Below, one piece after another: positions 1-64,000 of a DNA stretch of 64,000 bases. The notes under the pieces were generated by a model. The model saw only the letters and a list, made by a program, of their open reading frames with translations. It did no database searches and was not told the origin of the DNA. Origin of the DNA: Microlunatus phosphovorus NM-1 (lineage in GTDB: Bacteria > Actinomycetota > Actinomycetes > Propionibacteriales > Propionibacteriaceae); NCBI RefSeq assembly GCF_000270245.1, contig NC_015635.1:2108001-2172000 (forward strand), in the 5' to 3' direction. The position numbers and the translations under genes are program-made. Position 1 is the first letter of the stretch, and each line of letters begins with the position of its first letter.

Positions 1-47
1 TCGTCGACGAGCTGAAAATGTCGAGACTGAGAAAGAAGGAACCGAAC

Positions 48-1250
48 ATGGCCAAAGTAGTCTGCGTTCTCTACGACGACCCGGTCGACGGACAGCCGAC
101 CTCGTACGCTCGAGATGACCTGCCCACGATCGAGAGGTATCCAGACGGTCAGACCCTGCCGACTCCCGAGGCGATCGACTTCGTCCCGGGCACCTTGCTC
201 GGCGACGTGAGCGGGGAGCTCGGGCTCCGCAACTATCTCGAGTCCCAGGGCCACACCCTCGTGGTGACCTCCGACAAGGACGGCCCGGACTCGGAGTTCG
301 AACGCGAGCTCGTCGACGCCGACGTCGTCATCTCGCAGCCGTTCTGGCCCGCGTACCTCACCGCAGAGCGGATCGCCAAGGCGCCGAACCTCAAGCTGGC
401 GCTGACCGCCGGCATCGGCTCGGACCACGTCGACCTGCAGGCGGCGATCGATCGGGGCATCACGGTCGCGGAGATCACCTACTGCAACTCGATCAGTGTC
501 GCGGAGCACGTGATGATGTCGATCCTGGTGCTGGTGCGCAACTTCGTCCCATCGCACCAATGGGCGGTGGACGGAGGCTGGAACATCGCCGACTGCGTCA
601 CTCGCTCCTACGACCTGGAGGGCATGCACGTCGGCACGGTGGCGGCCGGCCGGATCGGGTTGGGGGTGCTCCGCCGGCTGAAGCCGTTCGGCACTCATCT
701 GCACTACACCGACCGCCACCGGCTGCCGGCGGAGGTGGAGACCGAGCTGGATCTCACCTGGCATGAGACGCCGGAGGACATGTTCGGTGAGTGTGACGTC
801 GTCACGCTCAACTGTCCGCTGCATCCCGAGACCGAGAACATGATCAACGACGAGACGCTGAAGCTGTTCAAGCGGGGGGCGTACCTGGTCAACACGGCGC
901 GGGGCAAGCTGTGCGATCGTGATGCCGTGGTCCGGGCACTGGAGTCCGGCCAACTCGCCGGCTACGCCGGTGACGTCTGGTTCCCGCAGCCGGCGCCGAA
1001 GGATCACCCCTGGCGTGAGATGCCGCACAACGGCATGACGCCGCACATCTCGGGCACGTCGTTGTCGGCTCAGACCCGGTATGCCGCAGGCACCCGCGAG
1101 GTGCTGGAGTGCTTCTTCGAGGGTCGCCCGATCCGCGATGAGTACCTGGTCGTCGACGGCGGCCGGTTGGCCGGGGTCGGCGCGCACTCCTACAGCGCCG
1201 GCAACGCCACCACAGGCTCGGAAGAGGCGGCCAAGTTCAAGGTCGGCTGA
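48..1250 (+). CDS. fdh: NAD-dependent formate dehydrogenase
   Basis: Oxidises formate to CO2 with reduction of NAD+ in the cytosol. The 400-residue length and full-length resemblance to the Pseudomonas/methylotroph D-2-hydroxyacid-dehydrogenase-type FDHs are visible: Rossmann motif GTVAAGRIG near residue 200, an Asp-Arg in YTDRHRLP that favours NAD+, NTARGKLCDRDAV, and PHISGTSLSAQ carrying the catalytic His/Gln region, ending in SEEAAKFKVG. I chose the ATG at 48 because AAGAAGGA lies 7 bases upstream and homologues begin MAKV; a further 10 in-frame codons upstream look non-coding. The promoter is outside the window. The gene stands alone, followed by a terminator-like hairpin. Elsewhere in the window are demethylating catabolic genes that would yield C1 units, so a formate-disposal role fits (inference). 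Confidence 0.95.
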   Translation: MAKVVCVLYDDPVDGQPTSYARDDLPTIERYPDGQTLPTPEAIDFVPGTLLGDVSGELGLRNYLESQGHTLVVTSDKDGPDSEFERELVDADVVISQPFWPAYLTAERIAKAPNLKLALTAGIGSDHVDLQAAIDRGITVAEITYCNSISVAEHVMMSILVLVRNFVPSHQWAVDGGWNIADCVTRSYDLEGMHVGTVAAGRIGLGVLRRLKPFGTHLHYTDRHRLPAEVETELDLTWHETPEDMFGECDVVTLNCPLHPETENMINDETLKLFKRGAYLVNTARGKLCDRDAVVRALESGQLAGYAGDVWFPQPAPKDHPWREMPHNGMTPHISGTSLSAQTRYAAGTREVLECFFEGRPIRDEYLVVDGGRLAGVGAHSYSAGNATTGSEEAAKFKVG

Positions 1251-1274
1251 GATCGGGAGCCGCGCGCCGCTTCT

Positions 1275-1309
1275 GCTGCACCGGGGAGGGTTGATCTCCT
1301 CGGTGCAGC
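1275..1309. terminator. Terminator-like hairpin after fdh
   Basis: Arms of about 13 bases (CTGCACCGGGGAG and CTCCTCGGTGCAG, one mismatch) enclose a short loop between the convergent ends of fdh and the XRE-cupin gene. No U-tract is present, which is usual for actinobacterial terminators. It could serve both genes. Confidence 0.6.
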
Positions 1310-1355
1310 GAGCGGGGCCGGTCGCCATGACCGCAGCCCGGGACGCACTCGGGCG

Positions 1356-1913
1356 TCACTGGTGCACGTGTGCGCGCTGACCCTCGCGGTCGAAGATCAT
1401 GATCAGCTCGGCAGGCTGGTCCAGGGCGCTGAGCGAGTGTGGCGTCATCGTGGTGAACTCGGCGGCCTCGCCGGTGCCGACATCGATCTGTCGCTCTCCG
1501 AGCCACAGTCGCACCCGGCCCTTGATCACGACGAACCAGTCGTGTCCTGGATGTACGCGCTGGTCGGGCCGAGTCGTGGAGGGTTCGAGGCGCATCTTCA
1601 TGGCTATCGTGCGGCCGTCCGGGCGGCTCAGGAGCCACGACGTGCGCTTGCCCGAGTCGTGCGGTACGGGTCGGATGACGACGTCTTCGTCCCCGGGCAG
1701 CTCGAAGAGTACGTCGAGGCTCACCTGCAGTGCGTTGGCCAGCGGCACCAAGACGTCGAGGCTCAGCGCTCGCTTGCCGGTCTCGACCCGGCTGATGGTC
1801 GACGGGCTGAGTTTGGTGCGCTCGGCCAACTCGTCGAGCGAGTAGCCCAGGGTGGTGCGCAGACTGCGCAGCCGGGAACGGGCCAGACTCTCGAGCTCGG
1901 TGACTGTACTCAC
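1356..1913 (-). CDS. XRE-family regulator with C-terminal cupin domain
   Basis: A 185-residue transcription factor. Residues ~12-70 form an XRE helix-turn-helix (LGYSLDELAERTKLSPSTISRVE...) and residues ~100-180 a cupin-2 sensor domain (HPGHDWFVVIKGRVRLWLG, ...AEFTTMTPHSLSAL). This architecture senses a small ligand and usually represses nearby transport or redox genes. An upstream in-frame TTG at 1949 exists, but the GTG at 1913 has AGGA 8 bases ahead and matches the usual start of these proteins. It is divergent from the flavoprotein-methyltransferase fusion, and a 7-5-7 palindrome lies in the shared upstream region, so it probably controls both itself and that gene (inference). Confidence 0.85.
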   Translation of the reverse strand: MSTVTELESLARSRLRSLRTTLGYSLDELAERTKLSPSTISRVETGKRALSLDVLVPLANALQVSLDVLFELPGDEDVVIRPVPHDSGKRTSWLLSRPDGRTIAMKMRLEPSTTRPDQRVHPGHDWFVVIKGRVRLWLGERQIDVGTGEAAEFTTMTPHSLSALDQPAELIMIFDREGQRAHVHQ

Positions 1914-1932
1914 CGGGCCATCCTGACTCCGG

Positions 1933-1951
1933 TCTTGCGATTTCCGCAAGA
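1933..1951. promoter_or_regulatory. Palindromic operator candidate (XRE/fusion gene)
   Basis: Arms TCTTGCG and CGCAAGA separated by ATTTC lie between the divergent starts at 1913 and 1992. Position and symmetry suit a dimeric regulator, most simply the adjacent XRE-cupin protein. Confidence 0.5.
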
Positions 1952-1991
1952 TGTCTTTCAGAATCGCCTAGGTCTGCGTAGCCTCGCCGTC

Positions 1992-3581
1992 ATGACGGAT
2001 CATCCTGCACCTCCCACCATGGAACGGCACTGCGATGTGGCGGTGATCGGCGGCTCGGCCGCCGGCCTGGCTGCTGCGCTCCAACTCGTACGCCAACGAC
2101 GGACCGTGATCGTGGTCGACGACGGCACGCCACGCAATGCCCCGGCCGAGCACATGCACGGCTACCTCGGGCGCGAGGGCGCCCGCCCCGCCGAGCTCGT
2201 GGCCATCGGCCGCGAGGAGGTGCGCTCGTACGGCGGGGAGATTCTGCTCGGTCGAGCCCTCGCGGTCCGCCGCGACGAGAACAGGTTCGTGGTCGACCTC
2301 ACCGGCGGCCACCGGCTGGTCGCGCGTCGGGTCCTCGCGGCCACGGGACTGGTGGACGAACTGCCCGACATCGACGGGCTGGCGGCGCGCTGGGGGAAGG
2401 ATGTGCTCCACTGTCCGTTCTGCCACGGCTTCGAGATGCGTGATCAGCGCGTCGTGCAGATCGTCACCCACCCGATGGGCCTGCATCCGACCCCGCTGCT
2501 GCGGCAGCTGACGGATCGGCTGACCGTCGTGCTGCACGATGTCGCCGGCCTCGATGAGGGCGTCGTTGCGGCCCTGGCTGCCTCGGGAGTGCCCATCATC
2601 CGAGACCGGGTCGAGAGGATCGCGTCCGCACCCGATGGCAGGTTGGCCGGCGTCGAACTGGCGGATGGTCGAACCCTCGATGCCGACGCGGTGGTCGCGG
2701 GCACGCGATTCCATGGCCGGGCAGAGGTGTTCGAGGCTGCCGGTGTCACTGCCGTTCCGCATCCGACCGGGATGGGCGAGTCGGTGGTCGTCGACCAGAC
2801 CGGCCAGACTGACGTGCCAGGATTGTACGCCGCCGGCAACCTGACCGATCCCAGCATGCAGGTGCTGCATGCTGCGGCCCACGGTAGTCGGGTCGGTGCG
2901 ATGATCGCCTTCAGCCTGGCCGGCGAGGACGTGACAGCGGGTGTCCGGCCCTCTGGTGAAGAGGGCGACTGGGATCACCGCTACGGCGGCGAGGAACGTA
3001 CCTGGAGCGCCAACCCCAACGGAACGCTGGTGGCCGAGGTGGCGGGCCTGGTGCCCGGGCGAGCGCTGGACGTCGGTGCGGGCGAGGGTGCCGATGCCCT
3101 CTGGCTGGCCGAGCGTGGCTGGAAGGTCACCGCGGCGGACATCTCCGGCAACGCCCTCGCTCGGGTGGGTGCCGAGGCCGCCCGCAGAGGGCTTGTCGTC
3201 GACTGCCTTCGTTGCGATGCCAACGCACCGGACGCCTTCGGGGCTGACAGCTACGACCTGGTGTCGCTGCAGTACGGGTCCTTTCTCCGTACCCCTGATC
3301 AGCGCGGACTGCGCAATCTGCTGAGGGCGGTGGCGCCGGGCGGCACCCTCCTCGTCGTCGGCCATGACCTCACCCCCTTGCGGGACCCTGTCGACGTGGC
3401 GACGCAGACCCGCATGTTCGACCCCGGGGCGTACGTGGGTGTCGAGGAGATCGCGGCTGCCCTCGGTGAGTCCGATGGTTGGCGGATCGAGGTCAACGAG
3501 ACCCGGCCCCGCCCTCCCGGTGCGGCCTCCAGTCATCATGTCGACGACGTGGTGTTGCGAGCCTCGAAGCTGGCTGGCTGA
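1992..3581 (+). CDS. Fused thioredoxin-reductase-like flavoprotein and SAM methyltransferase
   Basis: A 529-residue two-domain protein. Residues ~10-310 are a pyridine-nucleotide-disulfide oxidoreductase of the thioredoxin-reductase type: FAD-binding VIGGSAAGLAAA at the start, a redox CPFC pair (Cys141, Cys144) in the usual place, and a C-terminal GLYAAGNLTDPSMQVLHAAAHGS flavin motif. Residues ~325-525 form a class I methyltransferase with the SAM motif LDVGAGEGADALWLAERG. The two domains share one frame with no break. Such fusions are annotated in other actinobacteria, but their substrate is unknown to me. I chose the ATG at 1992 because everything upstream in the frame is antisense to the XRE gene. 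Its divergent neighbour probably regulates it. Detoxification of a thiol-reactive electrophile or metalloid by reduction plus methylation is possible but is only inference. Confidence 0.88.
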   Translation: MTDHPAPPTMERHCDVAVIGGSAAGLAAALQLVRQRRTVIVVDDGTPRNAPAEHMHGYLGREGARPAELVAIGREEVRSYGGEILLGRALAVRRDENRFVVDLTGGHRLVARRVLAATGLVDELPDIDGLAARWGKDVLHCPFCHGFEMRDQRVVQIVTHPMGLHPTPLLRQLTDRLTVVLHDVAGLDEGVVAALAASGVPIIRDRVERIASAPDGRLAGVELADGRTLDADAVVAGTRFHGRAEVFEAAGVTAVPHPTGMGESVVVDQTGQTDVPGLYAAGNLTDPSMQVLHAAAHGSRVGAMIAFSLAGEDVTAGVRPSGEEGDWDHRYGGEERTWSANPNGTLVAEVAGLVPGRALDVGAGEGADALWLAERGWKVTAADISGNALARVGAEAARRGLVVDCLRCDANAPDAFGADSYDLVSLQYGSFLRTPDQRGLRNLLRAVAPGGTLLVVGHDLTPLRDPVDVATQTRMFDPGAYVGVEEIAAALGESDGWRIEVNETRPRPPGAASSHHVDDVVLRASKLAG

Positions 3582-3612
3582 ACGAATCGTGCGACACTCG
3601 AGCAGTTTTGGT

Positions 3613-3631
3613 AATGACAATCGTTGTCTAT
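3613..3631. promoter_or_regulatory. Zur/Fur-type operator upstream of HU-like and CobW-like genes
   Basis: AATGACAATCGTTGTCTAT matches the classic Fur/Zur 19-mer AATGATAATCATTATCATT at 14 of 19 positions, counted by eye. It has GACAA/TTGTC arms around TCG and lies 37 bases before the first start codon of a two-gene unit that ends in a COG0523 (CobW) gene, a family commonly in zinc-starvation regulons. Confidence 0.65.
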
Positions 3632-3667
3632 AGACTGCTCGCCCTAGCGAGCACGAAAGGACGATCA

Positions 3668-3946
3668 ATGAACCGTACCGAGCTGGCCGCTGCAGTAGCC
3701 CGAGCCACCAACCAATCCGTGGACGTGGTCAACCAGGTCCTCGATGGACTCGAGGATCAGCTGCTTGGCGCGGCTGCCGCAGGCGAGGAGGTGAGATGGT
3801 CGGGGCTGTTCACCTTCGACGTGGTGCGGCGACCGGAGCGGTCCGGGCGCAACCCGCAGACCGGTGAGGCCATGACCATCCCGGCCGGGCCACAGGCGCG
3901 ACTGAAGACCGGCGCTCGCCTCAAGCGGGCCGTCCAATCGGCCTGA
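3668..3946 (+). CDS. HU-family DNA-binding protein
   Basis: A 92-residue histone-like protein. It starts MNRTELAAAVARATNQS, has the beta-arm region VVRRPERSGRNPQTGEAMTIPA (the GRNPQTGE signature of HU/IHF) and a C-terminal helix. It lacks the long Lys/Ala-rich tail of the main actinobacterial HupB, so it is a secondary paralogue. AAAGGA is about 6 bases from the ATG. Its stop overlaps the next start (TGATG), so it is translationally coupled to the CobW-like gene. A Zur-type box lies just upstream, which would make this HU copy zinc-responsive, an unusual regulon member (inference). Confidence 0.88.
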   Translation: MNRTELAAAVARATNQSVDVVNQVLDGLEDQLLGAAAAGEEVRWSGLFTFDVVRRPERSGRNPQTGEAMTIPAGPQARLKTGARLKRAVQSA

Positions 3947-5061
3947 TGGGCGGTATCGAGACCGGGGCATCGACGATGCGCCTGGTAGTGCTGGCCGCGA
4001 TCGACCCGGCCGCTCGCGACACAGTGGCGGGCGGCTGGCTGCTCGGCGACGACTCCGTCGCGGTCCTGCAATACAACCACGTCCTGCTCGACGACGCGGC
4101 GCGAGTCACCCGTCGGCTGATCGGGACGAGCGGCATCATCTATCTCGATGAGCTCGACGAGGGGGACTGCGCCTGCTGCCGGGTGCGCGAGGACCTGATC
4201 GGCACGTTGCAGCACCTGGTAGATCAGGGCAACTGGGAGCGCGCCGTGCTGAGCCTGCCGGTGGGCGCTCCAGTCGGATCACTGGCCGCGCAGCTCGACA
4301 CGGCGATCGCGGACGGCTCGCTCACCGGTGTCGTGCTGAGCTCGGTGGTCGTGGCCGTGGACCGGCCCGGCGTGGCTGACGATCTGTTCGGCGACGATCT
4401 GCTCGATGAGCGCGGCCTGGCCATGAGCAGCCACGACCGCCGCGCCGTCGGCGAAGCGCTCGGTGAGCTCATCGACTACGCCGACCTGGTCATCGGGACC
4501 GGCGAGGCGGCTGACCCCGGAGACGCGGTGCTCCGGCAGTTGGCCGGGTCCCGCTATCGGCCCGAGTGGACGATGGTGGAGGTGGCGGCGCTGTTCGGCG
4601 CACGCCACGATGTCGCGGCCGCCGGTCGGCGGATCGACCCACTGCACGTCACGCTGGCCGACCACGCGCAGCACGAGAGCGCGGCCTGGTCACTCGATCT
4701 GCATGTCGCAGCGCCGGTGCATCCTGGACGGCTGTTGGAACGGCTCGAGGATCTGGCACTGGGCCGATTCAGGAGTCGTGGCTATCTGTGGCTGCCCAAC
4801 CGTCCGGATACACCCTGCGCCTGGGACGGCGGTGGAGGGCAGCTGAGCATCGGGAGTCTGCCGGGCTGGCAGGAGCGGGCTCCATCGTGTCGGCTGATCA
4901 TCACGGGAGTCGAGCCGGGTGAGCGCGAGCGGGTCCGGGCCACGTTCGCGGACGTGCTCTGCACTCCAGAGGAGATCGCGACGAGCCGCTGGTCCGAGGA
5001 CGACCTCGCGCCCTGGCTGGGTCCGGTGCCGCAGCGTGCAAAGACGGACCAGGCCGACTGA
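3946..5061 (+). CDS. CobW/COG0523-family protein with degenerate P-loop
   Basis: A 371-residue protein of the CobW/G3E type. Seen: the metal-binding CxCC (Cys75, Cys77, Cys78 in DCACCRVREDL), a central nucleotide-domain fold, and a C-terminal CobW_C domain (residues ~225-325, HVTLADHAQHESAAW... and RSRGYLWLP). The N-terminal Walker A GxxxxGKT is not present; its place holds AAIDPAARDTVAG, so GTP hydrolysis is doubtful. Divergent forms of this kind occur in actinobacteria. The start overlaps the HU stop; an ATG 10 codons later (3976) is an alternative. Given the Zur-type box upstream, a role in zinc allocation under starvation is likely (inference). Confidence 0.82.
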   Translation: MGGIETGASTMRLVVLAAIDPAARDTVAGGWLLGDDSVAVLQYNHVLLDDAARVTRRLIGTSGIIYLDELDEGDCACCRVREDLIGTLQHLVDQGNWERAVLSLPVGAPVGSLAAQLDTAIADGSLTGVVLSSVVVAVDRPGVADDLFGDDLLDERGLAMSSHDRRAVGEALGELIDYADLVIGTGEAADPGDAVLRQLAGSRYRPEWTMVEVAALFGARHDVAAAGRRIDPLHVTLADHAQHESAAWSLDLHVAAPVHPGRLLERLEDLALGRFRSRGYLWLPNRPDTPCAWDGGGGQLSIGSLPGWQERAPSCRLIITGVEPGERERVRATFADVLCTPEEIATSRWSEDDLAPWLGPVPQRAKTDQAD

Positions 5062-5130
5062 CCGGTAGGGCCGCTCGCTGGTTTCGTGCACCCGGCCGAG
5101 GCATGCGGGGCCAGCTGACGGCCGGTCGGA

Positions 5131-6603
5131 TCAGCTGCGGAGTTCTCCGTCGACCAGTCGCGGGATTGTGGCGCCCAGATCCTCGCTTAGCTCGGTCGGC
5201 AGCAGCTCCTGTGGGAAGCCTTGGTAGGCGACAGGACGCAGGAAGCGGGTGATCGCCGCGGTGCCGACCGAGGTGGTGCCTGGTGCGGTGGTCGCGGGGT
5301 AGGGGCCGCCGTGCTGCTGCGCATAGGTGACGGAGACCCCGGTGGGCCACTGGTTCCACAGCAGCCGACCGGCGCGTTTCGCCAGCAATCGGATCAACTC
5401 GGGGGCGATCTCGTCATCGGGCTCGCCGACGATGGTCGCAGTCAGTTGACCGTCGATGCTGCGGGCCAGTTCGAGCAGGCTGGTCTCATCGGCGTACGTG
5501 ACCACGAGGGCCGTCGGCCCGAAGCACTCCCGGAACAGTCCCTCCTGGTCGGTGAGCACCGAGTCGATGTCGGTCTGCAGGATCGAGGGAGCCGGGGCGT
5601 CGGCCAGCGCACCATCGGTCACGGTGAGCGCCGTGACCCGGGGATGTGCGAGCAGCTCGTCGAGGCCACGCAGGAATCCCTGCTGGATCCGTGTGTTGAG
5701 CAACGGCGCGGCAGACGGCAGCGCCAGTTGCTGCAGCGTTGCCGGGATGGCCGAGTCCGCGGGCACCAGGAGTACGCCAGGTTTGGTGCAGAACTGGCCT
5801 GCGCCGAGACTCATCGACGCAAGGAATTCCTCCGCGACCTGCTGGCCACGGGCGGCGTCGGCGCGCCGGGTGACGAAGACGGGATTGACGCTGCCGAGCT
5901 CGCCGTAGAACGGGATCGGGTCAGGTCGAGAGTTCGCGATGTCGAACAGTGCCCGCCCGCCCGGGATCGACCCGGTGAAGGAGCCGGCCTTGATCCGCGG
6001 ATCGGCCAGTGCGCGGCCGCCCGCTTCGACGCCCAGGATCACCGTGAACACCCCCTGCGGGGCGCCGGCCTCGGCCAGGGCGTCGGCCACGATCTGACCG
6101 GTCCGCACCGACAGCTCGGGGTGGCCAGGGTGGGCCTTCAGCACCACGGAGCAACCAGCAGCGAGTGCCGCGGCCGTGTCACCGCCGGCGACACTGAACG
6201 CGAAGGGGAAGTTGCTTGCCGCGAAGACGACGACTGGGCCGATCGGCTCGAGCTGGCGCCGGAGATCGGGCCGCGGTGCGCCCATCGGCCAGGCGGGGTC
6301 GGCGTGATCGATCCGTGCCTCCAGATAGCCGCCGTCGGTGAGCACCTCGCCGAACAGTCGCAGCTGGAAGGTGGTCCTTCGGAGCTCCCCGCGTAGCCGC
6401 CCTTCGGCCAGGTGGCTCTCGCGCTGGGCGATGGCGACCAGCTCATCGGCTGCCTGGTCGAGTCGATCGGCGACGATCCCCAGCGCGGCGGCGCGATCCT
6501 GCCGACTGGTCTGCGACCAAGCGTCGTACGCCGACTCCGCCTGGTGGAGCTCGTCCTCGAGCAGTTCTTCGGTGGTGTCGGACACCCCGACGGGCGTGGT
6601 CAT
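5131..6603 (-). CDS. Aldehyde dehydrogenase, NADP+/alpha-ketoglutarate-semialdehyde type
   Basis: A 490-residue ALDH-superfamily enzyme. Visible are FAASNFPFAFSVAGGDTAAAL (nucleotide fold), FTGSIPGG, the general-base Glu in FYGELGSVNPVFV (about residue 233) and the nucleophile Cys in GAGQFCTKPG (about residue 272). The sequence is of the group that includes alpha-ketoglutaric semialdehyde dehydrogenases (NADP+), which finish pentose, glucarate and hydroxyproline breakdown. The start at 6603 has a strong GAGGAGG about 8 bases upstream, whereas the upstream in-frame ATGs lack one. It stands alone. A DHDPS-family lyase and DAO-type oxidase 22 kb away could belong to the same type of pathway, but nothing local proves it. 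Confidence 0.85.
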   Translation of the reverse strand: MTTPVGVSDTTEELLEDELHQAESAYDAWSQTSRQDRAAALGIVADRLDQAADELVAIAQRESHLAEGRLRGELRRTTFQLRLFGEVLTDGGYLEARIDHADPAWPMGAPRPDLRRQLEPIGPVVVFAASNFPFAFSVAGGDTAAALAAGCSVVLKAHPGHPELSVRTGQIVADALAEAGAPQGVFTVILGVEAGGRALADPRIKAGSFTGSIPGGRALFDIANSRPDPIPFYGELGSVNPVFVTRRADAARGQQVAEEFLASMSLGAGQFCTKPGVLLVPADSAIPATLQQLALPSAAPLLNTRIQQGFLRGLDELLAHPRVTALTVTDGALADAPAPSILQTDIDSVLTDQEGLFRECFGPTALVVTYADETSLLELARSIDGQLTATIVGEPDDEIAPELIRLLAKRAGRLLWNQWPTGVSVTYAQQHGGPYPATTAPGTTSVGTAAITRFLRPVAYQGFPQELLPTELSEDLGATIPRLVDGELRS

Positions 6604-6687
6604 GCAGGAGCCTCCTCGATCGACGATCATCACGTCCTTGCCGGCGTTGGCGTGAGCCCATAGCTATCACAGTCCCTGCCCCCACCC

Positions 6688-6732
6688 CACTTCGCACCAT
6701 TTCCTGCGACTGCGCACCAGGTGGGCGGAAAT
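6688..6732. repeat. Left half of palindromic interspersed repeat, split by IS3 element
   Basis: Begins CCCACTTCGCACCA and continues, after 9 variable bases, with CTGCGCACCA. The complementary half (TGCGCAGT ... TGGTGCGAAGTGGG) lies beyond the IS element at about 8316-8350. Another copy is at 21421-21520. The two halves would pair as a long hairpin if the insertion were removed. Confidence 0.7.
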
Positions 6733-6734
6733 TG

Positions 6735-7787
6735 TCAACCTTCCTGAGACAGAAGGTGTGCGTTGATTCCTGTGGTGGTGATGGCTGGTGCACGGGGTGG
6801 CCGCCGGAACCGTTCGGGATGGGACTGCCAGGAGCGGTCCAGGTGGGCTTGGCGGCGGGCACGGTCGGTGTCGACGGTGCCGTGGTAGACCGCGGCCGGG
6901 GTGTAGTGCCCGATGCCGCTGTGGCGGTGCTCGGTGGCGTAACGGGTCAAGAACGTCTCGGTCCAGGCCCGGGCGTGTTCGATGGTGTCGAACCGGTCCG
7001 GGCAGGACAGGTCGTACTTGATGGTCTTGAACATCGATTCGGAGAACGGGTTGTCGTCGCTGACCCGGGGCCGGGAGTAGGAGGTCACGATGCCCTGGTC
7101 GTGGAGCTGGTCGACCAGGTCGTGGCTACGCATCACCGACCCGTTGTCGGCATGCACGGTGGACGGCACCCCGTACTGGGCGATCGCGGTGGTGAACAGC
7201 TCGACCGCGTCCGGGGTTGTTTCGCTGTACTCGATCCGCCACCGGACCGGGTAGCGGGAGTACACGTCCAAGACCAGCATCAGCTTGTAGCGTTCCTGGC
7301 CGGGTCCGGCCAGCTCGGTGGCATCCCACGACCACAGCTGGTTCGGCCGGGTCGCGGCCACCGCCGGGGGTTTGCGGCCGTGGCTGCCGTGCCGGCCATG
7401 CCCGCCGCGGCGGCGGTCACCGACCAGCTGCTGACCGGCGGCGACCCGGTAGAACGTGCGCTGCGAGCAGCCGACCAGGCCGGCGTCGAAGGCACGCCAG
7501 TAGACCTGCTGCACCGACAGATCCGCTGCCCATGCCTGCTGATCGGCATCAGGCTCGCCGGTGTCGTCGATCTCGGTCAAGACCGCGATGATCTGGTCCC
7601 GTTCGGCCGGGGTCAACGCCGCCGGCTGGACCCGGGCCGTATGCGGCACCGGTGCTGCGACCGGCCGATAGTGCCGATAACCGCGGGCCACCCGGTAGTA
7701 GGACGATCGGGCCAATCCGACCAGCTGACACCCCCGACCAACCGTCACACCAGCACGTTCGACCAGCCCGGTCACGGTGTCGGTCAC
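6735..7787 (-). CDS. IS3-family transposase OrfB (DDE integrase)
   Basis: A 350-residue transposase subunit. The rve/DDE core is complete: Asp in LWSWDATELAG, Asp in VHADNGSVMRS, and Glu in SDDNPFSESMFKT about 35 residues on. An N-terminal HTH_21-like helical segment precedes it. It starts at a GTG whose bases overlap the orfA stop (GTGA), so it appears translationally coupled rather than dependent on the classical -1 frameshift. Its stop codon lies inside the terminal inverted repeat. It looks intact. Confidence 0.92.
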   Translation of the reverse strand: MTDTVTGLVERAGVTVGRGCQLVGLARSSYYRVARGYRHYRPVAAPVPHTARVQPAALTPAERDQIIAVLTEIDDTGEPDADQQAWAADLSVQQVYWRAFDAGLVGCSQRTFYRVAAGQQLVGDRRRGGHGRHGSHGRKPPAVAATRPNQLWSWDATELAGPGQERYKLMLVLDVYSRYPVRWRIEYSETTPDAVELFTTAIAQYGVPSTVHADNGSVMRSHDLVDQLHDQGIVTSYSRPRVSDDNPFSESMFKTIKYDLSCPDRFDTIEHARAWTETFLTRYATEHRHSGIGHYTPAAVYHGTVDTDRARRQAHLDRSWQSHPERFRRPPRAPAITTTGINAHLLSQEG

Positions 7788-8239
7788 GACAACCTGTGTC
7801 GCTTCAGCCAGGCGGCGTACTCGGTGGCGCTCATCAACGCCGGCGGGATCTGCGGGTCCTCCTCGTTCTGCGAGCTCTCGTTGATCCCCTGCAAGAGCTC
7901 GAATGCTTTTCCCAGAATGTCTTGCGCCGCTTCGGCCTGCGCGACCTGCCGGCGGAGCCGCTCGTTCTCCACCCGCAACCGGGCCAGCTCGGCCCGCTCG
8001 ACACTGGCCGAGGCACGACCCGGCTTCGACGCCTTGCTCATCGACTCCTCCAGCTCACCTGAATCCCGCGCCCGGATCCACCGCCGCACCGTCGCATGGG
8101 CCAGATCGTTCTCCCGCAACAGCCGCGCTTTCGCGCCCCGCTCACGGCAAGCATCCCACTCCCGTAAGAACTCCAACCGATACGCGATCGAGAACGACCG
8201 CTGCCCCGCCAAGGTCAATCCCGGCTCGACACTGATCAT
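7784..8239 (-). CDS. IS3-family transposase OrfA
   Basis: A 151-residue DNA-binding subunit with an N-terminal helix-turn-helix (YRLEFLREWDACRERGAK, ...HATVRRWIRARDSG) and a leucine-zipper-like segment (RAELARLRVENERLRRQVA) typical of OrfA. The ATG at 8239 has GGAG 7 bases upstream; a GTG 10 codons earlier (8269) is possible but poorly placed. It ends overlapping orfB. Confidence 0.88.
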   Translation of the reverse strand: MISVEPGLTLAGQRSFSIAYRLEFLREWDACRERGAKARLLRENDLAHATVRRWIRARDSGELEESMSKASKPGRASASVERAELARLRVENERLRRQVAQAEAAQDILGKAFELLQGINESSQNEEDPQIPPALMSATEYAAWLKRHRLS

Positions 8240-8312
8240 CAGATACTCCGTTTCCCCCGCCCCAACCACTGCACACCATCTGTCTCATGACCAGGTTGGC
8301 AGGGAGGGTGGG

Positions 8313-8373
8313 CGTAGTGCGCAGTGACTCTAGATGGTGCGAAGTGGGAATTACCCTGGTTGCGCACAAACGA
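8313..8373. repeat. Right half of palindromic interspersed repeat
   Basis: Contains TAGTGCGCAGTGA, then TGGTGCGAAGTGGG followed by AATTACCCTGGTTGCGCAC. The last block recurs almost unchanged at 21482-21515 (AATCACCCTGGCTGCGCAC), and the first blocks are the inverse of the left half at 6688. Confidence 0.65.
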
Positions 8374-8376
8374 CAT

Positions 8377-8419
8377 CGCGGAGTCATGGTTCTCGATGTT
8401 CGAGAACCATGACTCCGCG
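8377..8419. terminator. Perfect 20-bp hairpin downstream of MHS transporter gene
   Basis: Arms CGCGGAGTCATGGTTCTCGA and its exact complement enclose a 3-base loop (TGT). It lies 57 bases past the stop of the minus-strand transporter pseudogene and matches the position of a strong intrinsic terminator. Confidence 0.7.
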
Positions 8420-8475
8420 AGACGTGCAGCACCCTGCGATGGGCGAGGACAACTCCCTAGATCAGGGAGTGGATC

Positions 8476-9794
8476 TCACGCCGGGACCACGGTCGCAGCG
8501 GCGACGGCAGCCTTCTCGCGATCGCTCTGCTTCACCTCGTCGATCTCGTCCAGGGTGTACTTGCGGGTCTCCTTGGCGGTCAGCGCGGCGGTGGCCGAGA
8601 TCGCCATCAACGCGATCGTCAGCATGGCCGGACCGAACCAGCCCAACAGGTCGGGACCCGCCAGCGCGGTCGAGGCGACCGGGCCGACGGCGCCGGCGAT
8701 GGCGAAGCCGATCTGGGTGCCCACCGCGAGTCCGGAGACGCGCACCCGGCTCGGGAACATCTCAGCATAGAACGCCGGCCAGACGCCGTTGGCCGTCGAG
8801 TAGAAGAACCCGTTGCAGATGATGCCCAACAGGAAGATCAGCGTCCAGTTGCCCGTGGTGATCGACCACAGGTAGGGCACGGTCATGATTCCGGCTCCGA
8901 AGACCCCGATCAGGAACGTGGGCTTGCGACCGATCTTGTCCGCCGCGAGCCCCGCCAGGGGAGTCACGCCGAGCGCGAGCGCGCTCGCGATGACCGGGAC
9001 CAGCAGCATGGTCGGCTTGTCCAGCTTGTACCCGTTGGTGGCGAAGGCGACCGAGAAGCTGGCGAAGACATAGCTCGCACCGGCGATCAGCGCGCAGGCT
9101 GCGACCCGGATGATGGCGGGCCAGTGGAACTGGACGGCCTGCTTCAGCGGGGTGATGTTGACCTGGACCTCGGAGTTCTCGATGAACGACGGGGGCTCCT
9201 CCAGCTTGCGCCGGATCAGGTATGCAGCGATCACCACCACGAACGAGAGCCAGAACGGAACCCGCCACGCCCAGCCCAGCAGCACCTCCTCGGGGAGTGC
9301 CGCAAACGGGATGAAGACTGCGGTGGCGAGCAGAGTGCCGGCGGAGGCACCGCTGGTGGTGAAGCTCGTGGTGAAGCTCCGGTGCCGGTCGTTGGAGTGC
9401 TCGAGACTCATGGTGATCGCGCTGCCCTGCTCACCGGAGACACACAACCCCTGGAGGATGCGGATCACGACCAGCAGGATCGGGGCGATCACGCCGACGG
9501 TGTGGAACGTCGGCAGGCAGCCGATCAGGAAGGTGCAGCCACCGATGCCGAACAGCGTCAGCATCATCACGAACTTGCGGCCGAACTTGTCGGCCAGTGG
9601 CCCGAGGATGAGGGCGCCGAGGGGGCGCACCACGTAGCCCACGGCGAGGGTCGCCATGCTGAGCAGCACGCCGACGCCCTGGGGCAGTTCCGGTGGGAAG
9701 AACAGCTTGTTGAGCACCAGCGCCGATGCGGTGCCGTACACGGCGAAGTCGTAGTACTCCAGCGTCGTGCCGACCCAGGAAGCCACCGCTGCCC
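8476..9794 (-). pseudogene. MHS-family MFS transporter, body separated from its 5' end by ISAs1 element
   Basis: Encodes nearly all of a 12-helix metabolite:H+ symporter of the MHS group: SWVGTTLEYYDFAVYGTASALV (start of TM1 plus the family's EYYDF motif), PLADKFGRKFVMMLTL (MFS signature loop), LQGLCVSGEQG in TM4, and AGLAADKIGRKPTF in the second half. The reading frame opens with a GTG at 9786 that in the ancestral gene was an internal Val. The true start and first ~14 codons are on the other side of the insertion (11142-11188). Splicing out the IS and one 10-bp duplication restores an open frame beginning MTSTAMHKKTPARAAVASWV. A truncated product from the internal GTG has no ribosome site of its own, so the gene is probably inactive. 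Confidence 0.9.
9785..9794. repeat. Target site duplication, left copy
   Basis: ACCGCTGCCC directly abuts the left end of the ISAs1 element and is repeated exactly at 11142-11151. Confidence 0.95.
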
Positions 9795-11141
9795 CAGGGT
9801 CAATTCAAAGTTGATTCTGTTGTGACTGGTGTGACCTGGGCGTGATCGATCAGGTCGAGCAGTTGGCCGGTTTGGCGACCGAGGCTGCGGGTCGCGGCGG
9901 CGATGTTGGTGTGTTTCCCGCGGAGTCGGAGGAGTCCGATCGCAGTGTTGCGCAGGGTTGCCATCAGCTGGGGCAGGGTGCCGGTGCGCACGGTGGAGTG
10001 GTCCTCGTCGAAGGTGAGATCACGCACCCAATGCACCTTGTTCTCGATGCTCCAATGACCACGGACCAAGGTCGCGAGGTCGGCCGGGGCGATGTCTGAC
10101 CAGCCGAGACTGGTGACCACATAGACGATCTCCTGCGTGGTCTCGCCGGTGGCGGTCTCGGTCCGGTTCCGCACGATCCGGCCGGCGAGCCGGGCGTGCG
10201 GGAACCCGATCCCGGCCCGGACACCGGTCAGCTGCAGGGTACGGGACTCCCGTCGCCCATGCCCTTTCTCCACCACACGATGAGCGACCGGCACCTTGCT
10301 CCACGGGAGCCCGGCGAGCTGGTCGTACAAGGTGGGCTGGTTCCGTTTCACCACGAAGACGTACCGGCCGCCGTGCCGGTGCAGATAGTGGGCATGGCCA
10401 CGTTGCGTGTGGAGAGCATCGGCGGTGACGATGACGCCGTTGAGGTTGATCCGGTCCAACACCGCCGCGAACGCGGCGATCTCATGATCTTTCCCGCCGG
10501 CGTTGACCTGCCCCAACGGCACCCCGGTGGCATGGTCGACGATCGAGAACAGATGCACCCTCGACCCATCCACACCGCGGGCGCCGCGGCAGGTCTTGCC
10601 ATCCACCGCGACCGCCCGCCACCGCGACGAGACCGGTGTCAGCGTGGCCAGCCAGGCGTGCAGGACCGCGTCCACCACCTCCGGGTCGACCCGCAACAGC
10701 ACCCGGCGGATCGTCGACAGGCTCGGCGGCCGCCGGGTGATCCCCAACCGTGGCCAATGCCAGGTGGGCAGATCCGCTGCCCATCCGGCGATCGAAGCCA
10801 GACTCCGTGATCCGCCGACCACCGCGGCCAACGCGACCACCAGCACGGTGGCCAGCTCATACCGGCGGCCCCGCCGGCCCCGCGGATCGGTGATGATCGA
10901 CAACACCTCCCACACCTCGACCGGAACACCGTGACCGGGTTCGACCTGATGGGCGCGCAGCGCATCAGCGGCCGGGATGAGAGAAGATACGGGTGCGGGC
11001 ACGGCAGGACTCCGATCGATCGGCAGTGGACGTCAAGCACCCACCACGATCCCGGTATCCACCGTGCCCGCCCGGCTTATACCTCACCCATGGCGTGTCA
11101 ACCCGACACCACGCCGCAACCACGACTTTGAACAAGCCCTG
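9795..11141 (-). mobile_element. ISAs1-family insertion sequence
   Basis: 1347 bp with one transposase gene. Terminal inverted repeats begin CAGGG and share TTCAAAGT (left CAGGGTCAATTCAAAGT; right complemented CAGGGCTTGTTCAAAGT), and the element is flanked by a perfect 10-bp duplication ACCGCTGCCC. Both the CAGGG ends and the duplication length fit the family. The intact duplication shows a simple insertion event with no later rearrangement of the ends. Confidence 0.95.
9800..11002 (-). CDS. ISAs1-family transposase
   Basis: A 400-residue transposase. An N-terminal DUF-type segment ([25 protein letters not shown]) precedes the DDE-type core with [24 protein letters not shown] and [23 protein letters not shown], all hallmarks of this family. 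GTG start with GGAG upstream. It appears complete and could still be active. Confidence 0.95.
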
Positions 11142-11188
11142 ACCGCTGCCCGGGCCGGAGTCTTCTTGTGCATTGCAGTTGACGTCAT
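11142..11188 (-). pseudogene. 5' fragment of the MHS transporter gene
   Basis: The ATG at 11188 has GGAGG 5 bases upstream and encodes MTSTAMHKKTPAR before the frame is cut by the ISAs1 end. Joined to 8476-9794 after removing the element and one duplication copy, it gives a continuous transporter of normal length. The first 10 bases (11142-11151) are the right target duplication. Confidence 0.85.
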
Positions 11189-11599
11189 TTCGCCTCCATT
11201 GGCGGTCGGTAGGACCCGCGGTACGCCAGCGTCCGCGGTCTGCAGGGAGTCCGCGGGAATTGGCCGCGAAATCGTGCCTTGTTTTTCATGTGGTTGCCCT
11301 TAGTGTTCATGAGATGCCTGGTACGGTCGGCTTTTGGAATTGCGGACGCATTTCGACCGCGGGGCCTTTCGCGCGGAAGCATCGACCAACAGCCGCCCCA
11401 GCCGATCGGGGGTCGCCGGCGCATTCGCGGGCGATCTACTCGCTGCCATTCCCCCTTTCCGTGGTGATCGGGTTGGCAAGACCTTAAGGATTCAGGTCGT
11501 CGGGGTGGTAAGACGGATTTCGAGTGCCGTCATAAGGAGCCGGCATAGTCCGATTTCGTGTGTCCGGCCGGCACCGACCACCAGGACCAGTCGGGCAGG
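11189..11599. other. Intergenic region upstream of disrupted transporter
   Basis: About 410 bases without a credible gene. It should hold the transporter's own promoter. A GGTAAGACGGA string near 11507 recurs upstream of the biotin carboxylase/pxpA divergent region (near 16828), and TGACGTCAT occurs in both places; these short matches may reflect shared control but could be chance. Confidence 0.4.
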
Positions 11600-12274
11600 T
11601 CAGGCCAGGTCGGTGGTGAGGCCTTTGGCTTGCAGCACGGCAGTCAGGTTCGACACCTCCAGCGGGGTCTCGCCGGCCCGGTAACGCTCGATGTAGCCGG
11701 CTTCGGCTTCGTCGCGGGCCCGGCAGGCGTCCACGGCTGCGGCGGCGTCGGCCCGGCGTACGATCACCACCCCGTCGCAGTCGCCCTTGACGACGTCGCC
11801 GGGATAGATCAGCTGCCCGCCGAACACGAGGGGCTGGTTGATCGGCACCAGGGACTCCTTCACGGTGCCCTGGATGCAGATGAACTTGGAGAACACGGGA
11901 AAGCCGAGGTCACGGATCTCCCGGCTGTCCCGGATACCACCGTCGGTGACCAGGGCGGCGATCCCCCGGGCCACACAGGCGTTGGCCAGGACGTCGCCGA
12001 ACTGCCCGGCCGGCTGGTCGCCGGAGGAGACGACGAGGACGTCACCAGGCTGGGCGTAGCTGATCGCCACCTGCAACATGATGTTGTCCCGGGGATGACA
12101 GACGACGGTGAAGGCCGTGCCACAGAAGGACATGTCGCGGTCGATCGGCTTGATCGCGGAGTCCACTGCACCCTTGCGGCCCTGGGCCTCGTGAATGGTG
12201 GCGGCCGAGAACGCGGCCAGCTGCCGCACGATCTCGGGGTCGGTTCGGTCGATCTTGTTCGTGACATGGACCAT
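11600..12274 (-). CDS. RraA-fold aldolase, 4-carboxy-4-hydroxy-2-oxoadipate/HMG aldolase type
   Basis: A 224-residue class II aldolase of the RraA fold. The segment VTDGGIRDSREIRDLGFPVF with QGTVKESLVPINQPLVFGGQ and PGDVVKGDCDGVVIV matches the pyruvate-enolate-forming aldolases (CHA/HMG aldolases, which also decarboxylate oxaloacetate) rather than the RNase E inhibitor proper. The metal-ligating Asp follows DGGIRD. Such enzymes split 4-hydroxy-2-oxo dicarboxylates into pyruvate plus a keto acid. It is the last gene of the pxpA-led minus-strand run. Together with the aminotransferase it suggests that an amino acid released by PxpABC is transaminated and then cleaved (inference). ATG 12274 has AAGGA upstream. 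Confidence 0.82.
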   Translation of the reverse strand: MVHVTNKIDRTDPEIVRQLAAFSAATIHEAQGRKGAVDSAIKPIDRDMSFCGTAFTVVCHPRDNIMLQVAISYAQPGDVLVVSSGDQPAGQFGDVLANACVARGIAALVTDGGIRDSREIRDLGFPVFSKFICIQGTVKESLVPINQPLVFGGQLIYPGDVVKGDCDGVVIVRRADAAAAVDACRARDEAEAGYIERYRAGETPLEVSNLTAVLQAKGLTTDLA

Positions 12275-12337
12275 GGCTCGGTCCTTCTCCTTTGCGCTGG
12301 GGTTTGGGCGAATGCGGGGCGGTGGTCGGTGCGCTGG

Positions 12338-13541
12338 CTACCGGAGTGCAGCGACGGCGGCGGCGATCTGGGCGGCCGCGTCGGTCAGCACGGATTCCGA
12401 GGTGGCGTAGGAGCAGCGGAAGTACGGCGAGACCCCGTACGCGGAGCCTTGGATGGTGGCCACGGAGGCCTCCTCGAGCAGGTACAGGACGACGTCTTGA
12501 TCGCTGGTCAGCAGGCGGCCTTGTGGCGTGGTCCGGCCGAGCAGACCGGCGCAACGGACGAAGAGATAGAACGCGCCGGCGGGTAGCACCGGTTCGAGCC
12601 CGGCGATGTCGCTGAGCAGGTTGTGGAACAGGTCACGGCGCCGGCGATAGCTGGCTACCGACGTGGTGACGAAGCTCTGGTCGCCGGTCAGCGCGGCGAC
12701 GGCCGCGGCCTGGCTGATCGAGGAGGGGCAGGAAGAACTCTGGGACTGCAGCTTGTTGATGGCCGCGATCAGGCCCGGTTCGCCGACTCCCCAGCCCAGC
12801 CGCCAGCCGGTCATCGCGTACGCCTTCGAGACCCCGTTGATGCTCAGGATCCGGTCGGCCAGGTCGGGGGCGACGCCGAGCAGGGTCGGCATGGGCCGCT
12901 CGCCGAAGACGATCTCGTCGTAGATCTCGTCGGCAAGCACCAGGACCTGAGGATGACGTCGTAGCACCGCGGCGAGTTCGCTCAGCTGCTCGCGGGAGTA
13001 CACCGACCCGGAGGGATTGCCCGGGGCGTTCAGGATGACCCACTTGGTGGCGGGGGTGATCGCCTGTTCGAGCTGGGCGGCGGAGAGCAGGAACCCATCC
13101 TCCTCGGGACAGTCCACGATCACCGGGGTGCCGTCGTGGGCGAGGACCATGTCGGGATAGGACACCCAGTACGGAGCCGGGATGATGACCTCGTCCCCGG
13201 CCTCCACGCTCGCCATCAACGCCAGGAAGATGACCTGCTTCGCCCCGCCCCCGATGGTCAGGTTCCGCGCGCCGACGGACAAATCCGGTACGGGTGGCGA
13301 AACGGTGCAGGATGGCCTCGCGCAGCGGTGGGATGCCGTTGACGGCGGTGTACTTGGTCAGCCCGGCGTCCATCGCAGCCACCGCTGCGGCCTTGATGTG
13401 GTCCGGGGTGTCGAAGTCCGGCTCGCCGACCGTGAGGTCGAGGATCGTGCGGCCCTCGGCCTTGAGGTCGCGGACGCGCTGGGCTGCGGCGACGCTGGCG
13501 GATTCACGGATCCGTCGGACGCGGCCCGCTGGGTGGAACAC
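12338..13541 (-). pseudogene. Class I/II aminotransferase (aspartate type), frameshifted
   Basis: A PLP-dependent aminotransferase of ~400 residues. N-terminal part: VRRIRESASVAAAQRVRDLKAEG, LDLTVGEPDFDTPDHIKAAA. After a frameshift near 13285-13296 the rest continues: SVGARNLTIGGGAKQVIF, NAPGNPSGSVYSREQL, DEIYDEIVFGE, the PLP-lysine in NGVSKAYAMTGWRLGWG, and the C-terminal YFRCSYATSESVL. The span is 3n+1, consistent with one extra base in the ACCGGATT region. The likely start is GTG 13541 (GGAG 9 bases before). It is either a true pseudogene or a single-base sequence error; neighbouring genes in the same run are clearly damaged, which favours decay. Confidence 0.85.
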
Positions 13542-13587
13542 GATGATCAACTCCGGTACGTGGGTGGATGGGTGAGGTCGGGGATGC

Positions 13588-14343
13588 TCAGTCGGTGCGG
13601 CGGATGAACTCCAGGCCGCCGGGAACCTGGAAGGTCGGCAACACCTCGATCAGCCCGAGGTTGACGTGCCGGGGTGCCTCGATGGCGAACTCGATGGTGG
13701 CGGCGATGTCGTCCGCGGTGATCGACTCGTACCCCTGGTAGTAGGTCTCCCAGGCCTCCTGCATGGCCTCCGGGGTGCCGCCGAGATTGCGGCCGAAGAT
13801 CTCGGTCTCGACCCGGCCCGGGCAGATCTCGGTGACCCGGATGCGCTTGCCGATCGTGTCGTTGCGCAGCTGCCGGGAGATCTGGTGCACGGCCGCCTTG
13901 GTCGCGTGGTAGGCGGTGTGGCCGTAGAAGTTGTAGAGCCCGGCGATGGAGCTGATGTTGACCACGTGACCGAGGTCGCGCTCGACCATCCCCGGCAGCA
14001 GCAAACGGCACAGATGCAGGACGGCGCGCAGGTTCACGTCGATCATGGCGTCCACCGTGGCCTCGGAGGCGTCGAGGATGTTCCCCGTGGCCGAGACCCC
14101 GGCGTTGTTGACCAGGACGTCGATCTCGAGACCGGAGACCGCCGCCGTCAGAGCGGCGGTATCGGTCAGGTCGACGGCGAGCGGAACCATGCCGGTCCGG
14201 TCGGCCACCTCCTTGAGTCGGCCGGCGTCGCGGGCCAGACCGTAGACGGTCAGGCCGTGCTTGGTGAGCATCTGGGTGATCGCGGCACCCATGCCGGTGT
14301 TGGCGCCGGTGACGAGGGCGCTGCGGTAGTCAGTGAAGCTCAT
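13588..14343 (-). CDS. Short-chain dehydrogenase/reductase (SDR)
   Basis: A 251-residue classical SDR: cofactor motif TGANTGMGAAI near the start, NNAG in VLVNNAGVSATG, catalytic Ser in ISSIAGLYNF and Tyr/Lys in YHATKAAVHQ, then PGRVETEIFG. It resembles the YdfG/serine-dehydrogenase-like SDRs that oxidise beta-hydroxy acids. ATG 14343 has GGAG 8 bases upstream. It lies between pxpC and the aminotransferase in a tightly packed run, so it presumably oxidises or reduces an intermediate of the same pathway; the substrate is unknown. Confidence 0.88.
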   Translation of the reverse strand: MSFTDYRSALVTGANTGMGAAITQMLTKHGLTVYGLARDAGRLKEVADRTGMVPLAVDLTDTAALTAAVSGLEIDVLVNNAGVSATGNILDASEATVDAMIDVNLRAVLHLCRLLLPGMVERDLGHVVNISSIAGLYNFYGHTAYHATKAAVHQISRQLRNDTIGKRIRVTEICPGRVETEIFGRNLGGTPEAMQEAWETYYQGYESITADDIAATIEFAIEAPRHVNLGLIEVLPTFQVPGGLEFIRRTD

Positions 14344-15231
14344 GCGGTTCTCCAACGGTTCGGTGATCGGTGGGGCTCTGGAGCTGGGGGGCGGATAGCG
14401 GGGACCGCGTAGGGCTGTTGAGACTGGCGAGACTGGTGAAGGCGGTTCGTACGCGGGTGCCGACGTCGTGCAGATGGGCCTGCTGCCGGCGCAGGTCCGC
14501 GATGGCCGTCGCGGTGCTGACGGGCCGGAAACGTACGGTGTCACCGGGCCGGGCCTGTCCGAGCCGGGACAATCCGACGGTGGTGACGACGGCAAGGACC
14601 GGGTAGCCGGCGGTGACTCCGCGACCCCGGTGGAGGATGAGGATCTCGTCTCCGGCGGGCACTTCGACGGCACCGATCGGGACTCCGCGGGACAGTACCT
14701 CGGTGCGGGTCTGCCGATGCGGGATCGGCCCCTGGTCGGTGCGGCCGAGGCGTAGGCCGATGTGATTGCTGCTGGGGCCGACTCGCCGGCCGCGAAGACC
14801 GCGCCGAAGCCAAGCACCGTGTCGGGTGCGCAGCTGCCGAGCAGGTGCGGGGCGCGTACGCTGCCGTGGACACCGAGATAGACCCGCAGCCCGGCCCGGA
14901 TCCTGGTGATCGCCAGCTGGCTCCCCGCCGGCCACAGGATCGGTTCCCACTGCTGCTGGGGGCGGCCGTCGATGGTCACGTCCGCATCGGCGCCGGTGAC
15001 CGCGATCAGCAGGTCGGTGTCTGTCGTCGCGGCGAAGTCGTGCGCCACCAGCTCGATCAGCGGCGCCTCGGACGGGCTGGCGACGAGGGTGTTGGCCATC
15101 GCAGCCGAGTACTGATCGAGCGCGCCGCCGGTCATCTGTCCGATCCGCGAGCCCTCCTGGCGACCGAGATCCTGCAGGCAGCTCAGCCCGGGTCGGTCGA
15201 TCCTCAGGTGGGCAGCGATGGACTCAGCCAT
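14330..15231 (-). pseudogene. pxpC: 5-oxoprolinase subunit PxpC (KipA-like), internal deletion and frameshift
   Basis: The first ~155 codons match the PxpC/AHS2 N half (GLSCLQDLGRQEGSRIGQMTGGALDQ, AVTGADADVTIDG, VYLGVHGSV, PDTVLGFGAVFAAGES). The C half continues only in a different frame (SSNHIGLRLGRTDQGP, LSRGVPIGAVEVPAGDEILI, TAGYPVLAVVTTVGLSRLGQ). Against E. coli PxpC, recalled from memory, about 45 residues between these halves (the LPGP-containing segment) are absent, and the span is 3n+2. The junction is near 14770-14790. One carboxyltransferase-like half of the oxoprolinase is therefore lost. The start overlaps the pxpB stop by 8 bases as in intact operons. Confidence 0.85.
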
Positions 15232-15919
15232 CTAGGGCACCGGCATAGCTGGACCACTCATCGGCCGAGATCGAGAAGAACCGGAAGGTGTCTCCGGGGG
15301 CGTACGGGACGAGCGGCGTACGGTCCAGGTCGATCAGCTGCCGCGGCGTCCGGCCGATCACGCACCAGCCGCCCGGTGCGGGCCGCGCCGAGACCACGGC
15401 CTGACGACCGGCCACGGACACCGCCCCGGCCAGGACATGTGGTCGTGGGCTGGTGAGGCGAGGGACCGGTTGGGGAAACGCCGGACCGTCGAGCATCGGT
15501 GCGCCGGCCGGGGAGCCGTAGCACCGCATGGTCAGCGGCCCTGCGGTGTGCAGCGCCACGACCTCCGCGGCGGAGAGGCCCTGCTGCTCGGCGACGTGTT
15601 GCAGATCGGGACCATATTCGCCGCCGTAGACGACGGGCACGTCGAACTGCCGTGGTGGGCGACCTGAGGTCTCGTCGATGCGCTCTCCCAAGGCGATGTC
15701 GATCAGCGAGCGGACGATGTCGTGGTCCGTGCGACTCGCGTCGAACTCCACCAGGACGGCGTCGTACGTGGCGATGGTCCCGCGCAGCTGCTGCCGGTCA
15801 CGATGGGTATCCAGCCAAGTGCTGAGCCGGTGCGCCGACCGCCAGGCGTGGTTGCGGTCGTCGGTCTGGAAGGTGACCCGGACCGCCGCGTCCCCGCAGT
15901 CGCTGACCAGGACGCTCAT
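15224..15919 (-). CDS. pxpB: 5-oxoprolinase subunit PxpB (KipI/AHS1 family)
   Basis: A 231-residue subunit of the ATP-dependent 5-oxoprolinase. Family features: SDCGDAAVRVTF at the N terminus, VPVVYGGEYGPDLQHVAE, and a C-terminal GGWCVIGRTPRQLIDLDRTPLVPYAPGDTFRFFSI motif. It acts with PxpA and PxpC to open the lactam ring of 5-oxoproline to glutamate. It overlaps pxpA by ATGA upstream and pxpC by 8 bases downstream. It is intact, but its partner PxpC is broken. PxpB/PxpC are homologous to the carboxyltransferase part of urea carboxylase, which gives the nearby biotin carboxylase extra interest. Confidence 0.92.
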   Translation of the reverse strand: MSVLVSDCGDAAVRVTFQTDDRNHAWRSAHRLSTWLDTHRDRQQLRGTIATYDAVLVEFDASRTDHDIVRSLIDIALGERIDETSGRPPRQFDVPVVYGGEYGPDLQHVAEQQGLSAAEVVALHTAGPLTMRCYGSPAGAPMLDGPAFPQPVPRLTSPRPHVLAGAVSVAGRQAVVSARPAPGGWCVIGRTPRQLIDLDRTPLVPYAPGDTFRFFSISADEWSSYAGALDG

Positions 15920-16737
15920 CTCAGAGCCGGATCGCGCCGCTCGGCGTCGCGATTCTCGGCGGCGTAGCGCTCGGCGAGGACCTCGGACAGCGGCGCGATG
16001 GTGACACCGGCCGCTTCCAGCGCGGCACGGACGGCGCGCGCGTTCTCCACGGCCTCCGGGTTGTCGCCATGCAGCAGCACCGTGTCTGCCCGCACTTCCA
16101 CGCGGGTCCCGTCAACGGCGTACAGATAGCCCTCGGTGACTATCTGCACGGTTCGGGCGGCGATGGTCTCGACATCGTGGATCACGGCGCCGGGCTGACT
16201 GCGTGGCACCAGGGTGCCGTCGGCCTGATAGGCGCGGTCGGCGATGCCGACGATCCCGACCCGGACCCCACGCCGGTTGGCCTCGTCGGCGAGACAGCCG
16301 TCCTGGGCCAGGATGACCAGACTGGGATCGACGGCGAGCACGGCGTCGACGACGGCGGCGGCATAGTCGGGTCGAGTGGCGACAAGGTTGCCGAGCCGGC
16401 CATGTGGCGCGAGGTGGGTCAGCGAGGTGCCGTGCGCCTTCGCGAAGGCGGCCAGCGCGCCCATCTGGTAGATGACGTCGGTGCGGACCTCATCCGCGGT
16501 GAGATCCATCTGGCGTCGGCCGAAGCCGACCAGATCGGGGAAGCTGGGGTGGGCGCCGACCGATACGCCGCGGGCCACGCAGCGAGCGACCGTCTGGTCC
16601 ATGGTGCGCGGGTCGCCGGCATGGAAACCGCAGGCGACATTGGCCGAGGTCAACAGTTCCAAGACGGCCTCGTCCTCACCCATGGACCAGGCGCCGAAGC
16701 TCTCGCCGAGGTCGGCGACAAGATCGATCTTCGTCAT
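15916..16737 (-). CDS. pxpA: 5-oxoprolinase subunit PxpA (LamB/YcsF family)
   Basis: A 273-residue TIM-barrel subunit. Diagnostic motifs are IDLVADLGESFGAW, SANVACGFHAGDP, VGAHPSFPDLVGFGRRQM, LAPHGRLGNL and VLLHGDNPEAV. First gene of the minus-strand operon. ATG 16737 has an AAAGGTG site upstream and homologues begin M-x-IDLNADLGE; longer in-frame extensions are non-coding. In this protein the usual NADLGE is VADLGE and the usual VKPHGALYN is LAPHGRLGN, so the key Lys before Pro-His and the Tyr after Gly-Ala-Leu differ from canonical PxpA. That hints at an altered substrate. Confidence 0.9.
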   Translation of the reverse strand: MTKIDLVADLGESFGAWSMGEDEAVLELLTSANVACGFHAGDPRTMDQTVARCVARGVSVGAHPSFPDLVGFGRRQMDLTADEVRTDVIYQMGALAAFAKAHGTSLTHLAPHGRLGNLVATRPDYAAAVVDAVLAVDPSLVILAQDGCLADEANRRGVRVGIVGIADRAYQADGTLVPRSQPGAVIHDVETIAARTVQIVTEGYLYAVDGTRVEVRADTVLLHGDNPEAVENARAVRAALEAAGVTIAPLSEVLAERYAAENRDAERRDPALR

Positions 16738-16839
16738 CGCACATGCACCTTTCAGCCGCCCGGGAGATATGACATGGGAATAGCCGGACGCGCCGGAACG
16801 TACGCTATGAGGAATCGCCGACAGTGGGTAAGACGGAAT

Positions 16840-16858
16840 ATCTGTGACGTCATCAGAT
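16840..16858. promoter_or_regulatory. Palindrome in pxpA / biotin carboxylase divergent region
   Basis: ATCTGTGACGTCATCAGAT, near-perfectly symmetric around GACGTC, lies between the divergent starts at 16737 and 16988. It is a candidate operator for both operons. The locus-encoded LysR is one possible ligand, although the symmetry looks more like a GntR-type site. Confidence 0.45.
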
Positions 16859-16987
16859 TTTGCTATGGCTGTTTGACCAGGTGTGATGCGTGCAATGCCG
16901 GTACGGTGGTCTGCGCCGGGACGGGTTTTCGCGCAAGAGCGCGGCAAGAGATCAGGCCGGATAAACAACAAACGTAGCTGAGCAGGG

Positions 16988-18859
16988 GTGAAAGGCGTGC
17001 GCAAGGTCTTGGTCGCGAACCGCGGAGAGATCGCGGTACGGATCATCCGAGCAGCACGCGACGCGGGTCTGGCCAGCGTGGCGGCCTACGCCGACCAGGA
17101 TGCCTCGGCCTTGTTCGTCTCGCTCGCCGACGAGGCATTCGCCCTTCATGGGGTGACAGGGCGGGGAGCCACTCCGGCGACGACGTACCTGGACGGGGCG
17201 AAGATCCTGAAGATCGCCGAGCGCAGTGGTGCGGACGCGATCCATCCCGGATATGGCTTCCTGGCTGAGAATGCCGACTTCGCCGCCGCCGTGATCGCGG
17301 CCGGGTTGACCTGGATCGGACCGCCACCGGAGGCGATTCGGGCGCTCGGGGACAAGGTCCAGGCCCGCCACATCGCGCAACGGGTCGGTGCGCCCCTGGT
17401 GCCCGGCACCGCCGACCCGGTGAGTGGGGTGGGCGAGGTGCTGGACTTCGTGGCTCAGCATGGGCTGCCGATCGCGATCAAGGCCGCCTTCGGCGGCGGT
17501 GGGCGCGGACTCAAGGTGGCCCGTACCGCTCAGGAGATCCCGGAGCTGTACGAGTCGGCGGTCCGGGAGGCGACCGCCGCGTTCGGTCGGGGAGAGTGCT
17601 TCGTCGAGCGCTATCTGGACCGCCCCCGACATGTCGAGACCCAGTGCCTGGCCGACCAGCACGGCCACGTCGTCGTGATCTCGACCCGTGATTGCTCCCT
17701 GCAGCGTCGGCATCAGAAGCTGGTGGAAGAGGCACCTGCACCGTTCCTCACTGAGGACCAGACCGCGCGTCTGTATGCGTCGTCGAAGGCAATCCTGACC
17801 GAAGCCGGGTATGTCGGCGCCGGCACCTGCGAGTTCCTGGTCGGCCAGGGCGGTGACATCTCCTTCCTGGAGGTCAACACCCGGCTGCAGGTCGAGCATC
17901 CGGTGTCGGAGGAGGTCACCGGCATCGACCTGGTCCAGGAGATGTTCCGAATCGCCGACGGTGAGCCGATCGGCTACGACGACCCCACTCCGCGTGGGCA
18001 TGCGATCGAGTTCCGGATCAACGCCGAGGATCCGGCCCGCGACTTCCTGCCGACGCCGGGCACGCTGTCGGCCTGGGTGCCGCCGGCCGGTCCGGGCGTA
18101 CGCGTCGACGAGGGCTATCGAGTGGGCATGACCGTGCCCGGCAGTTTCGACTCGCTGGTGGCCAAGATCATTGTCACCGGGGCCGACCGGCAGCAGGCGC
18201 TGGCCCGATCCCGGCGTGCGCTGGCTGAGCTCGTGATCGAGGGCGTACCGACCGTGGTGCCGTTCCACCGCGCGGTGTTGGACGACCCGGCCCTGGTGGC
18301 TGCCGATGGCTTGCTGGGCGTGCACACCCGGTGGATAGAGACCGAGTTCCGTCACGATCTGTCGGCCGCTCCGCTCGCTCAGCCTGCGCCTGGCCCGTCG
18401 GACTCGACCGGATCGACGGGACCGGCCGGCTCGCAGGAAGCGACACGTACGGTGGTGGTCGAGGTCGACGGTCGCCGACTCGAGGTCGTGTTGCCGGGCG
18501 ATCTGTTCGGAGTCGGATCGCCAGGGGCCGAGGCGCAAGGTGCTGGTTTGCCGGGGGCTGGTACGGATCGGGCAGCTCGGGCTCGGCGCCGGTCAGGCAG
18601 ACGTGACACCAGGCGCGTGGGCCTGGCTTCGGGCGTCGATGAGGTCGGCGCCGTCGCCGCCCCGATGCACGGCACCGTCACCAAGGTCGCGGTCCGAGAC
18701 GGTGACAGCGTCGAGCAAGGGGATGTGATCCTTGTCCTCGAGGCGATGAAGATGGAGCACGCCGTGACCGCCCCGACGGCCGGCACTGTCAGCGACCTGA
18801 CCGCGACGCCGGGCGACACCGTCAATGGCGGCGACATCCTCTGCCGCGTACAGCCCTGA
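16988..18859 (+). CDS. Biotin carboxylase fused to biotin carboxyl carrier domain (acyl-CoA carboxylase alpha)
   Basis: A 623-residue alpha subunit. Residues 1-450 form the ATP-grasp biotin carboxylase ([103 protein letters not shown]). A low-complexity linker (~475-560, unusually Arg/Gly-rich) leads to a biotinyl domain with EAMKMEH at about residue 586-592. It carboxylates biotin for transfer by the beta subunit encoded downstream. The start may be GTG 16988 or GTG 16997. It is divergent from pxpA; biotin carboxylase genes next to pxpABC are seen in other genomes, suggesting a joint pathway. Confidence 0.92.
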
Positions 18860-18872
18860 GGGAGGAGGAGCA

Positions 18873-19826
18873 GTGGACACCCGCCGCCTCTACTCGTTCG
18901 TGAGGGTGGTCGACGCCGGCAGCATCACTCGCGCCGCCGACCTCATGCATATTGCTCAGCCGGCGCTGAGCCAGCAGATGACCGCTCTCGAGGCGCAGTT
19001 CGGCCAGCGGCTGCTGTCGCGCAGCAAGCAGGGGGTGGAGCCCACCGAGGCCGGGCGGGAGCTCTATCGTCACGCCCGCACCATCCTGCGCCAGCTGGAG
19101 CAGGCCCATGCCGACGTCGAGGTGGTCGGACGAGAACTCGCCGGGGGAGTGACGGTCGGCCTCGCCCCCTACAGCACGGTCAACGCTCTCGCCCTGCCGC
19201 TGCTCAGTGTCGTCCGGGCCCGGCATCCACGCGTCCTGCTCCGGATCGACGAGATCGGCGGGGTGCTCAGTGAGGCCTTGATGACCGGGCGGATGGACAT
19301 GGCGCTGCTCTATGGCCGAGGGCCCATCCGCGGCGTGGACTTCGAGCCGCTGCTCAGTGAGGATCTTGTCCTGGTGGGTCCGCCCGATCTCCTTCCGACA
19401 ACGGGGCAGGAGGGTGAGCTCGCCGTCTCCGACCTGGTAGAGGTGCCGCTGCTGCTGCCTGGACCTAGTCACACCATCCGGCAGGTCGTCGAAGATGCCC
19501 TGACCGGCGCTTCGGCCGCCGCCAATGTGGTCGCCGAGGTCGAGACTCTCACGCTGGCAACCAGAGCGGTACGGGCCGGACTGGGTGCCACCATCCTCCC
19601 GGAGTCGGTCGCCGAACGGGTCGTCCGACGCGGCAACCTCATTCGTCGGCGGTTGACGCCGGCCCTGACGGTGCATGTGTCACTCGGCACGGCGTCCGGA
19701 CAGACCCTGTCCCGACCGGCCGAGGCGGTTCGGGCACTGCTCCACGAGGTTCTCGACGGCTATCTCCGGCGAACCCTGCCGCTGGGCGGAGAGGCTCTGC
19801 CGCTCGGAGAGGATGGGCACCCGTGA
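18873..19826 (+). CDS. LysR-family transcriptional regulator (Nac/Cbl-like)
   Basis: A 317-residue LTTR: winged HTH at residues 3-62 ([36 protein letters not shown]), then a type 2 periplasmic-binding-like effector domain ([19 protein letters not shown]...). The GTG start at 18873 has GGAGGAGG 5-6 bases upstream; the extra upstream codons in frame belong to the carboxylase 3' end. It lies inside the carboxylase operon, 13 bases after the alpha subunit and overlapping the beta subunit start (GTGA), so it is co-transcribed with the genes it probably controls. Confidence 0.9.
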
Positions 19827-21157
19827 GCAGTGCGATGGGCGGGCCGTCCGCCGCGCGGTCGAGGATCGACCTGCTGCTCGACCCGGGCAGCTTCCTGGAG
19901 TTGAACAGGATGGCCCCGGGCCTACCGCCCGGTGACGGCGTGATCGCCGGTTTGGGCACCATCGACGGTCGGCAGGTCTGCGTCTTCAGTCAGGACGGCA
20001 CCGTGGTGGTCGAAGGAGGCCCGGACGAGGTCGCCGTCATGAAGATCGTCAAGCTCATTGATGCGGCGCTGAAGACCGGCTGTCCGCTGATCGGCATCTA
20101 TGACGGCGGCGATGCTCGGATCGGGGCGAGCGTGGTGCCGCTCGGCCCGTACGCCGAGGTCTTCCGTCGCAGTGTCCATGCCTCCGGAGTCATCCCACAG
20201 CTTTCGCTGGTTCTGGGCGAGGTGACCGGTGAGCAAGCCCTCGCACCCGCACTGAGTGATTTCGTGGTGATGGTCGAGCAGGAGTCGCGGCTGTTCGTCA
20301 CCGGACCCGACGTGCTCACGTCCGTCACCGGCGAAGAGGTCTCGAGGGATGAGCTCGGCGGTGGCCGCATGCACGTGACGACGTCGGGCAGTGCGCACTA
20401 CCTCGGCACCGACGAGACCGATGCGATCGGCTACCTGCAGGACTTGCTCTCGTATCTGCCGCAGAACAACCTGGAGGATCCGCCTGTCTATGACGTCGTC
20501 GGTGACCTGGATCTGGGGGAGGAGCCGACCGAGGAGGACCTGGTCCTGGACACGCTGATCCCTGATGCGTCGAACCTGCCGTACGACATGCATGAGGTGT
20601 TCAGCCGGGTGCTGGACGACGGTGAGTTCTGCGAGATCCAGGCGCGCTATGCGCCCAACATCGTGGTCGGCTACGGGAGGATCGACGGCCGCAGTGTTGG
20701 CGTGGTCGCCAACCAGCCGCTGCATTTCGCCGGCTGTCTCGACATCAACGCCGCCGAGAAGGCGGCGCGCTTCATCCGCACCTGCGATGCCTTCAACACA
20801 CCGGTGATCACCTTCGTCGACGTGCCAGGTTTCCTGCCGGGCACCGACCAGGAGCGCGGTGGCATCGTCCGTCGCGGAGCGAAGCTGGCTTACGCCTATG
20901 CCGAGGCGACCGTCCCGCTGGTCACGGTGATCACCCGCAGTGCGTACGGCGGCGCCTACGAAGTCATGGGCTCCAAGCGACTCGGCGCCGACATCACCCT
21001 GGCCTGGCCGACCGCCCAGCGTGCATCCGAACGAGGCTCCGTCGACGGGGTGATCGAGCTGCATGAGACCCGGACCGAGATCGTCCGAGCGCTCCGGCTG
21101 CTGCATACCAAACGTGCGTCCCTGCCACCCAAGAAGCACGGGAACATCCCGCTGTGA
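19823..21157 (+). CDS. Acyl-CoA carboxylase beta subunit (carboxyltransferase)
   Basis: A 444-residue carboxyltransferase with paired crotonase-like halves. Motifs: [57 protein letters not shown], then [71 protein letters not shown] and C-terminal KKHGNIPL as in propionyl/acetyl-CoA carboxylases. It is ~70 residues shorter at the N terminus than typical AccD/PccB; the LysR overlap confirms the start at GTG 19823. It transfers CO2 from biotin to an acyl-CoA; the acceptor cannot be told from sequence. Confidence 0.9.
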
Positions 21158-21390
21158 TCACCATCCTGCGGGGGAACCCGACGCCGGAAGAGCTCGCGGC
21201 CATGCTCACCGTGCTGGCCGCATGCTCGGCTGTGAGTCGGGACTCCGGTCCGGCCTTGGCCACGGCCACGGACCAACAGGAGCGGCCGGCGGCGAGCGCC
21301 GGGACCTCGGGCTGGCTCGATCGATCAGCCGGCCTGCGGGCACCTCTGCGTATTGGACCCGACTCCTGGCGCCGATCAGCCTGGCGCTGA
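21154..21390 (+). CDS. accE: Acyl-CoA carboxylase epsilon subunit-like protein
   Basis: 78 residues starting [23 protein letters not shown], the N-terminal signature of actinobacterial AccE/PccE, and ending ...[11 protein letters not shown]. It stabilises the alpha-beta carboxylase complex. Its GTG start overlaps the beta subunit stop (GTGA). Its presence makes the locus a complete actinobacterial acyl-CoA carboxylase: alpha/BCCP, beta, epsilon, with an embedded LysR. Confidence 0.88.
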
Positions 21391-21418
21391 ACCCGACCTC
21401 CGACCACCCGGCCCCCGA

Positions 21419-21516
21419 CCCCCACTTCGCACCAGCTGCTGCTACTGCGCACCACGTACACCCCATGCGAAGTCGCATCAAATGGTGCGAAGTGGGAATC
21501 ACCCTGGCTGCGCACC
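21419..21516. repeat. Intact palindromic interspersed repeat
   Basis: CCCACTTCGCACCA at the left and its exact inverse TGGTGCGAAGTGGG at the right (14 bp) flank ~48 bases that include CTACTGCGCACCA and an inner ATGCGA/TCGCAT pair. The tail AATCACCCTGGCTGCGCAC is shared with the copy at 8351-8369. It is a MITE- or REP-like element with no gene of its own, lying between accE and the histidine kinase. Confidence 0.75.
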
Positions 21517-21559
21517 CTGCTTGCGGTGTCCTCAGACGACGGGGCGATAGGCTTGCCGA

Positions 21560-23254
21560 ATGCCTGGCCAGCAGCCCGCTGACGGATCCGGTTCGGGCGG
21601 ACCGTCTCTGGTGGAGGACATGCCGCGCCCGGCAGAGGACGGCCTGCTCGCCGAGGATCGGCTGCGGAGTCTGGTCGAGCTGAACAGGTCCATCGTGGCC
21701 GAGCTGTCGCTCGCCGGGGTGTTGCGGCGGATCGTGGACGCCGCGCGGGCCATCGCGCAGGCGCAGTACGCGGCACTTGGGGTGATCGGCGCCGATGGCG
21801 GGCTCGAGCAGTTCGTCCACGTCGGCATGGACGACGAGACAGTGGCAGCGATCGGCCGACTTCCCGAAGGCAAAGGGGTTCTGGGTGCTTTGATCACCGA
21901 TCCCCGTCCGGTGCGAGTCGCTTCGATCGCCGATCATCCGCGTTCGTCCGGCTTCCCGGCGGCGCATCCACCGATGGCCTCCTTCCTGGGCGTGCCGATC
22001 CAGTCCCGCGGCGAGATCTTCGGGAACCTCTATCTCACCAATCGTCTGGGCGCGGCGGAGTTCAGCGCCGAGGACGAGGAGCTCGTCGTCACCATCGCGG
22101 CGACCGCTGGCGTGGCCATCGAGAACGCCCGGCTCTATGAGGAGTCGCGGCGGCAACAGGAATGGCTGCGGGCCTGGGCTGAGGTCACCCGGGACCTGCT
22201 GCAGGGCACCGCGACGACGACCCAGAACCTGACCCGGATCGCCGATGTCGTACGCCGCCTGACGTCGGCCGATGTGGTCAGCGTGGTGTTCCGCGGCGCC
22301 GACCCGGATGTGCTGACGGTTCAGGTCTCGCGCGGTGAGGAAGCCCCTGGACTGCTCGGGATGACCTACCCGGTCGCGGGCTCGCTGGTCGGGGAGGCAT
22401 TCGCCGAGGGCCGAGCCCTGCGCCTGGAGCCCGGCCGCGGTGACTACTACATCCACCTGCAGGAGGCATTCGACGTCGGGCCGGTGCTCGCCTGCCCGCT
22501 GTTTCGTGACGGTCAGACGCAGGCCGCGGTGGTGGTCGGTCGCCGACTGGGGTCGCCGGCGTTCACCGACATCGACCTGCAGGTGGCCGAGGCCTTTGCC
22601 AACCAAGCGGCGGTGGTGTTGGAACTGGCCGATCGACGAGAGAGTCAGCGCCGTCTCGAGGTGTTGGAGGACCGGGCTCGGATCGCCCGCGACCTCCACG
22701 ATCACACGATCCAGCGACTTTGGGCTGCCGGGCTCACCGTGCAGGCTGGGGCGGTCAGGGCCGGTGACCCGGCAGTCCGCGAATCGCTGCAGTCCGCGGT
22801 CGAGAGTCTGGACGCCACCATCCGACAGATCCGCACCACGATCTTCGAGTTGCAGGACTCCAGAGCCGAGAGCGCCTCGCCGCGGTCCCTCCTGATCAAG
22901 GTCGTCGCCGAGGTCGAGCCGGTGTTGGGCTTCGCACCTGATCTCGTCTTCATCGGCCCGCTCGACACCCTGGTCCAGGCAGAGGTCCTCGGCGACGCCG
23001 AGGCGGTGCTTCGGGAAGGCCTGACCAGCATCGCGAAGCACACCGATGCCGATCGGGTCAGTGTCACGGTCGAGGTCTCGGTCCGACACATGGTCATCCA
23101 GATCGTCGACAACGGATCGGTCTCTCCGACCGAGATTCGCGACAATGGACTGGCCTATCTGGAACGACGCGCCAGACGGCGCGGCGGTGCCCTCACCTTC
23201 AGCCACGACGAAGATGGCAGCACGCTGCGCTGGTCGGCGACGCTGGACGCCTGA
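21560..23254 (+). CDS. GAF-domain sensor histidine kinase (DevS/DosT-like layout)
   Basis: A 564-residue soluble kinase: GAF1 at ~45-195 (LRRIVDAARAIAQAQYAALGVIGADG...FLGVPIQSRGEIFGNLYLTN), GAF2 at ~205-355, HisKA_3 dimerisation/phosphoacceptor with His380 in RARIARDLHDHTIQRLWAAG, and an HATPase ending near EIRDNGLAYLERRARRRGG. The order matches mycobacterial DevS/DosT. The HATPase N-box looks weak (GLTSIAKHTDADRV in place of ALxNAxKHAxAxxV), so activity is uncertain. No response regulator is adjacent; the next gene is a universal stress protein, a common DosR-regulon product, which supports redox or gas sensing (inference). ATG 21560. Confidence 0.88.
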   Translation: MPGQQPADGSGSGGPSLVEDMPRPAEDGLLAEDRLRSLVELNRSIVAELSLAGVLRRIVDAARAIAQAQYAALGVIGADGGLEQFVHVGMDDETVAAIGRLPEGKGVLGALITDPRPVRVASIADHPRSSGFPAAHPPMASFLGVPIQSRGEIFGNLYLTNRLGAAEFSAEDEELVVTIAATAGVAIENARLYEESRRQQEWLRAWAEVTRDLLQGTATTTQNLTRIADVVRRLTSADVVSVVFRGADPDVLTVQVSRGEEAPGLLGMTYPVAGSLVGEAFAEGRALRLEPGRGDYYIHLQEAFDVGPVLACPLFRDGQTQAAVVVGRRLGSPAFTDIDLQVAEAFANQAAVVLELADRRESQRRLEVLEDRARIARDLHDHTIQRLWAAGLTVQAGAVRAGDPAVRESLQSAVESLDATIRQIRTTIFELQDSRAESASPRSLLIKVVAEVEPVLGFAPDLVFIGPLDTLVQAEVLGDAEAVLREGLTSIAKHTDADRVSVTVEVSVRHMVIQIVDNGSVSPTEIRDNGLAYLERRARRRGGALTFSHDEDGSTLRWSATLDA

Positions 23255-23446
23255 CGGCGGGCGCCCGGCCGGTCGCCGACGCGTCTGGCAAGACTCTGCG
23301 GCATACCGACATCGAGCAGTCGATGGTCCTCCAGATCCGAGCCGAACGACGCTGTCGGATCGGTCCGCCGCCGATCAGACTGAAGTTGTCAGAACTCTGT
23401 CGGTAAGAAGGGTCGGTAGGAAGAGCCGGGAGGAAGGGAAAGTCCG

Positions 23447-24424
23447 ATGAATCAGATGACTCCAGAGAGCGCCCGGGCCACTCCGTCGACCCGGGAGAAG
23501 ACACCCATCGACGCTCCGGTCGTGGTCGGCGTCAGCGACGCGCCGCTGGCCGAGCAGCGCGATGCCCTGGACTACGCCGTGGCGGAAGCCAATCGACGCG
23601 GATCCGACCTCTGGCTGGTACACGGCAGCGAGCCGTTGGTGACCCTCACTGCGCTGTCTCCGGCGACGACCGTGAGTGAGCGACACCTCGCCGGACAGGA
23701 GATCGTCGAGGTGATGAGCGACTACGCCGCCGGCCGGCTCGATCCCGCGCGCAAGATCGCTACCGAGGTGACCGAGGACACCGGTGCGGGGGCGATGGTG
23801 GGCGTGTCGCATGTCGCGTCGCTCGTCGTGTGCGGACGCCGGGCGGTATCAGCCGCACGCCGCTGGCACACCGGATCCACCACCGGCCGCGTCTGTGCTC
23901 AGTCGCATGCACCAGTGGTGGTCGTCAAGTCGGGTCTCCACCGGACCGATGCCGACGTCGGTGGCGTGTTCGTCGGCGTCGATGGCCACGGTCACAGTGC
24001 CGTTGCGATCGAGACGGCGTTCAGCGAGGCCGCCCTGCGGGGTGAGGGATTGACCGCCGTCCATGCGTGGCAAGCGCCCGGTCCACCGGAGGCGACCGGC
24101 TACATCTCGCCTGACGAGGAGGAGTTGGTGCTGCTGCGCGACAAGGCGAAGGACCGGCTCGCTCGAGCGATGGTCGGCCATGGCGCCGAGCATCCGGAGG
24201 TGGCGGTCACTCAGCGCGTGATCCGTGGTCCCGCCGCCGCGACACTGATCTCTGTCAGCCGATCCGCCGACCTGCTCGTCGTCGGGCGGCACGCCGGACA
24301 TGCTGTCGGCTCGATCGGTCTCGGCAGCGTCGCTCGTCGCGCGTTGCGCCATGCCGAGTGCCCGGTGATCGTCACACCCACCAGCCGCCCGGCTCGTGGA
24401 GCCAGGAGAAGCGAGCGGTCATGA
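23447..24424 (+). CDS. Tandem universal stress protein
   Basis: A 325-residue cytosolic protein with two USP domains: residues ~23-160 (VVVGVSDAPLAEQRDALDYAV...) and ~173-312 (VFVGVDGHGHSAVAIETAFSEA...). The second ends with the ATP-binding-type VVGRHAGHAVGSIGLGSVARRALRHAECPVIV. GGAGGAAGGG precedes the ATG. It lies ~190 bases after the kinase. Two-domain USPs of this kind accumulate during hypoxia or stasis in actinobacteria. Confidence 0.9.
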   Translation: MNQMTPESARATPSTREKTPIDAPVVVGVSDAPLAEQRDALDYAVAEANRRGSDLWLVHGSEPLVTLTALSPATTVSERHLAGQEIVEVMSDYAAGRLDPARKIATEVTEDTGAGAMVGVSHVASLVVCGRRAVSAARRWHTGSTTGRVCAQSHAPVVVVKSGLHRTDADVGGVFVGVDGHGHSAVAIETAFSEAALRGEGLTAVHAWQAPGPPEATGYISPDEEELVLLRDKAKDRLARAMVGHGAEHPEVAVTQRVIRGPAAATLISVSRSADLLVVGRHAGHAVGSIGLGSVARRALRHAECPVIVTPTSRPARGARRSERS

Positions 24425-24513
24425 CCAGACAGGTGACGAGGTCGAACGGCAGGACCGACCTCGCTACGCCAGGAATCTGCAACGAGGGTCTTTGATTGCC
24501 TTCGGCCCTCCTG

Positions 24514-24529
24514 CCTTGCCTTGGCAAGG
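24514..24529. terminator. Small inverted repeat between convergent genes
   Basis: CCTTGCC/GGCAAGG arms with a 2-base loop lie between the converging universal stress protein and LysR genes. It is weak as a terminator but correctly placed for one. Confidence 0.35.
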
Positions 24530-24544
24530 TATCGGAAATGGGGT

Positions 24545-25462
24545 TCAGCCCATCATGATCCGCGCCTCGCGGGCGAGTGCCTCGAGTTCTTCGAGTGCCT
24601 CGGCGATCAGGGGGTGCTTGCCGCTACCAGCTCGTACAGCGACGATGATCGACCGAACAGGGGCCGAGGTGCCTCGTAGCCGGACCCGCCGGACTGGATA
24701 CCCCGCTGGCAGTTTGGCTAGCCGTGGAATCAGGGCGATGCCGAGACCGACCGCCACGAGCGCCGCTGCGGCGTCCCATTCGCTGGCGTGGTGGGCGACG
24801 TTGGGCATGAAGCCGGCCGCCAGACATGCAGTCAGGAACAGCTGGTGGTAGGCGCTCCCCGCACGGTCGGTAATCCATGCCTCGGTGGCCAGATCGGCAA
24901 GTTCCAACGAGGTCCGGGATGACATCGGATGATCTTCTCGGACAAGCAGATCCAGAGGGTCATCGAGCAGCGGGCGCTGTTCGAAGCGTGGGTCTCCGGT
25001 CGCGGGCACGTCTTGGGTCGCCACGAGGACGGCGAGATCCGCGGCGTCAGTGCTGAGCATCTCGAAGCACGCGGCTGGGTTGGCTTCCTCGATCCGGACC
25101 AGCAGGTGCGGCCAGCGAAGCTGAAGGCGCATCGCCAGGTTGGGCATGATCGCGGCCATCGGAGTCGAGAACCCACATAGGCGGAGCGCCGAGTGCTCGA
25201 CGTCCGCATGCCCCGCGAGTTCGGCGCGGATCTCTTCCCAGACTCGACTCAGATCTGCGGAGCGTGCTACGAGGAGACGCCCGGCCGGAGTCAGCTGAAC
25301 CCGGCGACCGTCGGGCTTGAGCAGTTCGACCCCGAGCTGTTCGGCGAGGCCCCGCAACTGAGCTGAGACTGCGGACGGCGTGTAGTTCAGCACGTCCGCA
25401 GTCTCAGTCACAGTGTGGTGCTCTGCCAGTGTCCGGAGCACCAGGAGGCGGCGATCGATCAT
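24545..25462 (-). CDS. LysR-family transcriptional regulator
   Basis: 305 residues: N-terminal HTH (RRLLVLRTLAEHHTVTETADVLNYTPSAVSAQLRGLAEQLG) and a type 2 periplasmic-binding effector domain (LRLCGFSTPMAAIMPNLAMRL...VAVGLGIALIPRLA). ATG 25462 is the natural start. It sits 45 bases downstream of the 2-oxoglutarate oxygenase on the same strand, so the two are probably co-transcribed. Likely target is the divergent oxygenase/GMC promoter region. Confidence 0.88.
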   Translation of the reverse strand: MIDRRLLVLRTLAEHHTVTETADVLNYTPSAVSAQLRGLAEQLGVELLKPDGRRVQLTPAGRLLVARSADLSRVWEEIRAELAGHADVEHSALRLCGFSTPMAAIMPNLAMRLQLRWPHLLVRIEEANPAACFEMLSTDAADLAVLVATQDVPATGDPRFEQRPLLDDPLDLLVREDHPMSSRTSLELADLATEAWITDRAGSAYHQLFLTACLAAGFMPNVAHHASEWDAAAALVAVGLGIALIPRLAKLPAGYPVRRVRLRGTSAPVRSIIVAVRAGSGKHPLIAEALEELEALAREARIMMG

Positions 25463-25507
25463 GTCCCCAGTGTGCGCCAGACTCTTACCCTCGACGGTCT
25501 GATCGGA

Positions 25508-26500
25508 TCAGGCACCCACGGTCTCCCGCAGATGGGCGTAGCTCTTTGCGAAACGGGTGTACTTGTGTTCTCCGCACTTGTACGAAGTGTACTTCGCAGG
25601 ATTCTCCGAGCTCACGCATGATGGCAGCGGTTCCACAACGGCGTCGAAATCCAGGTCCATGAAGAATGGGATCGAATACCGTTCGCGGCCGGTGGTGTTG
25701 ACGACTCGATGCACGGTTGAGCTGTAGCGATCGTTGGTCAGGGTCTGGACAAGATCGCCGATGTTGATGATGAACGTGCCGTCGACAGGAGGGGCGCTGA
25801 CCCAATCGCCATCGCGGTTGCGGACCTGCAGGCCGCCGACGCTGTCTTGGGAGAGAATCGTCAGGAATCCATAGTCAGTATGTGCGCCGATACCGATCTC
25901 CTCCTGGGTGACCTCGCCCTGTTGCGGCGGGTAGTGCAAGAGACGCTGAATGGTGATCGGCTTGCGCTGCATCTTCTCGAAGTAGTCAGCCGGTAGATCC
26001 AGGCTGAGCGCAATAGCACTGATCAACTTGCGCGCCAGCGTCATCATCGCGCTGTGGTAGGCGGCGCAGATAGCCTCGAACTCGGGCAGCTCCGCCGGCA
26101 TCTGGTTCGGACCGAAGAACGGGGAGACCGCCTCCTCGTCCGCGCCGAAGTCGAAGCACTCCTTGAAGTCGCGCGTGTGTTCAGGGTCAACGTTTTCGCC
26201 GTATGTCGGAATGTAGCCTCGCAGTGTTGGACCCGAATTTGCGACACTCAGCCGATCCTTGGCTGCGAACGGCAGGTCGAAGAAGCGTTCGGAGATCGTG
26301 TACATGCGCTTGATCAGGTCCTCGGCGACACCATGGTTCTTGACATAGAAGAAGCCAACCTGCTCGCAGATTTCACCGATCTTCTTGGCGACGCCTTCGG
26401 GGTCGCTACCGTCGACCAGAGTCGAGACGTCAACAATCGGGATTTCGCTGAATGCTGTCTGCTTGCTGGCGAGACGGATGTCGGGGGTGCTGCTGCTCAC
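25508..26500 (-). CDS. 2-oxoglutarate/Fe(II)-dependent oxygenase (isopenicillin N synthase-like)
   Basis: A 330-residue member of the IPNS-like oxygenase family. N-terminal DIOX_N domain (IPIVDVSTLVDGSDPEGVAKKIGEICEQVGFFYVKNHGV); jelly-roll core with the iron triad His-x-Asp in IGAHTDYGFLTILSQD and the distal His in SSTVHRVVNTTGRERYSIPFF, whose RxS binds 2-oxoglutarate. All ligands are intact. GTG 26500 follows GGGAGAG. The substrate is unknown. It is divergent from a GMC oxidoreductase and co-oriented with a LysR gene. Codon use is noticeably less GC-rich than its neighbours, so recent acquisition is possible. Confidence 0.88.
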   Translation of the reverse strand: MSSSTPDIRLASKQTAFSEIPIVDVSTLVDGSDPEGVAKKIGEICEQVGFFYVKNHGVAEDLIKRMYTISERFFDLPFAAKDRLSVANSGPTLRGYIPTYGENVDPEHTRDFKECFDFGADEEAVSPFFGPNQMPAELPEFEAICAAYHSAMMTLARKLISAIALSLDLPADYFEKMQRKPITIQRLLHYPPQQGEVTQEEIGIGAHTDYGFLTILSQDSVGGLQVRNRDGDWVSAPPVDGTFIINIGDLVQTLTNDRYSSTVHRVVNTTGRERYSIPFFMDLDFDAVVEPLPSCVSSENPAKYTSYKCGEHKYTRFAKSYAHLRETVGA

Positions 26501-26934
26501 GTGAACTCTCCCAGTCGTTGTGTGCGGTTAGGGCGGATGGGGTTTAGGTGCGGCCGGCGCTTTTGCTGAGCGGCTGTGCGGTCGGCCGTAGTGTGCTGTC
26601 CACGATTCTTGAGGCTGCAAGCGCGAAACACAATCGCACGAATTTGCAGTGAATCATGCAATCCTCTTGCATGGTTGGCGACCAATAGACCTGGTCGACG
26701 GCACCGCGCCCGCACAAGCTGAGGCCTGGTGGCATGGGAACGGCGACAGACGCTTCGGGATGCGTGAGCCCGTACTTGACCCGCCTGGATGAGGGCTTCG
26801 ACCAGAGTCGAAATCTGGTCGCGAGCTTCCCCTTGACGTAGCAGCCGTGACGCCACGTGTCCTCGTACCGTGAGTACGCAGTTCGCCAGTGCACTCGGGA
26901 CGGGCTCGGCGTGAGCAACCATGAGGAGATGTTG
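26501..26934. other. Divergent intergenic region between 2OG oxygenase and GMC oxidoreductase
   Basis: 434 bases with no convincing gene. It contains an imperfect 10-5-10 palindrome at 26652-26676 and must hold both divergent promoters. Its composition is more AT-rich around 26610-26680. Confidence 0.5.
26652..26676. promoter_or_regulatory. Palindromic operator candidate in divergent region
   Basis: Arms AATCATGCAA and TTGCATGGTT (one mismatch) flank TCCTC. It is in the middle of the only divergent promoter region of the LysR/2OG oxygenase/GMC group, in an AT-richer patch. Confidence 0.5.
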
Positions 26935-28572
26935 ATGACAGACTCGTACGACTACATCGTGGTTGGCGCGGGTACGGCGGGCTGCGTCATGGCATCCCGG
27001 CTGAGCGAGGATCCCTCGGTCCGGGTGCTGCTGGTCGAGGCCGGCGGGCAGGACCGGAATCCGATGATCACGATGCCGGGCGGGCTGCCGTTCGTCTACC
27101 AGAACAAGCGGATCGGCTGGGGGATCCAGTCCGGTCCGGAACCTCACGCCGGCGACAAGACGATCGATGAGAAGGCCGGTCGGGTGATCGGTGGCTCGTC
27201 GTCGATCAACGCGATGATCTTCAACCGCGGCAACCCGATGGACTTCGAGCAATGGGCCGAAGACGGCCTCACCGACTGGGACTACGCGCACGTCCTGCCG
27301 TACTTCCGCACGATGGAGACCTTTGCCGAGGGTGGGAACGAGTGGCGGGGGAGCGAGGGCCCGGTGCACGTGACTCGCGCGAGAGCCGCGCATCAGTTCT
27401 ACGACGCTTTCCTGCGGGCCGGTGAACAGGCCGGCTTCCACGTCGCCGCCGACCACAATGCCTATCGGCAAGAAGGTCTGCACATTGCTCAGTCGTTCAT
27501 CGATCAGGGCGTGCGTTGGAGCTCGTCGAAGGCCTACCTGCGGCCCGCGGCGAAGCGCGCGAACCTCACCGTGCTGACCCGTCGGTTGGTCACCTCGATC
27601 ATCGTCCGGGACGGTCGCGCCGGGGGAGTCACCCTGGTCGAGAAGGGCAAGACGCGTACCATCCGGTGCGACCGCGAGGTGGTCATGTGCGCCGGTGCGA
27701 TGCAGACACCGAAGCTGCTGATGCTGTCCGGGATCGGGCCGGCCGACGAGCTGCGGCGGCACGGCATCACGGTGGTGGCCGCCGACGACGGCGTGGGCGC
27801 GAATCTGCAGAACCATCCCGGGGTGGACATCCAGTTCGGCTCCGCGTACGAGGACTCGCTGACCAGCCAGATCGGGCTGCTGAAGCGACCGCGGATGGGC
27901 CTGGAGTACGTGATCAAGAAGCAGGGTCTGGCCACGACCAACTTCTTCGAGACCGGTGCCTTCCTCCGCACCCGCGAAGACGTGACTCATCCGAACATGC
28001 AGTACGAGTTCTTGCCACTCACCCGGCAGTTGCGGCGCGGCAAGCTGGTGCCGGTGCCCGGGTTCCAGTTCTGGATGGACCTGGCCCGACCCTTGAGCCG
28101 CGGTGCCGTCACGCTGCGTTCGGCCAATCCGGCCGACCAACCGTCGGTGGTGTTCAACCACCTGCAGGAACACCAGGATCTGCGTGACCTGGTTGACGGG
28201 GTCAAGCTTGCCCGCGAGCTCGTCCAACAGCCGGCGTGGCAGAAGTACCACCCGGTCCAGCTCACGCCCGGGCCGGACTGCTCAAGCGACGCCGACCTGG
28301 AGGCGTTCGTACGCCGTGCGGTCGGCACGTCGTACCACGCGTCGGGCACCTGCCGGATGGGTTCTGAGGTGGGCTCTGTGGTCGATGAGCACGGCAGGCT
28401 GCGAGCGGTCGGCGGTATCCGGGTTGCCGATGCGTCGATCATGCCGAAGGTGATCACGGGCAATATCAACGCGCCGGTGATGATGATGGCGGAGAAGATC
28501 GCCGACCACGTACGCGGCCGTACGCCACTCCCGCCATCCGCTGCCAGCTTCTACCGGACCCGTCGCAGCTGA
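26935..28572 (+). CDS. GMC-family FAD oxidoreductase (choline-dehydrogenase-like)
   Basis: 545 residues. N-terminal FAD fold YDYIVVGAGTAGCVMASRLSED; GMC signature 1 RVIGGSSSINAMIFNRGNP; signature 2 GAMQTPKLLMLSGIGP; C-terminal active-site His in TSYHASGTCRMG with VADASIMPKVITGNINAP. It oxidises a primary alcohol such as choline or a glycol, passing electrons to a quinone or O2. ATG 26935 has GAGGAG 6 bases upstream. It begins a plus-strand run with the DAO-type oxidoreductase, the DHDPS-family lyase and a DUF5994 gene. Confidence 0.9.
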   Translation: MTDSYDYIVVGAGTAGCVMASRLSEDPSVRVLLVEAGGQDRNPMITMPGGLPFVYQNKRIGWGIQSGPEPHAGDKTIDEKAGRVIGGSSSINAMIFNRGNPMDFEQWAEDGLTDWDYAHVLPYFRTMETFAEGGNEWRGSEGPVHVTRARAAHQFYDAFLRAGEQAGFHVAADHNAYRQEGLHIAQSFIDQGVRWSSSKAYLRPAAKRANLTVLTRRLVTSIIVRDGRAGGVTLVEKGKTRTIRCDREVVMCAGAMQTPKLLMLSGIGPADELRRHGITVVAADDGVGANLQNHPGVDIQFGSAYEDSLTSQIGLLKRPRMGLEYVIKKQGLATTNFFETGAFLRTREDVTHPNMQYEFLPLTRQLRRGKLVPVPGFQFWMDLARPLSRGAVTLRSANPADQPSVVFNHLQEHQDLRDLVDGVKLARELVQQPAWQKYHPVQLTPGPDCSSDADLEAFVRRAVGTSYHASGTCRMGSEVGSVVDEHGRLRAVGGIRVADASIMPKVITGNINAPVMMMAEKIADHVRGRTPLPPSAASFYRTRRS

Positions 28573-28637
28573 CTGCACAGAGGTCCACGAGTGCCGCGAT
28601 CCTCCACCATTTTCGTTACTAGCAAAGGATATTGAAC

Positions 28638-29801
28638 ATGACCACGGTCGTCGTCATCGGCGCCGGAGCGGTCGGCTGTGCCGCCGCATTGCACCTGAAG
28701 ACCGCCGAACCCAGTCTCGACGTGATCGTCGTCGAGCCCGACTACAGCTATGCCAAGGCGGCGACCGGCAAGGGCTCCGGTGGCGTACGCCAGCTCTTCA
28801 CGCGCCCCGAGAACATCCTCATGTCGCAGTACACCCTTGATGTGATCGAGGACTGGCAGGCCTGGGGGACCATCGACGGCACCCCGCCGCCGGAGCTGAG
28901 CTGGCGGCCCAACGGCTATCTGTTCATCGTCGGACCCGCCGACCTGGAGACCCTGGCCGGCAACTACGAGACCCACCTGGCCTGCGGAGTCCAGGCTGAG
29001 TGGCTGGAGCAGGCCGAGCTCATCGCCCGCTATCCCGGGCTGGTCAGCACCGACCTCGCAGCCGGCGTCTTGTCGCCCCGGGACGGCTGGCTCAACCCAA
29101 AGGTCTTCTTCTCCGTGCTCAAGGCCAAAGCCGAGGCGGCGGGGGTCGAATTCCTCACCGACCGCGTCGTCGGGTTCGATCAGACCGGCGCGGTCGTACG
29201 CGCGGTCCAGCTGGCCTCTGGCCGGGTGATCGCGGTCGACTCGGTGGTCAACGCTGCTGGCGTACACGCGCCCGAGCTGGCCGGGCAGCTCGGCATGTCG
29301 ATCCCGGTGGAACCGATGCGTCGGCACGAGCACTACATCGAGACAGAGCACGACGCCAACCACCTGCCGTTCGTCAAGGATGTCGACGGCTTGGCGGTGC
29401 ATGCCTATCGGGACGGTGTCTCGGTCGGCAAGGTCGACTTCGACCACCCCGGTGGCGAGGACTTCACCATCGACGCCAGCGACTACACCGATCGCGTCGT
29501 ACCCGCGATGGCGGACCGGTTCGCCGGTCTGGGTCGGCTCACGCTGCGCGAGTCCTGGACCGGACTGTATGACCAGAACCGGTTCGACGGCAACATGATC
29601 CTCGGCAACTGGCCCGGTCAGCTGGACAACTTCTACGTGGCGTGCGGCTTCTCCGGCCACGGCTTCATGCATGCGCTCGCGATCGGGCGCGGGCTCGCCG
29701 AGCTCATCACCCGAGGCTCCTACCAGACCCTCGACCTGTCCCGGATGGGCTATCAGCGCATCCTCGACGACCAGCCGTACGCCGAAGAGGGGGTCCGCTG
29801 A
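28638..29801 (+). CDS. FAD-dependent amino-acid/amine oxidoreductase (DAO family)
   Basis: 387 residues; FAD fold VVVIGAGAVGCAAALHLK at the N terminus, KGSGGVRQLF and a C-terminal GFSGHGFMHALAIGRGLAELI flavin-contact motif. It resembles the sarcosine oxidase beta/D-hydroxyproline dehydrogenase group. Start ATG 28638 with AAAGGA 8-9 bases upstream (an in-frame TTG two codons earlier is less likely). It probably oxidises a secondary or primary amine to an imine. Its neighbours (alcohol oxidoreductase upstream, DHDPS-type lyase downstream) suggest a short catabolic route. Confidence 0.87.
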   Translation: MTTVVVIGAGAVGCAAALHLKTAEPSLDVIVVEPDYSYAKAATGKGSGGVRQLFTRPENILMSQYTLDVIEDWQAWGTIDGTPPPELSWRPNGYLFIVGPADLETLAGNYETHLACGVQAEWLEQAELIARYPGLVSTDLAAGVLSPRDGWLNPKVFFSVLKAKAEAAGVEFLTDRVVGFDQTGAVVRAVQLASGRVIAVDSVVNAAGVHAPELAGQLGMSIPVEPMRRHEHYIETEHDANHLPFVKDVDGLAVHAYRDGVSVGKVDFDHPGGEDFTIDASDYTDRVVPAMADRFAGLGRLTLRESWTGLYDQNRFDGNMILGNWPGQLDNFYVACGFSGHGFMHALAIGRGLAELITRGSYQTLDLSRMGYQRILDDQPYAEEGVR

Positions 29802-29868
29802 TCGACGTGCGCGAGCTGTGGGGGACAATCTCGCCTGAGATCAATCCATGCCCAGATGAGGAGCACGT

Positions 29869-30753
29869 GTGTCGGACTTTCAGTTTCCTGGCCTGAACAT
29901 CGCCCTGGCCACCCCTTTCGACACGAATGGCAAGATCGCCTTCGGCCGGCTCGAGGAGAACATCGAGCGCTACATCGAGGCAGGAATCCAGGGTTTCCTG
30001 CTCAGTTCTGGCACCGGCATTCACGTCTACCTCACGCCAGAAGAGTCAGCGGAGCTGGTGGCCCGCGGCGCGAAGATCATCAACGGCCGGGCGAAGGTGA
30101 TGGCGCAGACCTCCGCGCTTCTGGTCGAAGACGTGGTGGCTCGCACCCGACACGCTGCCGACAATGGTGTGGACGGCGTGATGGTGATGCCGCCCTTCTT
30201 CGAGGGCCCGCGGAGCGATGACGATGTGTTCGCGTTCTACGAGACCGTCGGCGATGGCGGGTTGCCGATCATCGGTTACAACGTTCCCGGGGGTGCCGTT
30301 CCGACCATCTCGCCCGAGCTGTTCCGCAGGCTCGTCGCCGAGATCCCGAACTTCGTGACTGTCAAGGACAGCAGGGGCGACCTGGGTGCGGAGGCAGAGC
30401 TGATCCGCACCGGTCTGCCGGTGCTGAACGGGAGCGACACCCTCGCGGCCTACGCACTCTACGCAGGTGCTGCGGGCGTCATCTGGGGTGGCGCGAATAT
30501 CGCTCCGACGGCATGCGCCGCTTTCGTCGAAGCCGCCATGCGCGGAGAGTGGGCTCAGGCGCGCGAGCTCTGGCGACCGCTGGAGCCGTTGATGTCCCAC
30601 CTCGATCAGGGCGACTATGTCCAGTCGGTCTACGCCGCTGCCGAGATCGCGGGCTTCTCGGTGGGCACCCCGCGCCGGCCGTTCAGCCCGCTGCCCGCGG
30701 ACAAGATCGCGGCACTGCAGACCCTTGTCGAGGAGCTGCTCGCCACCGTGTAG
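29869..30753 (+). CDS. DHDPS/N-acetylneuraminate-lyase family protein
   Basis: A 294-residue class I aldolase barrel. The Schiff-base Lys166 lies in NFVTVKDSRGDLG and Tyr137 in IIGYNVPGGAV; the GTGI (residues 48-51) replaces the usual GTTGE, so the substrate-carboxylate site is altered relative to dihydrodipicolinate synthase. GTG start with GAGGAG 6-7 bases ahead. Members of this family act as keto-acid lyases, dehydratases or hydroxyproline-pathway deaminases. Next to a DAO-type flavoprotein, the deaminase/lyase function is the more attractive guess. Confidence 0.85.
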   Translation: MSDFQFPGLNIALATPFDTNGKIAFGRLEENIERYIEAGIQGFLLSSGTGIHVYLTPEESAELVARGAKIINGRAKVMAQTSALLVEDVVARTRHAADNGVDGVMVMPPFFEGPRSDDDVFAFYETVGDGGLPIIGYNVPGGAVPTISPELFRRLVAEIPNFVTVKDSRGDLGAEAELIRTGLPVLNGSDTLAAYALYAGAAGVIWGGANIAPTACAAFVEAAMRGEWAQARELWRPLEPLMSHLDQGDYVQSVYAAAEIAGFSVGTPRRPFSPLPADKIAALQTLVEELLATV

Positions 30754-30961
30754 TGGACGGTCGATGCGGGTTGGTGGTCGCGACCGGAAGTTACGTCGCC
30801 GTGTCCGACGCCCAGGCACGCACCTCACTGCGTTCTCCTCGGTCCGTTCGGCCGGTGAACCGGTCGTCGTAGCCGGTTTCCACTCGGAGAGTAGGCTTCA
30901 GCCACTTGATCCCAGTGCTTCCGCCGGACCCATCCGAGGACCAGGTGGAACTGAGGACGTC

Positions 30962-31558
30962 ATGCCCAGTCTCGTGCACCGCGCCCACTCGACGCCATCA
31001 AGACGGACTGTCGCCGCGCCCCCGACCACCACGGCGTTGCCGGGGGAGCGCCCGCTCCGGCTCCGGCTCAAGCCATCGACGGGGTCCGGTGCGGTGGACG
31101 GGGCGTGGTGGCCCTACAGCCGCGACCTGGTGCCCGAGGTCCTCGATCTCGTGAACCACTTCCCGTCGGCGTTCGGACGCATCTGCCGTGTCATCTACTC
31201 CACCCCGGACTGGGACCGGAACGTTCGTCGTCGGATTCAGGCCGACCGGGTCTTCGTCAGCCTCGGCTCGTTCCCGAAGGACGACACTCACCTGGTCATG
31301 CTGAGAAGCACGTCACCCCGAGTGAGTCGCGTTCTCCTGCTGCTGGTGGTGCCGCCTGAGTGGGACGAAAGGACTGCCCGTCACGCGATGCTCGTCGCGG
31401 CCAGTCCGAGCAAGGCTGCCACCGGACGGGCGATCTTGGAGGAGTCACGCGACCTCGACCTTGCCGGACGGCTGTCGCACTGGGAGGACGACGGTGGGGA
31501 GAGCAAAAGCCCGTCTGGGACCGGCATTGGTTCAAGAACCAACGCCGATGGTGACTGA
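30962..31558 (+). CDS. DUF5994 family protein
   Basis: A 198-residue cytosolic protein with the family pattern RPLRLRLKPSTGSGAVDGAWWPYSRDLVPEVLDLV ... DWDRNVRRRIQADRVFVSLGSF and RVLLLLVVPPEWDERTARHAML. Function unknown; common in actinobacteria, often in stress-related or lone positions. I took ATG 30962 because GAGGA is 5 bases upstream and the in-frame extension upstream overlaps the lyase gene out of frame. The C-terminal ~25 residues are polar and disordered. It converges with the PucR remnant, whose end overlaps it. Confidence 0.8.
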   Translation: MPSLVHRAHSTPSRRTVAAPPTTTALPGERPLRLRLKPSTGSGAVDGAWWPYSRDLVPEVLDLVNHFPSAFGRICRVIYSTPDWDRNVRRRIQADRVFVSLGSFPKDDTHLVMLRSTSPRVSRVLLLLVVPPEWDERTARHAMLVAASPSKAATGRAILEESRDLDLAGRLSHWEDDGGESKSPSGTGIGSRTNADGD

Positions 31559-32319
31559 GCGGTAGGCGTCGAGCCAGAGCGCCAATTGCAGGTGGACGCT
31601 GTCGTCACCGCGCCGGATGTCGACTCCGGTCAGCTGTTGGATCCGTTCCATCCGGTAGTACAGGGTTGTCCGATGCACATGCAGGGACTGGGCAGCAGCG
31701 GCAACGTCGCCGCCGTGGTCGGCGGGTGACGACCTGCGCGCTTATCCCCTCCGGCAGCACCCAGCCTCCGGCTTTGGCCGGTGCTTCGACCTGGACGCGT
31801 ACGTCGTGAGGAAGGTGCTCCAGACGGGCGAGTTCGGCGGCTGCGTCGCTGTCGGAGCGCGACAGCAGGATGCCGATCAGCTCCTCGCGACGCCGTCGCT
31901 GATCCGCCGCCGCTGCTGATGACGCAGCCAGCACCTCCGCCGCCAGGGTCAGCGCACTCCTGCAGCAGCGCCAGGTGCTCGTCGGTGATCAGGCTGTCGG
32001 GGTCCAGCACCCACAAGAAGCCGACCAGGTGCTCGTCGTGGCGGGCCGGTACGCACCAGCGGGCACACATGCCGCGCTCAGGCATGGCCGGCGTACGGAC
32101 TGGGCCGTCAGCGCGATCCAACCGCAGCTCACGGACGACATCGGCAGCCTGCCGGTCCACATGACGATCCAGGATGGTCGAGGTGCGGGTCTGATCGACC
32201 GGGCCACGGGTGCTCCACCACACGGGTCGTTGCCGTCGATCCTCGATCAGCACCGACAGATCCAGGGTCGCTGCCAGCCGGTCGACGGCCACCTGAACCT
32301 CAGCGCTGTCGGGCCGAAT
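31532..32319 (-). pseudogene. PucR-family regulator, frameshift and large internal deletion
   Basis: Three coding pieces in different frames. 5' piece: VDRLAATLDLSVLIEDRRQRPVWWS... to DSLITDEHLALLQE. Middle: ALTLAAEVLAASSAAAADQRRRREELIGILLSR ... GGWVLPEGISAQVV. 3' piece: GGDVAAAAQSLHVHRTTLYYRMERIQQLTGVDI ... LDAYRS, the C-terminal PucR helix-turn-helix. A one-base shift lies near 31955, and about 100 residues normally present between the middle and the HTH are missing at the junction near 31725. The likely original start was an unusual ATT (32319) behind GAGGAGG. Such regulators normally activate pruA/putA; here the neighbouring pruA is itself frameshifted. Confidence 0.82.
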
Positions 32320-32463
32320 GCCGCCCTCCTCATTGTGGATATCGTCGGCGCGGACCTTACAGAAGTCGAAACCGGCGCCGATCTTTCCGCATCCGGCAGC
32401 GGTGCCTGGCCAAGGCACGACCCTAAGGTCGAGGCACTCCCGAACACGAAAGATGAGAGTCTC

Positions 32464-34073
32464 GTGACTGCCGACCTGATCGATGAAGCCACACCTGCCC
32501 CGGCCCGCACCTACGGAGTCGGGACCGCCGAACGACGAGGGCTTGAGGCAGCCCTGGACGAACTGCGCCGAGCCAGGTTCGACCTGCCACTCATCATCGG
32601 CGGTCGTGAGGTACGCAGCCACGTCACCTCATCGATCCGTCCCCCGCACGACCACGCGGCGACCCTCGGTCGTTTTCACGTTGCCTCGCCGGCCGATGTC
32701 GAGTCCGCGATCGGCGCGGCCGAGAGCGCCGCCGTCGACTGGAAGCGTCGCAGCAGTCAAGCCCGCGTCGAGCCGTTCCTGCGAGCTGCGGAGATGATCT
32801 CGTCCGGGTCATGGCGCGATCGCTTGATCGCGGCCACGATGCTGGAGTTGTCGAAGACGGCGGCGCAGGCCGACGGCGATGTCGCCGAGGTGGCCGACTT
32901 CCTGGTCGCCAACGCCGCCAATGCCAAGGCTCCGGAAGGTGTGCAGCCGATCGACACTCCGGGAGTCGACAACCGGGTGGACTACCGGCCGCTCGAGGGC
33001 TTCGTGTTCGCGGTATCGCCCTTCAACTTCGCTTCGATGAACAACCTCGCCTTCGGACCGGCGTTGCTGGGCAACACGGTCGTCTGGAAACCGGCCGAAA
33101 GCGCCACGCTGGTCGCCCACCTGTCGCTGCAGTTGCTGCGGGAAGCGGGACTCCCCGATGGTGTGGTCAACCTGATCACCGGATCCGGTCCGGCGATCGG
33201 CGGCGTGGCGCTACCGCACCCGCACCTGTCCGCGGTCCACTTCACCGGGTCGACGCAGACCTTCCGGCACATCTGGGGCGAGGTCGGCGCGAACATCGCT
33301 CGCTATCGGGACTATCCGCGGATCGTGGGGAGACCGGTGGCAAGGACTATGTGCTGATCCACCCCTCGGCCGATGTCGCCGCGGCCGCCGTCGCCTGCGT
33401 ACGCGGCGCTTACGAATATCAGGGACAGAAGTGCGCCGCGGTCTCCCGGGTCTATGCCCCACGCAGTCTCTGGCCCGCTTTGAAGGAGCAGCTGATCGAC
33501 CAGATCGCCGTGTTGAAGGTTGGCGACCCGACGCGGCCGGGGATCCACCTGGGAGCGGTGATCAATTCACGCCAGCACGCCAAGCAAGAGGCGGTGCTTG
33601 CCCAAGCCCGTCGCGAGGGTGTGGTGCTCGTCGGAGGGCACACCGACGGGTCACGCGGATGGTTCGTGGAGCCGACCCTGCTCGAGGTCAGTGACCCCCG
33701 AAGCCCTTATCTGGTGGAGGAGTACTTCGGTCCGATCATGGCCGTCCACGTCTACGATGATGCCGACTGGCACTCGGTTCTTGACTTGGTGGACACCACG
33801 AGCGAGTACGGCTTGACCGGTGCCGTCTTCGCCACCGACGAGGCGGCGATCGCCGAGTCCGATCAGGCGCTGCGCTACACGGCAGGCAACTATTACGTCA
33901 ACGACAAGCCGACCGGCGCGACCGTCGGCCAGCAGCCGTTCGGTGGCGCCCGGGCTTCAGGCACCAACGACAAGGCCGGCACGATCTGGAATCTGATCCG
34001 GTTCGTCAGCCCTCGTGCGGTCAAGCACCAGCATCGGCCCGACAGTTCGATGGGACTCTTCGCTCTCGACTGA
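32464..34073 (+). pseudogene. pruA: 1-pyrroline-5-carboxylate dehydrogenase, frameshifted
   Basis: Encodes L-glutamate gamma-semialdehyde dehydrogenase of the actinobacterial/eukaryotic length (~536 residues after correction). First part: FDLPLIIGGREVRS, YRPLEGFVFAVSPFNFASMNNLAFGPALLGNTVVWKPA, FTGSTQTFRHIWGEVG. After a one-base deletion at about 33327-33331 (GTGGGGAGACC, expected GTGGGNGAGACC) it resumes with GGKDYVLIHPSAD, the catalytic Cys in YEYQGQKCAAVSRVY, and PFGGARASGTNDKAG. The span is 3n+2, matching one missing base. The general-base Glu motif (ETGGKD) is exactly at the break. Start GTG 32464, without a strong ribosome site. Proline dehydrogenase is not present nearby. It is either a true pseudogene or a sequence error; the decayed PucR beside it favours the former. 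Confidence 0.87.
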
Positions 34074-34077
34074 CCGA

Positions 34078-34134
34078 CGAGAAGGAGGTACGGCACCTGT
34101 TTACGGCCGAATCAGGTGCCGTACCTCCTTCTCG
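34078..34134. terminator. Bidirectional terminator hairpin, 22-bp arms
   Basis: Perfect arms (34078-34099 and 34113-34134; core GGAGGTACGGCACCTG) enclose a 13-base loop between the convergent pruA and quinone oxidoreductase genes, 4 bases after the pruA stop. Confidence 0.8.
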
Positions 34135-34155
34135 TGCGTCCGTTCGTGGTGTGGG

Positions 34156-35133
34156 TCAGTGACGGAGCACGACTTTGCCGACCGTACGGCGTGACTCGAG
34201 GGCGCGGAAAGCCTCCGCGACCTCGGCGATCGGATAGCGTGCGCCAATGGAGACGCCGAGCTTCCCTGAGGTGATCCAGTCGAAGACCTGGGCGGCGCGA
34301 CCGTTCAGCTCCGCAGATGTGCTGATGTGGTGCATCACCGTGGGGCGGGTGAGGTAGAGGGATCCGCCAGAGTTCAGGGCGTTGACATTGATGGGTGGGA
34401 CGGGACCGCTGGCGCTGCCGATGGCGACGAGCGTGCCGCGGATGCGTAGGGAGCGGAGACTGTCGGCAAAGGTGGTGGCACCGACGCCGTCGTACACCAC
34501 CGATGCGCCGGTCCCGTCGCTGACCTCGCGGGTGCGGTCGGCGAAGTCGTCGTAGCCGAAGACGTGGTCGGCGCCGTTGACCCTGGCGATCTCGGCCTTC
34601 TCGGCGGTCGAGGTGGTGCCGATGACGGTTGCGCCCTTGAGCTTGGCGATCTGGGTGAGCAGCTGGCCGACCCCGCCCGCCGCGGCATGCACGACGACGA
34701 CGTCGCCTTGGCCGACGGGGAACGTGTCGGTGGTCAGGTAGTGCGCAGTCACGCCCTGCATGAGCGCCCCGACGGCAGTCTCGTCATCGATGTGGTCAGG
34801 GATGGCGACGAGCTTGTCGGCGGCGACGGCGACGTACTCGGAGAAGCTGCCCTGGCCACCGGCCAGCCAGCCGACCCGCTGACCGGTGGTGAAGCCGGTG
34901 ACGTCTTGGCCGAGTGTCGTGACAACGCCGACACCCTCCACACCCGCCGCGAACGGCGCCAGGACCGGGGTCGCGCCAGTGCGCTGTGCGACGTCGAGGA
35001 AGTTCACCCCGGAGACAGTCAGTCTCACCAGCACCTGGCCCGGTCCCGGGGTGAACTGGTCGGCCCACTGCTCGGAGTAGACCTCGGGGTCGCCGAACGT
35101 GGGGACGACCAGCGTCCGTACCTGCTCTGTCAT
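34156..35133 (-). CDS. NADPH:quinone oxidoreductase (zinc-free MDR family)
   Basis: A 325-residue medium-chain reductase. GroES-like domain (VRLTVSGVNFLDVAQRTGATP, FAAGVEGVGVVTTLG) and a Rossmann domain with VVVHAAAGGVGQLLTQIAKLKGATVIGTTST. Zinc-ligating Cys/His residues are absent, as in QOR/zeta-crystallins. It reduces quinones using NADPH. GAGGAGA lies 6-7 bases upstream of ATG 35133. It is divergent from a TetR gene with a short palindrome between them, so it is probably induced by the TetR ligand. Confidence 0.9.
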   Translation of the reverse strand: MTEQVRTLVVPTFGDPEVYSEQWADQFTPGPGQVLVRLTVSGVNFLDVAQRTGATPVLAPFAAGVEGVGVVTTLGQDVTGFTTGQRVGWLAGGQGSFSEYVAVAADKLVAIPDHIDDETAVGALMQGVTAHYLTTDTFPVGQGDVVVVHAAAGGVGQLLTQIAKLKGATVIGTTSTAEKAEIARVNGADHVFGYDDFADRTREVSDGTGASVVYDGVGATTFADSLRSLRIRGTLVAIGSASGPVPPINVNALNSGGSLYLTRPTVMHHISTSAELNGRAAQVFDWITSGKLGVSIGARYPIAEVAEAFRALESRRTVGKVVLRH

Positions 35134-35197
35134 CGGATATCTCCTCTCGGGTGCGCCACCAGGCGTGGCGTCAACGGCGACCCGTTGTCGCGATGAC

Positions 35198-35214
35198 TAT
35201 ACAGATCTGTTTAC
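35198..35214. promoter_or_regulatory. TetR operator candidate
   Basis: TATACAGATCTGTTTAC contains the perfect palindrome ACAGATCTGT (35201-35210) in the 121-base gap between the divergent quinone oxidoreductase and TetR genes. Confidence 0.55.
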
Positions 35215-35254
35215 CTTGTCCTGAACCTGCAGCCCGTCGTGGTACAACATCCGG

Positions 35255-35863
35255 ATGGCCCTCGAATACGACTCTCTCGGCCATCTCACGCCGGCGGCCG
35301 AGAGGGTCCTGGCGACCGCATCAGCGCTCTTCTACGCTCACGGGCTGCATGCGGTGGGTGTCGACCGGATCGCTGAGGAGTCGGGAGTGACGAAGAAGAC
35401 CCTGTACGAACGCTTCGGGTCGAAGGACGGGCTTGTTCTCGCCTACCTGAAGCGACGTGAGGATCAATGGCGCAACCATCTCGAGCATTGCCTCGAAGAG
35501 CACCCGGAGGCAGGTGCGGACCGGGTGCTTGCGGTCTTCGATGCCGCAGACCTCTGGTACACGGGTCGATCCACCAAGGGCTGCAGTGCTGTCAATGCGC
35601 GAGCTGAAGCCGGCCCGGAGGACGCCGGGCAGTCCATTCCGGTCGAGGTGACTGCCCAGAAGACGTGGATGCTGCGACGGTTCTGCCAGCTTTGCACCGA
35701 GGCAGGGCTGGCTGATCCCGAGCTATTGGCCCGTCAGCTCCTGTTGCTGCTCGAGGGTGCGCTCGTCACGCTTGGTACCCGTTCCTTTGCAGAGCCGATG
35801 CAGGTCGCGCGGCAGACGGCACAAGCTCTCATCGCGGGTCGAGCGGCCCCGCGATTTCGATAA
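35255..35863 (+). CDS. TetR-family regulator
   Basis: 202 residues: N-terminal HTH (ATASALFYAHGLHAVGVDRIAEESGVTKKTLYERFGSKDGLVLAYL) and an all-helical ligand domain containing STKGCSAVNARAEAGP, a cysteine-bearing loop of the kind seen in quinone- or thiol-responsive members. It is divergent from the quinone oxidoreductase and most likely represses it and itself through the palindrome in between. ATG 35255. Confidence 0.9.
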   Translation: MALEYDSLGHLTPAAERVLATASALFYAHGLHAVGVDRIAEESGVTKKTLYERFGSKDGLVLAYLKRREDQWRNHLEHCLEEHPEAGADRVLAVFDAADLWYTGRSTKGCSAVNARAEAGPEDAGQSIPVEVTAQKTWMLRRFCQLCTEAGLADPELLARQLLLLLEGALVTLGTRSFAEPMQVARQTAQALIAGRAAPRFR

Positions 35864-35930
35864 TCTGCCACACCGATTCGCCTCCCGCGCGTTAGGAGCG
35901 CTCAGCGTGCCATGGCGTGGCGGATTATCG
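35858..35930. repeat. Inverted repeat at the end of the TetR gene
   Basis: CGATAATCTGCCAC (35858-35871, including the TetR stop) and GTGGCGGATTATCG (35917-35930) pair with one mismatch around 45 bases. Either a terminator for TetR or a small palindromic element. Confidence 0.5.
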
Positions 35931-35972
35931 AAAACGTGAGCGACGGAACTCAAGTGCTCGGACGGGCTGCTG

Positions 35973-36425
35973 CTATCTCGCGCTGGGCCGAAGCGACTTG
36001 ACGGTCTTCATCGGGAATCGTGAGGACACGCGCCGGACATCGGGGATGGTGAGGACGTGGTCGGTGAGGAAGGTCTCGTAGGTCGGGAGATCGGCGACGG
36101 CGATCCGGGCGTAGTAGTCGGGCGAGCCGAACATCCGATAGAGCTCAAGCACCTCGTCGAAGGCGGCCATGGTTGTCTCGAAGTGCTCCACGCTGGTCTT
36201 GTCGAAGCGAGTCAGCTCGATGTCGAGGATGACCTCGAAGCCCTGGCCGATGGCGACGGGGTCGAGCTGGGCGCGGTAACCAACGATGACGCCGTCGGAT
36301 TCGAGGCGTTGCACCCGGCGCAGACAGGGACCCGGGGTGAGGTTCACCCGATCGGCAAGCACGGTGTTCGGCATCCGGGCATCCTGCTGGAGAAGAGCGA
36401 TGATTGCTTGGTCAGTCTTATCCAT
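35973..36425 (-). CDS. Lrp/AsnC-family regulator
   Basis: 150 residues: N-terminal HTH (DKTDQAIIALLQQDARMPNTVLADRVNLTPGPCLRRVQRLE) and a RAM/AsnC ligand domain (VILDIELTRFDKTSVEHFETTMAAFDEVLELYRMFGSPDYYARIAV). It binds amino acids, typically branched-chain ones, and is divergent from azlCD, the classical Lrp-AzlCD arrangement, so it should control the exporter. ATG 36425. Confidence 0.92.
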   Translation of the reverse strand: MDKTDQAIIALLQQDARMPNTVLADRVNLTPGPCLRRVQRLESDGVIVGYRAQLDPVAIGQGFEVILDIELTRFDKTSVEHFETTMAAFDEVLELYRMFGSPDYYARIAVADLPTYETFLTDHVLTIPDVRRVSSRFPMKTVKSLRPSAR

Positions 36426-36505
36426 GCTGAATCATTGCATCGCAGGGTCTTGCGTCAGAAGTATTGGCAATCGAATGGCGGGCTGAGTCTGTCATCGTTG
36501 CCGTC

Positions 36506-37219
36506 GTGTCAGATCAGGTCCTGTCTTTGCGCCGAGCGGAGGCTGCAGCGGGTGTCCATATGTCGTTGTCGGCCGGGCTGGGGATGTATCCGCTTGGCAT
36601 CGCCTATGGCCTCTTGGTGTTGCAGGCCGGGCTGCCGTGGTGGGTGGCGCCGGCGCTGTCGATCGCTGCGTTTGCCGGGTCGTTGGAGCTGTTGTTGGTC
36701 GGACTGATGGTGACCGCGACCCCGTTGGCCACGATCGCGTTGACCACGTTCCTGGTGAACTTCCGGCACGTCTTCTATGCCTTCTCGTTCCCGCTGCGGG
36801 TGGTCCGCCATCCGCTCGCCCGCAGCTACTCGGTGTATGCGTTGATCGACGAGGCGTACGCGGTCACCGTCGCGAACCCCGGGGTGTGGTCATCGTGGCG
36901 ATTGCTGTCGATGCAGGTCGCCTTTCAGCTCTACTGGGTCGGTGGTGGGTTGACCGGCGTGGTGATCGGCTCCTTGCTGCCGGCGCAGGTGGCGGGCCTG
37001 GACTTCGCGCTGTGCGCGCTGTTCGTGACCCTGACCCTCGACGCCTGCCGGACGCGCCGGCAAGTGCCGTCGTTGCTGCTCGCCGGAATGACCTTTGCCG
37101 CGGCTCTGGTGGTGGCGCCGGGTTCCACGCTGTTCGTCGGATTGCTGCTGTTTGTGGCCGCCTTGATCATCCGGTACGCCGTCACGGCCCGCCGGGATCG
37201 GGGTGGTGTGCATGCCTGA
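36506..37219 (+). CDS. azlC: Branched-chain amino acid exporter, large subunit AzlC
   Basis: A 237-residue inner-membrane protein with 6-7 hydrophobic segments (LSAGLGMYPLGIAYGLLVLQAG, LSIAAFAGSLELLLVGLM, ATIALTTFLVNFRHVFYAFSF - the AzlC NFRHxFY motif). It forms a two-component exporter with AzlD. The start is uncertain: GTG 36506 gives a normal N terminus (MSDQVLSLRRAEAAAGVHMSL); a TTG at 36464 would add 14 residues. There is no clear ribosome site, so a short leader or leaderless transcript is possible. azlD overlaps its 3' end by 8 bases. Confidence 0.88.
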   Translation: MSDQVLSLRRAEAAAGVHMSLSAGLGMYPLGIAYGLLVLQAGLPWWVAPALSIAAFAGSLELLLVGLMVTATPLATIALTTFLVNFRHVFYAFSFPLRVVRHPLARSYSVYALIDEAYAVTVANPGVWSSWRLLSMQVAFQLYWVGGGLTGVVIGSLLPAQVAGLDFALCALFVTLTLDACRTRRQVPSLLLAGMTFAAALVVAPGSTLFVGLLLFVAALIIRYAVTARRDRGGVHA

Positions 37220-37535
37220 CACCAGCTATCTGGCGGCGGTGATGGTGATCGTGTTCGTCATCACCGTGGCGTTGCGGGCTCTGCCGTTCGCGATCTTGAA
37301 CCCGCTGCGGGAGTCGGTGTTCGTGCAGACCATGGCTCAGTGGATGCCGGTCGGGATCTTGTCGATCTTGGCTGTGGCCACCTTCCGCAGTTCCGCCTTT
37401 GCCGGCAACGGCCACTTGCCCGCGGCGGTCGTGGCCGTAGGCGTCACCGCGGCCACACACTTGCTGTTCGGGCGTCGCACTCTGCTCAGCGTCGGCCTCG
37501 GCACCCTGACCTTCGTGCTTCTGGTGAATCTCTGA
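37212..37535 (+). CDS. azlD: Branched-chain amino acid exporter, small subunit AzlD
   Basis: 107 residues with four hydrophobic helices (YLAAVMVIVFVITVALRALPF, VGILSILAVATF, LPAAVVAVGVTAATHLL, LLSVGLGTLTFVLLVNL) and the RALPF motif of AzlD. It starts within the last codons of azlC (8-base overlap), so it is translationally coupled. Confidence 0.9.
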   Translation: MPDTSYLAAVMVIVFVITVALRALPFAILNPLRESVFVQTMAQWMPVGILSILAVATFRSSAFAGNGHLPAAVVAVGVTAATHLLFGRRTLLSVGLGTLTFVLLVNL

Positions 37536-37576
37536 TGGTGCTTCGCTGACTGTCGCGCATCCCGTGGTGTCGCGGA

Positions 37577-37792
37577 TCAGGCGAAGATGTCATCCAGGGT
37601 CGTGGCGGTGGGGATACGCCGGGTCCAGGTCTCCAACTGGCTGGCGGAGGAGGTGCGGATCAACTCCTCGATGTCGGAACCTGCGAACTTGATGCCGAGC
37701 AGGTCCAGCAAGGTCTCGGCTCGGCCTTCGACACGCCCTTCATCGCGTCCGCGTGCTTCGCCTTCGGCACGGAGTGGGTCGGCGGTGGTCAC
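37577..37792 (-). pseudogene. C-terminal remnant of an Rpn/PD-(D/E)XK transposase-like protein
   Basis: 71 residues: GEARGRDEGRVEGRAETLLDLLGIKF ... LETWTRRIPTATTLDDIF, which matches only the C-terminal tail of Rpn-type proteins (Gly/Arg/Glu-rich helix, then a Leu-rich module). The N-terminal nuclease domain is gone and upstream sequence is repetitive, so this is a fragment. Confidence 0.6.
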
Positions 37793-37798
37793 CGCCCC

Positions 37799-37970
37799 GG
37801 GCTACGGACGACCGCAGGTGCGCGTGGGCGTCTGGCGCCGCCGGGCCACAGAAGTGGGCGGCTCGGGCGTGAACCGCGGAGGTTTGGCGCCCCCGGGCCA
37901 CGGACGACCGGCAGGTGCGCGTCAGCCGCGTACACCTGACGCCGCCGGGCCACGGACGACCGCAGGGCTC
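37799..37970. repeat. Degenerate 52-bp-period tandem repeat
   Basis: GGGCYACGGACGACCG-type cores start at 37799, 37843, 37895 and 37947; the last two steps are exactly 52 bases and the first is 44. The core (GGGCCACGGACGACCGGCAG) and preceding CGCCCC/CGCCGCC are close to the unit of the well-preserved array at 46814-47125. No credible gene lies between 37793 and 38151. Confidence 0.7.
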
Positions 37971-38151
37971 ACACCAGGGCTCCGGAATCTGCGGCGTTGG
38001 ATGGATTCCCGGCCGGTTTCCGGGTCCGGGACACGACCTACACGTGACCGGACCCGGGCGCCAACAGGTCAGGTCAAAGCCACAATGCCCCGGGACGCGA
38101 GCCCCAGGACCGCTGATGGCTCCCGAAGCCGGGGGTCGCCTCCCGAGGAGA

Positions 38152-39468
38152 TCAGCCCTGGATGCTCACCCCTTGGGTCTCCTTCAAGGCGTAGGTGCTC
38201 ACCAGGCTCACGCCCACCAGGAGAGCCAGCATCGCGCCGATCGCCCAACTGCCGTATGTGGTCAGCAGCGCGGTCGCGACCAGCGGTGGCACGGCACCGC
38301 CGAGGATGCCGGCGAGGTTGAACGCCAGGCCGGCGCCGGTGTAGCGGTAGCGGGTGTGGAACTGCTCGGGGATGAAGGAGGCCATCGGGCCGTAGGTGAT
38401 GCCGAGAATGCCGAAGGTGCCCATGATGCCGAGGATCAGCAACGCAGGCGACCCGGTGTCGAGCAGCGGCATCACGACGAACGACCACGGCACGGCCAGC
38501 GCGAAGCCGAGCAGGATGATCGGCCGCCGCCCGCGCTTGTCGCACATGGCCGCCGAGATCGCGGTCATGATCAGCATCGCGACGGCGCCGAGCGCACCGG
38601 CGAGCAGCACCAACCAGCGGGGATGCTCCAACACCCGGCTTGCATAACCAGTCAGATAGGTGCCGCCCATGAAGCTGAAGGTGAAGACACCGACCATGCA
38701 GCCCGCACCGAACAGCACCTGCTTGGGCTGGTTGCGGAACAGGTCGCCCAGCGGGACCTTGGACACCGAGTGGCTGTCCTTCTCCTTCTTGAACACCGGC
38801 GTCTCCTCGATGTTCAGTCGCACATAGAGCGCGACGGCGACCAGGACGGCGCTGAAGAGGAACGGCAGCCGCCAGCCCCAGCTGAGGAAGGCGTCACTGG
38901 CCTCGCCGATGGTGGTGCTGACCACGAGGAAGATCAGGTTGGTGAGCAGCAGACCCGCCTCGACGCCCAGCTGGGTGAACATGCCGTAGAAGCCGCGCTT
39001 CTCCGGAGCGGCGTACTCAGCACTGAGCAACGCCGAACCCGCCCACTCGCCGCCGACGGCGAAGCCCTGCGTGAAGCGGAAGAACACCAGCAGGATCGGG
39101 GCGAGGACGCCGATCATCGCGGCGGGCGGGATCAGCCCGACCGCGATGGTGGAGAAGCCCATGATCAGCAGGGTGGCGACCAGGGTGCGCTTACGTCCGA
39201 TGCGATCGCCGAAATGGCCGAAGATGGCGGCACCGACCGGGCGAGAGAAGAAGGCGACACCGAAGGTCGCGAACGACAGCAGCGCCGCGATGACCGGGGT
39301 CTGCTCCGGGAAGAACACTTTGGGAAACACCAGCGCCGCGGCGGTGCCGTAGATGTAGAAGTCGTAGTACTCGATGGCGGTGCCGACGAAGCTCGCGAAG
39401 GCCACCCGACGCATCGTCTGTCGCGACGGCGGAGCCGGGGCTCCCTGGTCGATGCCCGGGCTGCTCAT
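38152..39468 (-). CDS. MHS-family MFS transporter
   Basis: A 438-residue 12-helix symporter: FASFVGTAIEYYDFYIYGTAAALVFPKVFFP at TM1, FGDRIGRKRTLVATL, FRFTQGFAVGGEWAGSALL in TM4, and IPEQFHTRYRYTGAGLAFNLAGI in the second half, all MHS (metabolite:H+ symporter, shikimate/proline-betaine/dicarboxylate) hallmarks. ATG 39468 has AAGGAG upstream. It is not in an operon, and the substrate cannot be assigned. It is one of three MHS transporters in the window. Confidence 0.92.
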   Translation of the reverse strand: MSSPGIDQGAPAPPSRQTMRRVAFASFVGTAIEYYDFYIYGTAAALVFPKVFFPEQTPVIAALLSFATFGVAFFSRPVGAAIFGHFGDRIGRKRTLVATLLIMGFSTIAVGLIPPAAMIGVLAPILLVFFRFTQGFAVGGEWAGSALLSAEYAAPEKRGFYGMFTQLGVEAGLLLTNLIFLVVSTTIGEASDAFLSWGWRLPFLFSAVLVAVALYVRLNIEETPVFKKEKDSHSVSKVPLGDLFRNQPKQVLFGAGCMVGVFTFSFMGGTYLTGYASRVLEHPRWLVLLAGALGAVAMLIMTAISAAMCDKRGRRPIILLGFALAVPWSFVVMPLLDTGSPALLILGIMGTFGILGITYGPMASFIPEQFHTRYRYTGAGLAFNLAGILGGAVPPLVATALLTTYGSWAIGAMLALLVGVSLVSTYALKETQGVSIQG

Positions 39469-39647
39469 TCACAACTCCTTCGTTGTCTGTCCCGCCGCCG
39501 CGGTGTCGCCGGTTCAGGTCGACCCTGCTGGCTAGGCACCTTATCTAAGAGGACTCTCGAAAGAACTCAGGCCCGCTGTCGGGCGAGTCGCCCAGACGAG
39601 CACCCCGGACCTGCCGGAGCAGCGGCGGCATAGGGCATGCTGTCGAC

Positions 39648-40286
39648 ATGTCGAGTGGGTTCGCATCGTGGTCGGCCGCCGCACGCCTGGCGGCCGCGGC
39701 CGTGCTGGGACTGGGCGCCGGGACGATCGTCGGACTGCTGGCGAGCGTGCCGCTGGGAGTGCTCTGCGGCATCGGGGCGATGGCGGCCACCTTCGTCGTC
39801 CTCGGGGCCATCGTGCTCTGGCCGATGTCCAGCGGGGCCACCCGGGCTCATTGCCAACGGGAGGACTTCCGCCCGTTCGTCGACGAAGTGGTGATCGTGG
39901 CGGCCGCGTTGGCGAGCATCGTGGGAATCATCGTGCTGCTGCTGCTCGGCCAGTCCGCGAGCCGGCAGGTGGCGGCAGCTCTCGGGCTGTTCGGGGTCTT
40001 CATGACCTGGGGCATGCTGCACCTGATGTACGCGGCCCGCTACGCACATCTGTACTACTCCGCACCGGTGGGCGGGATCGACTTCAACAGCGACGAGGCT
40101 CCGGCATATCGGGACTTCTTCTACTTCAGCTACAACCTGGGCATGACCTTCCAGGTCTCCGACAACAACGTCTCGACCAGTGCCTACCGGTCGGTGATCC
40201 TGCGGCACTGCCTGCTCTCGTACGTGTTCGGCACGGTCATCCTGGCCGCCACCATCAATCTGGTCGCCGGCATCGTGACGGGCTGA
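39648..40286 (+). CDS. DUF1345 membrane protein
   Basis: A 212-residue integral membrane protein with about five hydrophobic segments and the diagnostic DUF1345 stretch [22 protein letters not shown] followed by [13 protein letters not shown]. Function unknown. ATG 39648. It converges on the helveticin-like gene with only 8 bases between the stop codons. Confidence 0.85.
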
Positions 40287-40294
40287 GAGCGGCC

Positions 40295-41461
40295 TCAGGG
40301 GAGGACCGGCAGCTGGTCCTGGAGGGTCGCCTTGACGGCGGCGTTGCGCAGCAGGGTGAGTGAGGTGATGCCGGGGAGACCGACCAGGTCTTGCGGGGGC
40401 CACTCCGGTCGGATGTTGCTGCGGAACTCGTCGTAGGCCTTTTGGGTCAGCGTGCCCCACTTGCCGTCGTGCGCGGAATGGTAGTAGTCGAGCGCGATCA
40501 GCCACCGCTGTACGTAGTAGGTGTAGCGGGACACGTACCCACCGCGCGCCGCCTTGATCGTCGACGCCGCCTTGAGCGCTTTCGGCACGCCAAGCCGCCT
40601 GAACACAGCCGCGATCTCCGTGGCGAGGGCGGTGGGCTTGAGCTCCAGGTCGGTGATCACAGGATCGATGGGCGCCAGAGTCAGGGCATCCAGCCACAAG
40701 GTCGCGACCACCGTCCGCTTCTTGTCGGCGCGCCCGGTGCGTTTCACCACCCACACCCGGCAGCTGCCGTTCTTCTCCTCGACGAGGAAGCCCTCGGCCT
40801 CGTCACCCATGTCCGTCGTGTCGATCTCGGCCACCTTGTCCCCGGTGAACGTGAACGCCATCGCCCGCGACTCCTTCTTGGTGCCCACGTCGCGGTGGAC
40901 CAGGACCAGGCCTTCGTCGGGTCCCTGGGATACCACCACGTGGCCTTGGAAACGCTCCTTCTTGTCCTTCGTCTTGGCCCATCGGGGGATGCGGAAGTCG
41001 AACAGTTTGGTGGTGCGGCCGGATTTGGCATCGGACAGCCGGTAGCCGCGGTAGCGGTGGCCATTGCGGATACAAGCGACGTCACCATGGACGGAGATGT
41101 CGCCCTCTTTCGGCAGCGACCCGATCACTTGGAAGCTGTTCTGGCCGGAATCGTAGGAGAAGCGGCCCGTCCCCTTGGCTTTGTGTCCGAGCCAGATCAT
41201 GGTCCGACCGTCTTGTTCGACGCCGATCGAGGATGCGTGTCCACCTTTGGTGATGATGCGTCGGTCGACGTATTTGAGGTTGGCGTGGTGCCGCCGGATC
41301 ACGACATTCTGCATGCTCTGGCCGCGGACATTGCGGGCCTGAGTGATGAAGTAGTCCCCGGTCTCAGGATCGCGAACCATCCCCTGGATATTGGTCACGC
41401 TGCTGGGCGATTTCCAGGCGTTCGTCGCAAAGACGAGAGTGGGACGTGCTTTGACAGACAT
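40295..41461 (-). CDS. Helveticin-J-like beta-propeller protein with C-terminal peptidoglycan-binding-like segment
   Basis: 388 residues with no signal peptide. Residues ~10-270 show the repeated sheet pattern and the opening FATNAWKSPSSVTNIQGMVRDPETGDYFITQA of helveticin-J-type class III bacteriocin propellers. Residues ~305-360 (YVSRYTYYVQRWLIALDYYHSAHDGKWGTLTQKAYDEF) resemble a peptidoglycan-binding/lysozyme-associated helical module (DGKWGxLTQKAY). This could be an exported lytic or cell-wall-associated protein using a non-classical route, or simply a propeller of unknown job. It stands alone, and I cannot tell whether it has antibacterial activity. Confidence 0.55.
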   Translation of the reverse strand: MSVKARPTLVFATNAWKSPSSVTNIQGMVRDPETGDYFITQARNVRGQSMQNVVIRRHHANLKYVDRRIITKGGHASSIGVEQDGRTMIWLGHKAKGTGRFSYDSGQNSFQVIGSLPKEGDISVHGDVACIRNGHRYRGYRLSDAKSGRTTKLFDFRIPRWAKTKDKKERFQGHVVVSQGPDEGLVLVHRDVGTKKESRAMAFTFTGDKVAEIDTTDMGDEAEGFLVEEKNGSCRVWVVKRTGRADKKRTVVATLWLDALTLAPIDPVITDLELKPTALATEIAAVFRRLGVPKALKAASTIKAARGGYVSRYTYYVQRWLIALDYYHSAHDGKWGTLTQKAYDEFRSNIRPEWPPQDLVGLPGITSLTLLRNAAVKATLQDQLPVLP

Positions 41462-41601
41462 GCTGGCGCTCCCGGTGACAGGGAATGGTGACTGAAGGAC
41501 CGGCGGATGCGTTTTCAGATACAGCGAGCGTCAGATGGCAGGAGATGGCAGGGCAATCCTCGGATCCAGTGAGGCTGTCAGCCTGCCACCGATCCGCGAG
41601 T

Positions 41602-43752
41602 TCAGGGACTGGTGAGGATGACCAGTTGCTGAGTGGCGCGGGTCATGGCGACATAGCGATCGACGATGCCCTCGACCCCGGTCCCGAACAGGTCGGGGTC
41701 GACCAGCACGACCAGATCGAACTCGAGTCCCTTCACATCCTGCGGTGACAGTGAACGCACCCGGACGGTGTCGGTGACCGTCGGGTCGCCGATCACACAG
41801 ACCGTGCCCTCGGCATGGGTGGCGAGCCAGTCGTCGATGATCCTGCCCAGGTCGGCGCGCGATCCGTACGCGACCGGGGCCCCGGCACGCCGGATCGAGG
41901 TCGGCACGTTCGCATCGGGGATGACGGTCCGGATGACCGGCTCGGCGGCGGCCATCACCTCCGCCGGGGTCCGGTAGTTCACGGTCAAGGTGGCGAGCTC
42001 AACCTGATCGAGGCCGACCCGAGCCAGTCGCTCCGGCCAGGACTCGGTGAACCCGTGGCGCGCCTGAGCCCGGTCGCCGACGATCGTGAAACTGCGCGAC
42101 GGGCACCGGCGCAACAGCATCTGCCACTCGGCGTCGGTCAGCTCTTGTGCCTCGTCGACGATCACGTGGGAGAACGGTCCCGCGAGCAGATCCGGCTCGG
42201 TGCTCGGCAGCCCAGCCTCGTCGATCAGGGCCTCCTGGAGATCCCTGCCCTTGAGCATGATCACGTCCTCGGCGTAGCCCTCCAGGTTCTCCATGATGCT
42301 CTCGGTGACCCGGTTTCGGACCTCCCGTTCCGCGGCCACGGCTGCCTCGCGGCGACGCTTGCGGGCCACCGACTCTGGATCCCCGAGCCGTAGTCGGGCC
42401 GCATCCAGCAGCGGCAGATCGGAGACGGTCCAGGCCTGCGGGTCGTCGCGCTGCAGCGCCCGTACCTCCTCGCGAGACAGCCAGGGTGCGCAGCGACGCA
42501 GGTACGCGGGCACCGACCACAGGTCACCGACCAGGTCGGCGGCCTCGATCAAGGTCCAGGCCCGGGTGAACGCAGTTGTCAGCTCATCGTGTTGCCGCAG
42601 CAGTCTGCGCAGCTGATCCGGCGGGACGTCGGGGTCGTCTGAGTTGTCGATCAAGATCTCCAGCAGCGCCTCCCACACCTGGTCGCGTGCCTCGTTGTGC
42701 GGGGTGCCGGGCTCAGGCGCCTCGAAGGCCTCCGCCCAGTCGGCGGCACTCAGCTCGATGTCGGCCAGGTAGGTCTCGACCAGCAGATCCGCGGTCGGCG
42801 GCTCTTCGTACAGGCCCACGGCAGGCTCGATCGCCGTCACCATCCGGGCCGATGACTTCAGCCGGGCCACCTCCGGGTCGATCTCCTCCGTCGCGGTCGC
42901 ACCTTCGGCGACCAGATCGCGCAAGGTGCAGATCTGCACGCCTTCTTCGCCCAGGCTCGGCAAGACATCGGCGACGTAGGCGAGGTAGGGCCGGTGCGGG
43001 CCGATGAACAGCACGCCGCCGCGATGGTCACTCACCCGTGGATCCGCGTACAGCAGGTAGGCCGCCCGGTGCAGCGCCACCACGGTCTTCCCGGTGCCGG
43101 GTCCGCCGTCGACGACCAGCGCTCCGTGGGAGTCGGCGCGGATGATCGCATCCTGGTCGGCCTGGATGGTGCCGAGCACCGACTGCATCCGGGGTGACCG
43201 GCTGGCCGCGAGGCTCGCGATGAAGGCGGAGTCCTCGTCCGGGGCCGTATGGGTCTGGAGGCCGTCAGCGATGAAGACCTCGTCCCAGTAGTCGGTGATC
43301 CGGCCGTTGCTCCAGCGATAGCGGCGACGGCTGGCCAGCCCCAGGGTGTGGGCGTGGGTCGCGGCGAAAAAGGGCTCGGCCGCCGGCGTACGCCAGTCGA
43401 CGAGCAGCCGCCGACCGGTGCTGTCGGCCAGCCCGATCCGGCCGACGTAGACCGGATCGGAGCCATCGGCGAATACCATCCGGCCAAGACAGACGTCGAT
43501 GCCGAAGCGACGAAGCAGCCGCAACTGCGCCGATATCCGATGGATCTCCAGATCACGATCGGACGCGCGCCGGCCGGTGCCGGCCGTGGTCTTGCGGAGG
43601 CGGCTCAGCTGTTCGTCCAATGCGGCGATCTGTTGGTCCAGGGTGGCGACGACCGCGGCGAAGTGCTGCTCATCACCGGCGATCAGCCGAGCATCGGTCT
43701 TGGCGGCGAGGTTGTCCGGCAGTGCGAACACGTGGGTGGGGGCGAGGGTCAC
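41602..43752 (-). CDS. helR: HelR, helicase-like RNA polymerase-recycling/rifamycin-protection ATPase
   Basis: A 716-residue UvrD/HelD-class ATPase. N-terminal coiled-coil arm (ALDEQLSRLRKTTAG...); Walker A VVDGGPGTGKTVVALHRAAYLL; Walker B HVIVDEAQELTDAEWQMLLRR; motif GDRAQARHG; C-terminal VKGLEFDLVVLVDPDLFGTG and YVAMTRATQQLVIL. HelR removes rifamycin from stalled RNA polymerase. The assignment is supported by a rifamycin-associated element in its 5' region (43809-43828). GTG 43752 has GGAG about 8 bases ahead. Monocistronic. No other rifamycin resistance gene is visible nearby. Confidence 0.9.
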   Translation of the reverse strand: MTLAPTHVFALPDNLAAKTDARLIAGDEQHFAAVVATLDQQIAALDEQLSRLRKTTAGTGRRASDRDLEIHRISAQLRLLRRFGIDVCLGRMVFADGSDPVYVGRIGLADSTGRRLLVDWRTPAAEPFFAATHAHTLGLASRRRYRWSNGRITDYWDEVFIADGLQTHTAPDEDSAFIASLAASRSPRMQSVLGTIQADQDAIIRADSHGALVVDGGPGTGKTVVALHRAAYLLYADPRVSDHRGGVLFIGPHRPYLAYVADVLPSLGEEGVQICTLRDLVAEGATATEEIDPEVARLKSSARMVTAIEPAVGLYEEPPTADLLVETYLADIELSAADWAEAFEAPEPGTPHNEARDQVWEALLEILIDNSDDPDVPPDQLRRLLRQHDELTTAFTRAWTLIEAADLVGDLWSVPAYLRRCAPWLSREEVRALQRDDPQAWTVSDLPLLDAARLRLGDPESVARKRRREAAVAAEREVRNRVTESIMENLEGYAEDVIMLKGRDLQEALIDEAGLPSTEPDLLAGPFSHVIVDEAQELTDAEWQMLLRRCPSRSFTIVGDRAQARHGFTESWPERLARVGLDQVELATLTVNYRTPAEVMAAAEPVIRTVIPDANVPTSIRRAGAPVAYGSRADLGRIIDDWLATHAEGTVCVIGDPTVTDTVRVRSLSPQDVKGLEFDLVVLVDPDLFGTGVEGIVDRYVAMTRATQQLVILTSP

Positions 43753-43808
43753 GTCATCAGCTCCGAAACGTACGAGATCGTGTGCGGCCGTGATTCTCCC
43801 TCGTGACC

Positions 43809-43828
43809 GGGGTCTTGCGGCAAGCCCC
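43809..43828. promoter_or_regulatory. Rifamycin-associated element (RAE) upstream of helR
   Basis: GGGGTCTTGCGGCAAGCCCC (complement GGGGCTTGCCGCAAGACCCC) matches the known RAE inverted repeat GGGGCTTGCGGCAAGGCCC that marks rifamycin-inducible genes. It is 57 bases before the helR start; a -10-like TATAAC lies just upstream of it on the helR strand (43836-43841). Confidence 0.85.
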
Positions 43829-43896
43829 CAGGTGCGTTATACGTTGAAACTGAGGGCGCTTCGATCGACCTCCGTACGCTGACGTTCCGCACCGAT

Positions 43897-43943
43897 GTGA
43901 CAGACGCCTGCCGCCCCGATGGGCGACAGGCGTCTGTTGTCAC
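43897..43943. terminator. Terminator-type hairpin upstream of helR
   Basis: GTGACAGACGCCTGCCGCCC pairs with GGGCGACAGGCGTCTGTTGTCAC across a 4-base loop, with two bulges or mismatches. It probably ends transcription from an upstream unit; the following ~230 bases to 44172 show nothing else. Confidence 0.55.
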
Positions 43944-44172
43944 ACGGCGTCGGTGGTCAGGCTCGGCGTCTGAGCATGTCGTGATCGTGCTGCGCAGTCC
44001 TGGGAGGTGGTGTCGAACGACGACCTACTGCGCGGAACCCGAGCACGCACCGGAGTGCGTTGTCGTCGTCGCGGCTAGAACCCCGCCATCCGACTCCTCC
44101 GACGCCTTGTCCGGCACGCACCCGGGCGCCTGCTCGCTACCGGCCGCCGTTCAACACCACCCTCCCAGTGAG

Positions 44173-44724
44173 CTAGAAGCGCATCGGCGGACGGTACGCG
44201 GGGTATTCGGCAGAGCCGCCCAGCGGGACGAGACCGCCGGCCACACTCTTGGCAACCCGGGCAACCGTCGACTGCTCGCCGGTGACCGCCGGCGGCATGA
44301 TGACTACCGGGCAGGTCGCGGAATAGACCAGCCGATGGGCGAACATGGGTCCGGCATGCAGCTGCCGTGGCGCGTCGACCACCAGCAGATCTGCCTCGGC
44401 AGCGGCCCGGATCAGGGCCTTCATCTTGCCGCCGCGGACCAGGCGGATCTCGGCGGTGTGATCGTCACCGAGCACGCCGGCAACATCTTCCTCCAGCGTT
44501 TGGTGAGCGTGGGCCTCGACGTCGCCGGGCTGCGGGACGTCCACGGCGGGCGCGCCGGCGGGACTGGCCGGCGGAGTAGGCATTCGCCAGGCACGTACGG
44601 CGATCAACCGACCGCCACATCGTTCGACCTCATGCTGTGCCCAGGTCAGCGCGGCCTGCGACTTGGATGTCGCGCTCACACCGACCACAACCGTGTAGGG
44701 CCGGTTGTCATCAAGATCAGCCAT
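44173..44724 (-). CDS. Universal stress protein, single domain
   Basis: A 183-residue USP: N-terminal YTVVVGVSATSKSQAALTWAQHEVERCGGRLIAVRAW and C-terminal DLLVVDAPRQLHAGPMFAHRLVYSATCPVVIMP. The ATP-binding GxxGxxS loop is replaced by APRQLHAGPMFAH, so nucleotide binding may be lost. A polar 35-residue tail follows. ATG 44724 with AAGGAGC upstream. It is 46 bases downstream of the AGE-family gene on the same strand and may share its transcript. Confidence 0.85.
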   Translation of the reverse strand: MADLDDNRPYTVVVGVSATSKSQAALTWAQHEVERCGGRLIAVRAWRMPTPPASPAGAPAVDVPQPGDVEAHAHQTLEEDVAGVLGDDHTAEIRLVRGGKMKALIRAAAEADLLVVDAPRQLHAGPMFAHRLVYSATCPVVIMPPAVTGEQSTVARVAKSVAGGLVPLGGSAEYPAYRPPMRF

Positions 44725-44770
44725 GATGCTCCTTCGTAGTCAGTCGCCGCGGCGCGGCGACAGCGGAACT

Positions 44771-46030
44771 CTAGCCGTCGCTTGACTCGCCCGCGAGGAC
44801 CGCGGCGGCGATGCTGCGGCGGATCGGGAGCTGGGAGATCAGGACCGCCTGGTAGGCGTGGTATAGATCTGGTTTGCCGGCCCAGATGGTGCTGCTGGGC
44901 TGGTTCTGCGGGTCGAGCTGGTGATGCCAGGAGCCGTGGGTGTGGTCGATGAGATAGGTGGCGGTGTAGTCCCACCAGGCGTCGTACCAGGACTGGTAGC
45001 GGGTGTCACCGGTGGCCTGCCACAGGGTCGCGGCGGTGGCGATCGCCTCGGCGGCCACCCAGTGGAGGCGGTCGTCGATGACCGGCTGACCGCTCCAGTC
45101 GGTGGTGTAGGCGAATCCGGGATGCCCGGACCGGGCCCAGCCGTCGGCGACGGCCTGATCAGTCAGACTGATCGCGGCGCTGAGGTAGTGGTCGCGATGC
45201 TCGGCCGGTGCGGCCTGGACGAGCAGTCGGGCCCACTCGAAGGCGTGGCCGACGGTGGCGCCGTAGGGCCGGAACTGGTCGGCCGGCTGGTCGGCGTTGT
45301 ATTCCAGCTCGGGCTGCCAATCACTGGTGTAGTGCTCGGGGATGCGCCACTGGTTGCCGGCGGCTTGCTCGATCACGAAGTCGCAGATGGCGCTCGCCCG
45401 TTCGGCCCAGCCCTGCTCACCGGTGGCATCGGCTGCGGCCAACAACGCCTCGACCATGTGCATGTTGGCATTGATGCCGCGGTAAGGCCGAACCGTGGCG
45501 AGATCCGCGCTGAGGCTGTCGGCGAACAGGGGGCCGCCGTGCTCGCCGAATCGGTCGACCGTGAGCTGCAGCGCTTCCTCGAGCAGTCGCGGCGCCACCG
45601 GATGGCCGGCCTGAGTGCCCGTGGCGGCGGCCAGGATGACGAAGGCATGACTGTACGTCTGCTTGTCGGGCTGGGGCTCGGGCTCTGGCGCGAGGTCGGC
45701 GGCGCTCACGGCGTCAGGCTGGCGGTCCAGCCAGCCGGTGTGGTGTTGGTCGCGGGCCGCGGTGTCCAGCGCGGTGAGGAGCCGGTCGGCCAGCAAAGCG
45801 CCACCGGGAATGCCGCGCATCGTGGCGAGGAAGTAGACATGCGCCATCCGGGCGGTGATGAAGGTGTGGGAGGGCTGGTTGAGGTCGGGGGCGCCATCAT
45901 CGCCGAGCCAATGCGCCAGCCCACTCGGCTCGCGCACCACGCGACGGCCGAAGGTGAGGAGCTGGCGTTCCTGGGCAGCCAGCCAACCGAGGTGGGCGGC
46001 GCTGTGCGGCAGGGGAGTGGTGGCTGGCAT
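44771..46030 (-). CDS. AGE-family sugar epimerase/isomerase
   Basis: A 419-residue (alpha/alpha)6-barrel enzyme of the N-acylglucosamine 2-epimerase superfamily, close to YihS/mannose-isomerase types. Conserved His-rich motifs: RMAHVYFLATMRG, YSHAFVILAAATG, RGINANMHMVEALLAAADATG, VGHAFEWARLLVQAA, HWVAAEAIATAATLW and SWHHQLDPQN. It interconverts aldoses and ketoses such as mannose/fructose. ATG 46030 is chosen with AAGGG about 10 bases upstream; a 50-residue in-frame extension overlaps the GNAT gene and looks non-coding. Confidence 0.87.
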   Translation of the reverse strand: MPATTPLPHSAAHLGWLAAQERQLLTFGRRVVREPSGLAHWLGDDGAPDLNQPSHTFITARMAHVYFLATMRGIPGGALLADRLLTALDTAARDQHHTGWLDRQPDAVSAADLAPEPEPQPDKQTYSHAFVILAAATGTQAGHPVAPRLLEEALQLTVDRFGEHGGPLFADSLSADLATVRPYRGINANMHMVEALLAAADATGEQGWAERASAICDFVIEQAAGNQWRIPEHYTSDWQPELEYNADQPADQFRPYGATVGHAFEWARLLVQAAPAEHRDHYLSAAISLTDQAVADGWARSGHPGFAYTTDWSGQPVIDDRLHWVAAEAIATAATLWQATGDTRYQSWYDAWWDYTATYLIDHTHGSWHHQLDPQNQPSSTIWAGKPDLYHAYQAVLISQLPIRRSIAAAVLAGESSDG

Positions 46031-46172
46031 GGTGGCAGAACCCTTCGCGACGTGGAGAGTGCTCAGTCCGAAACCATAGCCGGGTGCCGCGGAGTGCCCG
46101 GTCGTCGGAACGTACGCCTGCTGCAGGAGCTCGTCCTGAGGTGGCTGGCTTGGCTCATCGGGCCGGGTCGGA

Positions 46173-46589
46173 CTAGACAAGCTGAATCAGGCCTGCGTGG
46201 GTGGGCCGGAAGCCGCAGGCACGGTAGAACGAGTCGAGGTGCGGCAGGTAGTCGACGTGGAGCCATTCGCAACCTGCCCCCTTGACCTGATCAGCGAGTC
46301 TGGACACAAGCTCGCTCCCGACACGCTGGCCGCGATGACGCGGGTCAACCACCGTGTCCAGCAGGAATGCGTGGAGACCGCCGTCCCAGCAAGCATGGAC
46401 GAATCCGATCAGGTCGTCGGCGGCGAAGGCGCCCACCCAGGCCACACTGTGCCTTTGCAGACGGGATGCCCACGGCTGCACCGTGACAGGCGGTGGATCT
46501 GCAGGGTAGGCGAATGCCCTGGCGTGCAACTCGGAGAGGACCCGATCGTCGACGGAGAATCCGACTCGATATTCCAGCTGGCTCTGCAC
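46173..46589 (-). CDS. GNAT-family N-acetyltransferase
   Basis: 138 residues with the GNAT fold: VAWVGAFAADDLIGFVHACWDGG, the acetyl-CoA loop VVDPRHRGQRVGSELVSRLADQ and the C-terminal YRACGFRPTHAGLIQL. It acetylates an unknown amine. The downstream AGE-family gene is on the same strand 140 bases away. Confidence 0.85.
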   Translation of the reverse strand: MQSQLEYRVGFSVDDRVLSELHARAFAYPADPPPVTVQPWASRLQRHSVAWVGAFAADDLIGFVHACWDGGLHAFLLDTVVDPRHRGQRVGSELVSRLADQVKGAGCEWLHVDYLPHLDSFYRACGFRPTHAGLIQLV

Positions 46590-46813
46590 ATTGCGATGGT
46601 GTCAGGTGCAGCCGGGTTTCGGCGTGCTGGCGCCGGCGTAGGCGCCCCGGTGGCGGGGTATGACGGCTCGGTCTCGCATCGAGAAGGAGCAGCAACAGGC
46701 GAAATCGCCGATTTGAGGTGTGTCTGCGCCTTCTCGGCGCAAGCTGCTCCTTTTCGAGGCGGTCCGTTCGGTGCCACCCTGGGCGACGATGCGCGGTGCC
46801 GCAACACCCCCGC
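46590..46813. other. Region without a recognisable gene
   Basis: Between the GNAT start and the tandem repeat array. I see only GC-rich sequence with short inverted repeats around 46728-46760 and no convincing open frame. Confidence 0.4.
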
Positions 46814-47125
46814 GTACGCTTCGCGACGGCGGGCCAAGAACGACCGGGAGTCGAGTGGAAGGCCCGTACGTCTTGCGCCCGCGGGCCAAGAACGACCGGG
46901 AGTCGAGGGGAAGGTCGGTACGTTTTGCGCCCGCGGGCCAAGAACGACCGGGAGTCGAGGGGAAGGTCGGTACGTTTTGCGCCCGCGGGCCAAGAACGAC
47001 CGGGAGTCGAGCGGAGGGTCGGTACGTTTTGCGCCCGCGGGCCAAGAACGACCGGGAGTCGAGCGGAGGGTCGGTACGTTTTGCGCCCGCGGGCATAGAT
47101 GGTCGGCGGCTGGGCGTGATTTGGG
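46814..47125. repeat. 52-bp tandem repeat array, five units plus a partial sixth
   Basis: Units start at 46814, 46866, 46918, 46970, 47022 and 47074, each exactly 52 bases apart. The unit runs GTACGTTTTGCGCCCGCGGG, then CCAAGAACGACCGGGAGTCG, then AGSGGARGGTCG, and contains the perfect palindrome GCCCGCGGGC. The central four units are 92-100% identical by eye; the first is more diverged and the last decays after 22 bases. 52 is not a multiple of 3, so the array is not coding. It is related to the degenerate array at 37.8-38.0 kb. Confidence 0.92.
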
Positions 47126-47150
47126 CCCGTTTTGCGCCGCCGGGACACCC

Positions 47151-47215
47151 GGCTCGGACAAAAACCCTGCTCGGACAAAACCCGGCTCGGACAAACCAGG
47201 CTCGGACAAACCAAG
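47151..47215. repeat. Short direct repeats GCTCGGACAAA
   Basis: GCTCGGACAAA occurs at 47152, 47169, 47185 and 47200, with steps of 17, 16 and 15 bases, between the 52-bp array and the large effector-like gene. Confidence 0.85.
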
Positions 47216-47321
47216 GACAGACTGCCCGAAGGGGCAGATCCTCGCAGCGATCCGGAGCTTTCGACTCCGGGCGTGACTACGCTTGGGTGCCGTGGCCGGT
47301 GGCGTCCAGCGGGGAGTTGAC

Positions 47322-50153
47322 GTGCCGGGGCCGGGCAACCGCGCAGCGCGTCCCAGCCGCCGTTCGTCCTCACGTCGCCCGCCGGTTGTCCTCGGCGACG
47401 ACCGCGCCCCGCTGCAGGCAGCGACACTCCTCCAGGTGCAGCAGTCGGCTGGAAACCGGGCCGCGAGCATACTGGTGCACCGGGTTGCGGCAGGCACCGT
47501 GCAACGCGATCACTCCGATGCGACGTCCGGTGGCGCCACGACGAAGACCTCGGTGCCGGTGCCCAAGAGCGGCAACTGGAACGCCCAAGATCTGGTCATC
47601 GGGGCCATCCGGCGCAAGCCGATCGAGGGCCTGACCAGCGGCAACGTCCGCGGCGACGAGAAGCTGGGTGCGGAGTGGGGCGGCGAGGGCAAGGTCGACA
47701 CGATCACCGCCGAGAAGGCCGCCGGCAAGGCGATCGTGCTGCTCCCCGAACCGCTCGGTGCCGGCATCAAGACCGTGGACGTGATGGTCTATCTGCACGG
47801 CTTCGGGATCGGCTACCGGCAACGCATCCACAGCCGCCAGAAGACGATCAAGGTGAAGGATCGCAAGAAGCTGGTCAACGAGGAGGGAATGGAGCAGGGG
47901 ACGGTCCGCGACATCGAGGTCGACCACATGGAGGCGCAGCTGGAGGCGGTGAATGCTGCTGCGGCCAAGGCCAATGGCCGGCCCATGATCGCGGTGATGC
48001 CGCAGGGCACCTACACCCTGGGAAGGGACCGGCCGCAGTTCGGCGAGACCTTCCTCAGCGAGGCATACCTGAACGAGGTTTGGGGCATGATCCCGGCGCT
48101 GAAAAGTGTGGCTCGCGGCCGCGCCGTGTTGGCCGGGCACAGCGGCGCGGGGGGCACGCTGGCGCCGATGCTCGGCCGAGCGGTGGATGCCAAGGGTGAG
48201 CTGAAGGCGGCTGACGAGCAGGAGGCTGGTGGGCTGCCGAAGAACCTGGCCGAGGTCGTCTTGTTCGACGCGCTGAACTCGGAGGGGTTCTTCAGCGGTC
48301 AGCGGGATCAGGTGGAGCGGTGGCTGATCGCGCAGATCCGCAAGGACCTGCGCGAGCTGGCAAAGCCGACCACCGACCGCGACGCGTACCTGAAGACTCA
48401 GATGGTGCGGTTCCGTGGCTACTTCAGCCAGGGCTCAGCGTACGAGACGCGCTACAAGCACCTGAAGGAGAACGTCGCCGCCGCGCTGAAGGCCGAGATA
48501 GCGAAGGCCGAAGCGGGTCGCCGAGCCAGCAGGGGACGACCGGCCGTTGCCGGCTGGAAGCTGACCGCCGCTCAGAAGCAGGCGATGACCGACAACTACG
48601 TCAACAGCATCCAGGGCGTGGCGACCGGCCACGAGAAGATCATGGGTCAGGGCAAGGTGCAAGAAGCTTTGGGCGCGTTGCCCGTTCAACCACTCCGTAC
48701 GCACGACGCCGGTACGCACGACGCCCGTACGCAGGACTCGCCAGCGCCGGCACCGGCGAAGATCAGCAGGCCGCAGCCGTCGGCCGCCATCCGGGAGGTA
48801 CTGCAGCGGACGCCCGAGGTCGTGCAGCGAGATCCGACCCCTGATCCCGACCTCGCCCAGTGGACAGCGGACTGGAACGATTCTCAGTTCGCGGCAGCCC
48901 GTCGCTACTTCAACGAGACCAGCCGACCGTCCGGCACACCGGAGACCCGATACAAGATCTTGTGCCCGCTCTATCGGAATCATGGCATCGCCCGTCCCCT
49001 GGTGTATCTGAAGGACTCGATCAACGGCAGCACGTCGTTCTTCGGCGACACCACACCGGCGCACACCGGGATGCAGCCGATGCTCGCCGCGGCAGAGAAG
49101 ACGCTGCGCGATCTGAAGGACGACAAGGGCAATCCGCGCTATCCCACGACACCGCTGAAGCAGCGACCGTGGGCGCTCACCGTCCGCACCACCAGTTCGA
49201 ACAAGTGGAGCAACCACGCGGACGGCCGCGCGATCGACCTCGATCCGGGCACCAATCCGCACCTGGACAACGCGGAGCACCGGGCGATCATCAACGAGCT
49301 GACCGGGATGGACATCGAGGCACGCAACCCAGGCGCCGGGCTGCCGTTGCCACCTCTGTTTGCTCCGGACAGCTACGACTCGGTGAAGCTGATCAGCGAT
49401 CTCTTTTCCGCGAACTACAACCAGGCCGGACTCACCAAGCGGTCCGGCGAGCTCACCGCCGATCGGGCTTCGCTGGTCGCCGAGCGCGACGCGATGAAGG
49501 TCACCCGAGCTGACCTTGTGAAGCGGGCCAAGGACGCAACGAAGGAGCGCGACGCCGCCCTCCGCCGCAAGGGGGCGACGGCCGCGGACAAGACCACGGC
49601 GCGGCAACAGGCCAAGACCGCCCTCGACGATATCGCCGCCCAGCAGGCCGCGTTGAAGCGACAGCTCGCCGCCAAGGAGAAGGAGGTGAAGGCGATGGGC
49701 AAGCGTGCCGATCGGATCGCTGCCGAACTGCGCAAATTCACCCGGGAGCAGAAGGCGTTCGACACGACCGTTGCCGCCGTCGGTGCTGCTCAGACGGCTG
49801 TTGTCACCGGTTCGACCGATCTCGTCACGCTCGCCGCTGCCAAGGCGGCCGCCGAGCAACTGTTGGCGCAGGCGCGGAAGGACAAGAAGCCCAAGGCCGA
49901 GATCGCCACCCTGCGCAAGGAGCTGGCCAAACAGATCGCGGCGGTCTCGAAGGCGAAGGCGGCCCTGCTCAAGCACCAGAAGTCACTGAAGACCAGCACC
50001 AAGAAGCGCGATGACTACACCCTGCGCAAGTACCAGCGGGAGGGCATCCTCAATCTGCCGAAGGATGTCGTCGAAGCCATGACCAAGGCAGGGTTCCGCT
50101 GGGGCGGCGACTGGGAGGTCCACAAGGACATGATGCATTTCGACATGCCCTGA
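47322..50153 (+). CDS. Multidomain effector-like protein: eCIS-cargo-type N terminus, alpha/beta hydrolase, coiled-coil-split M15 peptidase
   Basis: 943 residues, no signal peptide. Residues ~35-65 carry LQVQQSAGNRAASIL and VQRD, the short tract common on eCIS-associated cargo and DUF4157 proteins; a second VLQRTPEVVQRD tract is at ~495-507. Between them, ~140-430, is an alpha/beta hydrolase (VDVMVYLHGFGIG; nucleophile Ser273 in LAGHSGAGGTLAP). Residues ~510-700 begin an M15 LD-carboxypeptidase/endopeptidase with the zinc motif SNHADGRAIDLD. A long Ala/Lys/Arg coiled coil (~705-905) is inserted before the closing GFRWGGDWEVHKDMMHFD, which supplies the last zinc His. GTG 47322 is chosen for GGGGAG 5 bases ahead. 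Likely targets are peptidoglycan plus an ester (inference). No injection-system structural genes are in view, and no immunity gene is recognised beside it. Confidence 0.75.
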   Translation: MPGPGNRAARPSRRSSSRRPPVVLGDDRAPLQAATLLQVQQSAGNRAASILVHRVAAGTVQRDHSDATSGGATTKTSVPVPKSGNWNAQDLVIGAIRRKPIEGLTSGNVRGDEKLGAEWGGEGKVDTITAEKAAGKAIVLLPEPLGAGIKTVDVMVYLHGFGIGYRQRIHSRQKTIKVKDRKKLVNEEGMEQGTVRDIEVDHMEAQLEAVNAAAAKANGRPMIAVMPQGTYTLGRDRPQFGETFLSEAYLNEVWGMIPALKSVARGRAVLAGHSGAGGTLAPMLGRAVDAKGELKAADEQEAGGLPKNLAEVVLFDALNSEGFFSGQRDQVERWLIAQIRKDLRELAKPTTDRDAYLKTQMVRFRGYFSQGSAYETRYKHLKENVAAALKAEIAKAEAGRRASRGRPAVAGWKLTAAQKQAMTDNYVNSIQGVATGHEKIMGQGKVQEALGALPVQPLRTHDAGTHDARTQDSPAPAPAKISRPQPSAAIREVLQRTPEVVQRDPTPDPDLAQWTADWNDSQFAAARRYFNETSRPSGTPETRYKILCPLYRNHGIARPLVYLKDSINGSTSFFGDTTPAHTGMQPMLAAAEKTLRDLKDDKGNPRYPTTPLKQRPWALTVRTTSSNKWSNHADGRAIDLDPGTNPHLDNAEHRAIINELTGMDIEARNPGAGLPLPPLFAPDSYDSVKLISDLFSANYNQAGLTKRSGELTADRASLVAERDAMKVTRADLVKRAKDATKERDAALRRKGATAADKTTARQQAKTALDDIAAQQAALKRQLAAKEKEVKAMGKRADRIAAELRKFTREQKAFDTTVAAVGAAQTAVVTGSTDLVTLAAAKAAAEQLLAQARKDKKPKAEIATLRKELAKQIAAVSKAKAALLKHQKSLKTSTKKRDDYTLRKYQREGILNLPKDVVEAMTKAGFRWGGDWEVHKDMMHFDMP

Positions 50154-50419
50154 TTCGGTCCGTCCTCTGTCTGAGTTCGCGGGGTGACTGATCGGTTGCT
50201 GGAGCCGGCGACGGTCGAGCGCATCGAGGCGCCCACGTCCGGCACGCCTGGCGGATGTCGTGGTGGGCCGATCTGGCAGATCGGTCGTCGCACCCGGCGA
50301 TGATCCTGCGTGAAGGATCCTGGGTGCCAGATCCCAGGGTGGCAGGCCCGGCGCGGTGTTCGCGGAGCTGGCACCTCCCGATGAGGCCGAGTCACAGGTC
50401 GATCACCGTGACATGCGGG
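50154..50419. other. Intergenic stretch after the effector-like gene
   Basis: 266 bases with several small inverted repeats (CCGATCTGGCAGATCGG near 50269; GATCCTGGGTGCCAGATCCCAGG near 50325). These may act as terminators. No gene seen. Confidence 0.35.
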
Positions 50420-51085
50420 TCACATCGCTGGTGGCTCGAGGATACTCGCTCGACGGCGACTGATTGTCGACCTGATGGGCGACCGAAGGTGCATCTGCCA
50501 CCCCAGCACGTCGGATGCCAAACGTCTCGGCACAGGTCGCCCGGCATCACCGAAGAGCGCGAGTGCAAGAACGTCCCCGGGTGTGAAACGAGGACGGTAC
50601 GCAATCCCGCCGAAGCCGGCCCCGGAGAACGCGACCGCGTGGCGGTGGGTCAGCTCGTATGGCGCGCCGCCCGCGATCTCTCGAGTAACGAAGCCTGCCG
50701 CGTCTGCATGATCCGTGTGGGCGATGTCGCTTGCTTCGACGTAGGACGTTGGGTCGATCATCGAGACGGTGGTGCCGGTCAGGGAAATGGGTGGCAGGAA
50801 ATGGTGACGTCCCCAGACGCTGCCAAGTCGCTCGCGAACTGCCGTTTCGATGTCGTCGGCAAAGTAGCAGGTGCCCTTGGGATAGGGCAGGTCGAAGCGG
50901 CCCTCCACCGGCTTCGGCGGGCTGACCGAAGAAAACCACCAGCAACCGCGATCCGGCTGATCGGGGTAGTCAGCGGAGTGGGCGCGATACCACGGAGCTG
51001 TGCCGAGGCTGCCGAGTCGAGGAAACTCGGCAGCCAGTACAGCTGGGTCTTCCGGCTCGCCGAGCTGGATCTGATCGCGGTTCAT
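50420..51085 (-). CDS. RES-domain toxin (NAD+-degrading type)
   Basis: A 221-residue RES protein. The Arg-Glu-Ser constellation is seen in order: PWYRAHSADYP, TCYFADDIETAVRERLGSVWG and later HRHAVAFSGAGFGGIAYRPRF. RES toxins deplete NAD+ by phosphorolysis. Its ATG overlaps the stop of the upstream Xre-type antitoxin gene (ATGA), the classic order antitoxin-then-toxin. An in-frame extension of 40 residues upstream lies inside the antitoxin gene and is not used. The C-terminal ~20 residues are basic and unlike the core. Confidence 0.85.
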   Translation of the reverse strand: MNRDQIQLGEPEDPAVLAAEFPRLGSLGTAPWYRAHSADYPDQPDRGCWWFSSVSPPKPVEGRFDLPYPKGTCYFADDIETAVRERLGSVWGRHHFLPPISLTGTTVSMIDPTSYVEASDIAHTDHADAAGFVTREIAGGAPYELTHRHAVAFSGAGFGGIAYRPRFTPGDVLALALFGDAGRPVPRRLASDVLGWQMHLRSPIRSTISRRRASILEPPAM

Positions 51086-51885
51086 GCGAGCATGCGTCTG
51101 ACGTCGGCTTCGGCCAGCCGCCGTACGTGCTCGATATCCCCAGCGCCGGCGAGCCACTCGGCGCTCGACTTGTTGCTCAGCTCCTCTTGCGGCGTGGCGA
51201 GCCACACCGCCTTAGAGAAGCCATCGAGGGCAACGCGGTGCAGTTCCTGCAGGACTGCCGAGAGACCGACGAGCACCTTCATGTCCCGATCAAACTGCCA
51301 GACTGGATAGAGGATCGAGCCGTCGTCCGCTTCCACTCCCAGCAGGGTGTTCCGCTGAACACGGCCGGCCAGAGCTTGTCGGGTCACGCCGAGTCGCCTT
51401 CTGAGGCCGCTAGTGTCGTAGTAGGGTCCCAACATCTCGGTCGGATCGTCGTGATCCGGTAGCCGTTCGGTGATCGCCTGAAGTGCGGCCTCAGCCTCGG
51501 GCTGGGTCAGCGTGCCATCCTTGATGAGCGGCATCATGTGCTCCCGCACCCGCTGCGCCACCTCCGCAGGTGGCGGGCGGTGATTGATGTCGAAACGAGG
51601 TCTTGCGTGTTCAGTCGGCTCGATCTGCGACTTCGCAATGCGAACCAAGCTCCGGAAGGTGCGGTCCTGGTTCTGAGCGAGGTTGGCGAGCGAAGCCGGT
51701 TCGACCTTGATTCCAGACCTCGTCAATCCGAGCGTGAAGTCGGCGTACGAGATGTTCCAGCGACTCAGTCGGGCTTCGACGATCTTCCTCGGGCGGCGGA
51801 TGTGCGTCGAGCTCACACCGTTGCCGCCAGCAAGTCGGCGGGTGGTCTTCGAACGCATGAGCCCGCGCACTCTCATTGCGGTCAT
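51082..51885 (-). CDS. Xre/ParS-type antitoxin of the RES toxin, long form
   Basis: 267 residues. The C-terminal third (LGVTRQALAGRVQRNTLLGVEADDGSILYPVWQFDRDMKVLVGLSAVL ... GFSKAVWLATPQEELSNKSSAEWLAGAGDIEHVRRLAEADV) is the HTH plus MbcA/ParS-like toxin-binding module of RES antitoxins. The N-terminal ~140 residues are extra: basic (RPRKIVEARLSRWNISYADFTLGLTRSGIKVEPASLANLAQNQ) followed by a linker with RVREHMMPLIKDGTLTQPEAEAAL. GGAGGG is ~6 bases before ATG 51885. It would bind the toxin and repress the operon. Confidence 0.75.
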   Translation of the reverse strand: MTAMRVRGLMRSKTTRRLAGGNGVSSTHIRRPRKIVEARLSRWNISYADFTLGLTRSGIKVEPASLANLAQNQDRTFRSLVRIAKSQIEPTEHARPRFDINHRPPPAEVAQRVREHMMPLIKDGTLTQPEAEAALQAITERLPDHDDPTEMLGPYYDTSGLRRRLGVTRQALAGRVQRNTLLGVEADDGSILYPVWQFDRDMKVLVGLSAVLQELHRVALDGFSKAVWLATPQEELSNKSSAEWLAGAGDIEHVRRLAEADVRRMLA

Positions 51886-52029
51886 GGATGCCCTCCCTCC
51901 GATCGAATGGCGTCAATGGCGTCAATGGTAGCGCGGCTCGCTTCTCAAACGGACCTCGCGCCTACTTCGACGTCAGCGACCACCAACCCCAACGGTGCCG
52001 TCGGTGACGTTCGATGAAAGTCTGTGATC

Positions 52030-53064
52030 ATGACCGACACCATCCCAGCCACCATGCGAGCCAGTGTGCTCACCGGGCAGCGACAGCTTGCCACCTCCGA
52101 GGTGCCCACCCCGTCGTACGCCAGCGACGAGGTGCTGGTCGAAGTGGCTGCCGTGGGCGTGTGCGGGTCCGACACCCACTACTTCCGGCACGGACGGATC
52201 GGTGAGTTCGTCGTCGACGGCCCGCTGATCCTCGGTCACGAGTTGTCCGGCCGGATCGTTGCGGTCGGCGCCGACGTGCCTGAGTCGCGGATCGGGGAGC
52301 GGGTCGCGATCGAGCCGCAGAAGAACTGCCGGCGGTGCCGCGAGTGTCGGGCGGGCCGCTACAACCTGTGCCGGAACATGGAGTTCTTCGCGACCCCGCC
52401 GATCGACGGTGCGTTCGCCCGCTTCTGCGTCATCCGGACCGAGTTCGCGCATCCGATTCCGGACTCCCTCTCCGACGAGGCAGCGGCGTTGTTGGAGCCG
52501 CTGTCGGTGGCGATCACCACGATGCGCAAGGCCAGTATCGTGCCCGGCTCCAGCATCCTGATCGCGGGCGCGGGGCCGATCGGGATCATCTGTGCGCAGA
52601 CGGCGCGGGCATTCGGGGCCGCGGAGATCATCGTCACCGATCTGGTCGCGGAGCGTCGCGAGCGGGCGCTGACGTACGGCGCCACCCGAGTGATCGATCC
52701 GCGGGAGGTCGATATCGCCAGCGCGGGGCTGGACGTCAACGCGTTCGTCGACGCCTCCGGTGCGCCGCGTGCGGTCTTCGACGGGATCAAGGCGGTCCGG
52801 CCGGCGGGTGTCGCGGTCCTGGTGGGACTCGGCTCCTCGGAGATGAACCTGCCGATCGAGCACATCCAGAATCTGGAGATCACGGTGACCGGGATCTTCC
52901 GCTACACCGACACCTGGCCGGCCGCCATCCATCTGGTCGCCAGCGGCCAGGTCGACCTCGATTCGTTGGTGACCGGCCGGTTCGATCTCGACCACGCCGC
53001 CGAGGCCCTGGAAGCCGACCTCGACCCCGACAGCCTCAAGGCGATCGTTTATCCGTGCCGATGA
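52030..53064 (+). CDS. Zinc-dependent alcohol dehydrogenase, sorbitol/L-iditol dehydrogenase type
   Basis: A 344-residue MDR enzyme with both zinc sites: catalytic Cys in VGVCGSDTHYF and His-Glu in LGHELSG; structural zinc Cys cluster in CRRCRECRAGRYNLC. Cofactor fold ILIAGAGPIGIICAQTARAFGAAEIIVTDL (Asp at the end of beta2 favours NAD+). It oxidises a polyol or related secondary alcohol. ATG 52030 is preferred over a GTG two codons earlier. It precedes an MHS transporter and creatinase on the same strand but is separated from them by a 227-base regulatory gap. Confidence 0.9.
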   Translation: MTDTIPATMRASVLTGQRQLATSEVPTPSYASDEVLVEVAAVGVCGSDTHYFRHGRIGEFVVDGPLILGHELSGRIVAVGADVPESRIGERVAIEPQKNCRRCRECRAGRYNLCRNMEFFATPPIDGAFARFCVIRTEFAHPIPDSLSDEAAALLEPLSVAITTMRKASIVPGSSILIAGAGPIGIICAQTARAFGAAEIIVTDLVAERRERALTYGATRVIDPREVDIASAGLDVNAFVDASGAPRAVFDGIKAVRPAGVAVLVGLGSSEMNLPIEHIQNLEITVTGIFRYTDTWPAAIHLVASGQVDLDSLVTGRFDLDHAAEALEADLDPDSLKAIVYPCR

Positions 53065-53083
53065 TGTTGCGCTGAAGGATCTC

Positions 53084-53104
53084 TTGTCGCAACGCTTGCA
53101 ACAA
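53084..53104. promoter_or_regulatory. Inverted repeat operator candidate
   Basis: TTGTCGCAA and TTGCAACAA (one mismatch) flank CGC, directly after the dehydrogenase and ahead of the MHS transporter/creatinase unit. Confidence 0.5.
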
Positions 53105-53225
53105 GAAATCAAGTCTGGTTCCTCGGCGAGTGCTGTCACCGATTCGCTAGCATCCGTGTTGCGCCCCGGTTACACGGTCGTTAAGGTCCGTCGTAGAGGT
53201 TGTGAGGGTATTGACGAGGCGACTC

Positions 53226-53268
53226 GATTGAGAGACTCTCGATCAACACCGTTGCATTCAACGCAACG
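53226..53268. promoter_or_regulatory. Two palindromes upstream of MHS transporter/creatinase
   Basis: GATTGAGAG-A-CTCTCGATC (53226-53244, one mismatch) and CGTTGC-ATTCAAC-GCAACG (53250-53268) lie 24-66 bases before the transporter start. The IclR regulator encoded downstream is the natural candidate to bind one of them. Confidence 0.55.
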
Positions 53269-53291
53269 TCTGACGACAGGACAGCCTGATT

Positions 53292-54629
53292 GTGACCGAA
53301 CCGCTGAACTCAGATCCCAACACGATGCCGGCAGCGCCGACGGCGACGATCGCTCCACCCACCGCCCAGGATCGCCGCAAGGTCATCACCGCCAGCTTCA
53401 TCGGGAACTTCGTCGAGTGGTTCGACTACGCCGCGTACGGCTACCTCGCCGCGACGATCTCCAAGGTGTTCTTCCCGGAGTCGGATCCGACCACCGCACT
53501 GCTGGCCACCTTCGCGGTGTTCGCCATCTCCTTCTTGATCCGGCCGCTCGGCGGGATCATCTGGGGCCGGATCGGCGACCGCGTCGGTCGCCGGACCGCG
53601 CTGTCCTGGTCGATCCTGATCATGTCCGGCGCCACCGTCTGCATCGCGCTGCTGCCGGGCTACGCGTCGATCGGGCTGTTCGCCCCGGTGCTGTTGCTGC
53701 TGGTCCGCGTCGTCCAGGGCTTCTCCGCCTCCGGTGAATACGCCGGTGCGTCGTCCTTCCTGGTCGAGTACGCGCCGCCGAACCGCCGGGGTCTCTACGC
53801 CTCGGTCGTCCCCGCCAGCACGGCCAGCGGCCTGTTGCTCGGCTCACTGCTGGCCGCGCTGCTGACCGGTGTCCTCTCCGACGCCCAGATGCACTCCTGG
53901 GGCTGGCGGCTGCCCTTCCTACTCGCCGCGCCAATGGGCCTGATCGGCCGCTACATCCGGGTCAAGCTCGAGGACACCCCGGTCTTCCGGGCGCTCGAGG
54001 ACAAGGAGCTCCCGCCGGCCCCGCTGGGACAGCTGTTCAAGGAGAACCTGCGACCCCTGCTGATCGCCCTCGGTGCGGCCATCTTGAACGCCGTCGCGTT
54101 CTACGTGCTGCTCAGCTACATGCCCACGTACCTGTCCGAGGAACTGGGCTTCGGTGCCTCGGAGTCCTTCCTGGCGACCACGGTCGCGCTGGTCACCTAC
54201 ATCGGCTGCATCTTCTTCACCGGCATCGCCTCCGATCGATTCGGCCGCAAGCGGATGCTGATCACCGCCTCGGTGCTGTTCATCGTGCTGAGCGTGCCGT
54301 CCTTCCTGCTGCTCGACGGCGCCGGCTTCCTGCTCGTGGTGCTCATCCAGGTGGTGATGGGCGGCGTGCTCACCCTCAACGACGGCACCCTGCCGTCGTT
54401 CTTGTCCGAGCTGTTCCCGACCCGGGTCCGCTACACCGGCTTCGCCTTCAGCTTCAACTTGGCCAATGCGCTGTTCGGCGGCACCGCACCCTTCATCTGC
54501 ACCCTGCTGATCGCCAAGACCGGCAGCCAGGTCGCGCCCGCGTGGTATCTGGTGGCCGCCGCTTTCGTCTCGCTCTGCGCGGTGCTGGCCTCCAGTGAGA
54601 CCTTCCGCAAGCCGCTACGAGATTTCTGA
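53292..54629 (+). CDS. MHS-family MFS transporter next to creatinase
   Basis: A 445-residue 12-helix symporter: ITASFIGNFVEWFDYAAYGYLAATISKVFFP at TM1 (the proline/betaine-type EWFDY motif), GRIGDRVGRRTALSWSI, RVVQGFSASGEYAGASSFLVEYAP in TM4, ELFPTRVRYTGFAFSFNLANALFGG in TM11. GTG 53292 with AGGA upstream. It precedes creatinase by 98 bases on the same strand, so creatine or a similar guanidino compound or betaine is a likely substrate (inference). Confidence 0.9.
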   Translation: MTEPLNSDPNTMPAAPTATIAPPTAQDRRKVITASFIGNFVEWFDYAAYGYLAATISKVFFPESDPTTALLATFAVFAISFLIRPLGGIIWGRIGDRVGRRTALSWSILIMSGATVCIALLPGYASIGLFAPVLLLLVRVVQGFSASGEYAGASSFLVEYAPPNRRGLYASVVPASTASGLLLGSLLAALLTGVLSDAQMHSWGWRLPFLLAAPMGLIGRYIRVKLEDTPVFRALEDKELPPAPLGQLFKENLRPLLIALGAAILNAVAFYVLLSYMPTYLSEELGFGASESFLATTVALVTYIGCIFFTGIASDRFGRKRMLITASVLFIVLSVPSFLLLDGAGFLLVVLIQVVMGGVLTLNDGTLPSFLSELFPTRVRYTGFAFSFNLANALFGGTAPFICTLLIAKTGSQVAPAWYLVAAAFVSLCAVLASSETFRKPLRDF

Positions 54630-54727
54630 TCCACGCCTCTCTGACCAACCCTGCGAATCCAGCTCGCAGGGAGTCCACCACCCTGACCCGCAAAGCGCGG
54701 GTCCTCACCGAAGGAGCAACACACACG

Positions 54728-55948
54728 ATGGACATGGGACGGTTCAAGACCTTCCACAACGGAGACAAGGCCGCCCAGACCTTCTCCGCCGGCGAGATGG
54801 GCCGCCGAATCGCGACCCTGCGCCAACTGATGAGGAGCACCGGCATCGATGCCGTGCTGTTCACCAGCTATCAGAACATCAACTACTACAGCGATTTCCT
54901 CTACACGGCGTTCGGCCGCCCCTACGGGCTGGTGATCACCGCCGACACCCACACGACGATCTCCGCAGGCATCGACGCCGGCCAGCCCTGGCGGCGCAGC
55001 TTCAGTGAGAACGTGGTTTACACCGACTGGCAGCGGGACAACTACGAGTTCACGGTGGCCAGCCTGCTTGCCGAGGCCGGGGTGACCACCGGTCGGCTGG
55101 GTGTCGAGGACGATCAGATCCCGGGCCTGCTTCGGGATCGGGTGGCCGGCGCGGTGCCCGGCCTGGAGCTGGTCGACATCTCGCAGGCCGTGATGCGACA
55201 GCGGATGATCAAGTCACCGGAGGAGATCGCGCTGATCCGCGAGGGCGCTCGGATCGCCGATCTGGGCGGTGAGGCCGTGGCGGCCGCGGTCACCGAGGGG
55301 ATTCCCGAGTACGAGGTGGCGCTGGCCGGCACCCAGGCGATGGTGCGGGAGATCGCTCGGAGCTACCCGGCCGCGGAGCTGCGTGACACGTGGGTGTGGT
55401 TCCAGTCCGGGGTGAACACCGACGGTGCGCACAACTGGGCCACCAGCAGGAAGGTCCAGCAAGGCGACATCTTGTCGTTGAACTGCTTCCCGATGATCGC
55501 CGGCTACTACGTGGCGCTGGAGCGGACCCTGTTCTACGGCGAGCCGAGCCCTGAGGCGCTGCACTACTGGGACGTCAACGTCCGCGTACACGAGCGTGGT
55601 CTGCAACTGATCCGGCCCGGTGCCGTGTGCAGCGAGATCGCCGCCGAGCTGAACGAGATCTACGCAGCCGAGGGTCTGCTGTCCTATCGGACCTTCGGGT
55701 ACGGGCACTCCTTCGGGGTGCTCTGCCACTACTACGGACGCGAGGCCGGGCTGGAGCTGCGCGAGGACATCCACACGGTGCTGGAGCCTGGGATGGTCGT
55801 CTCGATGGAGCCCATGATCACCATCCCGGAGGGGATGCCCGGTGCCGGCGGCTATCGCGAGCACGACATTCTGGTGGTCGGCACCGACGGGGCGGAGAAC
55901 ATCACGAAGTTCCCGTTCGGTGCCGAGCACAACATCCTCGGTCGCTGA
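54728..55948 (+). CDS. Creatinase (creatine amidinohydrolase)
   Basis: A 406-residue M24 pita-bread-fold enzyme that splits creatine into sarcosine and urea. It tracks Pseudomonas creatinase over its whole length: FHNGDKAAQTFSAGEM, FTSYQNINYYSDFLYTAFGRPY, YTDWQRDNYEF, RMRMIKSPEE-type RQRMIKSPEEIALIREGARIAD, WVWFQSGVNTDGAHNWAT (catalytic His235), ILSLNCFPMIAGYYVALERTLF, TFGYGHSFGVLCHYYGREAGLELREDI and GAGGYREHDILVV. The metal ligands of aminopeptidase P are replaced, as expected for metal-independent creatinase. The nearest ribosome site is GAAGGAG 10 bases before ATG 54728. The sarcosine product would join glycine-betaine demethylation. Confidence 0.95.
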   Translation: MDMGRFKTFHNGDKAAQTFSAGEMGRRIATLRQLMRSTGIDAVLFTSYQNINYYSDFLYTAFGRPYGLVITADTHTTISAGIDAGQPWRRSFSENVVYTDWQRDNYEFTVASLLAEAGVTTGRLGVEDDQIPGLLRDRVAGAVPGLELVDISQAVMRQRMIKSPEEIALIREGARIADLGGEAVAAAVTEGIPEYEVALAGTQAMVREIARSYPAAELRDTWVWFQSGVNTDGAHNWATSRKVQQGDILSLNCFPMIAGYYVALERTLFYGEPSPEALHYWDVNVRVHERGLQLIRPGAVCSEIAAELNEIYAAEGLLSYRTFGYGHSFGVLCHYYGREAGLELREDIHTVLEPGMVVSMEPMITIPEGMPGAGGYREHDILVVGTDGAENITKFPFGAEHNILGR

Positions 55949-55989
55949 GCCGGTCGGGTCGGCAAGGTCACAAAGTGGCCTGAGACTGA

Positions 55990-56035
55990 CGTCCGGCGCG
56001 GATCCCTGGGTGAGACCCTGGGTACGCGCCGGACG
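55990..56035. terminator. Terminator hairpin after creatinase
   Basis: CGTCCGGCGC / GCGCCGGACG arms with an inner CCCTGGG/CCCTGGG loop region lie 42 bases past the creatinase stop and before the IclR gene. Confidence 0.65.
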
Positions 56036-56151
56036 ATCTGATCAGGAGAACGACCATTTCCGCCAGCACCGACAGCGACAACACCGACGGCCCCGACCTC
56101 GACGGCCCTGATACCGACAGCAGGGCCCCCGACGGCCGGGCCGGGACCTCA

Positions 56152-56910
56152 GTGCTGTTGAACGGCCTGAAAGTGTTGGAGACGTTCACGATCGAGGAGC
56201 CGCTGCTCGGCGTGACCGAGATCGCGGGCCGCGTCGGCATGCACAAGTCCAGCGTCTCCCGCATCCTGGCACTGCTCGAGCAGGGGCACTACGTCGAGCG
56301 GGACAGCAGCAGCGGACGCTTCCAACTCGGCCTCGGGGTGATCGGTCTCGCGGGCCCACTGCTGGCCGATTTGGACGTACGCCGGGCCGCTCATCCCGCG
56401 TTGGAGAGGCTCAGCCGTTGCACCGGCGAGACGTCGGCGCTCATGGTGTGGAACGGTCTGGGCGCGGTCGTCGTCGAGCAGGTGGCCAGCACACACAACG
56501 TCAAGCACACGGCCGCGATCGGCACCCGCTACGAGTCGCCGGCCAACGCGTCGGTGCAGGTGTTCCTCGCCGCTCAGCCGGCGGCCGAGCGGCGGGCCCT
56601 GTTCGACCGTCTGATGCTCGCGTCCGGTGCATCAGACCCGGACGCGTGGAAGAGCTATCGAGCAGCGATCGAGGACGTGCACGGCAAGGGTTTCGCCATC
56701 AATGATGGGCGGACGTCGGCCGAGGAGGTCGGTATCGCCGCACCGATCCACGACCACCGGGGCGAGACCGTCGGTGTGGTCCTGTTGTCGGCTCCTCGGT
56801 TCCGGGTCCAGCAGCAGCTGCTCGACCCGCTGGCCCGCAATGTGGTCGACTCCGCCCGTGAGATCGACGAGCGACTCGGCTATCGGCGGAGCGGTCAGCG
56901 CGGCCACTGA
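56152..56910 (+). CDS. IclR-family transcriptional regulator
   Basis: 252 residues from the GTG at 56152: winged HTH (VLETFTIEEPLLGVTEIAGRVGMHKSSVSRILALLEQGHYVERD) and IclR effector domain (LSRCTGETSALMVWNGLGAVVVEQVAS ... GFAINDGRTSAEEVGIAAPIHDHRGETVGVVLLSAPRFRV). An in-frame ATT at 56056 behind GGAG could add 32 Asp/Gly-rich residues, as longer relatives have; the true start is unsettled. It follows the MHS transporter and creatinase and likely represses or activates them via the palindromes at 53.1-53.3 kb. Confidence 0.88.
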   Translation: MLLNGLKVLETFTIEEPLLGVTEIAGRVGMHKSSVSRILALLEQGHYVERDSSSGRFQLGLGVIGLAGPLLADLDVRRAAHPALERLSRCTGETSALMVWNGLGAVVVEQVASTHNVKHTAAIGTRYESPANASVQVFLAAQPAAERRALFDRLMLASGASDPDAWKSYRAAIEDVHGKGFAINDGRTSAEEVGIAAPIHDHRGETVGVVLLSAPRFRVQQQLLDPLARNVVDSAREIDERLGYRRSGQRGH

Positions 56911-56931
56911 CCTAGTTGGGGTGTCACTGGC

Positions 56932-57522
56932 TCAATCGTGGAATCCACAGGATCCGCCGACCATCGGCAGGTTGCAGCCGGGCACGGGGCAGCGGGGGAT
57001 CGCCGCCTCGACGGCACGCTGCCGCTCCTCCTCGGTTCGCCGAGGGCTCGTCCGCGGAGTCGTCGCACGCTCTGCCTGGCGCCGCGGAGAGGCGGCCGGC
57101 GAGTCTGCCGAACGCCGACCCCGCGATGGCACCTGACGAGCCGCCGGTGCGGGTGCGTACCGACGAAGTGCGCGGACCATCAGCGCCGTCACTGAGCTCA
57201 GCCGGGAGGAATCCAACCGCCCGTATCGGCAGTGCACGACCCAGGTGGCTTCGCTCTCCTTCTCCAGGCCGATCGCGGAGTCGGCGCGGTAGGCGCGTTC
57301 CGCGTCCGGTGGCGTCAAGGCGATCCGGACCCGGGCATCGGAGACATAGACCGCGGCCGGCTGACCCCGGACGGCGAGCACGACCTGGTCACCGACCATG
57401 GCTTCGACCAACGGTGCACCCTCACGTGTGACGACGTCGACGGCTCGCCGGATCGCCTCACGAACGTCGCTGGGCACGGCCCACTGCTGCAGCTGCTCCT
57501 CCAGCAGGGTCAATTGCGCCAC
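56932..57522 (-). CDS. Conserved hypothetical protein with C-terminal Cys cluster
   Basis: 196 residues from GTG 57522 (GAAGGAG 6 bases upstream). The first ~105 residues form a compact domain (LLEEQLQQWAVPSDVREAIRRAVDVV ... VYVSDARVRIALTPPDAERAYRA); then an Arg/Pro/Ser-rich linker (~130-175); then CPVPGCNLPMVGGSCGFHD, a possible small zinc site. I do not recognise a family. The coding bias is good and the ribosome site strong, so I consider it real. Confidence 0.65.
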   Translation of the reverse strand: MAQLTLLEEQLQQWAVPSDVREAIRRAVDVVTREGAPLVEAMVGDQVVLAVRGQPAAVYVSDARVRIALTPPDAERAYRADSAIGLEKESEATWVVHCRYGRLDSSRLSSVTALMVRALRRYAPAPAARQVPSRGRRSADSPAASPRRQAERATTPRTSPRRTEEERQRAVEAAIPRCPVPGCNLPMVGGSCGFHD

Positions 57523-57735
57523 GGGGGCTCCTTCATGATCGTCGGACGGCTGCCATGAACTGTACCGATGCGGTCTGTCACCGGCTTGCCGCCCAGGCTC
57601 GTTCCGGAGCGCCCGACGATCCATTGAGACTTCACCCGGTCAGGATGATGACCGCCGACCTCCCGTGGCGCAGCCTGGCTTTGACGAAGGTGCTGGCTCC
57701 CGGCGAAAGGGAGACCCCGACGAAGGGAGAAGAAG

Positions 57736-58353
57736 GTGGGATTGCTGGGACGACGTGGCGGAGCCGAGGGTTCGGGCCGGCCATTGGCCGCGGCCGTGGC
57801 GACGGGTGCGGTGGTGGGTGCCGCGGGAGCCAGATCCGCTTCCGCACATCGGGCAGTGGCCGGCGGATCGCGCTATCAGATGCGGCAGCGGATGTTCTCG
57901 ATCGGGAACGACTTCTTCATCACCGATGCGCAGGGGCAGACCGCCTTCAAGGTGGACGGCAAGCTGCTGCGCGTCCGCTCGACGCTGTTCTTCGAGGACG
58001 CCGGCGGCAACCAGCTCTACAAGATCCAGGAACGGATGCTGCGGGTGCGCGACTCGATGACGATCGAGCGGCCCGACGGGTCCGCGGCCGCCAAGGTGCA
58101 CAACGCCCTGATCACGCCGTTGCGGGATCGCTGGACGATCGACATACCGGGCGGGGCGGGCATGTCCACCAAGGGCAACATCGTCAACCACGAATATCGG
58201 ATCGAACAGGGCGGCGCCGTCGTGGCGACCGTATCCAAGCGGTGGTTCCGGATCCGGGATACGTACGGAGTGGAGACGGCACCCGGCCAGGACGACGCGT
58301 TGCTGCTGGCGATCACCGTGGTGATCGACATGATGGCGCACGAGGGGCGGTGA
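57736..58353 (+). CDS. LURP-one-related (tubby-like fold) protein
   Basis: 205 residues. After a basic/Ala-rich N-terminal ~45 residues with a hydrophobic stretch (LAAAVATGAVVGAAGA), the domain YQMRQRMFSIGNDFFITDAQGQTAFKVDGKLLRVRSTLFFEDAGG ... TVSKRWFRIRDTYGVETAPGQDDALLLAITVVID is the LURP-one/DUF567 fold, a 12-strand barrel around a helix. Function unknown, possibly lipid or membrane association. GTG 57736. Its stop overlaps a possible GTG of the DUF6325 gene, so the two are coupled. Confidence 0.82.
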   Translation: MGLLGRRGGAEGSGRPLAAAVATGAVVGAAGARSASAHRAVAGGSRYQMRQRMFSIGNDFFITDAQGQTAFKVDGKLLRVRSTLFFEDAGGNQLYKIQERMLRVRDSMTIERPDGSAAAKVHNALITPLRDRWTIDIPGGAGMSTKGNIVNHEYRIEQGGAVVATVSKRWFRIRDTYGVETAPGQDDALLLAITVVIDMMAHEGR

Positions 58354-58361
58354 GGGCGGCC

Positions 58362-59147
58362 ATGCAGTTCAGTGATGTCGGACCGTTGCAGGTCCTGGTG
58401 GTCGGCTTCGACGCCGACGCCCGCTTCGACGGCCTCATCCTGGAGGAGTTGGAGCGGCTGATCACCCGCGGCACCATCCGGGTGATCGATCTTCGTTTCG
58501 TCACCTGCGTCGATGACGGGACGGTTGTCGAGATCGAGCTCGACGCGCTGAGCGAGGACGAACGGGCCGGGTTCGGACAGGTGATCGATGCGTTGCGCGG
58601 ACTCGCCGGCCAGCCTGGTGGTGCGGTCGACGGGGGTACGGCGGGGCTTGGACCGGCTCAGCTCGAAGCGCTCATCGCCGAGCTGCAGCCCGGGCAGTCG
58701 CTCGGCATCCTGCTGTTCGAGCACACCTGGGCGACGGAGCTGAAGGCGGCCATCCGCGGCGTGGGTGGTCGGATGATCGCCCAGGGACTGCTGACACCGG
58801 AAGCAGCGGTGATGATCGGAGCGGAGGTGGCGGCGATCGCCGAGGCAGAGGCGACGATCGAACTCGCTGCAGCGGTCTCGGGTGCGGCGATGCTCGACGC
58901 GGCGGCCGTGGTGGCCGCCGCCGAGGACGTCAAGGCGGCGGCTGCGGTGGACGCGATCAGAGCCTTGATCGCGGCAGAGATCGTCGCCGACACCGCGGCC
59001 ACCATGGCGCTGGAATCGCTGGTCGAGGCCGAGTTGATCAGCCAGGCGGCGTACGCGGCTGCGGCTGCGGAGGTGCTGGCCGTGGCGGAGGAGACCGATC
59101 GGGCATTGGATGCCCTGGCTGCTGGGCAGGGATCCCCGGAATCCTGA
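58362..59147 (+). CDS. DUF6325-family protein with Ala-rich helical tail
   Basis: 261 residues. Residues 1-145 match the DUF6325/DUF1269-like pattern (LQVLVVGFDADARFDGLILEELERLITRGTIRVIDLRFV ... QSLGILLFEHTWATELKAAIRGVGGRMIAQG). Residues ~150-250 are an alanine-rich amphipathic helix repeat. ATG 58362 follows GAGGG; a GTG at 58350 overlapping the previous stop is also possible. Role unknown; paired with the LURP-one protein. Confidence 0.78.
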   Translation: MQFSDVGPLQVLVVGFDADARFDGLILEELERLITRGTIRVIDLRFVTCVDDGTVVEIELDALSEDERAGFGQVIDALRGLAGQPGGAVDGGTAGLGPAQLEALIAELQPGQSLGILLFEHTWATELKAAIRGVGGRMIAQGLLTPEAAVMIGAEVAAIAEAEATIELAAAVSGAAMLDAAAVVAAAEDVKAAAAVDAIRALIAAEIVADTAATMALESLVEAELISQAAYAAAAAEVLAVAEETDRALDALAAGQGSPES

Positions 59148-59160
59148 TCGGCGCCGACGA

Positions 59161-59207
59161 CAAGGTGATGGCTCATCCCCGACATCGGGGGATGAGCCAT
59201 CACCTTG
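59161..59207. terminator. Perfect 20-bp terminator hairpin
   Basis: CAAGGTGATGGCTCATCCCC and its exact complement (59188-59207) around a 7-base loop, 13 bases after the DUF6325 stop. Confidence 0.85.
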
Positions 59208-59247
59208 TTGAGGATCTCTGCCGGCCGGGCTGTGGCACCATGCAGCG

Positions 59248-60144
59248 GTGACACTGATCGCTGCCGCCGACGGATCCGCACTCGGCAACCCTGGCCCGGC
59301 AGGATGGGGCTGGTACGTCGACGCCGACCGCTGGGCCTGCGGCGGCTGGCCGCACGGCACCAACAACATGGGTGAGCTGACCGCGGTGCTGGATCTGCTG
59401 CAGCAGACCGCCGACCTGGACGATGAGCTGCTGGTCTACTGCGACTCGACGTACGTGATCAATTCGATCACCAAGTGGATGCCCGGCTGGAAGCGCAAGA
59501 ACTGGCGCAAGGGCGATGGCAAGCCGGTCCAGAACGTCGAGATCATGAAGGCGCTCGACGCCGCCATGCAAGGGCGCCGGGTGCGTTTCGAATGGGTCAA
59601 GGGTCACGCCGGGCACGAGCTCAACGAGGAGGCCGACCGGCTGGCCAACGGTGCCGCCGTCGCGTACAGCCAGGGGAAGCGGCCCGACCCGGGACCAGGT
59701 ATCGGAGCGGCCGCAGCCGGGGCGGACCCGCATGCGGCATACACGCCGACGGCGGCACCGGAACTGGAGGCGGATCTCTTCTCTCTGCTGACCGAGGATG
59801 TCGGCCCGAGTGACGAGGAGCGGGTGGTCGCCCTCGAACGGGACCTGCTGACCGATGAGGTGCGGTCCGATCCTGCTGCCGTTGCGGCCCTGTTGCACCC
59901 GGACTGGGCCGAGATCGGACGATCCGGCCGGCTGTGGTCGCGGGACGAGATGCTTGCGGCGATCGGCCCGCTCGCCGAGCAGATCACCCTCGACGTGATC
60001 ACAGTGACGCGTGTCGCCCAGGATGTGATCCTGCTCGTCTGGCGAGCCAGCACCGATCGGCGGACCACGCTGCGCAGCACCCTGTGGGTGCGTCACGGTG
60101 GGGACTGGCAGGCACGCTTCCACCAGGGCACCGACGAGGACTGA
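59248..60144 (+). CDS. rnhA: Ribonuclease HI fused to a C-terminal SnoaL/DUF4440-like domain
   Basis: 298 residues. N-terminal RNase H fold with the acidic active site: Asp8 in AAADGSALGNPGPAGWGWYV, Glu43 in NNMGELTAVLDLLQQ, Asp66 in VYCDSTYVINSITKWMPGWK, and the final Asp in WVKGHAGHELNEEADRLANG. After a linker, residues ~185-295 (VVALERDLLTDEVRSDPAAVAALLHPDWAEIGRSGRLWSRDEMLAAI ... LWVRHGGDWQARFHQGT) form an NTF2-like DUF4440 domain. It degrades RNA of RNA-DNA hybrids; what the second domain adds is unknown. GTG start. Confidence 0.9.
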   Translation: MTLIAAADGSALGNPGPAGWGWYVDADRWACGGWPHGTNNMGELTAVLDLLQQTADLDDELLVYCDSTYVINSITKWMPGWKRKNWRKGDGKPVQNVEIMKALDAAMQGRRVRFEWVKGHAGHELNEEADRLANGAAVAYSQGKRPDPGPGIGAAAAGADPHAAYTPTAAPELEADLFSLLTEDVGPSDEERVVALERDLLTDEVRSDPAAVAALLHPDWAEIGRSGRLWSRDEMLAAIGPLAEQITLDVITVTRVAQDVILLVWRASTDRRTTLRSTLWVRHGGDWQARFHQGTDED

Positions 60145-60317
60145 CCCCGCTTGCGCTGCGGGTGAGTAGGGAGTTGAGAAGGACCAAGGCGGGACCGTGG
60201 CTGGCGGCGAACGATGATGTTGGAAATTGACCTGCCTGATGGCATGGACAACGGGTGCCGTTCGGGGTGAGTGTGGAGTCACATCCTCGGCAAGTCACTA
60301 GGTCACGGGGGGTTCTG

Positions 60318-61955
60318 ATGCGGCGAATCGCGGCGATGATGGTGGCGGCGGCGCTCCTGTTGGCGACAGCGGGAGTGGGGGCGAGTGAGGCATCGCCCAC
60401 CGTGGACAAACGACAGCAGACGGAGGCCGGATATCAACCGCCGCCGATCACGTGGCGCGCCTGCGACGACGAACGGTTCACCCAGTGGGGGATGGCCTGC
60501 GGCACCTTGACGGTCCCGCTGGACTACAGCAAACCTCGTGGCGCCAAGATCCGGCTCGCCGTGTCCAAGCTGCCCCATCGCTCATCGGCGAAGGACTATC
60601 AGGGCATCATGCTGGTAAACCCGGGTGGGCCGGGCGGCTCGGGTCTCAGCCTCGCCGTGCTGGGCATCGGCAGCATCATCCCCGGCAACGGCGACGACGA
60701 TTACGACTGGATCGGGTTCGATCCGCGGGGCGTGGGAGACAGCGAGCCCGCGCTGAGCTGCGACAGCGGCTACTTCGGCTACAACCGACCCAACTATGTG
60801 CCGACGACGGGCAAGATCGAACGTGCGTGGCTGACCAAGTCGGCCCGTTATGCGGCGGACTGTCGGCGCAGCGAAGCGCGCCGCCTGCTGGGGCATATGA
60901 CGACGCGGGACACCGTCGCCGACATGGACAGCCTTCGGCGGGCGCTCGGCCAGAAGCAGATCAACTTCTACGGATTCTCGTACGGGACCTATCTCGCTCA
61001 GACCTACGCGTCATTGCACCCCAACCAGGTGCGTCGGTTCGTGATGGACGGTAACGTCGACCCGCGGGGCGTTTGGTACGAGGACAATCTGGGCCAGAAT
61101 CATGCGTTCGAGACGACGATCAACGTCTGGTTCGGCTGGCTGGCCAAGCACAACGACGTGTTCGGTCTGGGCGACAACGCCGACGTCGTCGCTGCCGGTT
61201 ACTACCGGCAGTTGGCGGAGTTGGACAAGTCACCGGCACTGGGCGTCATCGGGCCGTCCGAGCTCAATGACGTGCTGGTCGGCGCCGGCTATTACGTCTA
61301 CGACTGGGTCGGTCTCGGCGAGGCGTACGCAGCGCTTGTGAACGAGAATGACCCGACGCTGATCAAGGCGTACTACGACGATGCCAACCCGCAGACCGAG
61401 GGCAGCGACAACGGATACGCGGTGTACCTGGGCGTTCAGTGCACCGACGCGGCATGGCCGCAACGGTGGTCGCAGTTCCGGCTGGACAGCTGGCGGTCGT
61501 TCGCCACCGCCCCGTTCCTGACGTGGAACAACACCTGGTTCAACGCGCCGTGTCTGAGCTGGCCGGCCAAGTCGGGCAAGCCGATCAAGGTCGATGGTCG
61601 GAAGGTGTCGAGCAAGATCCTGCTGATCAGTGAGACCCTCGATCCAGCCACCCCGTACGCCGGCAGCCTGGAGGTCCGGCGGCTCTTCCCGTCGGCTTCG
61701 CTGATCGAAGGGGTGGGCGGCACGACCCATTCGGGTTCGCTGAGCGGCGTCGAGTGCACCGACAACGCGATCGGCGCCTACCTCGAGGACGGGACGGTGC
61801 CGACCCGCCGCCCGGGGAACCGCTCCGACCTGCAGTGCCCGCCGGTGCCGCAGCCCGATCCGACGGCCGATGCGCGGGTGCGGCAACAGACCCCTGACCG
61901 CGATCAGCAGATCCGGGATCTGCTGCGCAAGACCTTGGAGGACGCCCAGCGTTGA
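60318..61955 (+). CDS. Secreted S33-family peptidase (tripeptidyl aminopeptidase-like)
   Basis: 545 residues with a clear signal peptide (MRRIAAMMVAAALLLATAGVGASEA). Alpha/beta hydrolase with oxyanion segment MLVNPGGPGGSGLS, nucleophile Ser in FYGFSYGTYLAQTYA, Asp in SETLDPATPYAG and His in GGTTHSGSLSGVECTDNAI, the TAP-like C-terminal domain. It releases tripeptides or proline from exported peptides. ATG 60318 follows GGGGGG at 7-8 bases; a 21-codon upstream extension would precede the signal peptide and is rejected. Confidence 0.92.
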   Translation: MRRIAAMMVAAALLLATAGVGASEASPTVDKRQQTEAGYQPPPITWRACDDERFTQWGMACGTLTVPLDYSKPRGAKIRLAVSKLPHRSSAKDYQGIMLVNPGGPGGSGLSLAVLGIGSIIPGNGDDDYDWIGFDPRGVGDSEPALSCDSGYFGYNRPNYVPTTGKIERAWLTKSARYAADCRRSEARRLLGHMTTRDTVADMDSLRRALGQKQINFYGFSYGTYLAQTYASLHPNQVRRFVMDGNVDPRGVWYEDNLGQNHAFETTINVWFGWLAKHNDVFGLGDNADVVAAGYYRQLAELDKSPALGVIGPSELNDVLVGAGYYVYDWVGLGEAYAALVNENDPTLIKAYYDDANPQTEGSDNGYAVYLGVQCTDAAWPQRWSQFRLDSWRSFATAPFLTWNNTWFNAPCLSWPAKSGKPIKVDGRKVSSKILLISETLDPATPYAGSLEVRRLFPSASLIEGVGGTTHSGSLSGVECTDNAIGAYLEDGTVPTRRPGNRSDLQCPPVPQPDPTADARVRQQTPDRDQQIRDLLRKTLEDAQR

Positions 61956-62002
61956 CCACTCAGGCCTAAAGTCACGTATCCAGAATTTCACACACGAATC
62001 TC

Positions 62003-62031
62003 TTGACCGGCGCTGTAGGCGCTCCTAGTGT
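62003..62031 (+). promoter_or_regulatory. Probable sigma-70-type promoter of the DddP-like gene
   Basis: TTGACC and TAGTGT are separated by 17 bases, 37 bases before ATG 62068. A small CTCACCG/CGGTGAG hairpin lies in the leader. Confidence 0.5.
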
Positions 62032-62067
62032 CGGGCTCACCGACCCCCCGGTGAGAAGGAGTGTGTG

Positions 62068-63366
62068 ATGGCGCGCATCTTGGACACGGCTCGAGACCGC
62101 GGTCCTGTCGAGGAAGACAGCACAGCACCGTTGGAGCCGATGCCGTTGGGCTTGGACATCGAGGCGCGCCGGGCAGAGATCGACGAGCGAAAGCTCGGTC
62201 TGGACCGGCTGGCCAAGCTGCGCGCCGAGTTGGCGAAGTTCGACTACGCCGCCGCTCTGCTGTCGGATCCGATCAATATCAGGTACGCGACGGGCTCGCG
62301 GAACATGGCGGTCTGGACGATGCACGCCCCCGGGCGGTATGTCTTCGTCCCGGTCGATGGACCGGTGGTGCTCTTCGAGTACGGCACGCCGGTGCAGATG
62401 GAGGCGCAGGGCGTCTTCAACCTGGCGACGGTCGACGAGGTACGCCCAGCGAGGCCCTGGTTCTTCTTCGACTCCGGTCCTCGGGTCGCGGAGAAGGTGC
62501 AGTGGTGGGCCACCGAGGTCATCTCCTTGATGCGCCAGCACAGCGGTGGCAACAACCGGCTCGCCGTGGACCGCTGCGAACCCTGGGGCGCGCAGTTGCT
62601 CATCGATGCCGGGTTCCGGCTGTTCGACGCCCAGGCACCGATGGAGCTGGGGCGTGCCGTCAAGACGTCCGAGGAGCTGAAGTGCCTGCAGCTCTCGGTG
62701 GATGTCGCCGACATCGGCATCAGCCGGATGCGTCGGGCGCTGCGGCCGGGGATCACCGAGAACCAGCTGTACGCGATCCTGCACGAGACCAACGTCGCGC
62801 ACGACGGGGAGTGGGTCGAGTGCAAGCTGCTCACCTCCGGGGAGCGGACCAACCCGTGGTTCCAGGAGTGCAGCAACCGCGTCATCCAACCCGGCGACAT
62901 CGTGGCGTTTGACACCGACATGGTGGGTCCGTACGGGTATCTCGCCGACCTGTCCCGAAGCTGGGTGTGTCCCGGCCGCAAGCCCACCGCGGAGCAGCGT
63001 CGGCTCTACGAGATCGCCCAGGAGCAGGTGCTGTTCAACATGGACCTGCTCAAGCCCGGACTGTCCTTCCAGGAGTTCGCCGACCGTTGCTGGCACATCC
63101 CGGAGGAGTTCATTCCCAACCGCTACGCCATGACGCTCCACGGTTCGGGGATGGTCGATGAGTATCCGAACCTCGCTCACGTCGTCGACTGGGAGGCGAA
63201 GGGCTACGACGGCATCTTCGAGGAGAACATGGTGCTGAGCGTCGAGAGCTACATCGGCGAGGTGGGCGGCAAGGAAGGCGTCAAGCTCGAGCAGCAGGTG
63301 CGGATCACCGCGACCGGCGCCGAGTTGATGTCCTCCGAGCCCTTCGTCGACGCCCTGGAGATCTAA
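62068..63366 (+). CDS. M24-fold enzyme resembling DMSP lyase DddP
   Basis: 432 residues. The C-terminal pita-bread domain carries a full set of metal ligands: Asp282 and Asp284 (FDTDMVGPYG), Asp294 (LADLSRSW), His358 (TLHGSGMVDEYP), Glu393 (SVESYIGE) and Glu408 (KLEQQVRI). As I recall the roseobacter DddP numbering (D295, D297, D307, H371, E406, E421, catalytic D377), every position is offset by exactly 13, and Asp364 aligns with the catalytic Asp. N-terminal LLSDPINIRYATGSRNMAVWTMHAP and GEWVECKLLTSGERTNPWFQEC also follow DddP. It would cleave DMSP to dimethylsulfide and acrylate; a different betaine-like or peptide substrate is possible. AAGGAG lies 8-9 bases before ATG 62068. Confidence 0.78.
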   Translation: MARILDTARDRGPVEEDSTAPLEPMPLGLDIEARRAEIDERKLGLDRLAKLRAELAKFDYAAALLSDPINIRYATGSRNMAVWTMHAPGRYVFVPVDGPVVLFEYGTPVQMEAQGVFNLATVDEVRPARPWFFFDSGPRVAEKVQWWATEVISLMRQHSGGNNRLAVDRCEPWGAQLLIDAGFRLFDAQAPMELGRAVKTSEELKCLQLSVDVADIGISRMRRALRPGITENQLYAILHETNVAHDGEWVECKLLTSGERTNPWFQECSNRVIQPGDIVAFDTDMVGPYGYLADLSRSWVCPGRKPTAEQRRLYEIAQEQVLFNMDLLKPGLSFQEFADRCWHIPEEFIPNRYAMTLHGSGMVDEYPNLAHVVDWEAKGYDGIFEENMVLSVESYIGEVGGKEGVKLEQQVRITATGAELMSSEPFVDALEI

Positions 63367-63385
63367 CTTCGATCGAGCGACACAA

Positions 63386-63425
63386 CCGCCACTCCGCAAG
63401 GGTCTGAACCCTCGCGGAGTGGCGG
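63386..63425. terminator. Bidirectional terminator hairpin
   Basis: CCGCCACTCCGC / GCGGAGTGGCGG arms with inner AGGGT/ACCCT pairing lie between the convergent DddP-like and Rieske oxygenase genes. Confidence 0.8.
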
Positions 63426-63432
63426 CAGGTCG

Positions 63433-64000
63433 TCAGTTTCCGACGGCAGCTTGGGCAACCAGACCGAGGTGGTCGCGTCCGCCGCCGAAGTGGTTGGCCA
63501 GACGCTTGATGTACCAGCTGACGAAATCGTTGACGTCGTCCTCGATCGTCGCGTACGGCCCGGGCACGTAGGCCGGATCGGTTGCGCCGCGTTGCGCCAA
63601 CTCCACGAAACGGCGGTCCTCGGTGTTGGTCGCCTCCCACACCTCGGTGAGGGTCGGGATGTCATAGTCGACACCCTCGACGGCATCGGGGTGGACGAGC
63701 CAGGTGGTGCGCACGATCGTCTTGTCCGGCGCCACCGGGAGTGCCCGGAACACCACCGCGTGGTCGCTGCAGAAGTGGAACCACGAGTTGGGCTGGTAGT
63801 GCAACGACATGTCACCGAAAGCCGGGTCGACGATGTCGCCGATCAGCTTCTTGCAGATCTGCTTGCCGTCCCAGCCGAAGGAGGCGCCGTCGCCGTCGAG
63901 TGGGAAGTGGGTGATCCTGAACCCGGTGGCCCGGTTGTCGAGCTCGCGGTAGGTCCGCTGTGGGATGCCGGCTGCGGCCCCAGTGATCGCGAGGCGATCC
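63433..64000 (-). CDS. gbcA: Rieske oxygenase large subunit, glycine-betaine-monooxygenase type, C-terminal part (5' end beyond window)
   Basis: Only the C-terminal ~188 residues are inside the window; the frame is open to base 64000 and the Rieske and most of the iron domain lie beyond. Visible sequence (GFRITHFPLDGDGASFGWDG, SLHYQPNSWFHFCSDHAVVFRALPVAP, TTWLVHPDAVEGVDYDIPTLTEVWEATN, DRRFVELAQRGATDPAYVPGPYATIEDDVNDFVSWYIKRL) follows GbcA-type enzymes, which demethylate glycine betaine to dimethylglycine releasing formaldehyde. Related carnitine or stachydrine oxygenases cannot be excluded. It converges on the DddP-like gene. Confidence 0.8.
   Translation of the reverse strand, partial: DRLAITGAAAGIPQRTYRELDNRATGFRITHFPLDGDGASFGWDGKQICKKLIGDIVDPAFGDMSLHYQPNSWFHFCSDHAVVFRALPVAPDKTIVRTTWLVHPDAVEGVDYDIPTLTEVWEATNTEDRRFVELAQRGATDPAYVPGPYATIEDDVNDFVSWYIKRLANHFGGGRDHLGLVAQAAVGN

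Follow-up and report, generated by a model that had tools for sequence, protein, structure and literature searches.

Does a protein that keeps the metal ligands and the catalytic residues of DddP also share its activity, the cleavage of DMSP? The question is raised by a gene close to the right-hand end of the window, the whole stretch of 64,000 bases analysed in this report (positions 2108001-2172000 in a genome that consists of one contig of 5,683,123 bases). Judged by its sequence, the encoded protein is a rarity: it belongs to a sister clade of DddP-like enzymes and has kept its DddP-type centre intact.

Gene and predicted structure

The open reading frame begins with ATG at 62068 and ends with the stop codon TAA at 63364-63366 (Table 1). 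A search of the own genome with the protein returned only the protein itself at E ≤ 0.001. An Rfam scan of the window gave no match.

Table 1. Positions of the DddP-like gene and the adjoining features in the window.
Feature	Position	Strand	Remark
Shine-Dalgarno-like AGAAGGAG	62054..62061	+	read in the sequence; 6 bases 5' of the ATG
DddP-like M24 enzyme, 432 aa	62068..63366	+	Creatinase_N and Peptidase_M24 domains
Inverted repeat with 18-base arms (94% complementary) and a 4-base loop	63386..63425	.	between the convergent genes
Rieske oxygenase alpha subunit, 3' part	63433..64000	-	convergent; cut by the window edge

The closest solved relatives found by phmmer are the DddP structures 4rzy, 4s01, 4s00 and 4b28, the last from R. 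denitrificans (E 1.2e-78 to 2.4e-76), and the best prolidase match has an E value of 5.2e-11. The similarity to DddP is thus well above what chance would give. An AlphaFold (AF2) model has a pLDDT of 84 and a pTM of 0.85, with values below 50 for residues 1-21 and 81-83, W83 among them. The predicted structure is closest to DddP (TM 0.87 to 4s01 and 4rzy, 0.86 to 4b28), and the other M24 structures listed have TM values of 0.60-0.72.

Active site in comparison with DddP

In the alignment to R. lacuscaerulensis DddP (4rzy, 36% identity), residues D282, D284, D294, H358, E393, E408 and D364 of the window protein correspond to D295, D297, D307, H371, E406, E421 and D377, which are the six metal ligands and the base Asp. 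Y353 aligns to Y366, and W83, H86, R90 and E251 (W95, H98, R102 and E264 in DddP) are likewise kept, as is R260. The offset of 13 is unbroken across window residues 230-430. The correspondences of the six ligands and the base are as given in the first-pass annotation. Its statement that there are no indels holds for this catalytic half and has to be restricted to it, because the N-terminal domain shows an offset of 12 over residues 50-113 and of 8 over residues 118-229.

For the purpose of this analysis, a DddP-like M24 superfamily was defined by the M24 fold together with D297, Y366 and TNPW, the equivalents of which are all present in the window protein. Among 43 superfamily members outside the window and DddP clades, D297, H371 and E406 are kept in 43, Y366 in 42, D307 and E421 in 37 and D377 in 32. 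A constant spacing of the metal residues was considered as an identifier of DMSP lyases and was rejected, as paralogues other than DddP have the same residues. The active-site residues therefore do not name DMSP lyases. The textbook residues alone are insufficient to infer DMS production, and the earlier suggestion that the kept residues point to DMSP finds no support.

The window clade differs from DddP by fixed changes at sites that are invariant in the 17 rows of the DddP clade. Among them are D88→G, A103→Y, R258→H, G315→P and C376→V, the last of which adjoins the catalytic base. In addition, R78 is present in the window clade where the DddP rows have T, S or P at position 90.

Two plasmid-borne relatives have unusual active sites. 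The DddP-like protein of S. meliloti pSymA (L143, 14878-16182) has Gly at the base Asp377 and Tyr and Arg at W95 and H98; judged by these residues, it may use another mechanism or may be inactive as a lyase. The dddP of a Paracoccus yeei plasmid (L189, 9812-11161; 75% identical to 4rzy) has Arg aligned to W95; either a misalignment or a genuine substitution in a protein named DddP may be behind this. A literature search for a paper naming Trp95 in DddP found none.

Comparison with prolidases and other M24 enzymes

The M24B prolidases and aminopeptidase P resemble the window protein in their fold (M24) and in five of its six metal ligands. They differ in the catalytic histidines, whose positions are taken by DddP-type residues in the window protein. 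The prolidase motifs PHH and (V/S/T/G)HE are absent, and the window protein holds WFQ and D364-E365. A comparison set of prolidase-type M24 proteins was drawn from 15 genomes of the same order, one per genome. All 15 differ from the window protein at four DddP-type places, with Gly for D284, Ile for Y353, His for D364 and Pro-His-His for W264-F265-Q266. For R. lacuscaerulensis DddP (RlDddP), PMC5395565 gives the activity towards valine-proline as not measurable. The centre of the window protein is thus of the DddP type and probably not that of a peptidase; on these residues, the chemistry is probably DddP-like as well. A plain peptidase was considered and is disfavoured, both catalytic histidine positions being occupied by DddP-type residues.

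Creatinase and ectoine hydrolase DoeA employ the M24 fold on small zwitterionic substrates. The fold is what they have in common with the window protein. The match to the ectoine hydrolase model is weak (32 bits, cut-off 575), as is that to creatinase 7yto (E 6e-5), and the structures of these enzymes fit the window protein model far more poorly than DddP does.

A second M24 gene (creatinase/PepQ/DoeA-like) is present in the window at 54728-55948. It is preceded by a zinc alcohol dehydrogenase gene (52024-53064) and a ProP-like metabolite/H+ symporter gene (53292-54629) and followed by an IclR regulator gene. The region 52024-56910 looks like a separate cluster for the catabolism of small zwitterions.

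Phylogenetic placement and distribution

For the alignment, open reading frames shorter than 370 aa or scoring below 60 bits were dropped, as were the duplicates L001, L047 and L062. The careful tree comprises 69 rows, seven of the 76 rows (outgroup, long branches) having been removed; the 43 other superfamily members compared above still include three of the removed rows. In this tree, the DddP clade has 17 rows (support 100/99) and is nested in a clade of 25 rows (100/99). It consists of 4rzy, eight rows above 600 bits and eight at 509-592 bits with the DddP model. The fungal FgDddP and AoDddP lie outside the sampling, and the tested clade is thus the bacterial DddP clade holding 4rzy.

The window protein belongs to a separate clade of 12 rows (100/100) outside the DddP clade. 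The other members are 60-68% identical to it (approximate values) and come from Prosthecomicrobium, Hyphomicrobiales, Acidisphaera and other alphaproteobacterial MAGs as well as from Acidimicrobiia and other actinobacterial MAGs. A joint clade of the window and DddP groups is rejected (AU p 0.0039); the groups for the AU tests were chosen with a first tree already at hand. Forcing the window protein alone into the DddP clade gives p 3e-9, a constraint that also breaks the window clade. A larger quick tree of 91 rows, from which 14 of the 76 earlier rows were left out and to which 29 were added, agrees (window clade 16 rows, SH-aLRT 100; DddP clade 19 rows, 99). A position outside the DddP clade is the very outcome that the first-pass annotation had named as speaking against its own proposal.

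The score of the window protein with the DddP model (NCBIfam NF043017) is 331 bits, below the equivalog cut-off of 600. Scores of 316-477 bits were obtained for seven relatives that are encoded near Rieske, MttB or FAD-GcvT genes, and six of the seven exceed the window protein. One Pelagibius genome (G461) encodes, besides a DddP over the cut-off (628 bits), four further members with scores of 399, 308, 305 and 213 bits.

At E ≤ 1e-60, the window protein has matches in 1 of 296 genomes of its own class, and this one is the source genome itself. This rarity within the class agrees with the earlier remark that DMSP cleavage by DddP is known mainly from roseobacters and some fungi. The 19 other genomes of the same genus contain one match above 100 bits, which is partial and 40% identical (G005). 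At the same threshold, matches are present in 49/297 genomes of the order of Prosthecomicrobium, only four of them at 67-68% identity (centre genome included), and in 18/247 genomes of the class of an Acidimicrobiia MAG (centre included). The gene was likely gained horizontally by the source genome. With the DddP model, none of 396 genomes from the same phylum exceeds the cut-off, the highest score being 447 bits; in a sample of an alphaproteobacterial class, 7/289 genomes do (centre included).

Two records deserve separate mention. A MAG named Bifidobacterium breve (L009) holds a member of the window clade and shares neighbouring genes with an actinobacterial MAG (L008) that is its sister in the tree; the species name looks wrong. 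A Cellvibrionales MAG (L015) holds a full DddP-like gene (7974-9221) and, about 6 kb upstream, a partial copy of 260 aa with the same N-terminus (1017-1799).

Gene neighbourhood of the window protein

The inverted repeat downstream of the gene is a probable two-way terminator. Since the two genes are convergent with this repeat between them, the DddP-like gene and the Rieske gene are probably not co-transcribed. The full Rieske reading frame extends beyond the window to about 64791 and encodes 452 aa, the start codon being provisional. No reductase gene was seen beside it. Its closest solved structures are 4qup and 3vca (E 4e-110), the latter of which we take to be the stachydrine demethylase Stc2 of S. 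meliloti. The protein contains CxH...CxxH and E223-C-x-x-C227, a Cys pair next to the bridging Glu; this second motif lies beyond or near the window edge and was read in the full reading frame. In the description of Group V quaternary-ammonium Rieske oxygenases, the Cys pair and the bridging Glu are given for CntA and the Cys pair also for Stc2 (PMC10952381). The same signature is present in five of seven other Rieske proteins encoded near DddP-like genes. The own Rieske protein is 41-53% identical to these five; the two proteins without the signature are 98% alike. With the GbcA model, the own Rieske protein scores 434 bits at an equivalog cut-off of 670, and a second Rieske copy elsewhere in the genome scores 427 bits, also below it. 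The earlier description of the neighbour as a convergent Rieske oxygenase of the betaine type is supported by this signature; the score stays below the GbcA cut-off.

Methylcitrate genes lie 3.5-7.2 kb past the 3' end of the DddP-like gene, beyond the Rieske gene (scores/cut-offs in bits: prpC 593/479, prpB 395/354, PrpD-like 865/950), and are followed by a sulfate ABC transporter. These genes would suit acrylate or propionate as a product, whether derived from DMSP or from a betaine. In the own genome, no MttB was found, and none of 18 matches to an AcuI-type reductase is over the cut-off (best 86/297 bits). The genome has one match to a BCCT transporter, located about 34 kb away.

About 33 kb from the DddP-like gene, the window contains a choline dehydrogenase-like GMC oxidoreductase gene (647 bits, subfamily cut-off 605) followed by an FAD-dependent amine oxidase-like gene (26857-29801).

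Gene neighbourhoods of relatives

For the relatives, flanks of roughly 9 kb to either side were probed; they are shorter where a contig ends and longer for four plasmid loci. Genes for the demethylation of quaternary ammonium compounds (MttB-type methyltransferase, Rieske oxygenase or FAD-GcvT oxidoreductase) are found near 19/35 relatives outside the DddP, nearest-to-DddP and window groups, and near 8/13 loci of the groups nearest to DddP. For the DddP clade the count is 2/17 (0/8 for loci over the model cut-off); the two loci, with a Rieske or FAD-GcvT gene, are both under the cut-off. Compared with the DddP loci, Fisher p values are 0.006 (19/35) and 0.007 (8/13). Near copies are kept in these counts (L013/L144, L142/L143, and L131-L133 with L135 and L136); with near copies collapsed, the values become 17/33 (p 0.007) and 4/9 (p 0.14). 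In the window clade, such a gene is found near 1/14 loci, the window alone, and the context does not differ from that of the DddP loci (p 1.0). Contig ends cut many loci, 8/14 in the window clade and 3/17 in the DddP clade being under 11 kb, and all these counts are therefore lower bounds.

Group membership follows the quick tree for L140 (DddP clade) and for L131, L132, L133, L135, L136 and L139 (groups nearest to DddP). L020, whose gene is broken, was left unplaced, and the window-clade loci L124 and L126, which duplicate L003 and L004, were excluded. The plasmid loci L143-L146 were chosen before their context had been seen, from 25 of 179 plasmid records listed; these four were used as probes too, and their flanks are longer. 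Five further loci stand outside the counts. L147 (S. meliloti) has MttB and FAD-GcvT, and L187 and L188 have Rieske genes; Caballeronia NK8 (L186) and the P. yeei plasmid dddP (L189) are without Rieske, MttB or FAD-GcvT.

Among 16 hand-picked Hyphomicrobiales loci, 10 have MttB nearby versus 0.41 expected from the gene numbers per genome under assumed random placement. A betaine-homocysteine methyltransferase gene (566 bits, cut-off 338) occurs near 9/48 loci outside the DddP and window clades. Annotated plasmids point the same way. On S. meliloti pSymA, genes for an FAD oxidoreductase, MttB, the DddP-like protein and a glycine betaine ABC transporter are found together. Parasedimentitalea combines an FAD oxidoreductase, the DddP-like gene, MttB and sarcosine oxidase, Pseudomonas MPC6 a Rieske gene, dehydrogenases and BCCT transporters, and Caballeronia grimmiae a Rieske gene and an NAD(P)-dependent oxidoreductase. 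Two Rhizobium plasmids have the gene order Rieske-reductase-DddP-like, with gfa and fghA (formaldehyde) in the region; one of them has a glycine betaine ABC transporter too. In L187, L188 and L138, a reductase gene lies between the DddP-like gene and a Rieske gene on the same strand. In the literature collection searched, no paper treats DddP together with Rieske oxygenases, and a search for DddP together with MttB found a single genome note.

The relatives from rhizobia, Caballeronia, Pseudomonas, Pseudarthrobacter and Parasedimentitalea, named as "Xaa-Pro peptidase family" proteins, are 43-50% identical to the window protein. Of nine that were compared, eight have kept the metal ligands, the Tyr and the base Asp, and seven have a Rieske gene nearby. 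The S. meliloti pSymA copy, at an MttB locus, has Gly at the base. These relatives belong, however, to other clades than the window protein. On a Rhizobium Ti-type plasmid (L188), a separate and much shorter "dimethylsulfoniopropionate lyase" gene (21154-21744) is located beside electron transfer flavoprotein genes.

The recurrent neighbour within the window clade is a dipeptide/nickel-type ABC transporter. Its binding protein is present in 4/14 window-clade loci from two lineages versus 0/16 DddP loci (Fisher p 0.037, the loci being non-independent; L007/L019 and L008/L009 are near copies). In two Prosthecomicrobium-like orthologues the adjacent gene encodes an M29 or M50 peptidase, and genes of the regulator and efflux types lie near one; an M29 metalloprotease gene lies just before one orthologue (L123). 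Hydantoinase A and B genes are near an alphaproteobacterial orthologue (L012).

Possible function

On balance, the best explanation is that the window protein, from its separate, strongly supported DddP-like clade, probably performs DddP-type chemistry on a small betaine-like zwitterion, with a quaternary ammonium compound or a demethylation product likelier than DMSP. According to published descriptions, two metals in DddP are held by six residues and the substrate carboxylate is metal-bound, Asp377 takes the proton, and a Trp and a Tyr are located at the sulfur (PMC4108388, PMC5395565). The sulfur-side Trp would be W95, equivalent to W83 of the window protein. The window protein would work as a homodimer. 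D364 would act as the base at its two-metal centre, which has six ligands, and Y353, W83 and R90 would shape the pocket, W83 and R90 probably reaching in from the partner chain. With the carboxylate bound to the metal, abstraction of the α-proton would be followed by loss of an onium leaving group. The residues, the predicted fold, the position in the tree and the gene context of relatives are observed; from them we infer this dimer, the pocket roles and the lyase chemistry, as well as the substrate class and any link to a Rieske demethylase.

The betaine-type substrate is favoured from the context of relatives more than from that of the window clade itself. Counting against it are the single window-clade locus in 14 with such a neighbour, the dipeptide/nickel-type transporter and the M29 gene found by orthologues instead, the lack of an own MttB, the convergent orientation of the Rieske gene with the inverted repeat in between and no reductase gene beside it, and the two DddP-clade loci that have a Rieske or FAD-GcvT gene. 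A broader reading, which appears rather doubtful, makes the sister families with DddP-like sequences, and with them the window protein, the nitrogen equivalents of DMSP lyase: M24 enzymes with two metals that would cleave betaine C-N bonds by β-elimination beside Rieske or MttB demethylases, with DddP as an offshoot of a betaine-lyase family, adapted to sulfur. An example of such a reaction would be the conversion of β-alanine betaine to trimethylamine and acrylate; a literature search for alanine betaine with trimethylamine and acrylate found no paper.

The window protein might instead be a working lyase for DMSP (or DMSOP). It would then be a deep-branching DddP whose products are DMS and acrylate, and the acrylate would feed the nearby methylcitrate genes. 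The complete set of DddP metal and catalytic residues with W83, the sulfate transporter that follows the methylcitrate genes and the distant BCCT match would be in line with this. Fungal FgDddP, which is only 32% identical to RdDddP, is reported to be active (PMC4108388), and actinobacteria that cleave DMSP without known ddd genes are described in PMC6309047. These two precedents, the first from outside the tree sampling, lend DMSP cleavage some probability. It is nevertheless unlikely: the position outside the DddP clade, the low model score, the clade-fixed changes at DddP-invariant sites (C376→V beside the base and D88→G among them), the lack of an AcuI-type reductase over the cut-off and the absence of any phylum genome above the DddP cut-off all stand against it. 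Still less credence is given to a dipeptidase or aminopeptidase P-like hydrolase acting on peptides delivered by the dipeptide-type transporter near some orthologues. The M24 fold, the binding-protein counts and the M29 gene beside L123 would suit such an enzyme. The DddP-like D284 and Y353, the replacement of His by D364 and of Pro-His-His by Trp-Phe-Gln, and the result with valine-proline for RlDddP argue against it; moreover, the same transporter type adjoins MttB or FAD-GcvT in L127, L130, L137, L169, L170 and L173.

How DddP came to cleave DMSP becomes directly testable through a sister family that shares its active site and has some of its relatives on plasmids of S. meliloti and Rhizobium. 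In surveys, dddP is counted by similarity. At 36% identity, the window protein would escape such counts. Four relatives near Rieske, MttB or FAD-GcvT genes (L017, L013, L145 and L144) are 41.5-42.5% identical to R. lacuscaerulensis DddP over 366-379 residues, and some dddP counts may therefore include enzymes of other function.
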